Of a stretch of DNA of 64,000 nucleotides, positions 1 through 64,000 are shown in pieces (position 1 is the stretch's first letter; each line of letters begins with the position of its first letter). This stretch comes from Gammaproteobacteria bacterium (GTDB lineage: Bacteria; Pseudomonadota; Gammaproteobacteria; Xanthomonadales; SZUA-36): assembly GCA_030426265.1 (NCBI GenBank), contig JAUHYP010000003.1, forward strand, positions 62,001 through 126,000. Reading direction: 5' to 3'. The position numbers and the translations under genes were made by a program. The notes under the pieces were generated by a model, which worked only from the letters and a program-made list of their open reading frames with translations, was not told where the DNA came from and searched no databases.

Positions 1-2017
1 CCGTGCGGCGTTCCCTGAGGCGCGCCACCCACTTGGCCGGCTCGAAGTACTGCACCTGGGAGTCGTGCAGGCCGGTGGTGACCAGCAGGTTGGGGTAGTC
101 CTGGGCACTGACGTTGTCGTAGGGCGAGTAGGACAGCATGTACTCGTAGGCGTCCTTCTCGTTGGGGTTGCCCCACTCGCGATACTCGCCCGTGGTGAGC
201 GGAATGGAATCGTCCAGCATGGTCGTGACGATGTCCACGAAAGGCACCGCCGCGATCACGCCGTCGTAGAGTTCCGGTGACAGGTTGACCACCACCCCCA
301 TCAGCAGGCCGCCGGCGCTGCCGCCCAGGGCGTAGGTGCGCTCGGGATCGATCACGCGTTCGGACTGCAGCGCCCTGGTCACGTCTATGAAGTCCGTGAA
401 GGTGTTCATCTTGTGCATCAGCCGCCCCTGTTCGTACCACTGCCGGCCGAGTTCCTGGCCACCGCGGATGTGGGCGATGGCGTAGACGAAGCCGCGGTCC
501 AGCAGGCTGATGACCGAGTTGCGGAACCAGGGGTCGGTGGAAGCCCCGTAGGAGCCATAGGCGTATTGCAGCGCCGGCGCCGAGCCGTCGAGTTTCGTGT
601 CCTTGTGCCAGGCCAGCGAGACGGGCACGCTCACACCGTCGCGCGCGGTGACCATGCGGCGGCCGGTGCGGTAGTTGGCGCTGTCGAAGTCCCCCAGTAC
701 GCGATCGGCCTTCATGAGCGTGGTCTGGCCGGTGGCGAGGTCGACGTCCCAGATCTGCCCCGGCGTGACCAGGCTGGAAAAGCCGTAGCGCAGGGTCTGC
801 GTGTCGGTGCGGGGGTTGGTGGACAACCACATCACGTAGGCTTCCTCGTTGGCCTCGAGGTAGCGGTCGACGCTGCCGTCCAGGGCCAGGGCGCGCACCT
901 TGCGCAGCCCGTCGGTGCGCTCCTCCAGCACCAGCCAGTCGTCGAAGGCCAGCAGGTCGCGAACCATCGCGTCCTCCCGGTGCGCCACGAGTTCCTTCCA
1001 CTTCGACGTGTCGGACGCGGTTTCGCGGGTGGCCTGCATCACGCGGAAATTCTCCGCCTCCCAGTTGGTACGGATGAAGAAGCGCCCACCCGCGTCGTCG
1101 ACCTCGTATTCGTGGCCGGTCTTGCGCGGCAGGAAGGGCTCGAAGGAACCCAGCGGATCGTCCGCGGCCAGCAACTGCACCTCGGTGGTGTCCGTGTTGC
1201 CGTGGCCCAGCATCAGCCAGTCTCCCGAACGGCTGCGCCAGACGGCGTTGTAGAAGGTGTTGTCCGCCTCCTCGTAGACCAGCACGTCCTCCGCCGGGTC
1301 CGTGCCCCGCTCATGGCGCATGAGGCGGTAGGCGAGCAGCGTTTCCGGGTGCTTGTCCAGGTAGAACAGGTACCGGCCGTCCGCGGACCAGGCCAGAGAA
1401 GCGGCCGCGTTGCCGATGACTTCGGGCAGGTACTCGCCGGTCTGCGTGTCCAGGATGCGGATGTCGTGGATGCGGCGGCTCAGGGTGTCCTCGGCAATGG
1501 CGACGTAGCGGTGGTCGTCGCTGACTTCGAGGTTGCCGAGGTCGTAGTAATCGTGGCCTTCGGCACGCTGGTTGGCGTCCACGAGGACGATCTCGTCCGC
1601 CTCCATGGTGCCCTTGCGGCGGGCGTAGACGGGATATTCCTTGCCGGGCTCGTAGCGGTAGTAGTACCACCAGCCGTCGTCCTCGTAGGGCACGGAGGAT
1701 TCGTCCGGGTCCAGGCGTCCCGTCATCTCGGAGTAGAGGGTGTCCTGGAGCGCCTTCGTGTGCGCCATTTCCTGCTCGAACCATGCGTTCTCGCGCTCGA
1801 GATGCGCCAGCACCTCGGGGTCCTCGCGATCGTCGTCGCGCAGCCAGAAGTAGTCGTCCACGCGCACGTGGTCGTGGATCTCGAGTTCCGTGGGTCGTCT
1901 GTCCGCCATTGGTTCTTCAATGCCCTGGAGTACGGGTTTCGTGTCGTCGCCGATCACCGGGGTGGCGGCGCAGGAAGCCGCCATGAGGCCGGCGGCGAGC
2001 AGGGTCCGGGTTCGCAT
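1..2017 (-). CDS. ptrB: Oligopeptidase B (S9A serine peptidase), 3' end beyond the window
   Basis: Serine endopeptidase that cleaves short peptides after basic residues. About 672 residues are visible. An N-terminal beta-propeller is followed by an alpha/beta-hydrolase domain with the nucleophile motif GGSAGG (Ser567) and the acid residue in GLHDSQVQ (Asp652); the catalytic His lies past the window edge. Counted from the inner ATG at 1909 these become 531 and 616, almost exactly the E. coli PtrB positions. The extra 36 residues from the ATG at 2017 form a hydrophobic leader with a Cys after AAS, so export or a lipoprotein anchor is plausible. The gene is divergent from the HTTM gene. Family assignment is firm; the start choice and location are inferred. 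Confidence 0.93.
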   Translation of the reverse strand, partial: MRTRTLLAAGLMAASCAATPVIGDDTKPVLQGIEEPMADRRPTELEIHDHVRVDDYFWLRDDDREDPEVLAHLERENAWFEQEMAHTKALQDTLYSEMTGRLDPDESSVPYEDDGWWYYYRYEPGKEYPVYARRKGTMEADEIVLVDANQRAEGHDYYDLGNLEVSDDHRYVAIAEDTLSRRIHDIRILDTQTGEYLPEVIGNAAASLAWSADGRYLFYLDKHPETLLAYRLMRHERGTDPAEDVLVYEEADNTFYNAVWRSRSGDWLMLGHGNTDTTEVQLLAADDPLGSFEPFLPRKTGHEYEVDDAGGRFFIRTNWEAENFRVMQATRETASDTSKWKELVAHREDAMVRDLLAFDDWLVLEERTDGLRKVRALALDGSVDRYLEANEEAYVMWLSTNPRTDTQTLRYGFSSLVTPGQIWDVDLATGQTTLMKADRVLGDFDSANYRTGRRMVTARDGVSVPVSLAWHKDTKLDGSAPALQYAYGSYGASTDPWFRNSVISLLDRGFVYAIAHIRGGQELGRQWYEQGRLMHKMNTFTDFIDVTRALQSERVIDPERTYALGGSAGGLLMGVVVNLSPELYDGVIAAVPFVDIVTTMLDDSIPLTTGEYREWGNPNEKDAYEYMLSYSPYDNVSAQDYPNLLVTTGLHDSQVQYFEPAKWVARLRERRT

Positions 2018-2071
2018 GGTGCGGACGCCTCGTGACTTGGAGGGCGATAATATAGCGCAGCCCAGCGCGGG

Positions 2072-2077
2072 TATACT
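2072..2077 (+). promoter_or_regulatory. Possible sigma70 -10 box of the HTTM-DCC pair
   Basis: TATACT lies 22 bases before the ATG at 2100, in the divergent gap between ptrB and the HTTM gene. No good -35 hexamer is seen 17 bases upstream. The same TATACTG string recurs upstream of glmU and of the amidohydrolase gene. Weak evidence. Confidence 0.3.
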
Positions 2078-2099
2078 GGCCGGCAAGGGGACCCATGAA

Positions 2100-3524
2100 A
2101 TGAACCGCCTTCGCCGTTACCTGTTCCGCGAGGTCGACGCCAGTTCGCTGGCAGTCTTCCGCATGGGCTTTGGCCTCATCATGGTGGTCGAGTCCCTGCG
2201 CTACCTGTTCAAGTTCTGTATCCAGTGCTTCTGGAACGATCCACCGTTCCTGTTCAAGTACTGGGGCTTCGCCTGGGTCCACCCCTTGCCGGCCCCGGGC
2301 ATGGACCTGCTCTGGATCGCCCTGGGCCTGCTCGGCGTGGGCATCACCCTGGGCTGGCGCTACCGGTTCTGCATGGTGACGTTCACTCTCGCCTTCATCT
2401 ACTCCTTCCTGCAGGACCAGGCGCTGTACCTGAATCATTTCTACCTGGTGATCCTGTTCGCCGTCCTGATGTGCTTCGTGCCGGCCAACCGGTACATGGC
2501 CCTGGATGCCCGCCGCCGGCCGGAGATCGCCAGCCCCCGGATTCCCTTCTGGCCGATCTTCCTGCTGGGCGCCCAGCTGGAGATCGTCCTGATCTGGGCC
2601 GGCCTGGTGAAGATCAATCCCGACTGGCTCAACCTCGAACCGCTCGGCATGTGGCTGGCGGTGCGCTCGGACATGGCCCTGGTCGGCCCGCTGTTCCTCC
2701 AGAAGTGGGCCGTGGCGCTGGGCGCCTATGGCGTCATCGCACTGCACCTGGTGGGCGCGCCGTTGTTGTTGTTCCGGCGCACTCGGCTGCCGGTGCTGTG
2801 CATCTACGCGTCCTTTCACGTGCTGAACCACTTCGTGTTCAACATCGGAATCTTTCCCTGGTTCACCCTGTTCGCCAGCCTGCTGCTGTTCGACCCGGAC
2901 TGGCCCAAGCAGGTGTTTGCGCGGCTTCGCCGGGCCTGGCCGATTTTCCGTGACGAGGTGTTCCTGCCCGTGGCGGAGCGCTTCGACCCGGCGCACGTTC
3001 CCCGCCCGCCGGCGCCCGCCTTGCTGGTGGCGGGCATGGCCATCTGGCTGCTGGTCCAGGCCCTGTTTCCGATGCGCCACTGGTTCATGCCGGGGGACGT
3101 GGCCTGGAACGAAGCGGGGCACCGATTCGCCTGGCGCATGAAGCTGCGTGACAAGGACGGCCAGGCCCGCTTCACCCTGAGGGATGCATCGGGCGCCGAA
3201 CAGCGCGTTTCCCTTCCACGCTTCATCAACCGCAACCAGGCCGAGGAAATGGCCTGCAAGCCGGACATGCTGCTGCAGTTCGCCCACCATGTCGCGGCGG
3301 TTCACCGGGCGGAGGGGGACAACCCCGTGGGGGTGTACGCGGACGTCGCCTGCCGTCTGAACGGCCGGCCGCCGCAGCGATTCATCGACCCGGACGTCAA
3401 CCTGCTCGAGGAGTCGCGCCGTTTCGGCGCCTATCCCTGGGTGTTGCCACTGACCACGCCGTTGCCCGACCCCTGGCTGGGCGGGCGGCTGGAGCGCGCG
3501 GAGGTGGCGCGTGGCAACGAGTGA
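2100..3524 (+). CDS. HTTM-domain (vitamin K gamma-carboxylase-like) membrane protein
   Basis: A 474-residue multi-pass membrane protein. The N-terminal part carries several hydrophobic helices and the aromatic-rich pattern of the HTTM domain, which is related to vitamin K-dependent gamma-glutamyl carboxylase (NHFYLVILFAVLMCFVP near residue 115, then a KINPDWL segment). The C-terminal ~110 residues look soluble. The ATG at 2100 is chosen because the protein then begins MNRLRRYLF just ahead of the first helix; an ATG 5 bases earlier is out of frame. It overlaps the downstream DCC gene by 14 bp, so the two are probably co-translated. The substrate is unknown, and bacterial HTTM proteins need not be carboxylases. 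Confidence 0.82.
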   Translation: MNRLRRYLFREVDASSLAVFRMGFGLIMVVESLRYLFKFCIQCFWNDPPFLFKYWGFAWVHPLPAPGMDLLWIALGLLGVGITLGWRYRFCMVTFTLAFIYSFLQDQALYLNHFYLVILFAVLMCFVPANRYMALDARRRPEIASPRIPFWPIFLLGAQLEIVLIWAGLVKINPDWLNLEPLGMWLAVRSDMALVGPLFLQKWAVALGAYGVIALHLVGAPLLLFRRTRLPVLCIYASFHVLNHFVFNIGIFPWFTLFASLLLFDPDWPKQVFARLRRAWPIFRDEVFLPVAERFDPAHVPRPPAPALLVAGMAIWLLVQALFPMRHWFMPGDVAWNEAGHRFAWRMKLRDKDGQARFTLRDASGAEQRVSLPRFINRNQAEEMACKPDMLLQFAHHVAAVHRAEGDNPVGVYADVACRLNGRPPQRFIDPDVNLLEESRRFGAYPWVLPLTTPLPDPWLGGRLERAEVARGNE

Positions 3525-3915
3525 ATCCGTGGACGGGGTGGTGATCTACTACGACGGCGAATGCCCCGTGTGCAATCACTGGGTGGCCGGGTTGCGCCTG
3601 AAGACCGCCGCGGGCGCGCTGCGCCTGGTGGACGCCCGCGAGGGCGGAGACGAAGTGCGGGCCCTGCAGGCGGCCGGCTACGATCTCGACCGGGAAATGG
3701 TCGTGCGCATCGGTGATCGCACCCTGTCCGGCGCCGAAGCGATGCATGGTTTGACCTTGATGGCGACCCCTTCTGGCCTGTTCAACCGGGGGGTGTACCA
3801 TTTGTTTCGTTCGGAGCGGCTCTCGCGTCCCCTCTACCCCGTGTTCCGGGGGATGCGCCTGGCACTGCTCCGGCTTTTGGGAAGGTCGCGTATCAATGGC
3901 GTTCAGGGCGAATGA
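3511..3915 (+). CDS. DCC-family thiol-disulfide oxidoreductase-like protein (DUF393)
   Basis: A 134-residue protein with the DCC-family signature YDGECPVC at residues 14-21, giving a thioredoxin-like CxxC pair (Cys18, Cys21). The rest fits the family: VDARE strand, aliphatic C-terminal helices and about 130 residues. It starts at a GTG inside the end of the HTTM gene (14 bp overlap). DCC domains occur next to, or fused with, HTTM domains in many bacteria, so the two products likely act together, perhaps in redox handling of a quinone or membrane substrate. That role is inference; the family call is firm. Confidence 0.85.
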   Translation: MATSESVDGVVIYYDGECPVCNHWVAGLRLKTAAGALRLVDAREGGDEVRALQAAGYDLDREMVVRIGDRTLSGAEAMHGLTLMATPSGLFNRGVYHLFRSERLSRPLYPVFRGMRLALLRLLGRSRINGVQGE

Positions 3916-3976
3916 ATTGTCAGGCGACCGATGTTCTGAGAAAATAACCCGCACTGGGGAAGGGAGAGAAACCATA

Positions 3977-4744
3977 ATGAATTTAATGACTAAGACGGGC
4001 AAATTGCTGTTGTGCCTGACGCTCGCGGCCCTGTCGGCGCAGGCCGCCGCCCAGCAGGTCTTCTTCGGTGAGGATCTGAACACAGGGGGAACCGCCAGGC
4101 TGGCCGCCACACCCAACGCCGATGCGGCGCGGGACGCGTTCCTCGCCCGACTGGCCCAGGCCGGCACCAACACGGGCGGCGCGGGCACCGAGGACTTCGA
4201 CGGATTCTCGGATGGCACCACGGCGCCGCTGCCCCTCACGTTCGGGGCAGTGACCGCAACCGTCACGGCGCCGTCCGGTATGGTCACCGCCGTGGCGCCC
4301 GGCGCCAACAACGGTGACGGTCGGTACCCGATCTCTGATCCCAACTACTGGGACACGGACCGGGAGTTCACCATCGACTTCTCGTCGCCGGTCCAGGGGC
4401 TGGGCTTTTACGGCATCGACATGGGCGACTTCCAGGGGCGTCTGTCGTTGCGGTTGACCCTCGAGGGCGGCGGATTCCAGGACGTCGATATCGCTCACAC
4501 GCTGGGCGCCGATGACGCCTCTGTCCTGTACTTCGGCGTGGTCAGCCTGACCCCCATCACCTCGGCCACGTTCGCGAACTCCACGAGCCTGGACGTGTTC
4601 GGTTTCGATGACTTCACGGTGCAGCAGTTCGTACCCCTGTCGGGGAGTGGTGACGCCAGCATCCCGAGCCTGTCCCACCTCGGCCTGATCCTGATGGCCG
4701 GTCTGCTGGGCCTGTTTGGCCTCGTGTCCGCACGACGCAGCTGA
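3977..4744 (+). CDS. Secreted protein with IPTL-CTERM sorting signal
   Basis: A 255-residue exported protein. The signal peptide ends near AAAQQ (about residue 25). The body is a beta-rich domain with an EDFDGF motif and a FGFDDFTV stretch, the style common in PEP-CTERM-type cargo. The tail is IPSLSHLG, then a hydrophobic helix, then RRS: the tripartite IPTL-CTERM signal read by a dedicated exosortase-like enzyme. A good ribosome-binding site (GGGAGAGA) precedes the ATG. A strong terminator follows, so it is probably monocistronic. The body function is unknown. A second protein with the same tail type lies at 36.8-37.8 kb. Confidence 0.82.
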   Translation: MNLMTKTGKLLLCLTLAALSAQAAAQQVFFGEDLNTGGTARLAATPNADAARDAFLARLAQAGTNTGGAGTEDFDGFSDGTTAPLPLTFGAVTATVTAPSGMVTAVAPGANNGDGRYPISDPNYWDTDREFTIDFSSPVQGLGFYGIDMGDFQGRLSLRLTLEGGGFQDVDIAHTLGADDASVLYFGVVSLTPITSATFANSTSLDVFGFDDFTVQQFVPLSGSGDASIPSLSHLGLILMAGLLGLFGLVSARRS

Positions 4745-4762
4745 TCCCGGATTCGTCTCCGG

Positions 4763-4792
4763 TAAAAACCCCGGCCTGGCCGGGGTTTTTTA
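4763..4792 (+). terminator. Rho-independent terminator after the first IPTL-CTERM gene
   Basis: A 7-bp GC stem (4769-4775 with 4779-4785, loop CTG) is followed by six T and preceded by five A. It sits 24 bases after the stop codon. Confidence 0.9.
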
Positions 4793-5190
4793 CTGGATGA
4801 CCCTCGAATTCCCCCTTAATCCGGCAGGGATTGCTTGCAATTTTCTGGTGCTGATTTAAGGTGGGGAAAGGCAACAGCTCTGAAGACTGCAGGTCAGCTG
4901 CGCAGATCGGACGGCTTCGTCGTCTTGGTTTCCCGTAAATACAAAGGCTTGGGAATCCAAAGGGGATACAAAGCACGACCACTGTATAGGGGTCCTCGCA
5001 AGAGGAGGCTCTGTCGACTTCGGGGATACTGGGCCATTCTGGTTTCGCGAGAGCGAAGGATTGGGGGCCGGAAATCCAGAACCGCACATTGACGCGCGGG
5101 ATGGGCTGCGGCAAATAAGAATGACCTAAAAGGGACGCCACTCGGCGCGCAATCCTGTGCGCCGCAGCCATTTCAAGGACGACAGCTTTC
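4793..5190 (+). other. Long intergenic leader before the collagen-like gene, probably structured
   Basis: About 400 bases without a convincing gene. It contains a 12-bp palindrome at 4830-4841 (ATTGC-TT-GCAAT). It also has a near-perfect 9-bp stem around 4927-4963 and a TCCTC/GAGGA hairpin with a GCAA tetraloop near 4993-5006. A nested hairpin near 5037-5083 has TTCGC/GCGAA capped by a GAGA loop and an outer TTCTGG/CCAGAA pairing. Two copies of ATACAAAG flank this area. The second sits in GGGGATACAAAGC, which loosely resembles the GGGACGCAAAGC core of c-di-GMP-I riboswitches, but the rest of that fold was not found. An 85-codon open frame here has no family resemblance and is discounted. Confidence 0.4.
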
Positions 5191-5195
5191 AGGAG
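5191..5195 (+). promoter_or_regulatory. Ribosome-binding site deciding the GTG start of the collagen-like gene
   Basis: AGGAG lies 6 bases before the GTG at 5202. It supports that start over an upstream ATG at 5157, and the protein then begins directly with a signal peptide. Confidence 0.7.
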
Positions 5196-5201
5196 TTTGT
5201 C

Positions 5202-7718
5202 GTGAGCACCAATACCCACCGGGCCTCGCCCCGACCCAGCACTCTGCTGGCTGGCGGATGTTTCCTGCTGGCCGCCCTTTCGCAGAGCGTCCTGGCCGAC
5301 ACCCAGATCATGGAAGTCCAGCTGGCGAAGGACGGAGAGCGCAATTTCCTCCAGCCCAACCAACTGGTCATTTGGGGAACCGATTTCTACGGCCCCAGTG
5401 GCGAGGATCCGTCCATCTACCTGGGCACCTGGCCCACTGTGCTCGACGTCTCCGCCAGCCAGTCGCTGTGTACCGTTCCGCCTTCCCCGCCGCTCGACCC
5501 ATCGGGAGTCGACTGCATCGTCGTCGATCTGCCCCAGGTGGATTCCGGCGGTGAACCGGTGGTTCCCTGGGGGGACTACCTCCTCAAGATGGTCGCCGTC
5601 AGCACGGACGACTGCAGGCAGGTGGCGATCGACGACTGGTATCTCGACGGCGCTTCCGACAGCGGTACCGAAACCGGCCGTCGTGACGACGATGACGATG
5701 GAGGCGGTGACGACGACTGCACGAATGCCGCTTACGCCGGTGGCGACACCACTGAAACGTGGTGGTGGAAAGGGGGTGGCGACGACGACGATGACGACGG
5801 CGATCACGATGACGGTGGCGATGATGACGACGGCGGCGACGGCAACCCCACGAATGTTGCGCTCTACGACCTGACCATCGTCAGTCTCGAACTGGCGGAA
5901 GGTCCCCCGGGCGCTGACGGTCCTCCGGGCCCGCAAGGTCCCCAGGGTGAACCGGGTCCACAGGGTGATCCTGGTGCGCCGGGCGACCCCGGCCCACAGG
6001 GGCCGGCAGGTGAAACCGGACCGGAGGGCCCGATCGGTCCCGAAGGCCCGACCGGCCCTGCAGGTCCTGAAGGTCCGCAGGGCGCCCAGGGCGAGGCGGG
6101 TCCGCAGGGTCCGGCAGGTCCACAAGGCGAGGCGGGTCCGGAAGGCCCGGCGGGTCCCACCGGTCCGGCAGGCCCCGAAGGCCCGACCGGTCCGGCAGGA
6201 CCACAGGGTCCGACCGGTGCCGCGGGCGAACAGGGTCCGGCAGGCCCGGCAGGCGCCCAGGGCCCGGCGGGTCCGGCAGGTGATACAGGTCCGGCAGGTC
6301 CGGCGGGTGCCACAGGCCCGGCAGGTCCAGCAGGCCCGGCGGGCGACACAGGCCCGGCCGGTCCGGCAGGTGATACGGGTCCGGCAGGTCCGGCGGGTCC
6401 GGCAGGTGCCCAGGGCCCGGCCGGTCCGGCAGGTGATACGGGTCCGGCAGGTCCGGCAGGTGATACGGGTCCGGCAGGCCCGGCGGGTGCCGCGGGTCCC
6501 CAGGGTCCGGCGGGTGACACCGGTCCGGCGGGTCCGGCCGGCGCCACAGGCCCGGCAGGTCCGGCAGGTCCAGCAGGACCGGCAGGCGATACAGGTCCGG
6601 CGGGTCCGGCAGGTGCCCAGGGCCCGGCCGGTCCGGCAGGTGATACGGGTCCGGCAGGTCCGGCGGGTGCCGCAGGTCCCCAGGGTCCGGCGGGTGACAC
6701 CGGTCCGGCGGGTCCGGCCGGCGCCACAGGCCCGGCAGGTCCGGCAGGTCCAGCAGGACCGGCGGGCGACACAGGCCCGGCCGGTCCGGCAGGTGTCCAG
6801 GGCCCAGCCGGTCCCGCAGGTCCCCAGGGTCCGGCGGGCGACACCGGTCCGGCTGGGCCGGCGGGCGCAACGGGTCCGGCGGGCCCGGCAGGCCCCCAGG
6901 GCCCTACCGGCGATCCGGGCAACACCGGTCCCGCGGGTCCCGCGGGTCCGGCAGGTCCACAGGGCCTCACGGGTCCGGCGGGTCCCACCGGTCCCCAGGG
7001 ACCTCAGGGTCTGCCGGGGGCGAATGGACTGGATGGAGCCGACGGTGGCCAGGGTCCGGCGGGTCCCGCAGGTCCTGCAGGCCCCGCAGGCCCGGCCGGT
7101 CCCCAGGGCCCGGCTGGCCCCGAGGGCCCCGAAGGCCCGCCCGGCGCCACCAATCCGTCCCTGGTGACGATGTGCTTTGCCGATACCCGCGAGATTCGCG
7201 TGGACATCCAGCAGGGGACCGTCGACACGCTGGTTGCGGAGATCGTGAGCGCCAATGATTCGGGTGGTCGTTACTACGGCATCGGGGATTCGGCGGCGCC
7301 ACAAATCAGTGGCCCGCGGCCTTTCCTGCAGGTGGCTGTGCCACAGCCTTTCCCGGACGGCTGGCGCATCACGCGCCTGGTCGCCAAGGCACGCGGCTCG
7401 GATGCGTCCTGGGAAGGCCGGGTGACGGTGCGCACGCAGGAGCCGGACGGTTTCCCGGCGGTCGGTGACGTGGTTCCCGGCGGATTCGTCTGCGAACTGT
7501 CGGGTGCCAATGGCGGCGTCTATGACGTGTGCGAGGTGGAGGGAGACTATCCGCTGTACAACATGCAGCTGCTGGGTCTCCATGCCCTGTCGACCAAGGA
7601 GACAGGCACGTCCGACCTCACGCGCGTCTCCGGCTGCATCACGATCGAGCCGCCCCTCGAGGAAGAGGTGGTCGTTCAGGCGGAATCATTGACCGTACTG
7701 AGGCCCACCCTGGACTGA
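5202..7718 (+). CDS. Secreted collagen-like (Gly-X-Y repeat) protein with Asp-rich linker
   Basis: An 838-residue exported protein. The signal peptide ends near SVLA (residue ~33). Residues ~34-155 resemble an IPT/TIG-type beta-sandwich ([20 protein letters not shown]). Residues ~160-217 are rich in Asp and Gly, with runs of five and six Asp. About 139 uninterrupted Gly-X-Y triplets follow (DNA 5901-7151), mostly GPA, GDT, GPQ and GAT. A ~188-residue C-terminal domain with Cys in MCFAD, FVCEL, DVCEV and SGCIT could trimerise the helix. There is no anchor motif, so it is probably released or held by the C-terminal domain. It stands alone between two terminators. A collagen triple helix is likely from the repeat; adhesion, matrix or spore-coat-like roles are open. 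Confidence 0.9.
5901..7151 (+). repeat. Collagen Gly-X-Y coding repeat with an internal 180-bp duplication
   Basis: A 9-bp-period repeat coding for about 139 triplets with no break. Inside it, bases 6481-6600 and 6661-6780 match at all but about five positions, showing a 180-bp (60-residue, 20-triplet) tandem duplication. Copies of this kind are prone to slippage and length variation. Confidence 0.9.
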
Positions 7719-7738
7719 CGGATTCCCGTACACAGGCT

Positions 7739-7826
7739 GATGCCGGCCCCATCGGGCCGGCATCACCGGGAAACCCTGAAGTCCGTTGTTCGTGAAGATG
7801 CCGGCCCCGAAACGGGCCGGCTTTTT
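7739..7826 (+). terminator. Two similar hairpins, the second a rho-independent terminator
   Basis: The first hairpin (7739-7764) is a perfect 11-bp stem beginning GATGCCGGCCC with no T run. The second (7800-7821) reuses GCCGGCCC with a CGAAAC loop and is followed by five T. They terminate the collagen-like gene and face the convergent YceI gene. Reuse of the stem suggests local duplication. Confidence 0.8.
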
Positions 7827-7836
7827 CATGCCCGGT

Positions 7837-8412
7837 TCACTGCCGCAGCGTGAGCCGGAACGTCACCGGTACTGCCGGGCTGATGGCCGGCAGACCGGCG
7901 ACTTCACGCAATTTCTCCACGCCCGTAAGCAGGCCGAGTTGGTCGGCGTTCACGACCATCGGCTCGCTGCTGGTCACCAGCAACGTCCTGTCGTCCAGGC
8001 GCGCCACCGAGGCGGTGACCGTCAGGTTGAGTTCGGTTCCGTGCAGTGTGAGCTGTGCTTCAGAAACTGTTTCGGTCTGCGCACCGGGCTCCAGGGCCTG
8101 CAGGGGCGACAGGTCCAGGCGCGCCGTGACCGTCGCTTCGGGATACTCCGTGGTCTGGAAGAGCAGTTCGCGCATTCGCTCGTCACGGATCTCGATGCCG
8201 GTATCCACGCTGTCCAGCATGATGGCGAGGCGGAACTCCCCATCCTCCGCCAGCGTGCCGGAAAGTTCGCCGAATCGATGCACTTCCGCCACCTGTCCCG
8301 CCTTGGTGGAGACGAAGGACAGGCGGGATTCCTCGTTGACCACGGTCCAGTCCGCAAGGGCGGCGGCCGGGAGGCCCAGGGCGAAACAGGGCAGGAACAG
8401 CTTGCGGATCAT
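7837..8412 (-). CDS. YceI-family periplasmic lipid-binding protein
   Basis: A 191-residue protein with a clear signal peptide ending ALA before Asp-Trp-Thr. The mature part follows the YceI beta-barrel pattern: ESRLSFVSTKAGQVAEVHRF at the start, then LDSVDTGIEIRDERM, FQTTEYPEATVTAR and LTLHG. YceI proteins bind isoprenoid or other amphiphilic chains in a lipocalin-like barrel. The ATG at 8412 is preferred over a start about 100 bases upstream because the signal peptide begins there. It is convergent with the collagen-like gene and divergent from the redoxin gene; its role in that group is unproven. Confidence 0.88.
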   Translation of the reverse strand: MIRKLFLPCFALGLPAAALADWTVVNEESRLSFVSTKAGQVAEVHRFGELSGTLAEDGEFRLAIMLDSVDTGIEIRDERMRELLFQTTEYPEATVTARLDLSPLQALEPGAQTETVSEAQLTLHGTELNLTVTASVARLDDRTLLVTSSEPMVVNADQLGLLTGVEKLREVAGLPAISPAVPVTFRLTLRQ

Positions 8413-8560
8413 GGCGAACTCGTCTGGATTGGGAGTCTCCAAGTGTAGCGAGCCAGGACGATGGTGGTGTGAAAACCGCGTTGGTCCGCCGTTGATCGTC
8501 CACACGAACATCATCGGGCGGCGCTAGACTGTAGGACCCAGGCAAACAGGAGGACACGCA

Positions 8561-9193
8561 ATGGATGCACGCTGGCTGAAGCACGGAATCCTCATCGCGG
8601 GGCTCGGCCTCGCTTCGATGGCCCAGGCGGGGCTGTACAACACGGTGCTCGACATCGGCGCACCGATGCCGGCGTTCGAGGCCCTTCCTGCAACGGACGG
8701 TGAACACTACGGCAGTGATGACTTCGACGCCGACGTGGTGGTGCTCGTCTCCCTGGCCAATCATTGTCCCTGGGTGCGAGGCATGGACCAGGGGCTGGTC
8801 GACCTCGTGGCCTCCTTCGAGGGCCAGAGCGTCGAAGTGGTCGGGTTCAGCGTGAACCGCCGCGACGATGACCGCCTGCCCGCCATGAAGGAGCACGCGG
8901 AGCGCGTGGGCTACAACTTCACTTACGTCTACGACGAGAGCCAGGCCCTCGGCCGGGCCCTCGGCGCGACGCGGACGCCCGAATACTTCGTGTTCGATGC
9001 CGACCGCACACTGACCTACATGGGCCTGCTGCACGACTCCCCGGCGCGTGAAACACGGGACGGGGAAATCATGTTCACCAACGGCGACCCGGGCGCCTTC
9101 TACGCTCAAGACGCCATCGCGGCCACCCTGGCCGGAACGACGCCCGACCCGGCGGAGACCCGCGCGCAGGGCTGCAGCGTCAAGTATGAGTAA
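8561..9193 (+). CDS. Exported redoxin-domain (peroxiredoxin-like) protein
   Basis: A 210-residue thioredoxin-fold protein with a signal peptide (cleavage near AQAG). It contains NHCPWV at residues 67-72, the single-Cys version of the redoxin motif, and LGATRTPEYFVFD, the cis-Pro region of AhpC/TSA-like proteins. It probably reduces peroxides or exchanges thiols in the periplasm. A GGAGG-like site precedes the ATG. Its end overlaps the next thioredoxin gene by 8 bp, indicating an operon. The family is clear; the substrate is unknown. Confidence 0.87.
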   Translation: MDARWLKHGILIAGLGLASMAQAGLYNTVLDIGAPMPAFEALPATDGEHYGSDDFDADVVVLVSLANHCPWVRGMDQGLVDLVASFEGQSVEVVGFSVNRRDDDRLPAMKEHAERVGYNFTYVYDESQALGRALGATRTPEYFVFDADRTLTYMGLLHDSPARETRDGEIMFTNGDPGAFYAQDAIAATLAGTTPDPAETRAQGCSVKYE

Positions 9194-9737
9194 CCCGGAC
9201 CCCGGGCGCCCGGCCCATCGACGGCTTCATGGGCTGGGACTGATCGCCGGCCTGGCGATGCTGTTCGCGACGGTGCAGCCGGCCCGGGCGGAGGGACCCA
9301 TGCGGGTGATCGGCCTGGAGGAGTGGCCTGCCATCGTCGCCGCCGAACAGCCCGACATCCTGGTCGTTGATCTCTGGGCCAGCTGGTGTGTGTCCTGCAT
9401 CGAGCGCTTTCCCGAAATGGTCGCCATGGCCGGGCGCTACGGGGACCGGGGTGTGGCGTTCATGACGCTGAACCTCGATGACCCCAGGGACCAGGTCGGC
9501 ATCGATTGGGCCAACGAATTCCTGCAGGAGATCGGCGCCGATTTTCCCGCCTATCACCTGGCGGAGAACCTGACCCGGTCCTTCGAGGCGTTGGACCTGC
9601 TGGCCATACCGGTGGTGCTGATCTATGACGGCGAGGGCGTGGAGCGGTACCGTCTCACCAACGACGATCCGAACGACCAGTTCGACGAGGCCGACATCGA
9701 GGATGCCATCGAGGCGCTGCTGGCGGAGCGCGCCTGA
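9186..9737 (+). CDS. Periplasmic TlpA-like thioredoxin
   Basis: A 183-residue protein with an N-terminal hydrophobic segment (residues ~17-36) and the redox motif WASWCVSC (Cys68, Cys71). The cis-Pro loop is LLAIPVVLIY. It is likely a membrane-tethered or periplasmic thiol reductase that donates electrons to a partner, possibly the redoxin encoded just upstream (8 bp overlap). The ATG at 9186 is chosen because it starts directly ahead of the hydrophobic segment; a longer version from 9048 would lie within the upstream gene. Confidence 0.87.
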   Translation: MSNPDPGRPAHRRLHGLGLIAGLAMLFATVQPARAEGPMRVIGLEEWPAIVAAEQPDILVVDLWASWCVSCIERFPEMVAMAGRYGDRGVAFMTLNLDDPRDQVGIDWANEFLQEIGADFPAYHLAENLTRSFEALDLLAIPVVLIYDGEGVERYRLTNDDPNDQFDEADIEDAIEALLAERA

Positions 9738-9754
9738 GCCCCCGGGTGCGGCGC

Positions 9755-9760
9755 TATAAT
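9755..9760 (+). promoter_or_regulatory. Possible -10 box (TATAAT) for the DUF4920 gene
   Basis: A consensus TATAAT preceded by GC, 27 bases before the ATG at 9788. No clear -35 is seen. It may let the DUF4920 gene be read apart from the two thiol genes upstream. Confidence 0.35.
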
Positions 9761-9787
9761 GTGGGGGTTTCCCGCAGAGTCTTCATC

Positions 9788-10267
9788 ATGACCCGTTTCC
9801 TGCTGGCCGTGTGCCTGTCCGTCCTCGCCGCCCCACTTTCAGCCGATACGATCCGCCTGTCCGAGCCGGTGGAGTCCACCCCGGAATGGGAGGTGTTCGG
9901 CGTCGCCATGTCCGACAAGCAGCCCGGTCTCGGCCTGAAGGAACTGATCGCCCGCGAAGACGAATTCGAGGGCCAGGAAGTCCGCGTCACCACCCGTGTG
10001 GCCAAGGTCTGCCAGAAGAAGGGCTGCTTTTTCATCGCCACTGAAGGCGCTGCCAGCGCCCGCGTGAGCTTCGCCGACTACAGCTTCTTCGTCCCCACCG
10101 ACAGCGGAGGCAAGGATGTCACCCTGGTCGGGACCTTCTCCCGCCAGCCCCTGCCGGCCGAGCGGGCCGCGCACTATGCCGAGGACATGGGCGAGGCGCC
10201 CCCGGACAACCCGCCGGCCTTCGAGTACGCCATCGTCGCCACCTCGGTGCTCGTGCCTCGCGGCTGA
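9788..10267 (+). CDS. DUF4920-domain exported protein
   Basis: A 159-residue protein with a signal peptide (cleavage near LSAD). It matches the DUF4920 pattern: a short beta-barrel-like domain with VCQKKGCF at residues 74-81 (Cys75 and Cys80, spacing CX4C) and a VSFADYSFFVPTD stretch. The Cys pair and the location beside two thioredoxin-fold genes suggest metal or thiol chemistry in the periplasm; that is inference. The family has no established function. Confidence 0.8.
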   Translation: MTRFLLAVCLSVLAAPLSADTIRLSEPVESTPEWEVFGVAMSDKQPGLGLKELIAREDEFEGQEVRVTTRVAKVCQKKGCFFIATEGAASARVSFADYSFFVPTDSGGKDVTLVGTFSRQPLPAERAAHYAEDMGEAPPDNPPAFEYAIVATSVLVPRG

Positions 10268-10357
10268 TCCCGGGCGACATCGGCGGTGGAACGTGACGGC
10301 GTCCGGCCACGCGCTGGCGCCGCCCGTCAGTCCATCGGCCGTCCCGGGCGCCGGTCC

Positions 10358-11416
10358 GTGATCCGGGCCGCGTTCCGGATCCGTTCCGGCCTGACATCCT
10401 GCCTGGCGGCACTCCTGGTCCTGTCCACCTTTTCCGCAACCGCGGACAGTGTATCGGTCCTGATGTACCACCGCTTCGCCGAGGACCGCTATCCGTCCAC
10501 CAATGTCCAGGCGGAGGACTTTCGCGAACAGTTGGCCCTGCTGGCCCAGGATGGCCGCACGGTGATCGCGCTTCCAAGTCTGCTGGAGCGCCTCGCGGGC
10601 GGTGCGCCGCTGCCGGATCGCGCGGTCGCGGTCACCATCGACGACGCCTATCGCTCCGTCCACGACGTCGCCTGGCCGATGCTTGCCGACGCGGGCATTC
10701 CCTTTACCGTGTTCGTGGCCACCGACCCGGTGGACGAGGGGCATTCCAGCCTGATGGACTGGGACATGATGCGGGCCATGGCCAGGCAGGGTGTGACCTT
10801 CGCCAACCACTCCGGCTCGCACGACCACCTCGTGCAACGCCGGCCGGGCGAGTCCGACGCTCAGCGGCTGGCGAGGGTTCGCGAGGACCTGGAGCGCGGC
10901 GCCCGGCGCCTGGAGGAAGAACTGGGCGCCACGGGCGCCGTGCTGGAAGGCGTCTTCGCCTGGCCCTTCGGCGAGTACGACGTGGCCCTGGCGGACCTGG
11001 TGCAGGAACTAGGCTGGGTGGCCTTCGGCCAGCAATCCGGACCGGTGAGCGGTGCTGCCACGGACGCCCGCGCCCTGCCGCGTTTTCCCGTGAACGAGGC
11101 CTACTCGGACCTCGGCGAACTGCGGACCAAGCTCGACAGCCTGCCCCTTCCGGTGGCGTCCATCGACCCCTGGAACCCGGTGACCGGACCACGGCCGGAG
11201 CTGGTGGTGACGCTCGCCGGCGAGCGCGCCGAATGGCCCCGGCTGGCCTGCTATGTCAGCGGACAGGGGCGCGTGGACCCGGAGTGGCTGGCGCCGGGAC
11301 GATTCCGGGTCACGCCCCTGAATGCGCTGGGCCGGGGCCGCCAGCGGGTCAATTGCACGGCGCCCGGCCCCGGGGGGCGCTACTACTGGTTCAGCCACCC
11401 CTGGCTCGTGGAGTGA
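10358..11416 (+). CDS. Polysaccharide deacetylase (NodB/CE4) family protein
   Basis: A 352-residue exported protein with a signal peptide (near SATAD). It carries the NodB-fold motifs LMYHRF at residues 35-40, VTIDDAY (Asp95-Asp96) and HSGSHDH (His151, His155), which together bind the metal and do catalysis in CE4 enzymes. The last ~100 residues form an extra beta-rich module. It likely deacetylates an envelope or extracellular polysaccharide. The GTG at 10358 gives a clean signal peptide; an ATG at 10286 would add a basic, unusual leader. The substrate is unknown. Confidence 0.86.
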   Translation: MIRAAFRIRSGLTSCLAALLVLSTFSATADSVSVLMYHRFAEDRYPSTNVQAEDFREQLALLAQDGRTVIALPSLLERLAGGAPLPDRAVAVTIDDAYRSVHDVAWPMLADAGIPFTVFVATDPVDEGHSSLMDWDMMRAMARQGVTFANHSGSHDHLVQRRPGESDAQRLARVREDLERGARRLEEELGATGAVLEGVFAWPFGEYDVALADLVQELGWVAFGQQSGPVSGAATDARALPRFPVNEAYSDLGELRTKLDSLPLPVASIDPWNPVTGPRPELVVTLAGERAEWPRLACYVSGQGRVDPEWLAPGRFRVTPLNALGRGRQRVNCTAPGPGGRYYWFSHPWLVE

Positions 11417-11417
11417 G

Positions 11418-12329
11418 ATGCCGGACCGCGGCAGGCTGCCCGCCGCCGAGCGATTCCCGGAGCCGACAGCCGTGAGCCACCGGACCCTGGCGCTGACCGT
11501 GGCCGCGATGGTCGCCTTCGCGGCCAATTCGTTGCTGTGCCGCCTGGCCCTGGCGGCAGGCCACATCGATGCCGCGTCCTTCACTGCGCTGCGCGTGGCG
11601 AGCGGGGCGCTCGTGCTGGTTGGACTGCTGGCGCTGCGACGGGACCGCCGCCGCCCCGGCGGCAGCCTGGGCATGGCCGCCATGCTCGTGCTCTACCTGC
11701 TGGGATTTTCCCTGGCCTACCGCAGCCTGTCGGCTGCCACGGGCGCCCTGCTGCTGTTCGGAGCGGTTCAACTGACCATGTTCGCCCGCGCCCTGGCCGG
11801 CGGCGAGCGCTTCGGCATTCGTGGCGTCCTGGGCGTGGTCCTCGCCATGGGTGGGCTGGCCTGGCTGCTGGCCCCGGGTGTGACCGCGCCGGACCCGGTG
11901 GGGGCCGTGCTCATGGTGCTGGCGGGGGCAGGGTGGGGCGCGTACTCCCTGCTCGGTCGCGGCGCGAAAGATCCGCTGGCCGACACGGCGGGAAATTTTC
12001 TCCTCGCCACGCCGCCGGTGCTGGCCGCGCTGCTGGCCTGGCCCTGGATCTCCGGCCAGTCGCTGTCGGTGACCACCATGGGTGTCGCGCTGGCGGTCGT
12101 TTCGGGGAGCGTGGCCTCCGGACTGGGATACGTGACCTGGTATGCGGCCCTGCAGGGTCTGGAAGCGGGCCGTGCCGCAACGGTACAGTTGTCCGTGCCG
12201 GTGATCGCCGCGATCGGCGGCGTGGTGCTGCTGGCCGAGCCCCTCACGCCGCGGTTGCTGTCGGCCGGCGCCGTCACCCTCGGCGGCGTCTGGCTGGTGC
12301 TGGCCGGAAAGCGACAGGGACAGGATTGA
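11418..12329 (+). CDS. EamA/DMT-family transporter
   Basis: A membrane protein of 303 residues, or 285 if the GTG at 11472 is used, with about ten hydrophobic helices in two EamA repeats. Hallmarks are FAANSLLCRLAL in the first helix and ISGQ...GYVTWYAAL in the second half. Members export metabolites or amino acids; the cargo cannot be told from sequence. The gene starts one base after the deacetylase stop. The shorter start fits the family better because the extra 18 residues are hydrophilic and arginine-rich. Confidence 0.87.
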   Translation: MPDRGRLPAAERFPEPTAVSHRTLALTVAAMVAFAANSLLCRLALAAGHIDAASFTALRVASGALVLVGLLALRRDRRRPGGSLGMAAMLVLYLLGFSLAYRSLSAATGALLLFGAVQLTMFARALAGGERFGIRGVLGVVLAMGGLAWLLAPGVTAPDPVGAVLMVLAGAGWGAYSLLGRGAKDPLADTAGNFLLATPPVLAALLAWPWISGQSLSVTTMGVALAVVSGSVASGLGYVTWYAALQGLEAGRAATVQLSVPVIAAIGGVVLLAEPLTPRLLSAGAVTLGGVWLVLAGKRQGQD

Positions 12330-12362
12330 ACGCGCGACCGAACCGGTCGATGGGAGTGATGG

Positions 12363-12989
12363 ATGAATGATGAACCCGATGCCGTGACGACCGCCGAGGA
12401 GGCGCTCGAGCGGCTGCGCGAAGGCAACCGCCGCTTCGTCGCCGGCCGCAACATCGGCCAGCACCTGGCCGATGTGCAACGGCAGGACCTGGTCGAGGCG
12501 CAATATCCCTTCGCCATCATCCTGGGCTGTTCCGACTCCCGCGTCCCGGCCGAGATCGTTTTCGACCAGGGTCTCGGGGACCTGTTCGTCATCCGCGTCG
12601 CGGGCAACATCGTGGCGCCCTCCCAGGTGGGCAGTGTCGAATTCGCGGCCGCCTCCTTCGGCACCCGCCTGGTGGTGGTGCTGGGCCACTCGCGCTGTGG
12701 CGCCATCAAGGCCACCGTGGACCATCTCCGGCAGGAACCGGGCCTGCGCTCGAAAAGCCTGGAAAGCATCGTGGAACGGGTCACGCCCAGCGTGGCGCCG
12801 CTGCTCGCGATGCACTCCGGCGGGGACGCGGCCCTGCTCGATGCTGCGACCCGCGCCAATGTCATGGCCTCCGTCGCGCAGTTGCGTTCCGGCTCGAGAA
12901 TCATCGAAACCCTCTGCCAGGCAGACGAACTGACCATCGTGGGGGCCCACTATTGCCTGGAATCAGGCGAGGTGGATTTCCTTTCCTGA
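12363..12989 (+). CDS. Beta-class carbonic anhydrase
   Basis: A 208-residue zinc enzyme interconverting CO2 and bicarbonate. The ligands and dyad are visible: Cys56 in GCSDSRV with Asp58-Arg60, then His109 and Cys112 in GHSRCGA. The length is normal and there is no signal peptide, so it is cytoplasmic. It follows the DMT transporter by 33 bp. It probably supplies bicarbonate for carboxylases or pH balance; no transporter partner of the SulP type lies nearby. Confidence 0.95.
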   Translation: MNDEPDAVTTAEEALERLREGNRRFVAGRNIGQHLADVQRQDLVEAQYPFAIILGCSDSRVPAEIVFDQGLGDLFVIRVAGNIVAPSQVGSVEFAAASFGTRLVVVLGHSRCGAIKATVDHLRQEPGLRSKSLESIVERVTPSVAPLLAMHSGGDAALLDAATRANVMASVAQLRSGSRIIETLCQADELTIVGAHYCLESGEVDFLS

Positions 12990-13093
12990 AGCCGCTGCGG
13001 GGTTCGGCTCGTTCCAACGCCGTGCTAACGTAGCGCCAATGTTCCGATCGATCGACGTCCACCCGCAACGCCAACGAAAAAGGGAGCTCAACC

Positions 13094-13555
13094 ATGAACA
13101 CCAAAGTCCCCGCCCCCGGCTGGTTCACGCCCGTCGCCATCATCGCCCTGCTCTGGAACCTGCTGGGCTGCGTCATGTACCTGTTCACGGCGCTCATGCC
13201 CAAGCTGGTCACGCCCGAAGTGCTGGCGACCCTGCCAGAGGCGGACCGCGTCGCCACCGAGGCGCAGCTCGCTCAGCTGGCCGCGACGCCCTCCTGGGTG
13301 CTCTGGGTGTTCGCCATCGCGACCTTCGCGGGATTGCTGGGCAGCATCCTGTTGCTGATGAAGAAGAACCTCGCCGTCCCCGTGTTCGCCGTGTCGCTCC
13401 TGGCCGTCATCGCGCAGGACATCCACACCTTCTTCCTGGCCAAGAGCACAGCGGCCGGCGTGGGTGGCATGATCGTGCCGATCCTCGTGCTGGTCATCGC
13501 CGCGTTCCTGCTGTGGCTGTCCATGAAAGCGAAAAAGGAAGGCTGGTCCAACTGA
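13094..13555 (+). CDS. Small four-helix membrane protein, function unknown
   Basis: A 153-residue protein with four predicted membrane helices (roughly residues 12-35, 67-90, 94-112 and 122-143). It has GWFTPVAIIALLWNLLGC at the start and a lysine-rich tail. Similar small proteins are sometimes labelled sugar transporters without evidence. A ribosome-binding site (GGGAGC) precedes the ATG. I do not recognise a function. Confidence 0.7.
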   Translation: MNTKVPAPGWFTPVAIIALLWNLLGCVMYLFTALMPKLVTPEVLATLPEADRVATEAQLAQLAATPSWVLWVFAIATFAGLLGSILLLMKKNLAVPVFAVSLLAVIAQDIHTFFLAKSTAAGVGGMIVPILVLVIAAFLLWLSMKAKKEGWSN

Positions 13556-13568
13556 CCGGAACGCGCTC

Positions 13569-14075
13569 ATGACCGGTCCGAATCGCCTGTTCCTTCCCGG
13601 CATGGCCCTGGCGGCGGCGCTCCTGGCGCTGCCGCCAACGGCGTTGCCTCAGACGGAAACCGGGGTGGACTGCACCGCCTCGTCAGCGCTCGACTTCATG
13701 CTCGGCGCCTGGCGAGTGGAGACCGAGGGAACGGTGTTTTCCGAGGAATGGCGACGGGCCGACGATGGAAGCCTGGTCGGCGAAGCCTCCTCCGGGCCGG
13801 CCGGCGGCAATGAGCTGCAGCAGACCGAAGCCATGGTCATCGCCCCGGTCGGCGGCGTGTTGACCTACACGGTGGAGATCGACCACAACGGCCGTCCCGT
13901 GTCCTTTCCCCTGGTGGTCTGTGACGGCGTTTCGGCCCGTTTCGAGAACCCGGACAACGATTTCCCCCAGCGTCTCGACTATCGCGCGGTGGACGGCGGC
14001 TTGATCGCGCGCGTTGCCGACCTGGACGACAATGGGTTCGACCTGGAGTTCGAGGCCGTTGGAACAACCCCGTAA
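13569..14075 (+). CDS. DUF6265-like exported protein
   Basis: A 168-residue protein with a signal peptide (hydrophobic residues ~6-25). It has the pattern LDFMLGAWRVE...FSEEWRRADDGSLVGEA and FENPDNDFPQRLDYR, typical of small lipocalin-like periplasmic beta-barrels in the DUF6265 group. It probably binds a small hydrophobic ligand, which is inferred from fold only. It lies 13 bp after the small membrane protein gene and overlaps the methyltransferase-like gene. Confidence 0.75.
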   Translation: MTGPNRLFLPGMALAAALLALPPTALPQTETGVDCTASSALDFMLGAWRVETEGTVFSEEWRRADDGSLVGEASSGPAGGNELQQTEAMVIAPVGGVLTYTVEIDHNGRPVSFPLVVCDGVSARFENPDNDFPQRLDYRAVDGGLIARVADLDDNGFDLEFEAVGTTP

Positions 14076-14511
14076 ATTCGTTCCACCGTTCTGGTTGGTG
14101 ATCGGCCTGGGACTCGCCTTTCTGTTGAACCGGCATCTCCCCCTGTGGTCGCTGCCCTGGCCCTGGCTGGGACTCGTCGGCCGTCTCCTGGTGGTGGCGG
14201 GACTGCTCATGATCCTTTGGCCGGTGAGCCAGTTCATCGCGGCCCGCACCGGACTCGTGCCGTTCACCGAGGCGAAAACCCTCGTGACCGGCGGACTGTA
14301 CCGCCTCAGCCGCAACCCGATGTACCTGGGCATGGCCTTCGTGCTCCTGGGCGGCGGACTGATTGCGGGCAGCCTTGGCGCCCTGCTGCCCCTGCCCCTG
14401 TTCCTGTTCATCATCCAGAAGCGCTTCATCGAAGGTGAGGAGCGCTTTCTCGAGGCCGCTTTCGGGGACGATTACCTGGCCTACAGGCAGCGCGTGCGGC
14501 GCTGGATCTAG
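14059..14511 (+). CDS. Isoprenylcysteine carboxyl methyltransferase-like membrane protein
   Basis: A roughly 150-residue membrane protein of the ICMT/PEMT family. It has helices near residues 9-25, 31-55 and 82-112, and the SAM-binding C-terminal signature: YRLSRNPMYLGM, then EGEERFLEAAFGDDYLAYRQ and RRW. Bacterial members methylate small lipids or thiols; the substrate is unknown. The TTG at 14059, overlapping the upstream gene's end by 17 bp, gives the usual N-terminus. The only in-frame ATG (14014) adds residues encoded inside the upstream gene. Confidence 0.8.
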   Translation: MEQPRKFVPPFWLVIGLGLAFLLNRHLPLWSLPWPWLGLVGRLLVVAGLLMILWPVSQFIAARTGLVPFTEAKTLVTGGLYRLSRNPMYLGMAFVLLGGGLIAGSLGALLPLPLFLFIIQKRFIEGEERFLEAAFGDDYLAYRQRVRRWI

Positions 14512-14521
14512 GGCGCCCGAC

Positions 14522-15586
14522 GTGCACCTCGGACTGAAAACGCTCTCCGCATTCCTGGCGGCCCGCCCGGACGAGCCATACCTGGTGCTGGTCACGGTGG
14601 TGGCGACCGAAGGTTCCACCTACCGCAAGCCCGGCGCCCTCATGCTGGTCGACCGGAACGGGGATTTCGCCGGGTTGATCAGCGGTGGCTGCCTGGAGGG
14701 GGACCTGGTCGCGCGCACGCGCGAGGTGTTCGAGACCGGCCGGCCGCACCGCGTCAGCTACGACCTGAAGGACGACGACGAACTGCAACTCGGCCTGGGC
14801 CTGGGCTGCGGCGGCGCCGTCCACCTGCTGTTGCAGCGCCTGGATCGGGGGGATGGTTTCGAGCCGCTGGGCTCCCTGCTGGCCTGCCTGGGAGGCGGTA
14901 CGGCCTGCCGGATGGCGCTGGTCACGGCCTCGCAGGCTCCGGGCCTCGCACCCGGAGACGCCGCCCTGGCCGGTGGCGATGGCACCACGCTGGGACCGCC
15001 GGCCCTGCTCAGTTTCCTGGTCGAACAGGAAACGGGTGGCGTCGGACGACGCGCACGCGCCATCGAGGTCGACACCGCCGATGGCCCGGTCGAAGTGCTG
15101 CTCCTGGAGGTGACGCCCACACCGCGAGTGCTGGTCTGCGGCGCCGGCCCGGACGCCGTGCCGCTGGTCCGCCAGGTGCTGGGCCTGGGCTGGAACTGCA
15201 CCGTCTACGACCATCGTCCGGTCCTCGCGGACCCGGACCGCTTTCCGGTCGGCGTCGAGACTGCCTGCGACCGCCCACACGCCCTGGCCGGCCGTGTGCC
15301 GCTGGAATCGTTCGATGCGGCCGTGGTGATGAGCCATCACGTCGACCACGACGCGGCCTACCTGGCCTGCCTGGCGGAACGGCCGCCCGCCTACGTGGGC
15401 CTGCTTGGACCCCGGGCCCGACGGGATCGGCTGCTGGCCGAACTGGACGCCCCGGGCTTCGAAGTCCATGGCCCGGCAGGCATGGATATCGGCGCCGAGT
15501 TGCCCGAGTCCATCGCCCTGGCCATCACGGCCGAAATCCACGCCCGGTTGAACGGGCGCAGCGGCCGCTCGCTTTCCGGTGACTGA
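14522..15586 (+). CDS. XdhC/CoxF-family molybdenum-cofactor maturation protein
   Basis: A 354-residue protein. The N-terminal XdhC domain has VATEGSTYRKPGALM, ISGGCLEGDL and LGLGCGG, with the conserved Cys residues. The C-terminal XdhC Rossmann domain has VLVCGAGPDAVPL and MSHHVDHD. Family members sulfurate or insert Mo cofactor in xanthine-dehydrogenase-type enzymes. It starts with GTG and overlaps the MobA-like gene by 8 bp, forming a pair. No molybdoenzyme subunit gene is present in the window, so the client is encoded elsewhere or unknown. Confidence 0.88.
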   Translation: MHLGLKTLSAFLAARPDEPYLVLVTVVATEGSTYRKPGALMLVDRNGDFAGLISGGCLEGDLVARTREVFETGRPHRVSYDLKDDDELQLGLGLGCGGAVHLLLQRLDRGDGFEPLGSLLACLGGGTACRMALVTASQAPGLAPGDAALAGGDGTTLGPPALLSFLVEQETGGVGRRARAIEVDTADGPVEVLLLEVTPTPRVLVCGAGPDAVPLVRQVLGLGWNCTVYDHRPVLADPDRFPVGVETACDRPHALAGRVPLESFDAAVVMSHHVDHDAAYLACLAERPPAYVGLLGPRARRDRLLAELDAPGFEVHGPAGMDIGAELPESIALAITAEIHARLNGRSGRSLSGD

Positions 15587-16166
15587 ACTGCACGCCGTGC
15601 TCCTGGCGGCGGGGGGCTCCTCGCGCCTTGGGCGGGCGAAGCAACTGCTGGAATTCCGGGGCGAGACCCTGGTGCATCGCTCGGCGCGCCTGTTGCTGGA
15701 ATGCACGTCGCGGGTGACGGTGGTCACCGGCGCGCGTGGACGCGAGGTGGCGCGTTCGCTGGAAGGGCTGGGCGTTCAGCGACGCCACTACACCCGTTGG
15801 CGCGAAGGCATGGGTGGATCGCTCGCCCTGGCCGCCCGGGGGCTCGAACCCGGAATTGCCGGCGCCCTCGTGCTGCTCTGCGACCAGTATCTTGTCGACG
15901 GGCCCGACCTCGCCATGCTCGTGGCCGCCTGGCGTGACGCACCGGAGCGTATCGCGGTCGCCGCCTGGGACGATCGCTTCGGGCCGCCGGTGATCTTCCC
16001 GGCCGACTGCTTCGCCGAACTGTCGCGCCTGCGCGGCGACCGGGGCGCCCGCCAGTTGCTCGTCGCCCGTCGTGGCGAGTTGAACCGGATCGACATGCCG
16101 CATGCCGCCTACGATATCGATACGCCCGCCGACCTCGCGGCCATGCGTGAGTTGCCCCAGGGCTGA
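15579..16166 (+). CDS. MobA/MocA-like nucleotidyltransferase
   Basis: A 195-residue GT-A-fold transferase with the nucleotide-binding signature LAAGGSSRLGRAKQLL (residues 9-24). It also has LLCDQY, matching the metal-binding Asp of MocA, and GPPVIFP. It probably attaches CMP or GMP to the molybdenum cofactor, in agreement with the XdhC gene it overlaps by 8 bp. It starts with GTG. MocA (cytidylyl) is more likely than MobA given the XdhC partner, but the base specificity is not proven. Confidence 0.85.
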   Translation: MTELHAVLLAAGGSSRLGRAKQLLEFRGETLVHRSARLLLECTSRVTVVTGARGREVARSLEGLGVQRRHYTRWREGMGGSLALAARGLEPGIAGALVLLCDQYLVDGPDLAMLVAAWRDAPERIAVAAWDDRFGPPVIFPADCFAELSRLRGDRGARQLLVARRGELNRIDMPHAAYDIDTPADLAAMRELPQG

Positions 16167-16172
16167 GGGGCG

Positions 16173-18182
16173 CTACGGCGCCAGGTAGCGCTCCAGGAAC
16201 AGGTACACCACCTGCTGGTACACGTCGCGGTTGGCCCGCTTCTCGTAGCCGTGACCTTCGTTCAGGGCGTTCATGTACCACACGGCCTGGCCCTGTTCGC
16301 GCAAGGCGCGGACCATGCGCTCGGACTCGCCCACAGGGACCACCGGGTCGTTCTGGCCCTGCACGATCAGCATGGGGATGCGAATGCGGTGAACGTTGTT
16401 CAGCGGGCTGATGGATTCGAGGAAGGCCCGCATTTCCGGGTCGCGTTCGTCCCCGTATTCGAAGCGGCGCAGGTCACGGCGAAAGTCCCCGGTGTTCTCC
16501 AGGTAAGTGACGAAGTGGCTGATGCCCGCCCGGTCGACGGCCGCGACCAGCCGGTCGCTGTAGTGCACCGCGCAGGCCAGGGCCATGTAGCCGCCATAGC
16601 TGGGACCGAACACCGCCACCCGCGAGGCGTCCAGTTCCGGGCGGGTCGCGATCCAGTCCAGCAGCGCGCCGATGTCGTGCACCGCGTCCTCGCGCAGGCG
16701 GCCGTCGTCCAGCGACAGGTAGCCCTGGCCGTAACCCAGTGAGCCGCGCACGTTGGGCGCCAGTACGGCCACGCCCATCTCGCTGGCCCACATCTGCACC
16801 GTGGCGTTGAAACTGGGACGGAACTGGCTTTCCGGCCCGCCGTGGATGTAGATCACCACGGGGTGAGGACCTTTTCCTTCCGGCAGATAGCGGTACGCGG
16901 GAACATTGAAGGGCTGGTCCGGTACCGGGCTGTGGGAGGGGTAACTGAACAGCTGGGGGGTCACCAGGTCCGCGGGGTCCATGCCCGACGCATCGTGCGT
17001 GGTCCAGGGTTTCGGCCGCGAAGGCAGGTTGCCGAGGCGTGACAGGCGGATCACGTTGACGTCCCCCGGCGAGGTCGGGGTGCTCAGCGTGAACCCCAGG
17101 CGCCGCCCGTCGGGGGAGAAGGACAGGTCGCCGACCACCCCCATCGGCAGGCTCCGCACGGCGCGGAAAGTGAATCGCTCCGGGTTGAACATGTAAAGGC
17201 GGCTGGCCCCGTGCTCGTTGGTGACGAAGGCGCCACGCCGACCCTCCGGGGAGAGTGCGAACCCGGTCACATCCCAGGAGATGTTGTTCTCCACCCAGCG
17301 GGGCGTGTCCTCGGGGGACAGCGGCGCCCAGCCGATTTCCGCCGAACGCCCGCGCTGGTTGCTGACGAAGAACACCCCCGTGTCGTCCGCATCGAAACCG
17401 ACGGCCACGTTGCTGGTCTCCTGGCCGGGCACGCCGGCCATCAGCCGGAGATTGCCGCTTTCGAGGTCCAGGAGGTGGACGCGCGAATCGGTGATGCCTA
17501 CGTATTGCTGGAGCAGCAGTTTCCGGCCGTCGCGGCTGAAGGCGACCGGTTTCCACAGCGCGCCGTCCGGGGCCGGGAAGACCAGCCGGGCCTGCTCCGG
17601 GGCCGCCACGTCCAGCACCCAGATGTCGTTCGCCGCGCCATTGCGCCGGGTGGAACGGTACGCCAGGCGTCGGTCCTCGTGGTCCCAGACCATGCGGTTG
17701 TTCAATGCGCGGGGCGCGTTCGTGAGCGCCCGCATTTCGCCGGTGGCGGGGTCCAGGAGGTGGATCTGGTCGAAGGCGGAGCCGCCCTCATTGACCGTGA
17801 AGGCCAGCAGGTCGCCCCGGTGTTGCCGAACGACCTCGCGCACCGGTTCGTCCAGGCGGGTCAGGCGGCGGGGCGCTTCGCCCGCGCCGTCGAGGGCATG
17901 CAACTGGTTCACGCCGTGGTGCAGGGAGCGGTAGTAGAGGCTGCGGCCGTCGGCGGACCAACCCACCATCTCCTCGCTGGTCAGTTGCTGGTACCGGTCC
18001 AGGCGCTCGGCCAGGCCCGACGGGATCGGCGGAACGTCTTCCAGGACCAGCTGACCCTCGTTCACCACCCGGCGTTCGACGGCCTGTGCCGGCATCCAGA
18101 GCAACGCCATCAGCAGAAGGGTGACGGTTGCCCGCGCGCTCCCGTGGGAGCGCGGCCGGTATGAGCAAAGCGCTGGCCTCAC
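16173..18182 (-). CDS. S9 family (prolyl oligopeptidase/DPP-like) exported peptidase
   Basis: A 669-residue protein. The signal peptide ends near PAQA (residue ~34). It is followed by a beta-propeller with repeated D-G-R-x-L blades (WSADGRSL, FSRDGRKL, FSPDGRRL), then an alpha/beta-hydrolase domain with GPSYGGYMAL (Ser528), QGQNDPVVP (Asp) and NEGHGY (His). It likely trims peptides in the periplasm. The ORF is complete and convergent with the MobA-like gene, 6 bp apart. Substrate preference (Pro or acyl-peptide) is not readable. Confidence 0.9.
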   Translation of the reverse strand: MRPALCSYRPRSHGSARATVTLLLMALLWMPAQAVERRVVNEGQLVLEDVPPIPSGLAERLDRYQQLTSEEMVGWSADGRSLYYRSLHHGVNQLHALDGAGEAPRRLTRLDEPVREVVRQHRGDLLAFTVNEGGSAFDQIHLLDPATGEMRALTNAPRALNNRMVWDHEDRRLAYRSTRRNGAANDIWVLDVAAPEQARLVFPAPDGALWKPVAFSRDGRKLLLQQYVGITDSRVHLLDLESGNLRLMAGVPGQETSNVAVGFDADDTGVFFVSNQRGRSAEIGWAPLSPEDTPRWVENNISWDVTGFALSPEGRRGAFVTNEHGASRLYMFNPERFTFRAVRSLPMGVVGDLSFSPDGRRLGFTLSTPTSPGDVNVIRLSRLGNLPSRPKPWTTHDASGMDPADLVTPQLFSYPSHSPVPDQPFNVPAYRYLPEGKGPHPVVIYIHGGPESQFRPSFNATVQMWASEMGVAVLAPNVRGSLGYGQGYLSLDDGRLREDAVHDIGALLDWIATRPELDASRVAVFGPSYGGYMALACAVHYSDRLVAAVDRAGISHFVTYLENTGDFRRDLRRFEYGDERDPEMRAFLESISPLNNVHRIRIPMLIVQGQNDPVVPVGESERMVRALREQGQAVWYMNALNEGHGYEKRANRDVYQQVVYLFLERYLAP

Positions 18183-18349
18183 GGCGAGCGCCTCGCGGGG
18201 CGTCGCCGGGACTTTGAGTCTGAGCCGTTCATTGTCATGCTTCTTGTCTTGTTGGAGCCCGGGCGTTCATCGAAACCGGGGCGTTGCTAAAACCCTGGAT
18301 TGCCCGATTCTCAGGGTCCGCCGGCGTGGTCCGGCCCCTTGGCGAGGGC

Positions 18350-18355
18350 TATACT
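18350..18355 (+). promoter_or_regulatory. Possible -10 box (TATACT) for glmU-glmS
   Basis: TATACT in the context GCTATACTG, 21 bases before the TTG start of glmU. The -35 region is weak. A promoter is expected here because the S9 peptidase gene upstream runs the other way. Confidence 0.4.
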
Positions 18356-18376
18356 GACGCCCTGGAGCGTCTGCCC

Positions 18377-19741
18377 TTGAACCCATTGCACATCATCATA
18401 CTCGCCGCGGGTGAAGGAACCCGCATGCGATCACAACTGCCCAAGGTGCTGCACACCGTGGGCGGGCGGCCCATGCTCGCCCACGTGATCGAGCGGGCCC
18501 GTGCGCTGTCGCCGGAGCGGGTGCACGTCGTTTTCAACCCCGAAACCCCCGCGGTGCGTGAAGCCTTCACCGGCGAGGACCTGGCCTGGGCGCCCCAGGC
18601 CGAGCGGCTCGGGACGGGGCATGCCGTCATGCAGGCCATGCCGGACGTTCCCGACAACGCCGATGTCCTTGTGCTCTACGGCGACATTCCCCTGCTCGAT
18701 CCGGCCGCCCTGGACGCCTTGTGCGCCGTACATGACGGCGGGCTCACCCTGCTGACCATGAAGCCCGCGAACCCGCGCGGCTATGGGCGCATCGTGCGTG
18801 ACCTCGCCGGCGCCGTCGACGCCATCGTCGAGGAGCGTGACGCGGATGAGGCCACCCGGGCGATCGGCGAAGTGAACACCGGCATCCTCCTGGCCGGGGC
18901 CGGGCGCCTGCGCGATTGGCTGGGCCGCCTGTCCGCGGACAACAGCCAGGGCGAGTACTACCTGACCGACGTGGTGGCGCTGGCCCGGGGTGACGGGCAG
19001 GCCGTCAACACCGTGATCGCCGAGGACGCCACGCGCCTGGAGGGCGCCAACGACCGGGTGCAACTCGCGGCGCTCGAGGCGCGCCACCGGCGCATCGCGA
19101 CGGAATCCCTGATGCGGGCCGGCGCCACGGTGCTCGACCCGTCCCGACTGGACATTCGCGGCGTCGTCGAAACGGGCACCGACGTGATCCTGGACGTCAA
19201 TGTCGTCCTCGAAGGGCATGTGCGCCTCGGGGATGGAACCCGCATCGGCCCGGGTTGCGTCCTGAAGGACTGTGACCTCGCCGCGGGCACGCAGGTGCAC
19301 GCCCACAGCGTGCTCGAAGGCGTCGTGACCACAGGCGCCTGCGACATCGGGCCGTTCGCCCGTGTGCGGCCGAAGACCGTGCTGGCGGCCGGGACGCGCA
19401 TCGGCAACTTCGTGGAAACCAAGAACGTCACGCTGGGCGAGGGCAGCAAGGCCAGCCACCTCAGCTACCTGGGCGACAGCGAGATCGGCGCGAAGGTCAA
19501 CATCGGCGCCGGCACCATCACCTGCAATTACGATGGTGCGAACAAGCACCGCACCGTGATCGGCGACGGCGCTTTCATCGGTTCCGATTCACAACTCGTC
19601 GCCCCGGTGAAGGTCGGCGCGGGCGCCACCATCGGCGCCGGGTCCACCATCAGCCGCGACGCACCCGAAGGGCAGCTCACCATCAGCCGAGCCCGCCAGA
19701 CCACCGTCACGGGCTGGAAGCGGCCCGTCAAGAAGGACTGA
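18377..19741 (+). CDS. glmU: Bifunctional GlmU (uridylyltransferase / GlcN-1-P acetyltransferase)
   Basis: Makes UDP-GlcNAc for peptidoglycan and LPS in the last two steps of the pathway. The 454-residue length matches E. coli (456). The pyrophosphorylase signature LAAGEGTRM is at residues 9-17. The left-handed beta-helix C-domain has hexapeptide repeats and GNFVETKNVTLGEGSKASHL. The TTG at 18377 gives the standard N-terminus MNPLHIIILAAG, with GGAG 10 bases upstream; the in-frame ATG at 18284 adds 31 non-homologous residues. glmS follows after 3 bp, so substrate supply and use are coupled. Confidence 0.96.
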   Translation: MNPLHIIILAAGEGTRMRSQLPKVLHTVGGRPMLAHVIERARALSPERVHVVFNPETPAVREAFTGEDLAWAPQAERLGTGHAVMQAMPDVPDNADVLVLYGDIPLLDPAALDALCAVHDGGLTLLTMKPANPRGYGRIVRDLAGAVDAIVEERDADEATRAIGEVNTGILLAGAGRLRDWLGRLSADNSQGEYYLTDVVALARGDGQAVNTVIAEDATRLEGANDRVQLAALEARHRRIATESLMRAGATVLDPSRLDIRGVVETGTDVILDVNVVLEGHVRLGDGTRIGPGCVLKDCDLAAGTQVHAHSVLEGVVTTGACDIGPFARVRPKTVLAAGTRIGNFVETKNVTLGEGSKASHLSYLGDSEIGAKVNIGAGTITCNYDGANKHRTVIGDGAFIGSDSQLVAPVKVGAGATIGAGSTISRDAPEGQLTISRARQTTVTGWKRPVKKD

Positions 19742-19744
19742 ACC

Positions 19745-21595
19745 ATGTGCGGGATCGTCGCCGCTTCCTCCCATCGCGAAATCAGTGAGCTCCTCATCGC
19801 GGGCCTGAAGACGCTGGAGTACCGCGGCTACGACTCCGCCGGAATCGCCTTGCAGGTCGACGGCGCCGTCGCGCGCCAGCGCATCCAGGGCAAGGTCCAG
19901 GCCCTGGAAGACCTCCTCGCACGCCACCCGATCGAGGGCGTCTGTGGCATCGCGCATACACGCTGGGCCACCCACGGCGTGCCCAGCGACCGCAATGCGC
20001 ATCCCATGGCCAGTGGGCACTCCGGGCCCACCGGACACCGGGTGGCCCTGGTGCACAACGGCATCATCGAAAATCACGAGGAACTGCGGGCCGAGCTCAA
20101 GGCCGCCGGCGCCGAGTTCACCTCCGAGACCGACACCGAGGTCATGGTGCACCTCGTCGCCTCCCTGATGAACGAGGGCAATGACCTGTTCAAGGCGGTG
20201 CGCCTGGCCGCCCAGCGCCTGCAGGGGGCCTTCGCCATCGCGGTGGTGTCCGCCTCCGAGCCCGGCGTCGTCGTCGGCGCCCGCCGGGGCAGCCCCCTGG
20301 TGGTGGGCCTCGGCGAGGGAGAGCAATTCCTGGCCTCCGACATCTATCCCCTGCTGCCGGTGACCAAGCGCTTCGTCTACCTGGACGAGGGCGACGTGGT
20401 GCGCATCGACACGGAGGGCGTGCAAGTCGTCGATGGTGAGGACGCGCCCGTCCAGCGGGAGGTCCGTATCGCCGAGATGGACGCCGACCTCGTCCAGCGC
20501 GGCGACTACCCGCACTACATGCTCAAGGAGATCTTCGAGCAGCCCCAGGCGGTCGCCGAGACACTGGAAGGGCGCATCGGGCCGAACCGGGTCCTGCCCA
20601 ACATCTTTGGAGTCGGCGCCGAGGATCTGCTCGAGCGCGTGAAGCAGGTCCACATCGTGGCCTGCGGCACCTCCTTCCATGCCGGCCTCGTGGCGCGCTA
20701 CCAGCTCGAATGGCTGGCGGGACTGCCCTGCACCGTCGAGGTCGCCAGCGAGTACCGTTACCGCAGCCCGGTCGTCCCGCCGGACACCCTGTTCGTGACC
20801 ATCTCGCAGTCAGGCGAGACTGCGGACACCCTGGCGGCCTTGCGTCATGCACGGTCCTCGGGCTACCTGACCACCCTGGCCATCTGCAACGTGCCGGAGA
20901 GTTCCGTGGTCCGTGAAGCGGACCTGGTGCTGATGACGCGCGCCGGACCGGAAATCGGCGTGGCCTCGACCAAGGCCTTTACCACCCAGCTCGTGGCCCT
21001 GCAGTTGCTGGTGCTGGAACTGGGCCGCCTGCACGGACGGGATCCGGAAGCCTACCGCGAGGCGGTGGGCCTGCTGCACCAGCTGCCCGACCTCATGAAC
21101 CAGGCTCTGAGCCTGGACGCCGAGTTCGCCGAGCTGTCGAAACTGTTCGTGAACAAGCAGCACGCGCTGTTCCTGGGCCGCGGCAGCCATTACCCCATCG
21201 CCATGGAAGGGGCGCTGAAGCTCAAGGAAATTTCCTATATCCACGCTGAGGCCTATCCCGCGGGTGAACTCAAGCACGGCCCGCTCGCCCTGGTGGACGA
21301 GGACATGCCCGTGGTGGCGGTGGCGCCCAATGACGAACTGCTGGCCAAACTGATCAGCAACATCGAGGAAGTCCAGGCGCGCGGCGGCGAACTGTACGTC
21401 ATCGCCGACCGCCAGGCCGGGCGCAACTTCGCCGAGCGGCATGGACGTATTCTTCGCGTGGATACCGGGGGGCGGTTCCTGGCGCCGGTCGTTCTGACCA
21501 TCCCGCTGCAACTGCTCGCCTACCACGTGGCCGTGGCGCGCGGCACGGACGTGGACCAGCCCCGCAACCTCGCCAAGTCGGTGACGGTGGAGTAA
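19745..21595 (+). CDS. glmS: Glutamine-fructose-6-phosphate aminotransferase
   Basis: Makes glucosamine-6-P from fructose-6-P and glutamine, the first step to UDP-GlcNAc. The 616 residues fit the family (609 in E. coli). The N-terminal glutaminase nucleophile Cys2 is in MCGIVAAS, with THGVPSDRNAHP. Two SIS domains follow (ACGTSFHAGL, SQSGETADTL, STKAFTTQL), and the C-terminus is the conserved KSVTVE. It lies 3 bp after glmU. No glmS-ribozyme-like leader could fit in that gap. Confidence 0.97.
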   Translation: MCGIVAASSHREISELLIAGLKTLEYRGYDSAGIALQVDGAVARQRIQGKVQALEDLLARHPIEGVCGIAHTRWATHGVPSDRNAHPMASGHSGPTGHRVALVHNGIIENHEELRAELKAAGAEFTSETDTEVMVHLVASLMNEGNDLFKAVRLAAQRLQGAFAIAVVSASEPGVVVGARRGSPLVVGLGEGEQFLASDIYPLLPVTKRFVYLDEGDVVRIDTEGVQVVDGEDAPVQREVRIAEMDADLVQRGDYPHYMLKEIFEQPQAVAETLEGRIGPNRVLPNIFGVGAEDLLERVKQVHIVACGTSFHAGLVARYQLEWLAGLPCTVEVASEYRYRSPVVPPDTLFVTISQSGETADTLAALRHARSSGYLTTLAICNVPESSVVREADLVLMTRAGPEIGVASTKAFTTQLVALQLLVLELGRLHGRDPEAYREAVGLLHQLPDLMNQALSLDAEFAELSKLFVNKQHALFLGRGSHYPIAMEGALKLKEISYIHAEAYPAGELKHGPLALVDEDMPVVAVAPNDELLAKLISNIEEVQARGGELYVIADRQAGRNFAERHGRILRVDTGGRFLAPVVLTIPLQLLAYHVAVARGTDVDQPRNLAKSVTVE

Positions 21596-21701
21596 TTCCC
21601 GCCGGAGCGCTGCACGGGGATTGCCTGTCTGCGAAGCCCCGTCGCTGATATGATGCGCGGGTTTCCGCCGTGAGGCTCCTGCCCTGATTTCCAAGCGATT
21701 T

Positions 21702-22469
21702 TTGATCCCGGCCCTCTGGTCGCTGCTCCTCTGCTTCGCCGCCACGACGGCGTTCGGCGCCGAGGACGACTACGAAGACGAGCCGGAGGGGGAGCGCGAC
21801 CTGCAGATCCTCGGCTGGGTGGAGAACGCCTACTTCGTGGCGCCCCAGTGGGAGATCCGCGCGAAGCTCGATACCGGCGCCCGCACGTCCTCGCTGGATG
21901 CGCGCGTCATCAAGCGGTTTCGCCAGTGGGGGCGGCGCTGGGTGCGATTCGCCGTGCGCCATCCGGATACCGGGGAAGAGGTCATCATGGTGCGCGAGCG
22001 CATGCGCACCATCGGCATCGTCCAGCATGAGGGCGACAACGACGTCCGCCCGACGGTGAAGATCGAGGTCTGCATCGGCGGCGAGCTGCTCGACGTGGAA
22101 GTGAGCCTCGCGGACCGCACGAACTTCAACTATTCCCTGCTCATGGGCCGGCGCGCCCTGCGCAGCATCGCCGTGATCGACTCCGGCGAGACCTACCTGT
22201 CCGACGCCACCTGTCCCGACAACATGCCCGAGCGGGACATCGTGCTCGACCCTTCACTGGAGGACCCGGACGCCCGACCTGTGCGCGTGTACGAGCCGGA
22301 CGAACCCGAACCGGAACCAGGCGCCGAGCCGGGGCCAGAAGCCGGGCAGGGGGCGCCGCCCGGGTCCGAAGATGATTCGCAGACGGGCGCGGCCAGCGAA
22401 CCGGACGACACGGAAGTGGGGGATGACGAGACCGGTGACGAAACCGGCGCGGAACAAGGGGACGGATGA
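21702..22469 (+). CDS. Retropepsin-like (RimB-type) ATP-dependent zinc protease homologue, exported
   Basis: A 255-residue protein with an N-terminal signal-like helix and a domain with the aspartic motif KLDTGARTSSLDA (Asp57). MGRRALRSI matches the second conserved block of the RimB/DUF785 retropepsin-like family. The last ~75 residues are a Glu/Asp/Pro/Gly-rich tail. The TTG at 21702 is the nearest standard start. A CTG at 21684 would add SKR-type basic residues to the signal peptide and has a GAGG site ~10 bases upstream, so the true start may be there. It overlaps the next gene by 4 bp (ATGA). It is the first gene of a conserved trio. Confidence 0.82.
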   Translation: MIPALWSLLLCFAATTAFGAEDDYEDEPEGERDLQILGWVENAYFVAPQWEIRAKLDTGARTSSLDARVIKRFRQWGRRWVRFAVRHPDTGEEVIMVRERMRTIGIVQHEGDNDVRPTVKIEVCIGGELLDVEVSLADRTNFNYSLLMGRRALRSIAVIDSGETYLSDATCPDNMPERDIVLDPSLEDPDARPVRVYEPDEPEPEPGAEPGPEAGQGAPPGSEDDSQTGAASEPDDTEVGDDETGDETGAEQGDG

Positions 22470-23989
22470 TCATGAAGCGCTCGACCCATGGCCTGACACT
22501 GGCCCTCTTCCTGGTGCTCGCGGGACTGGCGATCTTTGCCTGGAAGGTGCGCGCCTTCGGATTTCCCGTGTTTCCGGACGAAACCAGCGTGGTCTGGACG
22601 GTTCAGGCCCAGATCAGCGTGGATCCCGGACCGGGGGCGATGAAGGTCGCCATGCAGCTGCCCACGCGAACGCCCGGTTATGCCCTGAGCGACGAGCATT
22701 TCATCTCCCGCGGTTTCGGTACGGCGGTCGACGACGACCGATGGCAGCGCGAGCTGACCTGGTCCGTGCGCCGTGCCGCCAAGGAACAGACCCTGTATTA
22801 CCGGGGCGTTTTCTTCGAAAACGACCAGGACGTGGAACTGGCGCCGCGACCGAAGTTTCCGAAACCGCCTGAACTCGACGAGCCTTACCAGACGGCCCTC
22901 GGGGAGATCGTCGAGGAAGTGCGTGACGAGAGCGCCGACGTGGTGAGCTTCGCCGCCCAGGTACTGGTCAAGCTCAACGCCCCGGCACCCGAAGACAACA
23001 TGGCGCTGTTCCTCCAGGGGCCGCTGGGCCTGGACAAGGCGCACATCGCCCAGATGATCATGTCCGCCGCGCGCATCCCGGTGGTCATGCTCAATGGCGT
23101 TCGGTTGGTCGAGCAGGCCCGGGCCGCGCCGTTGGAGACCTGGATCGCCGTGCACAACGGCACCGGCTGGACCGTGTTCGATCCCAACAGCGGCAACCAG
23201 GGGCTGCCCAGCGATTTCCTGTTGTGGTGGGTGGGCGACGCCCCGATGGTCGAGCCGACGGGCGCGCGCCTGGACGACCTGCGCATCAGCATCCGCCGCC
23301 AGAGCGTGAGCGCGCTGAACCTCGCCACCGAGCGCGCGCGCCAGGCGGGCTCGGGCGTGGACGAGTTTTCCCTGCTGGCGCTGCCGCTGGACCTGCAGTC
23401 GGTGTACGAGGTGCTGCTGCTGGTGCCGCTGGGCGCCTTCATCATCGCGTTCCTGCGCAATGTCATCGGACTTCGATCCTTCGGCACCTTCATGCCGGTG
23501 CTGATCGCGCTGGCCTTCCGCGAGACGCAGCTGGTGGCGGGCCTGGTGCTGTTCACTGTCATCGTCAGCGTGGGGCTGCTGATCCGTTTCTACCTGGAGA
23601 AGCTCCGTCTGTTGCTGGTGCCGAGGCTTTCGGCCGTGCTGATCATCGTGGTGCTGCTGATGGCGGCGGTGTCGGTGCTCAGCCAGCGCCTCGGCGTGGA
23701 CGCGGGCCTGTCGGTGGCGTTGTTCCCCATGGTGATCATCGCCATGGTGATCGAGCGCATGTCCATCGTGTGGGAGGAACACGGACCCGGCAACGCGATT
23801 CTCGACGGCATCGGCAGCCTGGCCATCGCCGCCTTCGCCTACCTGGTGATGGGCATCGACCTGTTCGCCTGGTGGGCGCTGGTCTTTCCCGAACTGATGC
23901 TGGTGCTGCTGGGCCTGACCATCGCCCTCGGACGCTACACCGGCTACCGGGTGACGGAGCTGATCCGATTCCGGGAGCTGGCCAAGTGA
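22466..23989 (+). CDS. Inactive transglutaminase fused to a seven-helix membrane domain
   Basis: A 507-residue protein. It has an N-terminal anchor helix and then a periplasmic domain (to ~residue 305) with the transglutaminase-like core (AAQVLVKLNAP, AARIPVVMLNGVRL, WIAVHNGTGW) but without the Cys-His-Asp triad. Seven hydrophobic helices follow to the end (LLLVPLGAFIIAFLRN onward). The family is known as an inactive transglutaminase with 7TM. It sits between a retropepsin-like protease gene and a RimK-like ligase gene with 4-bp overlaps on both sides, so the three are one translational unit. It probably binds or presents a peptide tag; this is inference. Confidence 0.85.
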   Translation: MIMKRSTHGLTLALFLVLAGLAIFAWKVRAFGFPVFPDETSVVWTVQAQISVDPGPGAMKVAMQLPTRTPGYALSDEHFISRGFGTAVDDDRWQRELTWSVRRAAKEQTLYYRGVFFENDQDVELAPRPKFPKPPELDEPYQTALGEIVEEVRDESADVVSFAAQVLVKLNAPAPEDNMALFLQGPLGLDKAHIAQMIMSAARIPVVMLNGVRLVEQARAAPLETWIAVHNGTGWTVFDPNSGNQGLPSDFLLWWVGDAPMVEPTGARLDDLRISIRRQSVSALNLATERARQAGSGVDEFSLLALPLDLQSVYEVLLLVPLGAFIIAFLRNVIGLRSFGTFMPVLIALAFRETQLVAGLVLFTVIVSVGLLIRFYLEKLRLLLVPRLSAVLIIVVLLMAAVSVLSQRLGVDAGLSVALFPMVIIAMVIERMSIVWEEHGPGNAILDGIGSLAIAAFAYLVMGIDLFAWWALVFPELMLVLLGLTIALGRYTGYRVTELIRFRELAK

Positions 23990-24951
23990 AGCTGTTCGCC
24001 CGACCCGACCAGTTGCGGGCCGCCGGCGTGCTCAGCCTGAACCGGCGCAACGCCGAGTGCATCATGCGGCTGAACTCGCGCAAGGCCTACCCGCTGGTCG
24101 ACGACAAGGTGCTGTGCAAGAAGACGCTGGAGGCGCGCAACATGCCCGTCCCCGGCCTGATCGGCGTGGTGGCCCGCTCCGGTGACGCGGGGCGCTTCGC
24201 GCGCAAGCTGGTCGGCCGCGACCAGTTCGTCATCAAGCCGGCCAACGGCAGCGGCGGCGACGGCATCCTGGTGATCACCGGCCGGCGCAAGGACAAGTAC
24301 CTGGCCACCGACGGCCGGCTTTGGGACGAGGACGAGCTGGCCCACCACCTGACCAACGTGATCAGCGGCCTGTACAGCCTGGGCGGCCAGCCGGACAAGG
24401 CCATGCTGGAGGAGCTGGTGGCTTTCGACCCGGTGTTCGACCTGATCGCCTTCCAGGGCGTGCCGGACATCCGGGTAATCGTCTACCGGGGCGTCCCGGT
24501 CATGGCCATGGTGCGATTGCCCACCCGCGCCTCGCATGGCAAGGCCAACCTGCACCAGGGCGCCGTGGGCGCGGGCATCTGCATTTCCACCGGCTTGACC
24601 ACCTCGGCGGTGGTCGGTAACCACCAGGTGCGCGAGCACGTGGACACGGCGGCCTCGGTGGTGGATTTCGCGGTGCCGCAATGGGAGAAGATCGTGGAGA
24701 TGGCGGCGAACTGCCATGACGCGGTCGGCCTCGGCTACCTGGGCGTGGACATCGTCCTGGACAAGAACCGCGGCCCGCTGATCCTCGAACTCAATGCCCG
24801 CCCGGGCCTCAACATCCAGATCGCCAACGGCGCGGGACTGCGGCCACGCCTGGCGCTGGTCGATGCCTCCGGCGCGCCGGGGCTGCCCGCGGCGGAACGC
24901 GCGCTCTGGGCGCGGCAGAACATCACCCCGGAGAATCCGGCCCTGGCCTGA
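23986..24951 (+). CDS. RimK-related alpha-L-glutamate ligase-like ATP-grasp protein
   Basis: A 321-residue ATP-grasp protein related to RimK. It has LNRRNAECIMRLNSRKAYPLVDDKVLCK at the N-terminal lobe (residues ~16-45), VIKPANGSGGDGI in the ATP-binding lobe, and GYLGVDIVLDKNRGPLILELNARPGL carrying the metal-binding Glu and Asn. It probably adds glutamate or another amino acid to a peptide or small molecule. It starts with GTG overlapping the 7TM gene by 4 bp. The acceptor substrate is unknown; location beside a protease and a membrane sensor suggests a peptide-tag system. Confidence 0.88.
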   Translation: MKLFARPDQLRAAGVLSLNRRNAECIMRLNSRKAYPLVDDKVLCKKTLEARNMPVPGLIGVVARSGDAGRFARKLVGRDQFVIKPANGSGGDGILVITGRRKDKYLATDGRLWDEDELAHHLTNVISGLYSLGGQPDKAMLEELVAFDPVFDLIAFQGVPDIRVIVYRGVPVMAMVRLPTRASHGKANLHQGAVGAGICISTGLTTSAVVGNHQVREHVDTAASVVDFAVPQWEKIVEMAANCHDAVGLGYLGVDIVLDKNRGPLILELNARPGLNIQIANGAGLRPRLALVDASGAPGLPAAERALWARQNITPENPALA

Positions 24952-25064
24952 GCCCGGGAACGAAGCCACCGGCCCGCCCTGGCTCGCTGGCGCCCCCGGG
25001 CGCATTCCAATACACTGTGCAGCCCGGGCCAGCGGGCCCCGGGAGCAGTACAAAGGTAGACATC

Positions 25065-25472
25065 ATGCGCAGAAGGCACTCGGCGGAAGAAGAAGCCGAA
25101 ATCAACATCACCCCCATGCTGGACATCGTGTTCATCATGCTGATCTTCTTCATCGTCACGACCTCGTTCGTGAAGGAGAAAGGTCTGGAGGTTTCGCGCC
25201 CGTCGAATACGCCGCCGAAGGAAATCGAGCAGAAAAAGGGCCCGATCGTGGTGAAGATCGACGGCAGCAGCAACATCACGCTGCAGGGCCGTGTGCTCGA
25301 GCCCAAGGCCGTGCAGGCCAACCTGGAACGCGAAAAGGCGGAAAAGCCCGATTCGCCGCTGATCGTCGCCTCTCATCCGGACGCAGAAACCGAGGCCCTG
25401 GTCACCGTGCTCGATGCCGCGAAAGCCGTGAACATCGGCAGCGTGAGCGTCGCCACCACGTCCCAGCCCTGA
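25065..25472 (+). CDS. ExbD/TolR-family energy-transducing protein
   Basis: A 135-residue protein with one membrane helix containing the proton-channel Asp in INITPMLDIVFIMLIFF (residues 14-30). A periplasmic domain follows with VVKIDGSSNITLQG. ExbD works with ExbB/TolQ to couple the proton gradient to an outer-membrane or periplasmic partner. No exbB/tolQ or tonB gene is adjacent. The ATG at 25065 begins MRRRHSAEEEAE, the usual ExbD start. Confidence 0.88.
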   Translation: MRRRHSAEEEAEINITPMLDIVFIMLIFFIVTTSFVKEKGLEVSRPSNTPPKEIEQKKGPIVVKIDGSSNITLQGRVLEPKAVQANLEREKAEKPDSPLIVASHPDAETEALVTVLDAAKAVNIGSVSVATTSQP

Positions 25473-25503
25473 GCCGGCGGGCGTCACGCGCCCGTCCGCC
25501 CCC

Positions 25504-26475
25504 GTGTCTCCCGCGCCCCTGCGTCAAGGCGTTTTCCTCGACCTCGCGACCGTCGACAACGGCGAGCTGAAGCTCGGCGCCCTCGACCGCAGCCTCCCCG
25601 GCTGGACCTTCTTCCAGTCCACGACACGCGATGAACTGGGGCAACGACTGCCCGGCAACGACGTGGTCGTCACCAACAAGGTCGTACTCGACCGGGCCGC
25701 CTTCGAGGCCGCGAAGGGCCTGCGCCTCGTGGTGGTCTGCGCGACCGGTACGAATGTCGTCGACCTCGAGGCGGCGAAGGCGCACGGGGTGACCGTCTGC
25801 AACATCCGCGACTACTGCTCGGACTCCGTGGCGCAGCACGTGCTGACCCTGATGCTGAACCTGGTGACGGGACAGCCCTTCTACGGCCAGCGCGCGCGCG
25901 ACGGGTGCTGGCGCGAGGCCGGCACGTTCAGCCTGCACGACCGGCCCATTCGCGACCTCTCCGACCTCAGCCTGGGCATCATCGGTTACGGCACGCTGGG
26001 CCGCGCCACCGGGGCCCTGGCCCGCAAGATGGGCATGAACCTTCTGATCGGCGAGCGCCGCGGCCAATCGCCGCGACCGGATCGTCTCTCGTTCCGGCAC
26101 CTGGTGGAGAACGCCGACGTGGTCAGCCTGCACTGCCCGCTGACGCCGGAAACCGAGCACATGATCGACCGGGAGGTGCTGCGCGCCATGAAGCCGACGG
26201 CCCTGCTGATCAACACCGCCCGGGGCGGCATCGTCCACGAGCGCGACCTGGCTGACGCCCTGCGGGCGGGCGACATCGCCGGTGCCGGCGTGGACGTGTT
26301 CACCGAGGAACCCCCGCCGCCGGATCACCCCCTGCTGGCCGACGACATCCCCAACCTGCTCATCACCCCGCACAACGCCTGGGGCAGCGTCAGCGCACGC
26401 CAGGAGGCCATCGACCAGGTCACTGCCGTGATCCGTTCCTTCGACCGGGGCGTGCCCGTCAACCGGGTGGCGTGA
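25504..26475 (+). CDS. D-isomer-specific 2-hydroxyacid dehydrogenase (glycerate dehydrogenase-like)
   Basis: A 323-residue NAD(P)-dependent dehydrogenase. It has the nucleotide-binding GIIGYGTLGRATG (residues ~159-171), catalytic Arg in NTARGGIVHE, a downstream Glu in the AGVDVFTEEP region, and His in TPHNAWG. It is closest in pattern to HprA-type glycerate/hydroxypyruvate dehydrogenases, though lactate or other hydroxyacids cannot be excluded. It starts with GTG, 31 bp after the exbD-like gene. The next gene is convergent. Confidence 0.88.
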   Translation: MSPAPLRQGVFLDLATVDNGELKLGALDRSLPGWTFFQSTTRDELGQRLPGNDVVVTNKVVLDRAAFEAAKGLRLVVVCATGTNVVDLEAAKAHGVTVCNIRDYCSDSVAQHVLTLMLNLVTGQPFYGQRARDGCWREAGTFSLHDRPIRDLSDLSLGIIGYGTLGRATGALARKMGMNLLIGERRGQSPRPDRLSFRHLVENADVVSLHCPLTPETEHMIDREVLRAMKPTALLINTARGGIVHERDLADALRAGDIAGAGVDVFTEEPPPPDHPLLADDIPNLLITPHNAWGSVSARQEAIDQVTAVIRSFDRGVPVNRVA

Positions 26476-26560
26476 GTCGGACCTGTTCGCGGCTCCGGCG
26501 TTCCGATCGTCCCGGGGGCTTTCGGTCGGCGGCCTTTCTTCCCGGGAGCCCGAGGGGGCT

Positions 26561-26833
26561 TCAGGATTTTCCGGATGTCAGTTCCAGCCAGCCGCTGGGA
26601 TCCTCCTCGGGGGGCATCTGCAGGAAATAACCCGTGTCCTCCAGTTGCGCCATGACCTGGTGAACGTCCGCCTGGGCGAGGGTCCGGTCGGGCGTGAGTT
26701 CGAGTTCCATGACCACATCGTCGAGGTCGAATCGTTCCCGCAAGGGCTGCGGCAGCGTCTCGAGATCGAACATCTCGCGAACATACAGATAGGTGTAGGG
26801 GCGCCCCCGCGCCCGGTAGATGGTGCAGTGCAC
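26561..26833 (-). CDS. YcgL-domain protein
   Basis: A 90-residue cytoplasmic protein of the YcgL (DUF709) family. It has an N-terminal CTIYRARGRPYTYLYV strand pair, the central LPQPLRERFDLDDVVMELEL block and GYFLQMPP near the end. The family is almost confined to gammaproteobacteria and has no settled biochemical role. It is divergent from the lipoprotein-TIR-SLOG gene group, sharing a 109-bp intergenic region. Confidence 0.88.
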   Translation of the reverse strand: MHCTIYRARGRPYTYLYVREMFDLETLPQPLRERFDLDDVVMELELTPDRTLAQADVHQVMAQLEDTGYFLQMPPEEDPSGWLELTSGKS

Positions 26834-26942
26834 GGCAACCGTTCTCCTGGGTCAGCCGGCATTGCAGCGAACCGTCGCTGCGCCGGATTCGTGCCAATTT
26901 GCTATGTTATCGGAGAGAGACACACACAAGGAGTGCATCGTC
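26834..26942 (+). promoter_or_regulatory. Divergent intergenic region upstream of the lipoprotein-TIR-SLOG genes
   Basis: Holds a possible -10 box (TATGTT at 26903-26908) and a strong ribosome-binding site AAGGAG about 9 bases before the ATG at 26943. A purine/CA-rich stretch (GAGAGAGACACACACAAGG) forms the short leader. No clear -35 or operator palindrome was found. This is the only evident promoter region for the three genes downstream. Confidence 0.4.
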
Positions 26943-27521
26943 ATGAAACTGATCGTGCCGTTCCTGATCTGTTGCCTGGCCCTGGCGGGATGTGAATCCC
27001 CACAGAAGAAGAAGCTCGTGGTCAAGGACCAGCCCATCAAGCTCCGCGTGATGCCCGGGCCGAAGCTGGAGGTCAACGAACCACCGACGAAGGGATGTGT
27101 TGCCGCCAGTACGGAACTCAAACGTGGCTGCATCGTCGCGAACATCGGCGACGAGATCGATGCCGAGTTCAGTCTCCAGCAGTTCAATCGTTATCACATC
27201 GGGGCCTTCAAGGTTTGCCGCGGCACAGGCAAACCAACGGAAGGCGCCGAGTGCGAGCTCCAGGGCAAGGAGCCCACCGAATTCATCCTGGAGTTTGCCG
27301 GCATGAGCGCGATCCCGGGAACGGACGGGCTGGTGAACTTCAAGAAGCTCGCACCCGGCGCCGATCTCGCCGGGTTCAAGCTGACGAACAGGAACAGGCT
27401 GAAGCAGGATTACTTCTACAGCGTGCAGGCCTGTCCCGACCCGGACACGGACAGCAAGGATGGCTGTTTCTGGACCGATCCGCCCATCCAGAACAAGGGC
27501 ATCGGCCAGATCTCGCATTGA
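26943..27521 (+). CDS. Six-cysteine lipoprotein preceding the TIR gene, function unknown
   Basis: A 192-residue protein with a lipoprotein signal: hydrophobic core and lipobox LALAGC (lipidated Cys17). The mature part has a lysine-rich linker, then a soluble domain with six Cys (52, 63, 92, 104 and two near the C-terminus, in QACPDP and DGCFW). That number is enough for three disulfides, fitting an outer-membrane or periplasmic location. I recognise no family. It ends 20 bp before the TIR gene and has the group's best ribosome-binding site, so it is probably the first gene of the operon. It could be a sensor, a receptor or an unrelated passenger. Confidence 0.7.
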   Translation: MKLIVPFLICCLALAGCESPQKKKLVVKDQPIKLRVMPGPKLEVNEPPTKGCVAASTELKRGCIVANIGDEIDAEFSLQQFNRYHIGAFKVCRGTGKPTEGAECELQGKEPTEFILEFAGMSAIPGTDGLVNFKKLAPGADLAGFKLTNRNRLKQDYFYSVQACPDPDTDSKDGCFWTDPPIQNKGIGQISH

Positions 27522-27541
27522 GGTCGCCATGCGCGTGACGC

Positions 27542-29644
27542 ATGAACCCCGCTGACGCCCCGGCGGGGTTCCAATACACCGCCTACATCAGCTACAGCCA
27601 CAGGGACGCCCGGTGGGCCGGCTGGCTACACCGCGTGCTGGAGGGCTATCGCGTTCCTTCTCGCCTGGCCGGCCGTCAGGGCGAACACGGCATCATTCCC
27701 CGCCGTCTGGCCCCCGTATTCCGTGATCGGGAAGACCTGTCCAGCGCCAGCGACCTGGGCAGCCATATCACGCAGGCGCTCGACACCTCGCGGATGCTCA
27801 TCGTGGTGTGCTCTCCGGAGGCGGCCAGGTCGCGATGGGTCAACGAGGAGGTGCGCTGGTTTCGAACGAAGCACCCTGACCGTCCCGTGCATTGCCTCCT
27901 GGTCGACGGGGAAGTGGGGGGCGCCGGCCCCTCGCCGTTTCCGCCCGAGCTGACCGAACGGGGCGACGCCGAGCCCCTGGCCGCCGATCCCCGCCCATGG
28001 GCGGATGGCAAGACCCTGGCGCGCCAGAAGATCATTGCCGGAATGCTGGGCGTGCGACTGGACGAACTGCGCCAGCGCGACCTTCGCCGTCGTCGCGGCC
28101 TGCAGGCGGCCATGGCCGCGGTGGCCGTGGCGGCCATCGCCCTCGTGTTCACCACGGTCACTTCGCGCATTGCCGAACGCCAGGAACGTTCCAAAGCGGA
28201 GGAAATGGCCGGGTTCATCGTCGACCTGGGAGAGCGGCTGCGGTCGGACCAGGACCTGGAAACGCTGGCCCTGATGAGCCAGCAGGCAGTGACGTACCTG
28301 GACTCCCTCGATCCGGATGACCTTTCCAGGGAATCGGCCATCAAGGTGGGGCTGGCCTTGCGCCAGTTCGGCCTGGCCATTGGTGGACAGGGTGACGCCA
28401 ACCGGTCGATCGCGGCATTGCGCAGGTCCAGGGAACTGTTCAGGGACCTGTTCAAGCGCCAACCCAATGACGCGGAAGTGCTGTTCGAGTTGTCGCAGGC
28501 CGAAGCTTACGTCGGCATCCATCATTTTCACCGCCGGGAGTATGCCGATGCCAGGGCGCCGCTGGAGGCGTATCTCGAGCTTGCCCAGTCGATGCTGGCG
28601 CTGGAGCCCGGCAACCCGGATTACATGCTGGAGGCGTCCTACGCCGCCACCGGTCTTCTGGCCCTGCGCGTCGATGGCGGGCAGTCCATGAGCCCCGAAA
28701 CGCTGGCTGAAGCAGAAGCTGCCGTGCGACTGGCAGAGGACGTGTATCGACAATCCGGCGAACTGACCCAGTATTCGACCACGATGGCCTGGGCGGCCGA
28801 TGCGCACCTGTACGCCTGTCGCCCGGTCACGGCGCTGGCCTACCGCACGACCACTTTGCCGCTGGAGCAGGATGCCGTGCAAGCAACCCCTACGGACCGC
28901 TCGCTCGAAACACAACTGGCGTATCGGTATTCCGGCCTGTCCAACGTCCTGTTCGTGCTCGGTCGCCTGGGAGAGTCGGTGATGCACCGCCAGAAGGCCA
29001 TTGACCTCCTGGAGGGCCTGTCGCGTCGCGACCCGAGCAACCAGGATCTGAGAGAGCACGCCCTGTTGCAGAGAGCAAGGCTGGTGATGCACCGGGGCTT
29101 CGAGGATGTCGAAGGCGCGGCGTCCACGGCACTGGAAGGGATGGCGCCGCTGGAGCAGGAGCTCCGTGCGATTCACGAACCATCAGAGCGGCCGTCGAGC
29201 ACCGAAGCGGAATTGTCCCAGCTGGTCCTGGGCCAGGCGCGCCTCGCTCACAGGGTCGGGTGGTCCGCGAAAGCGCTGGAACACCTGGAGCGCGCCCGAG
29301 AGGGACTGATGCCGCACATTGCCAGCACGACCCCTGATCGGGTCTTTCAGGATATCGCCGGCCAGGTTCGCGTTACCTGGTGGGAGCTCCAGGGCGAGGA
29401 TCCAGCCGTTTCCTGGCCGGAACTCGGTCGCATGACACGTACCGAACATGCCGCATATCGCAGTTGCGAACTTGCCGAGACGTCGGCGCACCTGGCAGTG
29501 CTCGAAGGCGACATCGAGCGCGCACTCATCGAAGTGCGGTATCTCGAAGAAAACCAGTTTCGTCCTCCAGGCTTCGCATCGTTCTGTCTGGCCAACGGAC
29601 TGTGTGAACCGGCCGGGATCGCCGATACGGGTAACGGAGGCTAG
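27542..29644 (+). CDS. Membrane-anchored TIR-domain protein with helical (TPR-like) C-terminus
   Basis: A 700-residue protein. Residues ~11-130 form a TIR domain: YTAYISYSHRDARWAGWL, PVFRDREDL, LIVVCSPEAARSRWVNEEV. Glu102 or Glu103 sits where TIR NADases keep the catalytic Glu. A KxxAGxLGVRLDELRQRDLRRRR stretch (about 163-185) precedes one membrane helix (187-208). About 490 helical residues follow with TPR-like A/G/Y spacing (ELSQAEAYVGIHHF, MLEASYAATGLLAL). It likely has a cytoplasmic TIR and a periplasmic sensory part. Prokaryotic TIRs often cleave NAD+ in defence. Co-directional with the SLOG gene (6 bp gap). Activity and trigger are unknown. Confidence 0.87.
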   Translation: MNPADAPAGFQYTAYISYSHRDARWAGWLHRVLEGYRVPSRLAGRQGEHGIIPRRLAPVFRDREDLSSASDLGSHITQALDTSRMLIVVCSPEAARSRWVNEEVRWFRTKHPDRPVHCLLVDGEVGGAGPSPFPPELTERGDAEPLAADPRPWADGKTLARQKIIAGMLGVRLDELRQRDLRRRRGLQAAMAAVAVAAIALVFTTVTSRIAERQERSKAEEMAGFIVDLGERLRSDQDLETLALMSQQAVTYLDSLDPDDLSRESAIKVGLALRQFGLAIGGQGDANRSIAALRRSRELFRDLFKRQPNDAEVLFELSQAEAYVGIHHFHRREYADARAPLEAYLELAQSMLALEPGNPDYMLEASYAATGLLALRVDGGQSMSPETLAEAEAAVRLAEDVYRQSGELTQYSTTMAWAADAHLYACRPVTALAYRTTTLPLEQDAVQATPTDRSLETQLAYRYSGLSNVLFVLGRLGESVMHRQKAIDLLEGLSRRDPSNQDLREHALLQRARLVMHRGFEDVEGAASTALEGMAPLEQELRAIHEPSERPSSTEAELSQLVLGQARLAHRVGWSAKALEHLERAREGLMPHIASTTPDRVFQDIAGQVRVTWWELQGEDPAVSWPELGRMTRTEHAAYRSCELAETSAHLAVLEGDIERALIEVRYLEENQFRPPGFASFCLANGLCEPAGIADTGNGG

Positions 29645-29650
29645 CCGGCG

Positions 29651-31372
29651 TTGGATGGTTCGCTGTCATTGGAAAAGGATGCGCGGCTCTGCCTGACGGT
29701 CGCCGTGACGGGCCATCGGGACCTGTCGGCCGATGAAGTGCCGAGGCTTCGGGAGTCGGTCCACGGATTTCTGAGTCACCTGGTCGAGGAATATCCGGAC
29801 CTGCAGATCGAACTGCTTTCCGGCATGGCGGCAGGCGCGGACCAGCTCGTCGTCGAACAGGCTTTGTCACTGGGCTTGCCGGTCGTGGCGGTCCTGCCGT
29901 TGGAGGTCGAGGAATATTGCAAGGACTTCGCCGACGGGGGGCGTGTCCTGAGATCGCTGCTGGAACACTGTGAAGTCGTGACCATGCCCAGGCTCCAGGG
30001 TGAGGACCCCACGGTGGACCCAGAGGCCCGCGCACGCCACTACGCCCACCTGGGCGTGTTTCTTTCGAACCACTGCCAGGTGCTGCTGGCGCTCTGGGAC
30101 GGAAAGCCCTCGGACCATACGGGCGGCACCGGCGGTGTGGTCAGTTACCACCTTTCCGGCGTGATGCCGGGCTATGACCTTGAAGAGGCCGCACCGAACC
30201 TGCTTGCCAACAGCGAAAACGACCTCGCGTTCCATGTCGTGTGCTCGCGGGACCGGGACGGTGGGGCGCCTGAAGCTTCGCTGGAGCCCCTGCAGGCCTA
30301 CTGGCTCACCGGCGCCTTCGGCCGGCAGTCATCCGCATATATGCCCTGGGACTACGACCTCATGCTCGACCGCCTCGGGGTGTTCAGTCGCGACCTGGGG
30401 CGCTATGCGGCCGCTCTGGAATCGGAGGCCCGGGGTTTGCTGGTCGACGCTCCGGAAGGCCTGGAATGGCCCCGCGGCGTCGCGTACGTGGACCGGCTCT
30501 ATGCCATGGCCGACTGGCTGGCGGTGCACTACCAACACCGCTTCGCCTCTGGCCTTCTGTTCGGGCACGTGCTCGCCGTGCTCATGGGCGTGGTGTTCAT
30601 CATCTATTCCGAGTTCATCGTGCACTGGCCGCTGGCGGTGCTGTTCATGGTCCTGTTCCTGACGGGCTTCGTCGTCCACGCCGTGGGCGAGCGCCGGGAG
30701 TGGCACCGCAAGTACCTCGACTACCGGGCGCTGGCCGAAGGCCTGCGCGTGCAGGTGTACTGGTCACTGGCCGGCGTGGTGCGCAGCCGGTCTGCGGGAT
30801 TTGCCTATGACAACTTCCTGCAGAAGCAGGACGTGGACCTTGCCTGGATTCGCCACGTGATGCGCTCTGCGAGCCTGCGCCGGGAGCGCCACCACCCACC
30901 GGATTCCCGTTGGGTGCCCTGGGTCATCGCCCGGTGGGTCGGTGACCGCGACTCCGGGCAACTGGGCTACTACTCGGGCAAGGCCCGGAGCCGCGCAGCG
31001 CAGTACCGGCGCACTCGCCTGTTGAGCCAGGTGGCGCTGTGGGGCGGTATCGTCATGGCGGGCGTCCTGGCCGTGCTCGCCACGCGCCTGGACGAGATGC
31101 AGGCCATCGTGCTGCTGATCCTCATGGGGATCCTGCCCCTGGTGGCGGGCGTGCGCGACGCGTACTCACACAAGAAGGCGGACAAGGAACTGATCAAGCA
31201 GTACCGCTTCATGGCCGATGTGCTCGGCAACGCCCGGCGCCTGCTGGACGGCAACGACGAGCTCGTCTTTCAGCGCAAGGTGCTCAAGGCGCTCGGCAGC
31301 GCGGCGCTCGAGGAGCATGCCGAGTGGTTGCTGATGCACCGGGAGCGCCCGCTGGAGCCGGGCGGTCTCTGA
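29651..31372 (+). CDS. SLOG-domain protein with two pairs of membrane helices (SLATT-like)
   Basis: A 573-residue protein. Residues ~14-175 form a SLOG/LOG-type Rossmann domain: VAVTGHRDL (17-25), LLSGMAAGADQLV (55-67), LLALWDG (145-151) and the Gly-rich GGTGGVV (158-164) that should bind a nucleotide. Helix pairs lie at about 300-320/326-343 and 461-477/485-501, each followed by charged helices (REWHRKYLDYRALAEGLR; KADKELIKQYRFMADVL), as in SLATT-type 2TM effectors. It starts with TTG, with GGAGG 10 bases upstream. In known conflict systems SLOG senses or processes a nucleotide and 2TM units act as pore-like effectors. The pairing with TIR is the point of interest; function is inferred. Confidence 0.8.
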   Translation: MDGSLSLEKDARLCLTVAVTGHRDLSADEVPRLRESVHGFLSHLVEEYPDLQIELLSGMAAGADQLVVEQALSLGLPVVAVLPLEVEEYCKDFADGGRVLRSLLEHCEVVTMPRLQGEDPTVDPEARARHYAHLGVFLSNHCQVLLALWDGKPSDHTGGTGGVVSYHLSGVMPGYDLEEAAPNLLANSENDLAFHVVCSRDRDGGAPEASLEPLQAYWLTGAFGRQSSAYMPWDYDLMLDRLGVFSRDLGRYAAALESEARGLLVDAPEGLEWPRGVAYVDRLYAMADWLAVHYQHRFASGLLFGHVLAVLMGVVFIIYSEFIVHWPLAVLFMVLFLTGFVVHAVGERREWHRKYLDYRALAEGLRVQVYWSLAGVVRSRSAGFAYDNFLQKQDVDLAWIRHVMRSASLRRERHHPPDSRWVPWVIARWVGDRDSGQLGYYSGKARSRAAQYRRTRLLSQVALWGGIVMAGVLAVLATRLDEMQAIVLLILMGILPLVAGVRDAYSHKKADKELIKQYRFMADVLGNARRLLDGNDELVFQRKVLKALGSAALEEHAEWLLMHRERPLEPGGL

Positions 31373-31439
31373 AGGCCGGGGTCCTGCCTGAAGGGTTTCG
31401 GTCCGTGCCGGGAGGATCCGTTCCGTGATGGCCCGGGGC

Positions 31440-33386
31440 TCAGCGATTCAACCGGTTCGCCACCAATTCCGCCACCACTTCCGGTTCGGCCAGTGTCGAA
31501 GTGTCGCCCAGCCGGTCCGGTTCGTTCTCGGCGATCTTGCGCAGGATGCGGCGCATGATCTTGCCCGAGCGGGTCTTGGGCAGGCCCGGGGCCCACTGGA
31601 TGAGGTCGGGCGTGGCGATCGGCCCGATGTCCTTGCGCACCCACTGGCGCAGTTCCTCGCGCAGTTCCTCGCTGGGCTCGATGCCCAGGTTGAGGGTGAC
31701 GTAGACGTAGATGCCCTGGCCCTTGATGTCGTGCGGATAACCCACGACGGCCGCTTCGGCCACGGCGGCATGCGCCACCAGGGCGCTTTCCACTTCGGCG
31801 GTGCCCATGCGGTGGCCGGAGATGTTGAGCACGTCGTCGACGCGGCCGGTGATCCAGTAGTAGCCGTCGGCGTCACGGCGACAGCCGTCGCCGGTGAAAT
31901 AGACGCCCGGGTACTGGCTGAAATAGGTCATGCCGAAGCGCTCGTGGTCGCCCCAGACGGTGCGCATCTGGCCCGGCCAGCTGTCGGTGAGCACGAGGTA
32001 GCCCTCGGCTTCGCCTTCCAGGACCTTGCCCTGCTCGTCGAGGATGGCCGGCATCACGCCGGGCAGCGGGCGCGTGGCCGAACCGGGCTTCATCGGTGTC
32101 GCGCCCGGCAGGTTGGCGATCAGCGCCGCACCAGTCTCGGTCTGCCACCAGGTGTCCACCACCGGGCAGCGTTCTTCGCCGACGACCCGGAAATACCACT
32201 CCCAGGCCTCGGGATTGATGGGCTCGCCCACGGTGCCGAGCAGGCGCAGGGATTGGCGCGAGGTCTTCTGGACCGGCTCGTCGCCCTGGCGCATCAGGGC
32301 GCGGATCGCGGTGGGGGCGGTGTAGCAGATGTTGATGGCGTGCTTGTCCACGACCTGCCAGAAACGGCTGGCGTCAGGGTAGTTCGGTACGCCCTCGAAC
32401 ATCACGGTGATGGCGCCGTTGGCCAGGGGGCCGTAGACCACGTAGCTGTGGCCGGTGACCCAGCCGACGTCCGCCGTGCACCAGAAGATGTCACCGGGCT
32501 GGTAGTCGAACACCAGTTCGTGCGTGTAGCTGGCATACACCAGGTAACCACCCGTAGTGTGCATCACGCCCTTGGGCTTGCCGGTGGAGCCGGAGGTGTA
32601 GAGGATGAACAGGGGGTCCTCGGCGGACATTTCCTCGCAGGGGCAGTCGGCACTCACCGTGGCCTCCGCCTCATGCAGCCAGGAGTCGCGGCCGGCGGTG
32701 AAGGGCGTGTCCCCGCCGGTGTTGCGCACCACCAGGACATTGCCCACCAGGTCCGCGACGCCTTCGCGTTCCAGGGCGGCGTCCACATTCGCTTTCAACG
32801 GGACCTTGCGGCCGCCACGCAGCCCTTCGTCGGCCGTGATGACCAGGCGGGATTCGCAGTCCAGGATGCGTTCGGCCAGGGCGTCCGGCGAAAAGCCGCC
32901 GAACACCACGGAGTGGATCGCGCCGATGCGCGCGCAGGCCAACATGGCCACGGCGGCTTCGGGAATCATCGGCATGTACAGCGTCACCCGGTCGCCCTTC
33001 GACACGCCCAGGCCTTTCATGACATTGGCCATGCGGCAGACGCGCGCGTGCAATTCGCGGTAGCTGATCGCGGCGTCCCGTGCCGGGTCGTCACCTTCCC
33101 AGAGAATGGCCGTCTGCTCGCCGCGCGACTCCAGGTGGCGGTCGACGCAGTTGTAGCAGACGTTCAGGGTGCCGTCCTCGAACCAGCGCACGTGCAGGTC
33201 GGCCCGGTCCCAGGACACGTCCTTGACCTTCGAGAAGGGTTGGATCCAGTCCACCCGTTCAGCGATGCGGGACCAGAAGCCCTCGTTGTCCTCGACGGAT
33301 TCGCGGTAGAGCCGTTCGTAGTCCGCTTCCTTGACGCGGGCCCGTTCGCGGGCCGTCTCGATGATCGGGTGCGCGGTGTAGTGCAT
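31440..33386 (-). CDS. acs: Acetyl-CoA synthetase
   Basis: A 648-residue AMP-forming acetate:CoA ligase, of usual length (652 in E. coli). It has the adenylate-forming motif [12 protein letters not shown], then WWQTETGA, the hinge [14 protein letters not shown] and the acetylation-controlled Lys in [10 protein letters not shown]. It activates acetate for the TCA and glyoxylate cycles. The start MHYTAHPII is typical. It stands alone between the convergent SLOG gene and the co-directional rhomboid gene. Confidence 0.97.
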
Positions 33387-33512
33387 GGATGTTGTATCTC
33401 TTGTGGGTTCTCCGAACCATCATTCTAGCGGCCCCGCACCGGGCTTGCGGGCTTTTGGGGGCGCCGCTTCCAGTCTGTGGCGCCCGCTCGCCTGCGCGGG
33501 TGAGGCGCTGCG

Positions 33513-34118
33513 TCAGCGCTTCCAGGTCATGCCGGGTCGCCAGCCCCAGCGCCACAGCAGGATGCCGCCGCCCACCAGGCCACCCAGGTGGGCGAAGTGG
33601 GCCACCGTCGGGAGGGTGTTGGTCAGGCCCAGGGCCAACTCGACGCCGGCGTAGATCAGCACGAACCACTTGGCCTTGATGGGAACCGGCAGGAAGATCA
33701 GCATCACCCGGTTCTCGGGATACATCACTCCATAGGCCAGCAGCAGGCCGAACACCGCGCCCGAGGCGCCGATGGTGGGCCACATCTGGCCGGTGATCTC
33801 CTGGACCGCCAGTTGGGTCAGCGCCGCCGCCAGCAGGCAGGTGACGTAGTAGAAGGCGAAGCGTTTGCTGCCCCAGGCCTGCTCGACCGCCAGCCCGAAC
33901 ATCCAGACGGCGAACATGTTGAAGAAGATGTGGCTGAAATCACCGTGCAGAAAGCCGTAGCTGAGCAGCTGCCAGGCGCCGAAGCGCCCGCTGTCCAGCG
34001 GCCACAGGGCCAGTGCGGCGGGCAGGCCGGCCTGGATGAAGTAGATGATCGCGCAGGCGCCGATGATGCCCAGCGACACGGGAGGGCGGGTCACGCCGTG
34101 GTTCCAGGAAGTGTTCAC
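33513..34118 (-). CDS. Rhomboid-family intramembrane serine protease
   Basis: A 201-residue protein with about six membrane helices. It carries the rhomboid motifs: HGDFSHIFFNM in the second helix, the catalytic serine in GASGAVFG, and the catalytic His within VAHFAHLGGL. It cleaves single-pass membrane proteins inside the bilayer; targets are unknown. It lies 126 bp upstream of acs on the same strand and may be independently transcribed. Confidence 0.93.
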   Translation of the reverse strand: MNTSWNHGVTRPPVSLGIIGACAIIYFIQAGLPAALALWPLDSGRFGAWQLLSYGFLHGDFSHIFFNMFAVWMFGLAVEQAWGSKRFAFYYVTCLLAAALTQLAVQEITGQMWPTIGASGAVFGLLLAYGVMYPENRVMLIFLPVPIKAKWFVLIYAGVELALGLTNTLPTVAHFAHLGGLVGGGILLWRWGWRPGMTWKR

Positions 34119-34346
34119 GGGTGGTCGGCTCCGTTGGGTTCGGTGGGCCTGGACAGGAAGGTCACGCTTCGTCGCGCTGCCATGGCGCGGTGGTCACGCC
34201 GCCCTGGCCGGCCAGCTGGTTTAAAATGGGGTCTCGTCTTCAGATGCCGCCCAAGGCGGCCCATTTCAATGGCCGGCCTGCCGTTCTCGCCCTGAGTGCA
34301 CGATTCGGGCGGCGCCGCGGCCCCGGCCCGGGAAGCTGCCGCGACC

Positions 34347-35201
34347 ATGACACCCTCCACCGATCCGCGCCACCCGCGGCCCTTCGGCGCCGGCTTTGCC
34401 TGGTTGCTGGCGGCCTGGGCCCTGTTGCGCGGCCATGCTGTCCGGCTGCTGCTCATGGGCCTGCTGTTCCAGTTGCTGGGGGGCGCTTCGCAGATGGGCA
34501 TCCTGGGCGTGCTGTTCCTGCTCGCGGTGCCGGCGCTGACCGCGGGCATGCTGCAGGGCGCGCACCTGGCCGCCACCGGCGGGCGTCCTTCGGCCATCAC
34601 CCTGTTCGCCGCCTTCCAGGACGGACGCCGGCTGCTCGCGCTGTTCCTGCTGGGCGCGTTCACGATCCTGGGGACCTTTCTGCTGGTGGGCTTCAGCGCC
34701 GCGGGCGCGTTGGCGGGCCTGGATCCGGAGTTGCTGGCGCGCCTCCAGGCCGGTGACCAGCAGGCGGTGCTGGAGCTCGATCCGGCCATCATCCGCAACG
34801 TCCTGCTGTCCATGGTCGGCGGCCTGTTCCTGGGCGCCTGCCTGGGTTTCTTCGCCATTCCGCTGGTCTGGTTCCAGGGCCGCTCACTGGGCGACGCACT
34901 GGTCACGGGGGTGGTGGTCCTGCTGCGCCAGTGGCGGGCGCTGACGGCCCTGGGGATCGGGCTGGCGGCGGTGGGCCTGCCGGTGGGCGCACTGGTCGTC
35001 ATGGTCGTCGCGACCCAGCCCGGCGGCGGGATGGGGTCCGCGGTCATGACGGGACTCCTGCTGGCGGTGGTGGTGGCTTACCAGGTGTACGGATTCGTGG
35101 CGCAGTACGTCGCCTTTCGCGACGTGTTCATGTCGCAGGCGTCACCTGCCGGAATGAATGCGCCGGACGAATCCGGCGGGGACGATCAGCTCGTGGCCTG
35201 A
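34347..35201 (+). CDS. BPSS1780-like multi-pass membrane protein
   Basis: A 284-residue protein with six or so helices. It has the N-terminal FGAGFAWLLAAWALLRG and repeated LLLMGLL / FLLAVPALTAG helices typical of the BPSS1780 family. PLVWFQGRSLGDAL lies between helices and the tail is acidic (ESGGDDQ). No catalytic motif is visible and the role is unknown. The ATG at 34347 is chosen to start just before the first helix. Its end overlaps the convergent tatC gene by 16 bp. Confidence 0.78.
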   Translation: MTPSTDPRHPRPFGAGFAWLLAAWALLRGHAVRLLLMGLLFQLLGGASQMGILGVLFLLAVPALTAGMLQGAHLAATGGRPSAITLFAAFQDGRRLLALFLLGAFTILGTFLLVGFSAAGALAGLDPELLARLQAGDQQAVLELDPAIIRNVLLSMVGGLFLGACLGFFAIPLVWFQGRSLGDALVTGVVVLLRQWRALTALGIGLAAVGLPVGALVVMVVATQPGGGMGSAVMTGLLLAVVVAYQVYGFVAQYVAFRDVFMSQASPAGMNAPDESGGDDQLVA

Positions 35202-35950
35202 TCCGCCTGGGCCCCGTTGCGGTGGGGGAGCAGGATACGGCACATGATGATGCCCGCCTCGTACAGGATCCACATCGGGATCGCCAGAAGGGTCTGGGAA
35301 ATCACGTCCGGCGGCGTGAGCAGCATGCCGATGGCGAAGGCGCCCACGATCACGTAGGGCCGCGCTTTGCCGAGCTTGTCGGTGGTGGTGAGGCCCGTGG
35401 CCACGACGATGATGGTCGCGATCGGCACCTCGAACGCCAGCCCGAAGGCCAGGAACAGCGCGATCACGAAATCCAGGTAACGACTGATGTCCGTCATCAC
35501 TGCCACGCCGTCCGGCGCGATCTTGTTCATGAACCCGAAGACCAGCGGGAACACCACGAAGAAAGCGAAGGCGCAGCCGGCGTAGAACAGCAGCACCGAC
35601 GAGAACAGCAGGGGCTTGGCCAGCCGCTTCTCGTGCTGGAACAGCGCCGGGGCCACGAAGGCCCAGATCTGGTAGATGACCACGGGGATGGCGATCACCA
35701 GCGCCAGCAGCAGCGTCAGCTTGAACGGTGCGAGGAAAGGCGAGGCGACGTCGATGGCGATCATGCTGCTGCCCTCGGGCATCGTCGCGAGCAGCGGGCC
35801 GGCCAGGAATCCGTAGATCTGGCGGGCGAAGGGCAGCAGGACCACCAGGACCAGTCCCACGGCCAGGCAGGCCTTGAGCAGGCGACCCCGCAGCTCGACC
35901 AGGTGTTCCAGGAAGGTCTGTTCCCGGTCGGTGTCCGGGTGGTCGCTCAT
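35186..35950 (-). CDS. tatC: Sec-independent protein translocase TatC
   Basis: A 254-residue membrane protein with six helices. The conserved N-terminus LEHLVELRGRLLK is the docking site for twin-arginine signals. Further marks are FQHEKR and the ITxxMLTPPDVISQ-like loop (AIGMLLTPPDVISQ). It overlaps tatB by 4 bp; tatA-tatB-tatC form one operon in the standard order. It exports folded, often cofactor-bearing proteins. Confidence 0.97.
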   Translation of the reverse strand: MSDHPDTDREQTFLEHLVELRGRLLKACLAVGLVLVVLLPFARQIYGFLAGPLLATMPEGSSMIAIDVASPFLAPFKLTLLLALVIAIPVVIYQIWAFVAPALFQHEKRLAKPLLFSSVLLFYAGCAFAFFVVFPLVFGFMNKIAPDGVAVMTDISRYLDFVIALFLAFGLAFEVPIATIIVVATGLTTTDKLGKARPYVIVGAFAIGMLLTPPDVISQTLLAIPMWILYEAGIIMCRILLPHRNGAQADQATS

Positions 35951-36432
35951 GCGGTGTTCCGGGAGTCCCGAGGCAGGGAACCCTGCCGAGGCTCCGATCC
36001 GGCATCGGGTGTGGATTCAGCTTCGGGCCCGGGTGCGGACTCCGGCCCGGACCCCGGTACGCTCCCGGCATCCGGTCCAGGCCCGGCGTCGGACCCGGTT
36101 TCCGAAGCCGTGCCTGTCCCCGGCGCGGGCAATGCACCGGTGGCCGGCGTGGAATTGGCGGTCTCGTCCACCCGCTGGTCGAGCGATTCGCCCAGCTCGC
36201 GCACCTGGCGCTGCATGGACGCCAGCTCTTCTTTCGCTTCCTTCACCTTGCTGGCGGCCTCCGCGGTGGCCAGTTCGGCCTCCACGGTGCGCTTGAGGTT
36301 GTTGTAGCTCATGCGGGCCTTACGCACGAAGCCGCCCAGGGTCCGGGCGACCGCGGGCAGCCGTTCCGGCCCCAGGACGAGCAGGCCGATGATGGCGAGC
36401 ACAAACAGTTCGGCGAAGCCGACGTCGAACAT
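35947..36432 (-). CDS. tatB: Tat translocase subunit TatB
   Basis: A 161-residue protein. The N-terminal helix begins MFDVGFAELFVLAIIGLLVLGPERLP, with the TatB Glu at residue 8 and the Gly-Pro hinge; an amphipathic helix follows (VARTLGGFVRKAR). The last ~65 residues are a Pro/Gly/Glu/Ser-rich disordered tail, longer than needed for function. It works with TatC in signal recognition. It follows tatA by 13 bp and overlaps tatC by 4 bp. Confidence 0.95.
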   Translation of the reverse strand: MFDVGFAELFVLAIIGLLVLGPERLPAVARTLGGFVRKARMSYNNLKRTVEAELATAEAASKVKEAKEELASMQRQVRELGESLDQRVDETANSTPATGALPAPGTGTASETGSDAGPGPDAGSVPGSGPESAPGPEAESTPDAGSEPRQGSLPRDSRNTA

Positions 36433-36445
36433 GGCCGTTCTTCGA

Positions 36446-36703
36446 TCAGACCTCGGAGCCGGACTTGCGGGTTTCCGGCTCCTGCCGGCGTTCCGCGTCG
36501 GCGCCGGTGGCTTCGGGGTCCGCGGACAGGCGCTCGGTGGACTCGGACTTGCCGGCGTCCCCTTCGTCCTCCATGCCTTTCTTGAAGCCTTTCACGGCGC
36601 CGCCGAGGTCGCTTCCGATATTGCGCAGGCGCTTGGTGCCGAACACCAGCACCACGATGAGCAGCAGGATGAGGAGCTGCCAGCCGCTGATACCTCCAAC
36701 CAT
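36446..36703 (-). CDS. tatA: Tat translocase subunit TatA
   Basis: An 85-residue protein with an N-terminal helix ([21 protein letters not shown]) whose FGTKRLRN hinge defines TatA, then an amphipathic helix ([16 protein letters not shown]). It forms the translocation pore. It is the first gene of tatABC and starts MVGGISGWQ. It lies about 115 bp downstream of the IPTL-CTERM gene's stop, on the same strand. Confidence 0.95.
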
Positions 36704-36817
36704 GTCAGAACTCCAGAGTGGGAACCGGGGATTTTAGCCCATTGCGGCCCCGACCGCGTCGTCGAATGCGCCGGAAGGCCGGGAAAGGAAGGGCCGGTCC
36801 AGGGCCCGGCGGAACGC

Positions 36818-37765
36818 TCAGGGGCGTTGGCGCAGGGCCAGGAATCCTGCCAGCACCAGGGCCAGGGTGGCGGCCAGGCGACCCCAGGCATCCAGGGTCG
36901 GAATCGGTGGAACGGGCATCAGGGGGCGCGGCGCCGGCGGCGGAACCGCCTGGCAATTGGACGGCGGCGCCACGGCGAGGCTTTCGAAACCGCTCTGAAC
37001 GACGGTTTCAGCGGTCTTGGTGGCGGTTCCGGTCGCCAGGTCGATCTCGAAGATTTCGCTGGGCAGTTCCTGGGCCTGGTCGCGGCGATCCGTGATCGCC
37101 CACAGTCGGCCCGAGTCGTCGAACGAAATGCCCGCTTCGAAATAGTCCGCGGCCTCGGCCCCGAGCGGCCCGATCAGCGTTGCGGCGCCGGTGGCCGGGT
37201 CGATCCGGTACAGGCTGCGGGAGTCCTGGGTCACGCCATCGGCCAGCAGGCCGTTGCCCAGGCCGTACAGCTCCGTGGGGTTGCCCTGCGCCGCCAGCGC
37301 GCTGATGTTCACGCCCAGGCTGCCGACCAGGGTGGCGGAGCCGGTAGGTGAAAGCTGGTACAGGGCCTGCTCGGCGACGGAGCTGACGTACAGGCTGCCG
37401 TCACAGGTGAAGGTCATGCCGAAATCATTGCCGGACACGGCGCCCAGGCCGGTGAGCGGTTCGACCCGCGTCAGGTCCACCGTGCCGTTGACGCGGTTGA
37501 CGGGAAACAGGCTGAGGCTGGATTCGTCGACGGCCCAGAGTTCGCCGCTCGCATCGAAGGCCAGACCCTCGACGTCGAGAAAGTCCGTCGTGCCCGAACG
37601 CACCTGCCCACGCAAGGTGGTGGCGCCGTTGGCCAGATCGATGACGTAGAGGGTATCGCCGTTGGGCTGGTCGGCGTTGACGCTGTAGCCGAACGGCGCG
37701 GCCGTCGCGCTGCCAGCGGACAGCACGAACACGCCGATCACAATGATCCGGTACAGGGTCTTCAT
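36818..37765 (-). CDS. Secreted beta-propeller-like protein with IPTL-CTERM sorting signal
   Basis: A 315-residue exported protein. The signal peptide is cleaved near TATA-APF. The body has about six repeats of the type YVIDLANGATTL, LYRIDPATGAATLIG and IFEIDLATGTATK, forming a predicted beta-propeller (DUF4394/LVIVD style). After a Pro-rich linker the C-terminus is IPTLDAWGR, a hydrophobic helix and RQRP: the IPTL-CTERM tag, even closer to consensus than the copy at 4.7 kb. The tag marks it for an exosortase-type enzyme and surface placement. The ATG at 37765 is preferred for its signal peptide. Binding target unknown. Confidence 0.85.
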   Translation of the reverse strand: MKTLYRIIVIGVFVLSAGSATAAPFGYSVNADQPNGDTLYVIDLANGATTLRGQVRSGTTDFLDVEGLAFDASGELWAVDESSLSLFPVNRVNGTVDLTRVEPLTGLGAVSGNDFGMTFTCDGSLYVSSVAEQALYQLSPTGSATLVGSLGVNISALAAQGNPTELYGLGNGLLADGVTQDSRSLYRIDPATGAATLIGPLGAEAADYFEAGISFDDSGRLWAITDRRDQAQELPSEIFEIDLATGTATKTAETVVQSGFESLAVAPPSNCQAVPPPAPRPLMPVPPIPTLDAWGRLAATLALVLAGFLALRQRP

Positions 37766-38092
37766 GGCCGGGCAGTATCCTGCCTTCTCAGGGCGCACAA
37801 CGGAGGCCACATGCTATCAGAAAACGTCGGTTTTACAAGAATTTAAGGCGCTTACAGGCGGTCCGGGAACCACTGTTGCGGGGCTGCAACAGCCGTTCCT
37901 GCCGCAGCCGGTTCCGGCCCTCCGGTGGTGCGTGCGCGAACCTCGTTTCACGGCGCGGGTTTCAGGGGTCCATCGGGCTGTTCTGACGCTGCAGGACGTC
38001 GTTCGGCGCCGCCGGGCTGCCGAAAGTGTGGTGTTTTCGCCACAAAACGCCGCGATCGCCGGCTTTCGGCTTTCGGGGGGCGTTCGGCCTGC
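37766..38092. other. Gene-free stretch between the IPTL-CTERM gene and queD
   Basis: 327 bases with no gene. On the minus strand a TTGTAA / TAGCAT pair (16-base spacing) at about 37811-37838 could be a sigma70 promoter for the IPTL-CTERM gene. It overlaps ACCGACGTTTTCTGA (37817-37831), similar to a site upstream of the first IPTL-CTERM gene. A small palindrome TGTTGC-GGGGCT-GCAACA occurs near 37874-37891. Nothing else stands out. Confidence 0.4.
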
Positions 38093-38449
38093 TCAGGGTC
38101 CCCGGTAGATGCAGCCCGCGTTGCAGGTTTCCTGCACAACCACCTGGGACAGGCCGGGTAGCGCCGGGGCCAGTCGCTCCCAGATCCAGCGCGCCAGGTT
38201 CTCGGAGGTGGGATTCTCAAGGCCCTCGATCTCGTTCAGCAGGTGATGGTCGAGCTGTTCGAAGAGGGGCTGGAAAGCGGCCTTCAGGTCGGCGAAGTCC
38301 ATGACCCAGCCCGTGTCCTCGCCGAGTTCGCCGCTGACGTGCACCTCGATGCGAAAGGAGTGACCGTGCATGCGGCGGCACTTGTGTCCTTCCGGCACGT
38401 TGGGCAGGAAATGCGCCGCCTCGACCTGGAAAACCCGAAAAACGTCCAT
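38093..38449 (-). CDS. queD: 6-carboxytetrahydropterin synthase QueD
   Basis: A 118-residue protein (E. coli QueD is 121) with the zinc ligands His13 (AAHF), His28 and His30 (HGHSF), the catalytic Cys24 in HKCRRMHGH, and the C-terminal Glu in [12 protein letters not shown]. It converts dihydroneopterin triphosphate to CPH4 for queuosine. The ATG at 38449 matches the family start MDVFRVF. No other queuosine gene is near. Confidence 0.93.
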
Positions 38450-38489
38450 GCACCGATTGTGGGGGGAACCCGCGCCCCGGTGCAATCGC

Positions 38490-38495
38490 TATACT
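38490..38495 (+). promoter_or_regulatory. Possible -10 box (TATACT) for the amidohydrolase gene
   Basis: TATACTG in the short divergent gap between queD and the amidohydrolase gene, 65 bases before the ATG at 38560. A clear -35 is not seen. Confidence 0.3.
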
Positions 38496-38559
38496 GGCCG
38501 ACCGGGCCCGGAGCCCGGAAAACACCTCCCGACGACAACGAACGCAAGACCCACCGCCC

Positions 38560-40101
38560 ATGAACAAGCTGTTTGCCCTGATCGCACTCCTGGTCGCCGG
38601 CCAGGCACTGGCCGCGCCGCTTTCCGCGCCTGATCGCGTACGGGGCGAGGGGCCCTTTCAGCGGCTGGTGCTGCGTGAGGTCATGATGGTCAACGGCGAG
38701 GGCGCGCCGCCGATCGGCCCGGTCGACATCCTGGTCGAAGGGAACCGCATCGCCGAGATTCGCAACCTGGGCATCCTCACGCCGTATGCGGACGACCGCC
38801 GCATCGAAGTGCGGGACGGCGACCGCGTGCTCGAACTGGCGGGTCACTGGATCCTGCCCGGATTCGTCGACATGCACGGGCATTTCGGCGGCGACGAACA
38901 GGGCGTGCCGGCCGAATACGTGGCCAAGCTGTGGCTGGCCCATGGCGTCACCACGGTGCGCGAGCCGGGCAGCGGCAATGGCCTGGACTGGGTCCTGGCG
39001 CACCAGGAGCGCAGTGAGTCCAACACCATCGCCGCTCCGCGCATCGTGCCTTACGTGTTCTTCGGCCAGGACCACGATGGACCGTTCATCAATCCTGAGG
39101 ATGCCCGTCGCTGGGTGCAGTCCGTGGCCCGCCGCGGGGCCGCGGGGATCAAGTTCTTCGGCGCCCCGCGCGACATCATGATCGCCGCCCTGGACGAGGC
39201 CGGGAAGCAGGGGCTGGGCACGACCATGCACCATGCGCAACTGGACGTGGTGAATTGGAACGTGCTCGATTCCGCCCGCCACGGCATGACCAGCATGGAG
39301 CACTGGTACGGACTGCCCGAGGCCCTGTTCGAGGACCGCGTGGTGCAGGACTACCCCCTGGACTACAACTACGCCAACGAGCAGCACCGCTTCGGCGAGG
39401 CCGGCCGCCTGTGGCTGCAGGCTGCCCCGCCGGGATCGGAACGCTGGAGCGCGGTGCGTGACGAACTGATCGGACTCGATTTCACGCTCGACCCCACCCT
39501 GACCATCTACGAGGCCAGCCGCGACCTCATGCGGGAAATGAACGCGGACTGGCACGCCGAGTACACCCATCCCAACCTGTGGGCCTTCTTCCAGCCCTCG
39601 CTGGATGCTCATGGATCGTACTGGTTCGACTGGACCACGGCCGACGAGATCGCCTGGAAGGCCAACTTCCGCCGCTGGATGGATTTCCTGCAGGACTACA
39701 AGAACCATGGCGGGCGCGTGACCCTGGGCTCGGACTCGGGCTACATCTGGAAGGTGTACGGCTTTGGCTACATCCGCGAGATGGAGCTGTTGCAGGAAGC
39801 CGGCTTCCACCCGCTGGAAGTCCTTCGCTCGGCCACCTTCCTCGGCGCGCAGGCGCTCGGCATGGAAGACCGGATCGGCTCCATCCGCGTCGGCAAGCTG
39901 GCCGATTTCGTCGTGGTGGGGGAGAACCCCCTGCACAACTTCAAGGTGCTCTACGGCACCGGCCACTTCCGACTCGGCGCCGACAACGTGCCGGAACGAA
40001 CCAGCGGCGTGCGCTACACCATCAAGGACGGCGTGGTCTTCGATGCCGCGCAGCTGCTGGAGGATGTCCGGCGGATCGTCAGCGAGGCGCGGGCGGAGTA
40101 G
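38560..40101 (+). CDS. Exported metal-dependent amidohydrolase
   Basis: A 513-residue protein with a signal peptide (MNKLFALIALLVAGQALA). It belongs to the amidohydrolase superfamily: metal motif GFVDMHGHFGG (HxH), a barrel with TMHHAQLD and GMTSMEHWYG, and the Asp in TLGSDSGYIW. The end carries the usual IRVGKLADFVVV. Secreted homologues act on prolyl dipeptides or lactones, but the substrate cannot be told here. It is monocistronic. Confidence 0.88.
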   Translation: MNKLFALIALLVAGQALAAPLSAPDRVRGEGPFQRLVLREVMMVNGEGAPPIGPVDILVEGNRIAEIRNLGILTPYADDRRIEVRDGDRVLELAGHWILPGFVDMHGHFGGDEQGVPAEYVAKLWLAHGVTTVREPGSGNGLDWVLAHQERSESNTIAAPRIVPYVFFGQDHDGPFINPEDARRWVQSVARRGAAGIKFFGAPRDIMIAALDEAGKQGLGTTMHHAQLDVVNWNVLDSARHGMTSMEHWYGLPEALFEDRVVQDYPLDYNYANEQHRFGEAGRLWLQAAPPGSERWSAVRDELIGLDFTLDPTLTIYEASRDLMREMNADWHAEYTHPNLWAFFQPSLDAHGSYWFDWTTADEIAWKANFRRWMDFLQDYKNHGGRVTLGSDSGYIWKVYGFGYIREMELLQEAGFHPLEVLRSATFLGAQALGMEDRIGSIRVGKLADFVVVGENPLHNFKVLYGTGHFRLGADNVPERTSGVRYTIKDGVVFDAAQLLEDVRRIVSEARAE

Positions 40102-40170
40102 GCGGCGGGGCGGTTTGCCCGTTCCCCGGCGCGATTGCGGGGATCGATGCGTTGAACCGGGAGACTGGCC

Positions 40171-41349
40171 TCAGGAGCCGCCGAAGATCACCTTCGGGCG
40201 GTTGAACAGGCTCGCGGCGAAGACGCCGAGCAGGACGCCGATCACCAGGGTGCCGCCGGAGGCGATCAGCAGCCAGGACAGGGGCATGGCCTCGCCGCGC
40301 AGGAATTCGGCGATCAGCAGGTTCTGCGAGAACATCGGGATGGTCATCATCCACGCTTCCGGCTTCACCGGGTTGGACATGAACACCAGGCTGGGAATCA
40401 TCGGGATGAAGATCACCAGGCCCATGTAGGACTGGGCCTCACGGAAACCCTTGGCGAAGGTCGCGAGCAGGGTCAGCAGGGCTGCCGCCAGGATGGCCAC
40501 GGGGCCCACTACCAGCAGCATCTTGCCGATCATGCCGAAGCCCAGGTCCAGCTCGAAACCGAGCGCGCCCGTGGGCATCCACGGCAGCGCCAGCCGGAAG
40601 GAAATCAGGGTCAGCACCAGGCTGGCCAGGGCGAAAGCGGCCGTCGCCACCATCTTGCCGGTCATGATCTGCCAGCGCGGGGCCGGGTTCAGCAGCAGGG
40701 GTTCCAGCGAGCGGCGTTCCTTCTCGCCCGCCGTGCTGTCGATGGCCAGGTGCATGCCGCCGGTGAAGGCCGTGATCATCAGGAAGTAGGGCAGGAAGAT
40801 CATGGCCAGGGCGCCACGGCTCTGTGGCGTCGACAGGTCCACGTCCTTGGGCAGGATCGGCGAGGCCAGGGCGGGGGACACGCCGCGCAGCTGGAGGCGC
40901 TGGGCGCCGATCTGCTGGCCGTAGCCCGCCAGCATGGACTTTACCCGCATCATCGGGATGTTCGATTCGCGCCGGGAGGGGTCGGCGATCACTTCCAGCA
41001 CGGCGGGTTCGCCGGCGCGCCATTCGGCCGGGAAGGTCTCGGGGATGCGCAGCACCACCGGGTGGGCCTGGTCGCGCACCACCTGCTCCGGGTCCTCCGG
41101 CGGGTCGAGGATCACCACGCCCTGCTGCTCGAGGAATCCGACCAGGTTGGGCGCGTGCTCCGCGCCGACCACGGGCAGTTCCAGGGTCTGCTCGGCGCGC
41201 TCCTCCTGCTTGGATAGGGTCAGGTAGCTCAGGCCGATGATGAGGATGGGAAAGACGATGGGCCCGAGCAGCAGCGAGTTGAACGCCGCGCGGCGGTCGC
41301 GGAGGTTTTCCACCACTTCCTTGCGGAACACGGTCCAAAGGCCGTTCAT
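40171..41349 (-). CDS. ABC-2 type exporter permease (NatB-like)
   Basis: A 392-residue membrane protein of the ABC-2 group. It has an N-terminal helix after MNGLWTVFRKEVVENLRDRR, a large extracytoplasmic domain, and then about five helices with EKERRSLEPLLLNPAPR between them, a hallmark of NatB-type permeases. It pairs with the ATPase gene (4 bp overlap). Candidates are Na+, antibiotics or lipids; the cargo is unknown. Confidence 0.87.
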   Translation of the reverse strand: MNGLWTVFRKEVVENLRDRRAAFNSLLLGPIVFPILIIGLSYLTLSKQEERAEQTLELPVVGAEHAPNLVGFLEQQGVVILDPPEDPEQVVRDQAHPVVLRIPETFPAEWRAGEPAVLEVIADPSRRESNIPMMRVKSMLAGYGQQIGAQRLQLRGVSPALASPILPKDVDLSTPQSRGALAMIFLPYFLMITAFTGGMHLAIDSTAGEKERRSLEPLLLNPAPRWQIMTGKMVATAAFALASLVLTLISFRLALPWMPTGALGFELDLGFGMIGKMLLVVGPVAILAAALLTLLATFAKGFREAQSYMGLVIFIPMIPSLVFMSNPVKPEAWMMTIPMFSQNLLIAEFLRGEAMPLSWLLIASGGTLVIGVLLGVFAASLFNRPKVIFGGS

Positions 41350-42080
41350 GCCAGCAGGCCCTCGTCGCTGCCGATGAGCTTCACGAACGCGTCTTCGATG
41401 TGGTTTTCGCCGCTCTGCGCCAGCAGTTCCTCCTGGGTGCCGTCAGCGGCGATGCGGCCGTCGGCGATGATGATGATGCGGTCACACAGCGCCGCCACCT
41501 CCTGCATGATGTGGGTGGACAGCACCACTGTGTGGCCGGCCGCCTTGAGGTCCTGGATGAATCGGCGCAGGGCGCGCGTGGTCATGACGTCCAGGCCGTT
41601 CGAAGGCTCGTCCAGCATGATGGTCTGCGGCCCGTGCACCATGGCGCGGGCGATCGCCACCTTCACCTGCTGCCCCTGGGAGAAGCCGTCGGTGGGCCGG
41701 TCGATGAAATCCTCCATGTTCAGCGTCGCGGCCAGCGTGTCGATGCGCTCGGCGATCTGCGATTTCGCCAGGCCGTGCAGCTCGCCGTAGTAGGCGATGT
41801 TCTCCCGCGCCGTGAGGCGCTTGTACAGCCCGCGGCTGTCCGGGACTACGCCCAGGGTGCGCTTGATCTCCAGGGCGTTCTCGCGCGGATCCAGTCCGTC
41901 GATGCGGATGGTGCCGGCGTCGGGCGGCAGCAGGGAGTAGAGCATGCGCAGCGTGGTCGTCTTGCCGGCGCCGTTGGGACCGAGCAGGCCGGTGATCTCG
42001 CCGTCGCGCATGTCGAAGGAAATGTCGCGCACGGCCTTCACCTCGCCGAAGGACTTGCTGAGGTTGCGGACCTCGATCAT
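41346..42080 (-). CDS. ABC transporter ATP-binding protein (NatA-like)
   Basis: A 244-residue ATPase with Walker A GPNGAGKTT, signature FSQGQQVKVA (a variant of LSGGQ), Walker B IMLDEPSNGLD and the switch His in VVLSTHIMQE. It energises the NatB-like permease. It overlaps the permease gene and the upstream hydrolase gene by 4 bp each, so all three are co-translated. The FSQGQQ signature is typical of the NatA class. Confidence 0.93.
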   Translation of the reverse strand: MIEVRNLSKSFGEVKAVRDISFDMRDGEITGLLGPNGAGKTTTLRMLYSLLPPDAGTIRIDGLDPRENALEIKRTLGVVPDSRGLYKRLTARENIAYYGELHGLAKSQIAERIDTLAATLNMEDFIDRPTDGFSQGQQVKVAIARAMVHGPQTIMLDEPSNGLDVMTTRALRRFIQDLKAAGHTVVLSTHIMQEVAALCDRIIIIADGRIAADGTQEELLAQSGENHIEDAFVKLIGSDEGLLA

Positions 42081-43555
42081 GGCTCGGGCCCCAGGAGCGT
42101 GGAGAAGAAGGGGGAAGGCGCGATGTCGTCCACGCAGTCCGTGTCCAGCTGCGCCAGCGTGCCGGCCTGGACGAAGCGCGTCACCACCTCCTGCATGCAG
42201 CGGTGGCGAAACACCGAGTGCGCCTGGCCGCGGGCCACCAGGTGCTGTGCGAAGGGCAGCGACGCGGCCACCTGGTCGGCGTAGCGCGGAGGTGTGACCG
42301 GGTCGCGTTCACCGGACAACAGCAGCACGGGAACATCGGCCGTCACCGGTTCGTGGAAATCGTCCGGCACCACGCCCCGCGGCCAGACCGCGCACTGGGC
42401 GCCGATGCCCTCGAGCATGACGTTGCCCAACAGGGTGTCCCCGTTGTCGGCATCCAGGTCCATGCGGGGGTAGTCCTCGCTGCAGATCACGGACAGTTCC
42501 ATGCCCCGGGACAGCATTTCCGTGAGGCCGGCCATCACCAGCATGGCCTGGCTGGCGAGGCGCTCCAGCTGGCCGGTTTCGACGGCCTCGTGAATCAGCA
42601 GGGGCAGCAGCGCCTGGCTCTCGGAGGTGTAGCTCAGGAAGCGCACCGCCACGGCCAGGACCTCGGCGGAGAGCTCCAGGGTCTCGATCTCGCCCGTGAC
42701 GGGGTGCGCCAGGGTGATCGTGCGCGGCGCTTCGCGGAGCTCCCGGAACAGGGCGGCCAGGGCGTCGGCCTGGTTGGGGAAGCGCTCGCTGCACACGGGG
42801 TCGGCCTGGCAGTCGGCCAGCACCCGTTCAACGGCCGCGTCCAGCGCGATGGCGTGTTCCTGGCCAAGGGCCAGTTGCATGGGCACCACACTGTCGAGCA
42901 CCACGCTGCGGACCGTCTCCGGGAAACGGCGCAGGTAGACCTGCGCGGCGCGGGTCCCGTAGGACACGCCCATCAGGTTGATCTTCTCGTAGCCCATCGC
43001 CCGGCGGACGGCGTCGATGTCGCCCATGGCGATCGTCGTGGTGTAGTAGCGCGGGTCGCCGTCCAGGCCGGCCAGGCACCGTTCGGCTTCCTCGGTGATG
43101 AGTTCCAGGTCGATGGCGGCGTCCAGGTCCATCACCTCGGTGGTGGGGCACTGCAAGCGGTTGGACTGCCCGGTGCCGCGCTGGTCCACCATCACGATGT
43201 CACGGTCCTTGCGCACCTGGCGCAGGGCGTTGCGCAGCATCACCCAGGTTTCGCTGGCGGCCTGGCCGGGACCGCCGGCAAAGAAAAACAGTGGATCGGG
43301 CTGCGGGCCCTGGGAGCTGGCCTCGGCGACGGCCACGTGGATGGAAATGGTTTTGCCGTCCGGGTCGTCGGGGTTTTCGGGAACGTCCAGGAATCCGCAG
43401 CGCGCCGCCGCCGTCACCGGGGTGCCGGGCATGGACAGCGTGCAATTCTCGAAGTCGATGGTGTTGCCGTCGGGCAGCGCCACGGCGGCCGGCGCCACGC
43501 ACAACAGGGACAGGGCGGCGGCGCCGCCGGCGAGTTGTCGTCGGAGGGTCTTCAT
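42077..43555 (-). CDS. Alpha/beta hydrolase with TAP-like C-terminal domain, exported
   Basis: A 492-residue protein with a signal peptide (cleavage near AVA). It has an alpha/beta-hydrolase core: oxyanion segment FFFAGGPGQAAS, DQRGTGQSNRL and the nucleophile elbow GVSYGTRAA. A C-terminal TAP-like region contains LLLSGERDPVTPP (Asp) and ARGQAHSVF (His). It is probably a periplasmic peptidase or ester hydrolase like tripeptidyl aminopeptidases. It is first in an operon with an ABC exporter, so enzyme and pump may act on one compound. Confidence 0.88.
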   Translation of the reverse strand: MKTLRRQLAGGAAALSLLCVAPAAVALPDGNTIDFENCTLSMPGTPVTAAARCGFLDVPENPDDPDGKTISIHVAVAEASSQGPQPDPLFFFAGGPGQAASETWVMLRNALRQVRKDRDIVMVDQRGTGQSNRLQCPTTEVMDLDAAIDLELITEEAERCLAGLDGDPRYYTTTIAMGDIDAVRRAMGYEKINLMGVSYGTRAAQVYLRRFPETVRSVVLDSVVPMQLALGQEHAIALDAAVERVLADCQADPVCSERFPNQADALAALFRELREAPRTITLAHPVTGEIETLELSAEVLAVAVRFLSYTSESQALLPLLIHEAVETGQLERLASQAMLVMAGLTEMLSRGMELSVICSEDYPRMDLDADNGDTLLGNVMLEGIGAQCAVWPRGVVPDDFHEPVTADVPVLLLSGERDPVTPPRYADQVAASLPFAQHLVARGQAHSVFRHRCMQEVVTRFVQAGTLAQLDTDCVDDIAPSPFFSTLLGPEP

Positions 43556-43630
43556 CGTCTGGTTCTGGAGGTTAAGGGTGCCGGGCGTGCTGCGTCCATA
43601 GGCAGTTGGTCACGCGCGGTCGCCGGTCCG

Positions 43631-43636
43631 TATAAT
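43631..43636 (+). promoter_or_regulatory. Possible -10 box (TATAAT) for the YadG/YadH-like exporter
   Basis: A consensus TATAAT 33 bases before the ATG at 43670, in the divergent gap with the TAP-like hydrolase gene. TTGGTC lies upstream at 43605-43610 but with a long 20-base spacer. Confidence 0.4.
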
Positions 43637-43669
43637 AGCCCGCTTTCCCCGGCCCCCACCGAATCACCC

Positions 43670-44590
43670 ATGCTGGCATTGGACGTCCAGGAACTGCAAA
43701 AAACCTACGCCAATGGCGTCGAGGCGCTCAAGGGCGTGTCGCTGCAGGTGGAAGAGGGCGATTTCTTTGCGCTGCTCGGGCCCAACGGGGCCGGAAAGTC
43801 CACGATGATCGGCATCGTTTCCTCCCTGGTGAACGCCAGCGGCGGCGACGCGAAGGTGTTCGGCGCCAGCGTCGTGAACCAGCGGTCCCTGGCCATGTCC
43901 TACATCGGCCTCGTGCCCCAGGAACTGAACTTCAACCAGTTCGAGAAGCCCCTGGACATCGTCGTGAACCAGGCCGGGTACTACGGCATTCCGCGTCGCG
44001 TCGCGCTACCGCGCGCCGAGCGCTACCTGAAGGAACTGCAGCTCTGGGACAAGCACGACAAGCCGGCCCGTGAGCTGTCCGGCGGCATGAAGCGCCGGCT
44101 GATGATCGCCCGCGCCATGGTCAACGAGCCGCGCCTGCTGATCCTGGACGAGCCAACCGCGGGCGTGGACATCGAGATCCGCCGATCGATGTGGGAGCTG
44201 ATCCGCCAGATCAACGAATCGGGCACCACCGTAATCCTGACCACGCACTACCTCGAGGAGGCCGAAGAGCTCTGCCGCAACATCGCCATCATCGATCGCG
44301 GCGAGATTCGCGAGAACACCTCCATGAAGGAGCTGCTGTCCAAGCTGGACGTGGAGACCTTCGTGCTCGATCTTCGCGAACCCCTGCGTGAGCTGCCGGC
44401 CTGCGAGGACATGGAAATCGTCATGCGGGACGACTACACCCTGGAAGTGACGCTCTCGCGGGCCAAGTCCCTGAACGCCCTGTTCGGCGAGCTGGACCGC
44501 AGGGGCCTGCACGTGATCTCCATGCGCAACAAGTCCAACCGGCTGGAGGAACTGTTCATCCGCCTGGTGGACAAGGGGGAGGCGGCATGA
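43670..44590 (+). CDS. ABC exporter ATP-binding protein (YadG-like)
   Basis: A 306-residue ATPase: Walker A GPNGAGKST, signature LSGGMKRRL, Walker B LLILDEPTAGVD and switch VILTTHYLEE. Length and layout match E. coli YadG. It ends with a 4-bp overlap into the permease gene. The cargo of YadGH exporters is not established. The in-frame stretch before this ATG lies antisense to the hydrolase gene and is not used. Confidence 0.9.
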   Translation: MLALDVQELQKTYANGVEALKGVSLQVEEGDFFALLGPNGAGKSTMIGIVSSLVNASGGDAKVFGASVVNQRSLAMSYIGLVPQELNFNQFEKPLDIVVNQAGYYGIPRRVALPRAERYLKELQLWDKHDKPARELSGGMKRRLMIARAMVNEPRLLILDEPTAGVDIEIRRSMWELIRQINESGTTVILTTHYLEEAEELCRNIAIIDRGEIRENTSMKELLSKLDVETFVLDLREPLRELPACEDMEIVMRDDYTLEVTLSRAKSLNALFGELDRRGLHVISMRNKSNRLEELFIRLVDKGEAA

Positions 44591-45363
44591 GCACGTCCCT
44601 GAACTGGGTGGGCTACACCACCATCGTGCGCAAGGAGATCGTGCGCATCCTGCGCATCTGGGGCCAGACCGTGGTGCCGCCGGCCATCACCATGAGCCTG
44701 TACTTCATCATCTTCGGCAACCTGATCGGCAGCCGCATCGGGCAGATGGGTGGTCTGGACTACATGGAGTTCATCGTGCCTGGGCTGGTGATGATGTCGG
44801 TAATCACCAACTCCTACGGCAACATGGTCTCGTCCTTCTTCGGCGCGAAGTTCGGGCGCCACATCGAGGAACTGCTGATCTCGCCCCTGCCGAACTGGGT
44901 CATCCTGGCCGGTTACGTCACCGGCGCCCTGGTGCGTGGCCTGCTGGTGGGCGGGGTCGTGATCCTGGTGAGCCTGTTCTTCACCGACGGGCTGGAGGTG
45001 CAGCACCCCTGGATCACCCTGTCGGTGCTGGTCATGACCTCGGTGGTGTTCGCCATGGCAGGCATGGTCAATGCCATCTACGCCAACAAGTTCGACGACA
45101 TCGCCATCATTCCCACCTTCGTCCTCACGCCGCTGACCTACCTGGGCGGGGTGTTCTACACCATTTCCCTGCTGCCGGAGTTCTGGCAGAAGGTCTCGGC
45201 CTTCAACCCGATCCTCTACATGGTCAACGGCTTCCGCTACGGCATGCTGGGGCAGTCGGACGTCAGCCTGGCGACGGTCTACCTCGTCATCGGTCTGTTC
45301 GCCGTGGTGATGTTCGCGGCCTGCATGTTCCTGCTGGAGACGGGCCGGGGGATGCGCAGCTGA
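44587..45363 (+). CDS. ABC exporter permease (YadH-like, ABC-2)
   Basis: A 258-residue membrane protein with six helices. It has the ABC-2 family marks LIGSRIGQMGGLDYMEFIVPGL and RHIEELLISPLP. It matches YadH (256 residues) and follows its ATPase with a 4-bp overlap. It probably exports a lipid or polysaccharide-like compound; that is a family guess. Confidence 0.9.
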   Translation: MSTSLNWVGYTTIVRKEIVRILRIWGQTVVPPAITMSLYFIIFGNLIGSRIGQMGGLDYMEFIVPGLVMMSVITNSYGNMVSSFFGAKFGRHIEELLISPLPNWVILAGYVTGALVRGLLVGGVVILVSLFFTDGLEVQHPWITLSVLVMTSVVFAMAGMVNAIYANKFDDIAIIPTFVLTPLTYLGGVFYTISLLPEFWQKVSAFNPILYMVNGFRYGMLGQSDVSLATVYLVIGLFAVVMFAACMFLLETGRGMRS

Positions 45364-45484
45364 TCCGCGCCGTCCCGGCCGGCGCATTTCCCGGTTCGGG
45401 TCGTCCGACGATGATCAAAAATTAACGTGTCGGGGTGCCATTTGCCGTAGAATGCGCGGCAATATCAACAGTCTCACGCGAATA

Positions 45485-46624
45485 ATGACCCATCTCGAAC
45501 CCAAATCCGCGCGCGACGACGGCGTGCGCAACTGGCCGGTCACCCTGACGCTCGGCCTGACCTTCCTTTTGGCGGTCACCCTGGTGCCGGTGTACGGCTT
45601 CATGGTCGGCTTCTCCGGCTGGGCCTGGGCCTTCTTCGGCATTTTCATGATCCTGACCGGCGTGGGCATCGGCAGCGGCTACCACCGCCTCTGGTCGCAC
45701 CGCACCTACAAGGCGCACCCGTTGTGGCAGTGGTTCCTCGCCATTTTCGGCGGCATGGCGCTGCAGAACTCCATCCTGGTGTGGTCCGCGCGCCATCGCG
45801 TGCATCACCGCGACGTGGATGACGACGACAAGGATCCGTACTCCATCGGCCGCGGCTTCTGGTTCGCGCACGTCGGCTGGATGCTGAAGGACTACCGCAG
45901 CGGCGAAGTGGATTACTCCGTGGTTCCGGACCTGATGAAGAATCCCATCGTCATGTGGCAGCACAAGCACTACCTCGAGCTGATCCTGGTGACGAACATC
46001 CTGCTGCCGCTGGGCGTGGGCTTCCTGGTGGGCGACCCCATCGGCGTGTTCCTGCTGGCCGGCCTGTTCCGCCTGGTGGTGAACCACCACTTCACCTTCT
46101 TCATCAACTCGCTGGCGCACATCTGGGGCAAGCAGCCCTACACCGACGAGAACAGCGCCCGGGACAACTGGTTCATCTCGATCTTCACCTACGGCGAGGG
46201 CTACCACAATTTTCACCACTACTTCCAGAACGACTACCGGAACGGAGTGCGCTGGTACGCCATCGACCTGAACAAGTGGGTGATCGCCATGGCCGCCGGC
46301 CTGGGCCTGGCCACCGACCTGCGCCGCACGCCGCAGTTCAAGATCCTGCGCGCCCGCCTGCACATGGACTTCAAACGCGCCCGCGAGCGCCTGGAAGGCG
46401 ACACCGCCAACCCGCGCTGGAAGGAACTGCTCGAGAACCTGGAGAAGGAATACGCCCAGTACCTCGGCACGATCAAGGAGTGGCAGGCCCTGCAGATGGA
46501 AAAGGTGCAGTCCGGCAAGCAGAAGCTGGCCGACCGCCTCGACGCCAGCTACCGCGAACTCGAACAGGCCCTGAAGCTGCAGCGCAAGCGCGTGGCGTTG
46601 CTCACGGCCCAGGTTGCCGTCTGA
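45485..46624 (+). CDS. Membrane acyl desaturase with helical C-terminal extension
   Basis: A 379-residue di-iron desaturase with three His boxes: HRLWSH (residues ~73-78), HRVHHR, and GYHNFHH. Four helices are in the expected places. It introduces a cis double bond in fatty acyl chains, probably delta-9. The last ~90 residues are a charged alpha-helical, coiled-coil-like tail (LEGDTANPRWKELLENLEKE onward) beyond the minimal desaturase. The ATG at 45485 starts MTHLEPKS. A strong terminator follows. Confidence 0.92.
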   Translation: MTHLEPKSARDDGVRNWPVTLTLGLTFLLAVTLVPVYGFMVGFSGWAWAFFGIFMILTGVGIGSGYHRLWSHRTYKAHPLWQWFLAIFGGMALQNSILVWSARHRVHHRDVDDDDKDPYSIGRGFWFAHVGWMLKDYRSGEVDYSVVPDLMKNPIVMWQHKHYLELILVTNILLPLGVGFLVGDPIGVFLLAGLFRLVVNHHFTFFINSLAHIWGKQPYTDENSARDNWFISIFTYGEGYHNFHHYFQNDYRNGVRWYAIDLNKWVIAMAAGLGLATDLRRTPQFKILRARLHMDFKRARERLEGDTANPRWKELLENLEKEYAQYLGTIKEWQALQMEKVQSGKQKLADRLDASYRELEQALKLQRKRVALLTAQVAV

Positions 46625-46644
46625 CGGCCTCCGCCATCACCACG

Positions 46645-46670
46645 AAAAAGGGGCCGACAGGCCCCTTTTT
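46645..46670. terminator. Bidirectional terminator between desaturase and propeller genes
   Basis: A perfect stem of GGGGCC with GGCCCC around a GACA loop, flanked by five A and five T, so it can end both convergent genes. Confidence 0.92.
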
Positions 46671-46690
46671 CATTTCGGTGTCAGTGACGC

Positions 46691-47758
46691 TCAGGGCAGC
46701 GTGGCGCGGCCCAGGTTGTTGGTGTCGGTGCCGAACCAGATGACGCCGGTTTCGGGCTCGAAGACCATGTGGCGCACGGCGCCGGCGCCGCTGGGCACCG
46801 GGGTCTGGCTGAAGAAGGTCTCGGTGGCGGAATCGAAGCCGACGAAATTGTTCGGCGAGGGATGCGTTTCCACGAACCAGAGCCGGTCCTCGTCGTCCAC
46901 CGCCAGGGCGTAGGGGCCCGATTGCTCGCTGGGATTGGGCCATTCCTCGAAGTCGCCGGTGGCGGGGTCGTAGACGCCCAGCCAGCCCTCGCTATAGTCG
47001 GTGTACCAGATGCGGTCGTCGCTGGTGATGGCGATGCGCCGCAGCCGCGAGGCCTCCCGCGGGGTACGGATCACTTCCAGCTCGAAGGTTTCCGGGTCCA
47101 CCGTGGCCAGGCCGTTCGCGCCCAGCAGCACGAACCACGGCCGGCCTTTCGAATCCATCTTCACGCCATAGGGGCGTGATTTCTCGATGGGCACTTCCAC
47201 CAACTGCACTTCCCCGCTGCGCTGGTTCAGCCGGCCGACATGGTTGGCCCACTGGGCCGAGAACCAGATCTCGCCCTCGCCCGTGAACACCAGGGTGTGC
47301 GGGTCCTTCACCTCGTCCAGCGGCATGGGATAGCGGGTGAGTTGGCCGGTGTTGGGGTTCATCTTGCCGATGAAGCCCTGGCGGTTGCCGGCGATCCAGA
47401 GAAAGGCGTCCCGGTCGACGATCACGTTGTGCGGGCCGGTGCCGGGCGGCAGTTCGAAGCGCCGGAACTCCTCGCTCTCCGGGTCGAAATGCCCGACGTA
47501 GTCCCCGGCCTGCCCGACGAACCAGATGCTGCCGTTGGGCGCGACGTCGGGGTCGCGCGGCCGGGTGTTCTCCCAGGGGACGGGCCACTCGCGGATGTCG
47601 ATGGTGACGTTCTCCGCGGCGATGGGCGGGACAGGCGCTTGCCGCGAGATCTCCAGGGATTCCGCTTCGGGATCCTGGGTGGCGGTCTGCGCCCCCGTCT
47701 GGGCCAGCGCCAGGGCGGGTGTGAGCAGGGTGGCAATGATGAGGTTCCGGCTGAGCAT
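46691..47758 (-). CDS. Streptogramin lyase (Vgb)-like exported beta-propeller
   Basis: A 355-residue protein with a signal peptide (cleavage near ALAQ). It contains about six to seven propeller blades of the type DPHTLVFTGEGEIWFSAQ, RLRRIAITSDDRIWYTD and GPYALAVDDEDRLWFVE, as in virginiamycin B lyase. Most such proteins outside antibiotic producers have no proven lyase activity, so an environmental or carbohydrate lyase, or plain binding, is equally likely. The ATG at 47758 fits the signal peptide. It is divergent from slyD. Confidence 0.83.
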   Translation of the reverse strand: MLSRNLIIATLLTPALALAQTGAQTATQDPEAESLEISRQAPVPPIAAENVTIDIREWPVPWENTRPRDPDVAPNGSIWFVGQAGDYVGHFDPESEEFRRFELPPGTGPHNVIVDRDAFLWIAGNRQGFIGKMNPNTGQLTRYPMPLDEVKDPHTLVFTGEGEIWFSAQWANHVGRLNQRSGEVQLVEVPIEKSRPYGVKMDSKGRPWFVLLGANGLATVDPETFELEVIRTPREASRLRRIAITSDDRIWYTDYSEGWLGVYDPATGDFEEWPNPSEQSGPYALAVDDEDRLWFVETHPSPNNFVGFDSATETFFSQTPVPSGAGAVRHMVFEPETGVIWFGTDTNNLGRATLP

Positions 47759-47898
47759 GAGGTTCTCCAGGGCATGGGCCAGGATCGTGTCCGGGGCGCC
47801 AAACATACCGCAGCGGAGCCGCAGGTGCAGCAGATTGGGCTACAATGTGCGGCTGTTTCGCGCTCGCCCGGCGCGGCGATTTCCCACAGGACCGAACC

Positions 47899-48390
47899 AT
47901 GAAGATCGAAGACAAGAAGGTGGTGGCCTTCCACTACACGCTCACCAGCGACGAAGGCGTCACCCTGGATTCCTCCCGCGAGCGCGGCGAGCCCATGATG
48001 TACCTTCACGGTGCCAACAACATCATTCCCGGCCTGGAGAAGGCGATGGCCGGCCGCGCCGCCGGCGAGTCGTTCCAGGTGACGGTTCCGCCGGAAGAGG
48101 CCTATGGCGTCCGCAAGGAAGCCAATGTGCAGCGCCTCACCCTGAAGAAGCTCGGCGTGAAGCCGAACCAGCTCAAGCCCGGCATGGTGCTCAACCTGCA
48201 GACCACCCAGGGCCCCGCGCAGGTGACCGTCCTGAAGGTCGGCCGCTTCAGCGTGGATGTCGATGCCAACCACCCCCTGTCCGGGCACAACCTGAATTTC
48301 GACGTCGAAGTGGTCGAGGTGCGGGACGCGACGGACGACGAGACCGGGCATGGGCACGCCCACGGGCCCGGCGGGCACCAGCACGACTGA
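47899..48390 (+). CDS. slyD: FKBP-type peptidyl-prolyl isomerase SlyD
   Basis: A 163-residue protein. The FKBP domain is split by the IF chaperone insert (EEAYGVRKEANVQRL...LKPGMVLNL), in SlyD order. The C-terminal tail is His-rich (GHGHAHGPGGHQHD) and should bind nickel or other metals. It folds cytoplasmic proteins and may help metalloenzyme maturation. The ATG at 47899 gives the usual MKIEDKKVVAFHY. Confidence 0.92.
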   Translation: MKIEDKKVVAFHYTLTSDEGVTLDSSRERGEPMMYLHGANNIIPGLEKAMAGRAAGESFQVTVPPEEAYGVRKEANVQRLTLKKLGVKPNQLKPGMVLNLQTTQGPAQVTVLKVGRFSVDVDANHPLSGHNLNFDVEVVEVRDATDDETGHGHAHGPGGHQHD

Positions 48391-48431
48391 GGTCGTTGGG
48401 CGGGTCTGTCGGCCCGTCCGCGCAGTTCGGC

Positions 48432-48453
48432 AGGGCGGATTTTCAGATCCGCC

Positions 48454-48455
<2 letters not shown>
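48432..48455. repeat. REP-like palindrome at the slyD / exporter convergence
   Basis: AGGGCGGAT, loop TTTCAG, then ATCCGCCCT: a perfect 9-bp stem. With the flanking TGTAGGGCGGATC it looks like the GTAGGGCGGAT family of dispersed palindromes seen in many proteobacterial genomes. It overlaps the last codons of the exporter gene by 2 bases and may also act as a weak terminator (no T run). Confidence 0.6.
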
Positions 48456-50238
<1,783 letters not shown>

Positions 50239-50342
50239 CGGCGGAGCCTACCACAGGGGGCGGCCCGGCCCGTGTCGCTGCAGGCGCCGTTCCCGTGATG
50301 CGTTTGCACCCGGGAATTCGTATGTCTGGTTGGGAGGGGAAC

Positions 50343-51089
50343 ATGCGCCATACACGCCACATCGTCACTGCACTGATCACGCTCGCCACGCTGGCCGGCG
50401 TGCCCGCGATGGCCGCGGAGGTCACCTGGTACGCCAACGAGAGCGACGCCGTCACCGACCTGACGGGCGACGCCGCCACCCCGGTCTTCGAATGCACCGG
50501 GTGCGACGCGGACGACCCCCGCCACCGCGTCACCCGCGAGTTCATTCTCAGCCTGCTCGGCGAGTTTCGCGAGAACGGGTTCGGCGAGCGCGGCACCTTC
50601 CTGCTGCGGGAGCGATCCCGCCCGCGTTTCCACGTCGACAGCAACCTGGTGATCGAAACCGGCGGCCTGCCGGCGCCCGGTGACTGCCCCGGCAGCGACT
50701 GGGTGCCCAGCGTGAACCTCTGGGCCTACGACCTCGGCGCCTTCGAGGCCGAACCCCTGTATTCCGGCTGCTACCCGGTGGAAGTGCAGGAACGCATTTC
50801 ACGTGTGCGCTGCCCCGGCGGCTGCGAGCTCGGCACCACGCCGGGCAAGGGCGCTTTGCTCGAACAATTGCAGGAAGTGCACCAACAAGCGATGTCACAG
50901 GGCGCTGACGTGGCCAGCGGGCGCATCTTCTTCATCGACGCGGGCCGGCGCGGCTTCCGGCAACTGGACTACCGCGCCTTTGCCGACGCGCTCTACATCG
51001 GCCCCGCCGACGGTGACTACTTCCGCTTTCCGATGACGTCCACCGACGGCTCCCAGCCGGTCACGGGCGTTCGCGCCGCGGCGCGCTGA
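50343..51089 (+). CDS. Exported protein of unknown function, Cys-rich
   Basis: A 248-residue protein with a signal peptide (cleavage near AMAA). The mature part has six or more Cys (FECTGCDAD, PGDCPGSDW, YSGCYPVEV, RVRCPGGCELGTT), implying disulfides in the periplasm or outside. The best ribosome-binding site in the window (GGGAGGGG) is 3-4 bases before the ATG. No family is recognised. It is divergent from the exporter gene and precedes mtnA by 136 bp. Confidence 0.7.
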   Translation: MRHTRHIVTALITLATLAGVPAMAAEVTWYANESDAVTDLTGDAATPVFECTGCDADDPRHRVTREFILSLLGEFRENGFGERGTFLLRERSRPRFHVDSNLVIETGGLPAPGDCPGSDWVPSVNLWAYDLGAFEAEPLYSGCYPVEVQERISRVRCPGGCELGTTPGKGALLEQLQEVHQQAMSQGADVASGRIFFIDAGRRGFRQLDYRAFADALYIGPADGDYFRFPMTSTDGSQPVTGVRAAAR

Positions 51090-51225
51090 GCGGTCTTCAC
51101 GGGCGCAGGGGCCACCCGGGAACCTGGATCGATCCTGCAGGCGCGGGTCCGGAAAACGGGCGCGCGGATGTGCCCGCCTTCCGGCGGCAGTATCATGAGG
51201 ACCCCTTTCCGCACCCTCTGAACCC

Positions 51226-52341
51226 ATGAAGATCGACGGCACGCCCTGGCGCACCCTCTGGCCCATCGATGACGGCCGCGCGGTGGCCATCATCGACCAG
51301 ACCCTGCTGCCCCATCGTTTCGAAACCCGGGAACTGCACAGCCTCGAAGCCGCTGCCGAGGCCATCGCCACCATGCGCGTGCGCGGGGCGCCCCTGATCG
51401 GCGCCACCGCGGCCTATGGACTGGCCCTGGGCCTGCGCGAGGACCCTTCCGACGCCGGCCTGCGGCGGGCCCGGGAGCGCCTGCTGGCCACGCGCCCGAC
51501 GGCCTCCAACCTGGCCTGGGCGCTCCGGCGCATCATTCCGGCGGTCCAGGCCCTGCCGGAAGCGCAGCGTTTCGACGCCGCTTTCGCCCGGGCCGGCGCG
51601 CTGTGTGACGAGGACGTGGCGATCAACGAGGCCATCGGCGACCACGGCCTGGGCGTGATCCGCGACCTGCTGGCCGCGCGCGGCGACGACGGCCCGTTCC
51701 ACATCCTCACCCACTGCAACGCGGGCTGGCTGGCCACGGTGGACTGGGGCACGGCCCTGGCGCCCATCTACAAGGCCTTCGACGCCGGGATCGATGTGCA
51801 CGTGTGGGTGGACGAGACGCGGCCGCGCAACCAGGGCGCCGCGCTCACCGCCTGGGAGCTGGCCGCCCACGGCGTGCCGCACGACGTGATCGTCGACAAC
51901 GCGGGCGGCCACCTGATGCAGCACGGCCAGGTGGACCTGGTCATCACCGGCACCGACCGAACGGTCCGCAGCGGGGATGTCTGCAACAAGATCGGCACCT
52001 ACCTGAAAGCGCTGGCGGCGCGTGACAACGGCGTGCCCTTCTACGTGGCCCTGCCGGGCCCGACCATCGACTGGGCGCTGGCCGACGGGGTGCGCGACAT
52101 CCCGATCGAGGAACGCGATCCGCGGGAGGTGACCCACATCCAGGGGCTGGACGAGGACGGCGGAGTCCTGCGGGAGGTCCGGCTCACCCCGCCGGGTGTG
52201 AGCGCGCGCAATTTCGCCTTCGACGTCACCCCGGCGCGGCTCGTCACGGGCCTGATCACCGAGCGGGGCGTCTGCGAGGCCAGCGAGGCCGGCCTGCTCG
52301 GCCTCTACCCGGACGGCGCCTTCGAGGCCGGCGCCGCATGA
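51226..52341 (+). CDS. mtnA: S-methyl-5-thioribose-1-phosphate isomerase
   Basis: A 371-residue aldose-ketose isomerase of the methionine-salvage path, with the marks [24 protein letters not shown] (catalytic Cys), VITGTDRT (catalytic Asp) and the Gly-rich CNKIGTY. It turns 5-methylthioribose-1-P into the ribulose form and can also use 5-deoxyribose-1-P. It overlaps the next gene by 4 bp. Other mtn genes are not in the window. Confidence 0.95.
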
Positions 52342-53012
52342 CCGACCCCCTGGCAGCCGGCGACGGACGGACGGTCGAAGCGGACGCCCGCGAAGCGCTG
52401 GTCCAGGCCGCAAGGGACCTGGAGCGCACGGGCAATGTCGGTACGGCGGGCAACCTCAGCCTGCGCCGGCCGGGCGGCATGCTCATCACACCCTCGGGCG
52501 TGCCCTATGCCCGGCTCACGCCCGACCGCCTGGTGTACGTGACCGGGCAGGGCGAGGTGCGCGGTCCGGGACGGCCTTCCAGCGAATGGCGCTTCCACCG
52601 CGACATCTACGCCGGCCGTTCCGAGGCCGGAGCCATCGTGCATTGCCATGCGCCCCACGCCACGGCCCTGGCCTGCCTGCGCCGGTCCATCCCGGCCTTT
52701 CACTACGAGGTGGCCTTCGCCGGGGGCTCGGACATCCGCTGCGCGCCCTATGCCACCTTCGGCACCCAGGAACTGTCGGACCATGCCCTGGCGGCCCTGG
52801 AAGACCGTCGCGCCTGCCTGCTCGCCAACCACGGCATGGTGTGTTTCGGCGCCGACCTCGAGCAGGCCTTCACCCTGGCCCTGGAGGTGGAGCAACTCGC
52901 CCGGATCTACGGGCTGTGCCTGGCCATGGGTGAACCGGCCCTGCTCGGGGCCGATGAGATGGAGCGGGTCCAGGCGCTGTTCGCGGATTACGGGCCGCGC
53001 CCGGAAGACTGA
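52338..53012 (+). CDS. Class II (FucA-like) aldolase, probable 5-methylthioribulose-1-P aldolase
   Basis: A 224-residue zinc aldolase with [21 protein letters not shown] (catalytic Glu), [11 protein letters not shown] (two Zn His) and NHGMVCFGA (third His). The block [26 protein letters not shown] is very close to E. coli FucA. Since it overlaps mtnA by 4 bp, the likely substrate is 5-methylthioribulose-1-P or 5-deoxyribulose-1-P, giving DHAP and an aldehyde (the DHAP shunt). MtnB dehydratase is the main alternative, but FucA-like residues favour an aldolase. Confidence 0.82.
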
Positions 53013-53081
53013 ACCCCGGACCGTCCGGGCCCGGGTGCGCGCGGTTACTGCCCTTCGCTCACGAATCCGGGTCGATTGGCG

Positions 53082-53087
53082 TATACT
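53082..53087 (+). promoter_or_regulatory. Possible -10 box (TATACT) for the M1 aminopeptidase gene
   Basis: TATACT preceded by GCG, 35 bases before the ATG at 53122. A -35 is not clear. Confidence 0.3.
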
Positions 53088-53121
53088 TTTCGCCGTTTTC
53101 TACCCTCCAGACCGAGTTCGC

Positions 53122-55095
53122 ATGACTTTCCGAATCCCCCTGTTGGCGGCGCTGTCCGTCATGGCACTGTTTTCCGTCGTTTCGTCGACCGTCCTGGCCC
53201 ACGCCGCCGAATCCGCCCCGGACCCGGCGACAGGCCCCCTGGCCACCCCGGAGTTCGGCCCCGTCCCTTACGACCCGGCCCACGACTACTACTCCTTCGC
53301 CGACATCGACGCCTTCGTGACCGAGCACCTGGTGCTGGACCTGGCCGTAAACTTCCCGGCCCGCGCCCTCTCGGGAACGGCAACCCTTCGGCTGCGCCCG
53401 GTGGATGCCAACGCCCGGACCGTGCGGCTGGACACGCGTGACCTCGTCATCGAGAGCGCCGCGGTGCGCCCGGCCGGTGGATCCTTCCGTCCGGCCGACC
53501 ATCGCTACGGCCGCCGCCATGCCTTGCTCGGCCAGGAACTGGTCGTCGAGCTGCCGGAGGGCTTCGAGCCCGAGGGACCTTTCGAACTGGCCATCCGCTA
53601 CCGCACCAGCCCCGGCGCCTCGGCGCTGCAGTGGCTGCCGCCCGAGCTGACCTCGGGTGGGCACCACCCGCTGGTGTTCTCCCAGTCCCAGGCGATTCAT
53701 GCCCGCAGCTGGGTGCCGCTGCAGGACACGCCCGCCGTGCGCTTCACCTACGAGGCCACGGTGCGCACGCCGGAGCACATGATCGCCGTGATGAGCGCGA
53801 ACAATGACCCGGAAGCGGCCCGCGACGGCGAGTACCACTTCGAAATGCCCCAGCCGATTCCGTCCTACCTGCTGGCCATCGCGGCCGGCAACCTGGTGTT
53901 CGCGCCCATCGGCGAGGACACCGGCGTGTACGCCGAGCCCGAACTGCTCGAGGCCTCGGCCTGGGAGTTCGCCGGCACCCAGGACATGCTGGACCTGGCC
54001 GAGAAGCGCTACGGACCCTATGACTGGGGCCGCTACGACCTGCTGATCCTGCCGCCCGCCTTTCCCTACGGCGGCATGGAGAACCCGCGCCTGTCCTTCA
54101 TCACCCCCAGCGTGCTGGCCGGCGACCGCAGCCTGGTCTCGCTGATCGCGCACGAGCTGGCCCATTCCTGGTCCGGCAACCTGGTGACCAACCGTACGTG
54201 GCGGGACATCTGGCTGAACGAGGGCACGACCAGCTACCTCACCGCCCGCCTGATGGAAGAGCTGTACGGCAAGGACCGGGCCGACGAGGAGCGCGTGCTG
54301 GACTGGAACGGCCTGCAGGCGGACGTGGACACCGTACCGGCACGCTTCCAGGCGTTGGCCGCCGACGTGCTGCCGTCGGACGGAGAGGGTCCGCAACAGT
54401 CCATGTACTACGCCAAAGGGCAGTTCTTCCTGGAGCACCTGGAGGAGCAGTTCGGGCGTGAGCGTTTCGATCCCTTCATCACGTCCTGGTTCGAGACCTT
54501 TTCCTGGCAGTCCGTGACCACCGAGACCTTCCTGGACTACCTGGACGAACACCTGCTGCGGGCGTATCCGGGCATCTACACGCGTGAACAGGCGGCCGAG
54601 TGGCTGTACGGCCCGGGCGTACCCGCCGACGCCGTGGCGCCCACCTCGGCCACCCTCGAGGCATCCACCGCCGCCGCGCTGGGCTTCGCGTCCGGCGAAA
54701 CGGCGCTGGCCGATCTCGACACCGGCGCCTGGAGTCCGCAGGCCACCGTGAACTTCATCGAACGGCTGCCCGCGGGCCTGTCCACCGAACGGCTGGCGGC
54801 GGCGGACGAGCACTTCGGCTTCAGCGCCTCGCGCAATGCCGAAATCGCCCGCGCCTGGTACATCCAGGTGGCCAAGCGCCGCTATCTTCCGGCCTACCCG
54901 GCGATGGAAGACCATCTTGCGCGGCATGGGCGCATGAAGCTCATCGTTCCGGTGTACCAGGCCCTGGCGGAGAACGGCGAGGACACGGCCCTGTCGCATC
55001 GCCTGTTCAACGAACGCCGCGGCCGCTACCACCCGATCACGGTGGCCGCCATCGAGAAGGCCTTCGTGCGCGCGGCGGCGCCCGTCGCGCCCTGA
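53122..55095 (+). CDS. M1-family zinc aminopeptidase (LTA4 hydrolase-like), exported
   Basis: A 657-residue protein with a signal peptide (cleavage near AHA). It has an N-terminal beta-domain, the exopeptidase motif PYGGMENPRL, and the zinc site HELAHSWSGNL (His344, Glu345, His348) with Glu367 in WLNEGTT, exactly the HEXXH-X18-E spacing. The C-terminal armadillo-type helical domain is of LTA4H/aminopeptidase B style. It trims N-terminal residues from peptides in the periplasm. The ATG at 53122 is chosen over in-frame sequence that runs back into the aldolase gene. Confidence 0.93.
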   Translation: MTFRIPLLAALSVMALFSVVSSTVLAHAAESAPDPATGPLATPEFGPVPYDPAHDYYSFADIDAFVTEHLVLDLAVNFPARALSGTATLRLRPVDANARTVRLDTRDLVIESAAVRPAGGSFRPADHRYGRRHALLGQELVVELPEGFEPEGPFELAIRYRTSPGASALQWLPPELTSGGHHPLVFSQSQAIHARSWVPLQDTPAVRFTYEATVRTPEHMIAVMSANNDPEAARDGEYHFEMPQPIPSYLLAIAAGNLVFAPIGEDTGVYAEPELLEASAWEFAGTQDMLDLAEKRYGPYDWGRYDLLILPPAFPYGGMENPRLSFITPSVLAGDRSLVSLIAHELAHSWSGNLVTNRTWRDIWLNEGTTSYLTARLMEELYGKDRADEERVLDWNGLQADVDTVPARFQALAADVLPSDGEGPQQSMYYAKGQFFLEHLEEQFGRERFDPFITSWFETFSWQSVTTETFLDYLDEHLLRAYPGIYTREQAAEWLYGPGVPADAVAPTSATLEASTAAALGFASGETALADLDTGAWSPQATVNFIERLPAGLSTERLAAADEHFGFSASRNAEIARAWYIQVAKRRYLPAYPAMEDHLARHGRMKLIVPVYQALAENGEDTALSHRLFNERRGRYHPITVAAIEKAFVRAAAPVAP

Positions 55096-55128
55096 GGCGG
55101 GCGTCAGCCGCCACCCCGGGCCGGGCTG

Positions 55129-55167
55129 AACTCCGGCCCTGAATTCCGGCCCTGAACCCCAGCCCTG
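55129..55167 (+). repeat. Three 13-bp imperfect tandem repeats
   Basis: AACTCCGGCCCTG, AATTCCGGCCCTG and AACCCCAGCCCTG follow each other directly in the gap after the M1 aminopeptidase gene. No gene or hairpin is tied to them. Confidence 0.7.
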
Positions 55168-55295
55168 TACCTTGGCCCGGACGGTGTTTCTCCGGGCCGT
55201 TCGGCACGGGTCTCACCATGCCGGGGATGTGCTAAGGTTTTCCTTCGGGGGACGCTCAACGCCCCCACCTGCGGAACAGTCAGCGAGGAGGAACC

Positions 55296-55733
55296 ATGGG
55301 CTGCAAAGTGACGATGTCACTGGTGAGCGAACGCCAGGACGGACCGATCGGGGACGACTGGAAATATGTCGTCGAGGCCAAGGTGTTCAACGAGGGCCTC
55401 AAGGGCAAGGGCAAGATCAAGGTCAAGAAGCACAGCCTGCCCTCCGGCGTCACCCAGGATCCGCACGGCCCTCCCGAACCCGTGGTCATGGAAGCAGGCA
55501 GCTGCGGCGACAACATTCTCGTGCGCATTCACGTGGCCGCCACCGAGGTCGACACCTTCATCGACGACAAGGGCGCCGCTTCCATGGACGTCACCATGAA
55601 GTGCCCCGGTGTCGGCGAACTGGCCGTGAACAAGGACACCGAGATCTCCGTCGGTGTACGCGAGTCTCCGGGCATCACCGGTGAAACCTCCGTGTTCCGC
55701 CTGGTGGTTCGCCTGGTGGCGGAGTGCGGCTGA
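55296..55733 (+). CDS. Small beta-rich protein, function unknown
   Basis: A 145-residue protein with no signal peptide. It begins MGCKVTMSLVSERQDGPIG and has alternating beta-strand patterns (WKYVVEAKVFNEG, NILVRIHVAAT, SVFRLVVRLVAECG), suggesting an Ig-like or jelly-roll fold. A GGAGGA ribosome-binding site precedes the ATG. No family is recognised. It directly precedes, and may be co-transcribed with, a YbaY-like lipoprotein gene. Confidence 0.65.
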   Translation: MGCKVTMSLVSERQDGPIGDDWKYVVEAKVFNEGLKGKGKIKVKKHSLPSGVTQDPHGPPEPVVMEAGSCGDNILVRIHVAATEVDTFIDDKGAASMDVTMKCPGVGELAVNKDTEISVGVRESPGITGETSVFRLVVRLVAECG

Positions 55734-55744
55734 GCACCCTGACA

Positions 55745-56167
55745 ATGCGAGGCGCGGCTGTGCTGCTCGCGAGCCTCGTCCTCGTTGCCTGCGGCGGCGA
55801 GGAGTCCACCTCTACGGCGCCCCCGGCCCTGTCGGTCCTGGAAGGCACGGTCACCTACCGCGAGCGCATGGCGCTGCGCCTGGATGCCGTGATCACGGTG
55901 CGGTTGCAGGACGTCAGCCGCGCCGACGCCCCGGCGGTGCGCCTGGCCGAGCAGGTCATTCCCGCGCGCGGCCAGTCCGTTCCCATTCCCTTCCGACTGG
56001 AATACGACCCCGCACGCATCGACGAGCGCGGCAGCTACGTGGTGCGCGCCGAGATCCGGGGCGGGCAGGGTGAGTTGCTGTTCACCACTGACACGGCGCA
56101 TCCCGTGCTCTCCCGTGACGCGCCGAAGAATGGCGTGGAAGTGCTCGTCGTTCGCGTAGCGAACTGA
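55745..56167 (+). CDS. YbaY-like lipoprotein
   Basis: A 140-residue lipoprotein with signal and lipobox LVLVAC. After a short linker it has the YbaY/YscW-type beta domain: LEGTVTYRERMALRLDAVITVRLQDVSRADAPA, then IPFRLEYDPARIDERGSYVVRAEI and LLFTTDTAHPV. Members sit in the outer membrane and may aid secretin or envelope assembly. The ATG at 55745 is taken; a GTG at 55724 overlapping the upstream gene would add seven residues. Confidence 0.85.
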   Translation: MRGAAVLLASLVLVACGGEESTSTAPPALSVLEGTVTYRERMALRLDAVITVRLQDVSRADAPAVRLAEQVIPARGQSVPIPFRLEYDPARIDERGSYVVRAEIRGGQGELLFTTDTAHPVLSRDAPKNGVEVLVVRVAN

Positions 56168-56265
56168 TCCACCGGTCGAGGACGGCTTCCCCCGGGTGTC
56201 TGCCAGAACACCGAATTCGCAAAGATGACCCCGTTCGCTGACAGCGCCACCGGCGGCGCCAGGCC

Positions 56266-57042
56266 TTGAGCTTCTTCAAACTCCTCCGCATCGTCGTCCT
56301 GCTGCTGATCCTGGTCGCGGTGGCCGCCAACCACTTCCTGGGCAAGGCGCGGCTTTCGGAGTGGGACCACACGATCTGGGTCACCATCTATCCCATTCCC
56401 GCCGACGGGAAACCGGATACGCGACGCTACGTGGAGCGGCTGGACATTGCCGCCTTCGACGAGATCGGGGATTTCTTTTCCCGCGAGGCCCGTCGCTACG
56501 GACTGGACCTGCCCAAGGCCGCACATTTTCAGCTGGCGCCTGTCCCGTCCCATCCGCCCCCGGCGTTGCCGGCGGGCGACAACGTGGCCATGGTGGCCTG
56601 GTGGAGCCTGAGGATGCGCTGGTATGCCTGGCGCCGGGGCCGCGAGGACGGGCTGCTCAATGCCGACATCCAGGTGTTTATGTTGTACCGGACCGCGGAA
56701 GGAAACCCCGGGCTGGACCGTTCCGTGGGCGTCCAGAAGGGGCGCTACACGGTCGTGAATGCCTACGCCTCGCCGCGCAAGGCCTCGCGCAACCGCCTGG
56801 TCCTGGCCCACGAGATGCTCCACGTGCTGGGCGCGACCGACAAGTATGTGCCGGGTAGCGGCCAGCCGATCGCCCCCGATGGCCTGGCCAACCCTCGCGC
56901 GAATCCGCTCTACCCGCAAAGCCACGCCGAGATCATGGCCGGCGCCATCGCGTTGACACCCGACGATGCGCGCATGCCCGCGGGCCTGGCCCGAAGCGTG
57001 GTGGGCCGGAAGACGGCCGGGGAAATCGGGTGGGTGGATTGA
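56266..57042 (+). CDS. Membrane-anchored putative zinc metallopeptidase (HEMLH)
   Basis: A 258-residue protein with an N-terminal membrane helix (residues ~6-22) and a soluble domain. It contains LAHEMLHVLGATDKY near residues 181-195, an HExxHxxG-type zinc motif. WVTIYPIPADGKPD and QPIAPDGLANP flank the domain. The family is not one I can name. The predicted start is TTG at 56266, just before the helix. It stands between the YbaY-like and cupin genes on the same strand. Activity is inferred only from the zinc motif. Confidence 0.7.
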   Translation: MSFFKLLRIVVLLLILVAVAANHFLGKARLSEWDHTIWVTIYPIPADGKPDTRRYVERLDIAAFDEIGDFFSREARRYGLDLPKAAHFQLAPVPSHPPPALPAGDNVAMVAWWSLRMRWYAWRRGREDGLLNADIQVFMLYRTAEGNPGLDRSVGVQKGRYTVVNAYASPRKASRNRLVLAHEMLHVLGATDKYVPGSGQPIAPDGLANPRANPLYPQSHAEIMAGAIALTPDDARMPAGLARSVVGRKTAGEIGWVD

Positions 57043-57151
57043 GCATCATGCCGCGCAAGTCGCCATTCGGTAGTCTGATGGTGTGACTGCCGGAATGACC
57101 ATTCACCTGATCGACCTGCCGATCGGTGACCGCAGTCCAGGAGTACGACCC

Positions 57152-57622
57152 ATGCAAGTTCTGAAACGCCCGATCCTCGCCCTGGCCCTGCTGGCCGTTG
57201 CCGGCAGCGCCATCGCCAACAAGCCGAACATCTTCGCCGAGGGCGCCAAGGCGGAAAACGTTCATCATGTAGGCGACGTGTGGCTCGGTCACGCCAGCCG
57301 GGCGGACGAAACCTACGACTACAACATCGCCGTCGCAAAATTCGCGCCCGGAGCGAGGCTGGATTGGCACCTGCATCCTGCGGGGCAGCAGCTCATCGTC
57401 GTCGAAGGCACGGGTTACTACCAGGAGCGCAACGCACCGGTGCAGATTGTCAGGAAGGGCGATGTCGTCAAGTGCACCCCCGGCGTCGAACACTGGCATG
57501 CGGCCACCCCGGACTCGGGCGTCACGTACATCGCGATCACCGGTAACGAACCGACGCAGTGGCTGGAACCGGTGGATGCCGAGATGTATCTGAATGTTGG
57601 TTCGGGGAACCCGGACCACTGA
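57152..57622 (+). CDS. Exported single-domain cupin
   Basis: A 156-residue protein with a signal peptide (cleavage near AIAN). It has the cupin metal motif: FAPGARLDWHLHPAGQQLIVVEGTGYYQ in the first box (two His and a later Glu-like position) and GVEHWHAATPDS in the second. The fold binds a metal and a small ligand, often as a detoxifying or isomerising enzyme; the substrate is unknown. CAGGAG lies 9 bases upstream of the ATG at 57152. Confidence 0.85.
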   Translation: MQVLKRPILALALLAVAGSAIANKPNIFAEGAKAENVHHVGDVWLGHASRADETYDYNIAVAKFAPGARLDWHLHPAGQQLIVVEGTGYYQERNAPVQIVRKGDVVKCTPGVEHWHAATPDSGVTYIAITGNEPTQWLEPVDAEMYLNVGSGNPDH

Positions 57623-57690
57623 GTCCCTGCTGGCCGGGAACCGCGGACGTCCGATCCCCACCCGGCGTGCCGGGCCGCACCTTCGCGCAT

Positions 57691-57724
57691 AAAAAAACGG
57701 GCTGCGGCCATGAGCTGCAACCCG
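57691..57724 (-). terminator. Terminator of tRNA-Met (also ends the cupin transcript weakly)
   Basis: On the minus strand a 10-bp stem with one mismatch (57698-57724) is followed by seven T (57691-57697). On the plus strand the same stem is followed, four bases later, by six T. Confidence 0.85.
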
Positions 57725-57733
57725 TTGATTTTT

Positions 57734-57810
57734 TGGTGGTGATGGGTGGACTTGAACCACCGACCTCAGCATTATGAGTGCCGCGCTCTAACCAGCTGAG
57801 CTACATCACC
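57734..57810 (-). tRNA. tRNA-Met (CAT), elongator type
   Basis: A complete 77-base cloverleaf with encoded CCA. The acceptor stem is GGTGATG/CATCACC and the D-arm contains AGCTCAGCTGGTTAGAGC. The anticodon loop ACTCATAAT carries CAT, and the T-arm is GGTGG-TTCAAGT-CCACC. The acceptor start and the CTCATAA loop fit elongator Met rather than initiator tRNA (which would have an unpaired first base and GGG/CCC anticodon-stem pairs). A lysidine-modified Ile-CAT tRNA is the lesser alternative. Confidence 0.95.
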
Positions 57811-57898
57811 GAAAGCGGTTTTCGGACGGGCGTCCGAAGGGCCGGCAATTCTGCGTTCAGGCAGCTGTTTTGTCAAGTATTCCGAGCCTTCCGGCGGC

Positions 57899-58831
57899 TC
57901 AGAACCGGTATTTGTAGACCGCCTGGAAGCGGTCGGAGATTTCCTGCAATTCGGGGGTGTGGTGCTGCGGCGCCAGGTGCTCGATCTTGATGGCGCCCAT
58001 GATGGATCCGATGCGGCAGGCGGTGACCAGGTCCATGTCGTTCAGCAGGCCGTGGATCAGTCCGGCGCGGTAGGCGTCGCCGCAGCCGGTGGGGTCCTCG
58101 ATCCGCTTCACCGGCGCCGCGTCGATGTGCGTCTTCTTGCCCTTTTCGTACACGCTGGAGCCGCCGGCGCCCAGGGTCACCACCACGGCGCGGACCTGCT
58201 CGGCGATGTCCCTGCCGTTCAGCCCGGTGCGGTCCTTCACCAGCTGGTACTCGTAGTCGTTCATGACGATCCAGTCGGCGCGCTCGATGAAGCCGCGCAG
58301 CTCCTCGCCGTTGAACATCGGCATGGCCTGGCCCGGGTCGAAGATGTGCGGAATGCCGGCCGCGGGGAAGTCGTGGCTGTGCTGCACCATGGCCTGCTTG
58401 CCGTCCGGGGCGATGATGCCGATGCGGATGCCCTCGGTGTCCGCCACCTTGTTGACGTGACTGAGGGCCATCGCGCCCGGGTGGAAGGCGGTGATCTGGT
58501 TGTCTTCCTGGTCCGTGGTGATGAAGGCCTGCGGCGTGAACTCGCCTTCGAGGTGGCGCACGTAGCGGGTGGAGATGCCCAGTTCGTCGAAATGGCGCTG
58601 GTAGGGCCCGAAATCGTCGCCCACGGCCCCCATCGGGTAGGGATCGCCCCCGAGCAGCTTGAGGTTGTAGGAGATGTTGCCGGCCACGCCGCCGAATTCC
58701 CGCCGCATCTTGGGCACCAGGAAGGAGACGTTCAGGATGTGCATCTTCTCGGGGAGAATGTGGTCCCGGAACCGTTCCGGGAACAGCATGATGGTGTCGT
58801 AGGCGAGCGAGCCGCAGATCAGCGCCGACAT
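57899..58831 (-). CDS. PfkB-family sugar/nucleoside kinase (adenosine kinase-like)
   Basis: A 310-residue ribokinase-fold enzyme with the first signature GGVAGNISYNLKLLGG (residues ~47-62) and the second DPTGCGDAYRAG, holding the catalytic Asp and anion hole. It starts MSALICGSLAYDT. The overall pattern is like bacterial adenosine/ribokinase-type PfkB proteins often annotated adenosine kinase. The substrate is not certain. It lies beyond tRNA-Met on the minus strand and is divergent from mreB. Confidence 0.87.
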   Translation of the reverse strand: MSALICGSLAYDTIMLFPERFRDHILPEKMHILNVSFLVPKMRREFGGVAGNISYNLKLLGGDPYPMGAVGDDFGPYQRHFDELGISTRYVRHLEGEFTPQAFITTDQEDNQITAFHPGAMALSHVNKVADTEGIRIGIIAPDGKQAMVQHSHDFPAAGIPHIFDPGQAMPMFNGEELRGFIERADWIVMNDYEYQLVKDRTGLNGRDIAEQVRAVVVTLGAGGSSVYEKGKKTHIDAAPVKRIEDPTGCGDAYRAGLIHGLLNDMDLVTACRIGSIMGAIKIEHLAPQHHTPELQEISDRFQAVYKYRF

Positions 58832-59001
58832 GGTGTTCCTTGCTGGGGAGTCGGTGGCATTGTAGCCCATGGGGCCGGCAAGGGTCCGTTCGCCGCAAAA
58901 CCGCATGGTTGCTTGCGTCCCGGCCTTGTCAGCTTGCCGCCTCAAGGGCATGCTGATAAGCTACGCGGCCTTCCGCGATACACCCCCCGGAACATAAATA
59001 A

Positions 59002-60051
<1,050 letters not shown>

Positions 60052-60070
60052 GCCGGACCGAGCCGCCCCG

Positions 60071-61144
60071 GTGCCCATCGATTCCGCCGCCGTCACCGCC
60101 AACCCGGGGCAGGGACGGCCGAGCGTGACCGCGCTCATGGTCTACCTGCTGCTGGCCGGGCTGCTGATGCTGCTCGACCAGCGCGGCCAGTTCATTCCCC
60201 GCTTTCGCGCCTTCGCAGAGGGCCTGGTGACGCCGGTCTACCGGGTCGCCGAGGCGCCGGTGGAAGCCGTGCGCGGCATCCGCCGTTATGGCCGCTCCTG
60301 GGATTCGCTGGTCGCACAGACCCGTGAACAGCGCGAGCAACTGATGGCCCAGTCCGGCCAGATGCAGCGGCTGGCGGCCCTGGAGGAAGAGAACCGGCGC
60401 CTGCGCGCGCTGCTCGACGCCACCGCCGGCCGGGACATCGAATTCCGCTTCGCCGAACTCGTGCAGGTCAGCCTCGATCCCTACAGCCACCAGGTGCTGA
60501 TCGACCGCGGCGTCGACGACGGGGTCTTCGAAGGCCAGGCGGTCATCGACGGCCAGGGCGTGATGGGGCAGGTCGAAGGCGTCACCGGCGGCCAGTCCCG
60601 CGTGCGCCTGATCTCCGACCCGGACCACGCCCTGCCGGTGCAGATCCTGCGCACCGGCCAGCGCACCGTCGCCATGGGCACCGGTGATGTCGGGCGCCTG
60701 TCGCTCCCCAATCTGCCGGAACAGTCCGATGTGCGCGAGGGCGACGTGCTGGTCACCTCCGGCCTGGGCGAGCGTTTCCCGGCCGGCTTCCCCGTGGCCG
60801 AGGTCAGCCGCGTCGTGCGTGACACCGGCGAGGCCTTCATGGACGTGGACGCCCGCCCCCTGGCGGCGCTGGACCGGGGCCGCGAAGTCCTACTGGTGAT
60901 GTCCGTGCCGGCGCCGCCCGATGTGCGCGACATGCCGGCCACGGAGATCCCCGATGAGGCCCTCGCCGATGCCGTGGACGAGGCAGGGACCGGGAACGAC
61001 GCGAGCTCCGGGGACGCCACGGCCGCTGAAGCCGCCGAGGGTCCGGTCCTCGATGATCCCGCGGCCGAGCCCGCCGAGTCCAGCGAACAGCCTGCCGATC
61101 CGCCGAACGATGTCGCGCCCGTCGAGGGAGGCGAGACGCCATGA
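60071..61144 (+). CDS. mreC: Rod shape-determining protein MreC
   Basis: A 357-residue protein with one N-terminal helix (residues ~22-40), a coiled coil (EQREQLMAQSGQMQRLAALEEENRRLRALLDA) and two beta-barrels (VLIDRGVDDGVFEGQAVID; GDVLVTSGLGERFPAGFPV). It links MreB to periplasmic wall enzymes. The last ~65 residues are an acidic Ala/Pro/Glu tail not needed in most homologues. It starts with GTG and overlaps mreD by 4 bp. Confidence 0.95.
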   Translation: MPIDSAAVTANPGQGRPSVTALMVYLLLAGLLMLLDQRGQFIPRFRAFAEGLVTPVYRVAEAPVEAVRGIRRYGRSWDSLVAQTREQREQLMAQSGQMQRLAALEEENRRLRALLDATAGRDIEFRFAELVQVSLDPYSHQVLIDRGVDDGVFEGQAVIDGQGVMGQVEGVTGGQSRVRLISDPDHALPVQILRTGQRTVAMGTGDVGRLSLPNLPEQSDVREGDVLVTSGLGERFPAGFPVAEVSRVVRDTGEAFMDVDARPLAALDRGREVLLVMSVPAPPDVRDMPATEIPDEALADAVDEAGTGNDASSGDATAAEAAEGPVLDDPAAEPAESSEQPADPPNDVAPVEGGETP

Positions 61145-61635
61145 CCCGCACGCAGGACCATCCCGCCGTCCTCGCCGCCGCCCTGGGCGTGGCGATCCTG
61201 CTCACCCTGCTGCCGCTGCCGGGCTGGCTCGAGCCCTTGCGTCCTTACTGGGTGGCGCTGGTGCTGATCTACTGGTCGATGGAAGTGCCCGACCCGGTCA
61301 AGCTCGGCACCGCTTTCCTCATCGGCCTGCTCCTGGACCTGCTCACGGCCTCGCTGATGGGCCTGCACGCCTTCAGCCTGGTGGTGCTGGTCTACCTCGC
61401 CCGGCGATTCCGCGCGCGCATGCGCTTCTTCCCGCCCTGGCAGCAGGCCATGGCCGTGCTGGCGCTGCTGGTGAACGACCGCATCATCCTGTTGTGGGCC
61501 ATCACCCTGCTGGGCGAGCCCATGCCGACCTGGCGCTACTGGCTCGCGCCGCTGGTCGGCATGGCCCTGTGGCCCTGGGTGTTCCTGGCGCTGGATCACG
61601 CCCGCCTGGCGCGCCGCCAGTTGGACCGACGCTGA
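61141..61635 (+). CDS. mreD: Rod shape-determining protein MreD
   Basis: A 164-residue integral membrane protein with five helices and the MreD pattern PYWVALVLIYWSMEVPDPVKLGTAFLIGLLLDLLTASLMG. It scaffolds MreC and PBP2. It overlaps mreC by 4 bp and precedes mrdA by 7 bp. Confidence 0.95.
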   Translation: MTRTQDHPAVLAAALGVAILLTLLPLPGWLEPLRPYWVALVLIYWSMEVPDPVKLGTAFLIGLLLDLLTASLMGLHAFSLVVLVYLARRFRARMRFFPPWQQAMAVLALLVNDRIILLWAITLLGEPMPTWRYWLAPLVGMALWPWVFLALDHARLARRQLDRR

Positions 61636-61642
61636 GGCCGCC

Positions 61643-63529
61643 GTGCGCCGCCCCGGCAAAAGAGGACCCCTGAACCGGCCGCTCAAGGACGAACGCGAGG
61701 AGCAGTTGCTGTTCCAGTCCCGGGCCCGCATCGGCTTCGCGATCATCGCCGGCCTGTTCCTGCTGCTGGCCACCCGCTACCTGTGGCTGCAGTTCTGGCA
61801 GGCGGAGGACTTTCGCACGCGCTCGGAATCCAACCGTGTGCAGGTCCGGCCGGTGGCGCCCAATCGGGGCATGATCTACGACCGCCGCGGGCGCATCGTG
61901 GCGTCCAACCGGCCGGCCTTCCGCATGGAAGTGGTGCCGGAGCAGACCGGCGACCTGGCCGATACGCTGGCGCGACTGGGCGAGATCATCACCCTGAGCG
62001 AGGACGATCTCGAGCGCTTCGAGCGCGCCCGCGGCCGCTACCTCGATTTCCACAGCATCCCCCTGCGACTGGACCTGGACGAGGGAGAAGTCTCCCGTTT
62101 CGCGGTCAATCGCCACCGGTTCGAAGGCGTGGCGGTGGTTCCCTACCTGTCGCGCGAGTACCCCTACGCAGAGTTGCTGACCCACGTGCTGGGCTACGTG
62201 GGACGCCTGGACGAGCGCGACCTGCGCGAGGTGGACCAGGACGACTACCGCGCCACCACGCACATCGGCAAGCTCGGCGTGGAGCGCGCCTACGAGGAGC
62301 TGCTCCATGGCACCAGCGGCGTGGAGCGCGTGGAGACCAACGCCCGCGGCCGCGCCCTGCGCGTTCTCGAGCGCACCGATCCCGTGGCGGGGTCCGACCT
62401 CGTCCTGTCCATCGACGTGGACGTGCAGCGCGCCGCCTGGGACGCGCTCGGGGACTTCGCCGGCTCGGTGGTGGCCATCGACCCCCGGGACGGCTCGGTG
62501 ATCGCGATGGTCAGCAAGCCGGCCTACGATCCGAACCTCTTCGTCAACGGCATTTCGAAGGCCGATTACGAGGCCATCCTCGCCGCCCCGCGCCGACCCC
62601 TGGTCAACCGCTCGCTCAACGGCGGCTACGAGCCGGGCTCCACCCTCAAGCCCTTCGTGGGCCTGGCGGGCCTGGAACTGGACGTGGTCCAGCCCGGCCA
62701 GCGGATCTTCTCCAACGGCAGGTTCTTCCTGCCCAACTACGACCGGCCCTACCGGGACTGGCGCGACGGCGGCCACGGCCACGTGGACATCACCCGCGCC
62801 CTGGAGGAGTCGGTCAACACCTACTTCTACCAGACGGCCGTGGACCTGGGCATCGACCGCATGCACGACTACCTGGCCCAGTTCGGATTCGGCGCCCCCA
62901 CGGGCGTGGACCTGCCGGGCGAGAGCGCCGGCCTGCTGCCCTCGCGTGACTGGAAGCGCGGCCGCTTCAACCAGCCCTGGTACCCGGGTGAAACCGTGAT
63001 CGCCGGTATCGGCCAGGGCTTCAACGTGGTGACACCCCTGCAGCTCGCGAGCGCCCAGGCGGCGCTGGTGAACCGCGGCCGGCTGTGGGCCCCGCGCGTG
63101 GTCTACGCCGTCAAGGGCGCCGAGGACCCGACCGCGCGACGCGAGGACGCCCCGGAACGTCAGCAGGTACCGGTGGTGAACCCGGAGCACTGGGACCTGG
63201 TGCTCGAAGGCATGCGCCGGGTGGTCAACGGCCCTCGCGGTACGGCCCGCGACGTGGGCCTGGAGGCGGGCTACGTCATCGCGGGCAAGACCGGTACGGC
63301 CCAGGTCTTCACGCAGGACCAGCGCCGCAGGTACAACCAGGACGAGCTGGAGGAGTCGCTGCGCAACCATGCGCTGTTCATCGCCTTCGCGCCCTTCGAC
63401 GCGCCCACCATCAGCATTGCCGTGGTGGTGGACCACGGCGGGGCGGGGTCGAAAGTCGCCGCGCCCATCGCCCGCGCCACCCTCGACGCCTGGCTGGGCC
63501 AGGAACGGCTCATGGGGTATCGCCCTTGA
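61643..63529 (+). CDS. mrdA: Penicillin-binding protein 2
   Basis: A 628-residue class B PBP, the D,D-transpeptidase of cell elongation. It has a membrane anchor (residues ~30-48), a dimerisation/pedestal domain and a transpeptidase domain with SxxK Ser333 (GSTLKPF), SxN (ESVNTYF) and KTG (Lys549 in GKTGTAQ). It works with RodA and MreCD. It starts with GTG and overlaps rodA by 4 bp. Confidence 0.97.
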   Translation: MRRPGKRGPLNRPLKDEREEQLLFQSRARIGFAIIAGLFLLLATRYLWLQFWQAEDFRTRSESNRVQVRPVAPNRGMIYDRRGRIVASNRPAFRMEVVPEQTGDLADTLARLGEIITLSEDDLERFERARGRYLDFHSIPLRLDLDEGEVSRFAVNRHRFEGVAVVPYLSREYPYAELLTHVLGYVGRLDERDLREVDQDDYRATTHIGKLGVERAYEELLHGTSGVERVETNARGRALRVLERTDPVAGSDLVLSIDVDVQRAAWDALGDFAGSVVAIDPRDGSVIAMVSKPAYDPNLFVNGISKADYEAILAAPRRPLVNRSLNGGYEPGSTLKPFVGLAGLELDVVQPGQRIFSNGRFFLPNYDRPYRDWRDGGHGHVDITRALEESVNTYFYQTAVDLGIDRMHDYLAQFGFGAPTGVDLPGESAGLLPSRDWKRGRFNQPWYPGETVIAGIGQGFNVVTPLQLASAQAALVNRGRLWAPRVVYAVKGAEDPTARREDAPERQQVPVVNPEHWDLVLEGMRRVVNGPRGTARDVGLEAGYVIAGKTGTAQVFTQDQRRRYNQDELEESLRNHALFIAFAPFDAPTISIAVVVDHGGAGSKVAAPIARATLDAWLGQERLMGYRP

Positions 63530-64000
63530 GGCGGCTCGTCCCCGGCTGGCTGGGCGCGCCACGCCTGGACCTGCCCCTGCTCGCCGCGCTGCTCCTGATC
63601 ATGGGCGCGGGCCTGATGGTGCTCTACAGCGCCTCGGGCGAGGACATGGGCATGGTCACGCGCCAGGCCGTGCGCCTGGGCATCGGCCTGGCGGTCATGG
63701 TGGGACTGAGCCAGACGCCGCCCCACATCCTGCGCAACTGGACGCCCTGGATCTACGCCGTCGGCCTGGCGATGGTGGCGGCGACCTGGGTGTTCGGCGT
63801 GGGGCAGGGCGCCGACCGCTGGCTGGACCTGAAGGTCGTGCGCTTCCAGCCCTCCGAGATCATGAAGCTGGCCGTCCCCATGATGGTCGCCGCGTGGCTG
63901 CATCCGCGCCTGCTGCCGCCGAACTTTCGCGATGTGCTGGTCTGCGCGGGCATCCTGGGCGTACCCGCCCTGTTCATCGCGCGCCAGCCCGACCTCGGCA
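63526..64000 (+). CDS. rodA: Rod shape-determining glycosyltransferase RodA, 3' end beyond the window
   Basis: The first ~158 residues of a SEDS-family lipid II polymerase, with helices and the SEDS marks LMVLYSASGEDMG and GADRWLDLKVVRFQPSEIMKLAVP. It polymerises peptidoglycan strands that PBP2 crosslinks. The TTG at 63526 overlaps the mrdA stop by 4 bp (TTGA); no closer ATG or GTG fits. Incomplete at the window edge. Confidence 0.93.
   Translation, partial: MRRLVPGWLGAPRLDLPLLAALLLIMGAGLMVLYSASGEDMGMVTRQAVRLGIGLAVMVGLSQTPPHILRNWTPWIYAVGLAMVAATWVFGVGQGADRWLDLKVVRFQPSEIMKLAVPMMVAAWLHPRLLPPNFRDVLVCAGILGVPALFIARQPDLG

Follow-up and report, generated by a model that had tools for sequence, protein, structure and literature searches.

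The stretch of DNA analysed here (64,000 nucleotides, hereafter the window) comes from a draft genome of 103 contigs and carries, on the + strand at 5202–7718, a genuine gene whose product is large, strongly acidic, probably secreted and built around a long stalk of the collagen type. As a bacterial surface fibre it is of an ordinary kind, but its Asp-rich linker is unusual, and a gene related to that of the human vitamin K-dependent carboxylase lies nearby. The open reading frame, read from the sequence, starts with a GTG codon and encodes a product of 838 aa. For the mature chain we calculate a pI of 4.05 and a charge of about -83 at pH 7. Both terminal domains are conserved in a congeneric genome. 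We consider it reasonably probable (about 0.6) that the product is an exported, trimeric surface or matrix protein with a collagen stalk, whose C-terminal domain would nucleate the trimer and which would work in a manner similar to Legionella Lcl.

Gene structure and domain layout of the acidic collagen-type protein

The GTG at 5202 is preceded, with a 6-base spacer, by a Shine-Dalgarno sequence recognized by eye (AGGAG, 5191–5195). An alternative in-frame GTG at 5157 was set aside because no such sequence could be seen in front of it by eye. Nevertheless, the translation of 5157–5201 resembles its counterpart in the congener G002, which leaves room for a longer protein. Antisense open reading frames across the repeat, as well as Pfam collagen matches on the - strand, can be taken as mirror images of the repeat. 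The product is organized as follows:

5202..5297, + strand: signal-peptide-like N-terminus, 32 aa (hydrophobic stretch, cleavage inferred by eye between SVLA and DTQ)
5298..5654, + strand: TIG-like N-terminal domain, 119 aa (sub-threshold Pfam TIG, alignment with three relatives, weak fold matches of Ig, CopC and IPT type)
5655..5900, + strand: Asp/Gly-rich linker with a TWWW-GGG motif, 82 aa (composition)
5901..7151, + strand: unbroken Gly-X-Y tract of 139 triplets (sequence count, Pfam Collagen)
7152..7715, + strand: beta-rich C-terminal domain, 188 aa, containing four Cys and a short tail with Glu (sequence, relatives, low-confidence model)

A preliminary description had placed about 139 unbroken Gly-X-Y triplets between an N-domain followed by an Asp/Gly stretch and a Cys-containing C-domain, and the count is exactly 139. 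The tract scores 202 bits against the Pfam Collagen model (cut-off 27.2), and a run of this kind does not arise by chance. GPA accounts for 65 of the 139 triplets; Pro occupies position X in 98 and Ala position Y in 70. The tract contains 17 Asp and 12 Glu but zero Lys and zero Arg, which leaves it without the oppositely charged pairs described as stabilising bacterial collagens. Within the gene lie near-repeats of up to 180 bp and tandem repeats (27, 90 and 180 bp and further ones), the latter suggesting that the tract expanded by duplication. Because of these internal near-repeats and of the draft state of the assembly, the number of triplets is assembly-dependent and the length of the tract may vary.

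The linker includes 25 Asp and 16 Gly in its 82 aa. With the length of the product and the signal-peptide-like start seen by eye, this agrees with the earlier proposal of a large, probably secreted collagen-like protein with an acidic linker. In G002, the corresponding linker has 28 Asp in 79 aa and keeps both the TWWW-GGG motif and poly-Asp. The linker ends with YDLTI plus seven further residues, after which the collagen tract starts.

The N-domain had been described as IPT/TIG-like. A domain is indeed present, and its three Cys are invariant in the four rows of an alignment of the window protein with three relatives, but the assignment to TIG is weak: the Pfam TIG model gives 13.3 and 15.5 bits and does not reach its gathering cut-off of 20.9. 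We therefore use only 'TIG-like' as a name. The TIG scores of the relatives L011 (17.6 bits) and L012 (17.4 bits) are also sub-threshold, and only L035 passes (24.2 bits). A model of the domain built from four sequences (pLDDT 49.5) shows weak matches to a Met-receptor fragment (7.1), CopC (6.5) and an EBF3 IPT/TIG chain (5.4); it is compatible with a TIG-like base but no proof of one. A PDB sequence search with the N-domain returned no match at E up to 10.

The C-domain is 53% identical to the 3′ part of the G002 gene (L015). Its four Cys are present in all three of the sequences aligned, one of which is a distantly related fragment from G022 (L044; 23% identity, pair E 3e-6) that the genome search with the C-domain missed and that came to light when collagen loci were read. 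No Pfam model exceeds its own cut-off on the C-domain, which thus has no named family, and a PDB sequence search found no match at E up to 1; five rows from a second PDB search (E 0.62–1.1) were taken as chance. The model, built from a single sequence with low confidence (pLDDT 52.1), is all-beta. Among the matches to solved structures listed, at Z 5.9 to 7.7, are jelly rolls of TNF ligands, C1q and viruses: a viral capsid (7.7), 4-1BBL (7.2), APRIL (6.9), C1qA (6.6) and a BclA-type tip (6.4), all at values of Z under 8 that may reflect a common arrangement only. Lcl-CTD does not appear among the rows listed, which carries no weight against it. That the C-domain could trimerise the helix, as the preliminary description had proposed, is plausible from the weak TNF/C1q-type matches, although viral jelly rolls stand alongside them in this low-confidence model.

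Relatives in the family and known bacterial collagens

We searched 61 genomes, that of the window included, at E up to 0.001. The N-domain was matched in five of them, one match (L013) being probably due to chance, and the C-domain in two. Wider searches, A1 across 398 genomes of the phylum and A4 across 369 genomes of the class, matched the window's own genome only. The homologue search suggested earlier for both terminal domains found each of them in the congener G002, along with more distant relatives. In G002 contig C37 carries the 5′ part of the gene and C58 its 3′ part, each contig breaking off inside the repeat; we infer that the pieces belong to a single gene and treat them as such. 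G002 retains the N-domain, the linker and the C-domain, with 64% protein identity over N-domain plus linker. Changes between the two species at codon positions 1, 2 and 3 number 57, 46 and 106 in the 220 codons of N-domain and linker, and 59, 55 and 105 in 175 codons of the C-domain. This excess at third positions indicates that the + strand is coding and that selection acts on the protein.

The less close relatives L011 (G023) and L012 (G022) show an N-domain, DUF7467 and collagen, in that order. Their N-domains are 43% and 35% identical to that of the window protein, and DUF7467 (67.1 and 59.6 bits, respectively) occupies the place of the Asp linker. L013 was rejected as a relative: at 34% identity, the match contains one internal stop and lies opposite a long frame that looks, by eye, like a TonB receptor. 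In L035 (G013), a single protein with a signal-peptide-like start combines TIG, Collagen (49.9 bits) and phage Tail Collar (100.5 bits). YDLTI precedes the collagen tract in the window protein, L011, L012 and L035. As opposed to the other three, L035 has neither DUF7467 nor an Asp linker, ends in the Collar domain, and carries an N-domain that is not detectably close to that of the window protein. Its TIG piece matched one of 369 class genomes (L062, weakly) but not the window's genome, at E up to 1e-4.

Seventeen of the 39 family genomes gave collagen-family matches, 16 of them over the cut-off, although several of these matches consist only of Gly-rich Cys repeats or low-complexity repeats. 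Runs of 30 triplets or more occur in at least 8 of the 39 genomes, with longest runs of 139 (G000, the window's own genome), 79 (G031), 67 (G002), 54 (G453), 40 (G033), 37 (G022), 36 (G001) and 32 (G013); this is a lower bound, as only loci were read and some places with a collagen match have no locus of their own. Shorter longest runs were counted in G023 (20), G036 and G010 (18 each), G016 (17), G034 (15), G009 and G035 (13 each), G012 (12) and G017 (7). The protein therefore belongs to a local and varied collagen-like repertoire, and the rarity in this background assumed in the preliminary description is not borne out by these counts. L038, L039, L048 and L049 are small exported-looking proteins whose Cys repeats of the GEEGKCGEKG type set off the Pfam model for collagen; judged by eye, these proteins resemble precursors of metal-binding or modified peptides, not collagens. 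In L029 (G453), one open frame contains a collagen tract followed by repeats that appear Kelch-like by eye.

Legionella Lcl consists of a signal sequence, a collagen stalk and a C-terminal globular domain, as described in PMC6617341. The window protein shares this order, with a signal-like sequence, and also has a gammaproteobacterial host. However, the DUF1566 C-terminal domain of Lcl has no match in P0002 at E up to 1, and the Lcl model NF046116 scores 189.6 bits on the window protein, under its cut-off of 500 and with its best stretch inside the repeat; the window protein is therefore not a member of the Lcl family. In addition, the Lcl repeat contains Lys and Arg, which the window tract lacks, and the N-region of Lcl is a helical segment of 30 residues where the window protein has a TIG-like domain and an Asp linker. 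The streptococcal proteins Scl1 and Scl2 likewise have a long Gly-X-Y tract, with the corresponding NCBIfam SclA/SclB models remaining under cut-off on the window protein (NF038330, 155.6 of 400 bits; NF038329, 251.5 of 325 bits). Unlike streptococcal Scl, the window protein shows no LPXTG motif in its 838 aa, and no other anchor was seen in it. Burkholderia Bucl proteins are Gram-negative collagen-like proteins with non-collagenous regions, the associated domains given in PMC4565658 being outer-membrane efflux and solute-binding domains; compared by description, those of the window protein are different. Gram-negative collagens are candidate adhesins and biomaterials, and the window protein extends their range by an architecture with an acidic Asp linker and by a C-domain that belongs to no named family.

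Proposed function, upstream genes and alternative readings

In the reading that we favour, the chain would be exported by Sec, and three chains would associate through their beta-rich C-domains into a homotrimer. The 139-triplet tract could then zip into a rod of about 120 nm (417 residues; the rise of collagen is about 0.29 nm per residue), with the TIG-like N-domain and the flexible acidic linker facing the cell or a partner. Such a protein might act as an adhesin or as a spacer in the extracellular matrix. Judging from charge, and as a guess, the very acidic linker and stalk would probably respond to cations, by calcium bridging or aggregation. Points against this overall reading are the low confidence of both domain models, the lack of Lys and Arg in the tract, which also weakens the analogy with Lcl, the failure to see any anchor, and the negative promoter scan described below.

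Three genes lie upstream of the collagen gene on the same strand:

2121..3524 as searched, in an open reading frame at 1890–3524, + strand: HTTM and VKGC lumenal-domain protein, GGCX-like (Pfam, 259.4 and 140.5 bits)
3511..3915, + strand: DCC1-like thiol-disulfide oxidoreductase whose gene overlaps that for VKGC (PF04134, 48.5 bits, cut-off 27.8)
3974..4744, + strand: IPTL-CTERM protein with an exosortase-sorting tail (Pfam 26.8 bits, cut-off 20.8; TIGR04174 28.6 bits, cut-off 20.5)

The order VKGC, DCC1, IPTL-CTERM, collagen is the same in the window's genome and in G002, where the families were judged by likeness; identity to G002 is 78% for the VKGC protein and 59% for the IPTL protein. The two modules, VKGC and collagen, are neighbours in two congeners, which is as far as the comparison goes. 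VKGC is found in 4 of the 39 family genomes and the IPTL protein in 2. Elsewhere in the genome of the window, an XrtH exosortase is encoded at G000:C36:6018–6482 (197.3 bits, cut-off 86); we take XrtH to be the kind of exosortase that handles IPTL-CTERM tails. The VKGC protein matches human gamma-carboxylase chains of the PDB at E 9.4e-34. Equivalents of His160 and Lys218, residues with catalytic roles in GGCX, are kept, and Lys217 is replaced by Val (GGCX numbering obtained through a 31-residue offset between PDB chains).

This neighbourhood raises the question of whether the GGCX-like enzyme gamma-carboxylates Glu residues of the collagen, in its acidic C-terminal tail and tract, which would turn it into a bacterial collagen that carries Gla and binds calcium. 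The gene order common to the two congeners and the alignment of the enzyme with its retained residues point in this direction, as does G022, which has no match to the enzyme and whose distant C-domain relative stops before any Glu-rich tail. However, G015 (L058) and G021 (L059) have VKGC next to a DCC1-like gene (111 and 31.9 bits) but show no collagen match. A search of the draft genome for VKOR at E up to 0.001 came back empty, and the Glu tail is short and variable. The PDB carboxylase chain extends well beyond the matched part (57–514 of 758), and at 4765–4789 an inverted repeat with T's behind it, detected by eye, may separate the transcripts. Since the linked genomes are congeners, linkage may also reflect simple descent. 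We hold this modification to be very improbable, and give as little credence to the broader view in which the locus would do in a bacterium what Gla chemistry does in vertebrates, DCC1 acting as redox partner of the enzyme and the product being a calcium-gripping, disulfide-headed extracellular fibre. We know of no bacterial Gla protein, and a Gla collagen, if real, would be the first known to us. The neighbouring carboxylase offers a concrete and testable setting in which to ask for the substrates of bacterial GGCX homologues. According to PMC4555120, a Leptospira homologue is presumed to have been acquired by transfer.

The protein could alternatively belong to the matrix and bind calcium or mineral, with the Asp linker as its working part and the collagen as a mere spacer. 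Retention of the linker in G002, at the place where less close relatives have DUF7467, would fit such a role, whereas its occurrence in two congeneric species only, and the ease with which Asp runs arise, argue against it; we judge this rather unlikely. As collagen stalks occur in phage tail fibres, the gene might instead be of phage or prophage origin, and L035 of the same family does join TIG, a collagen tract and Tail Collar. On the other hand, the L035 host G013 has no match to the window N-domain at E up to 0.001 and the window genome none to the L035 piece. The N-domain had no tblastn match in 50,697 phage records, nor any in plasmids; no relative of the N- or C-domain was confirmed in viral contigs, neither P0001 nor P0002 matched a PHROG at E up to 1, and no phage family was seen among the eight neighbouring open reading frames examined. 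Like the signal-peptide-like start of the window protein, these absences count against a tail fibre, which we hold to be very improbable.

The 5′ leader and transcription signals

The collagen gene is preceded by a region that is also conserved in G002:

4863..5201, + strand: conserved 5′ leader (alignment to G002, fold prediction)

Conservation of the leader is at least equal to that of the adjoining coding region: 259 of 310 aligned bases are identical over 381 columns, compared with 255 of 336 over 407 columns for the N-domain coding sequence by the same method. Over 5128–5201, 67 of 74 bases are identical to G002, whereas 200 base shuffles gave a mean of 39 and a maximum of 45. A hairpin is predicted at 5179–5203, with the start codon at its foot and AGGAG, partly paired, further up the stem. 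It is predicted in both species, its base being ACGACA/UGUCGU in the window and CGACA/UGUCG in the stretch of G002 that was folded. A second predicted hairpin, GGCGCGCA, lies just upstream. The folding energy of the leader is unexceptional (z -1.03 to -1.89). Matches to the leader were found in 3 of the 39 family genomes, the window's own included; one of them (L054) spans 30 bases only, at E 0.006, and is probably due to chance. Rfam gave seven rows on 4700–5400, all within 4727–4842 and none at gathering score. Translational control of the collagen gene through this leader is a fair inference from the two species.

No sigma-70-like promoter was found in a scan of 4700–7900. Over the same interval, three terminator-like sites were detected, against a shuffle mean of 1.8; the inverted repeat at 4765–4789 is not in this list, and one of the three sites, at 7800–7821, lies just 3′ of the collagen gene.
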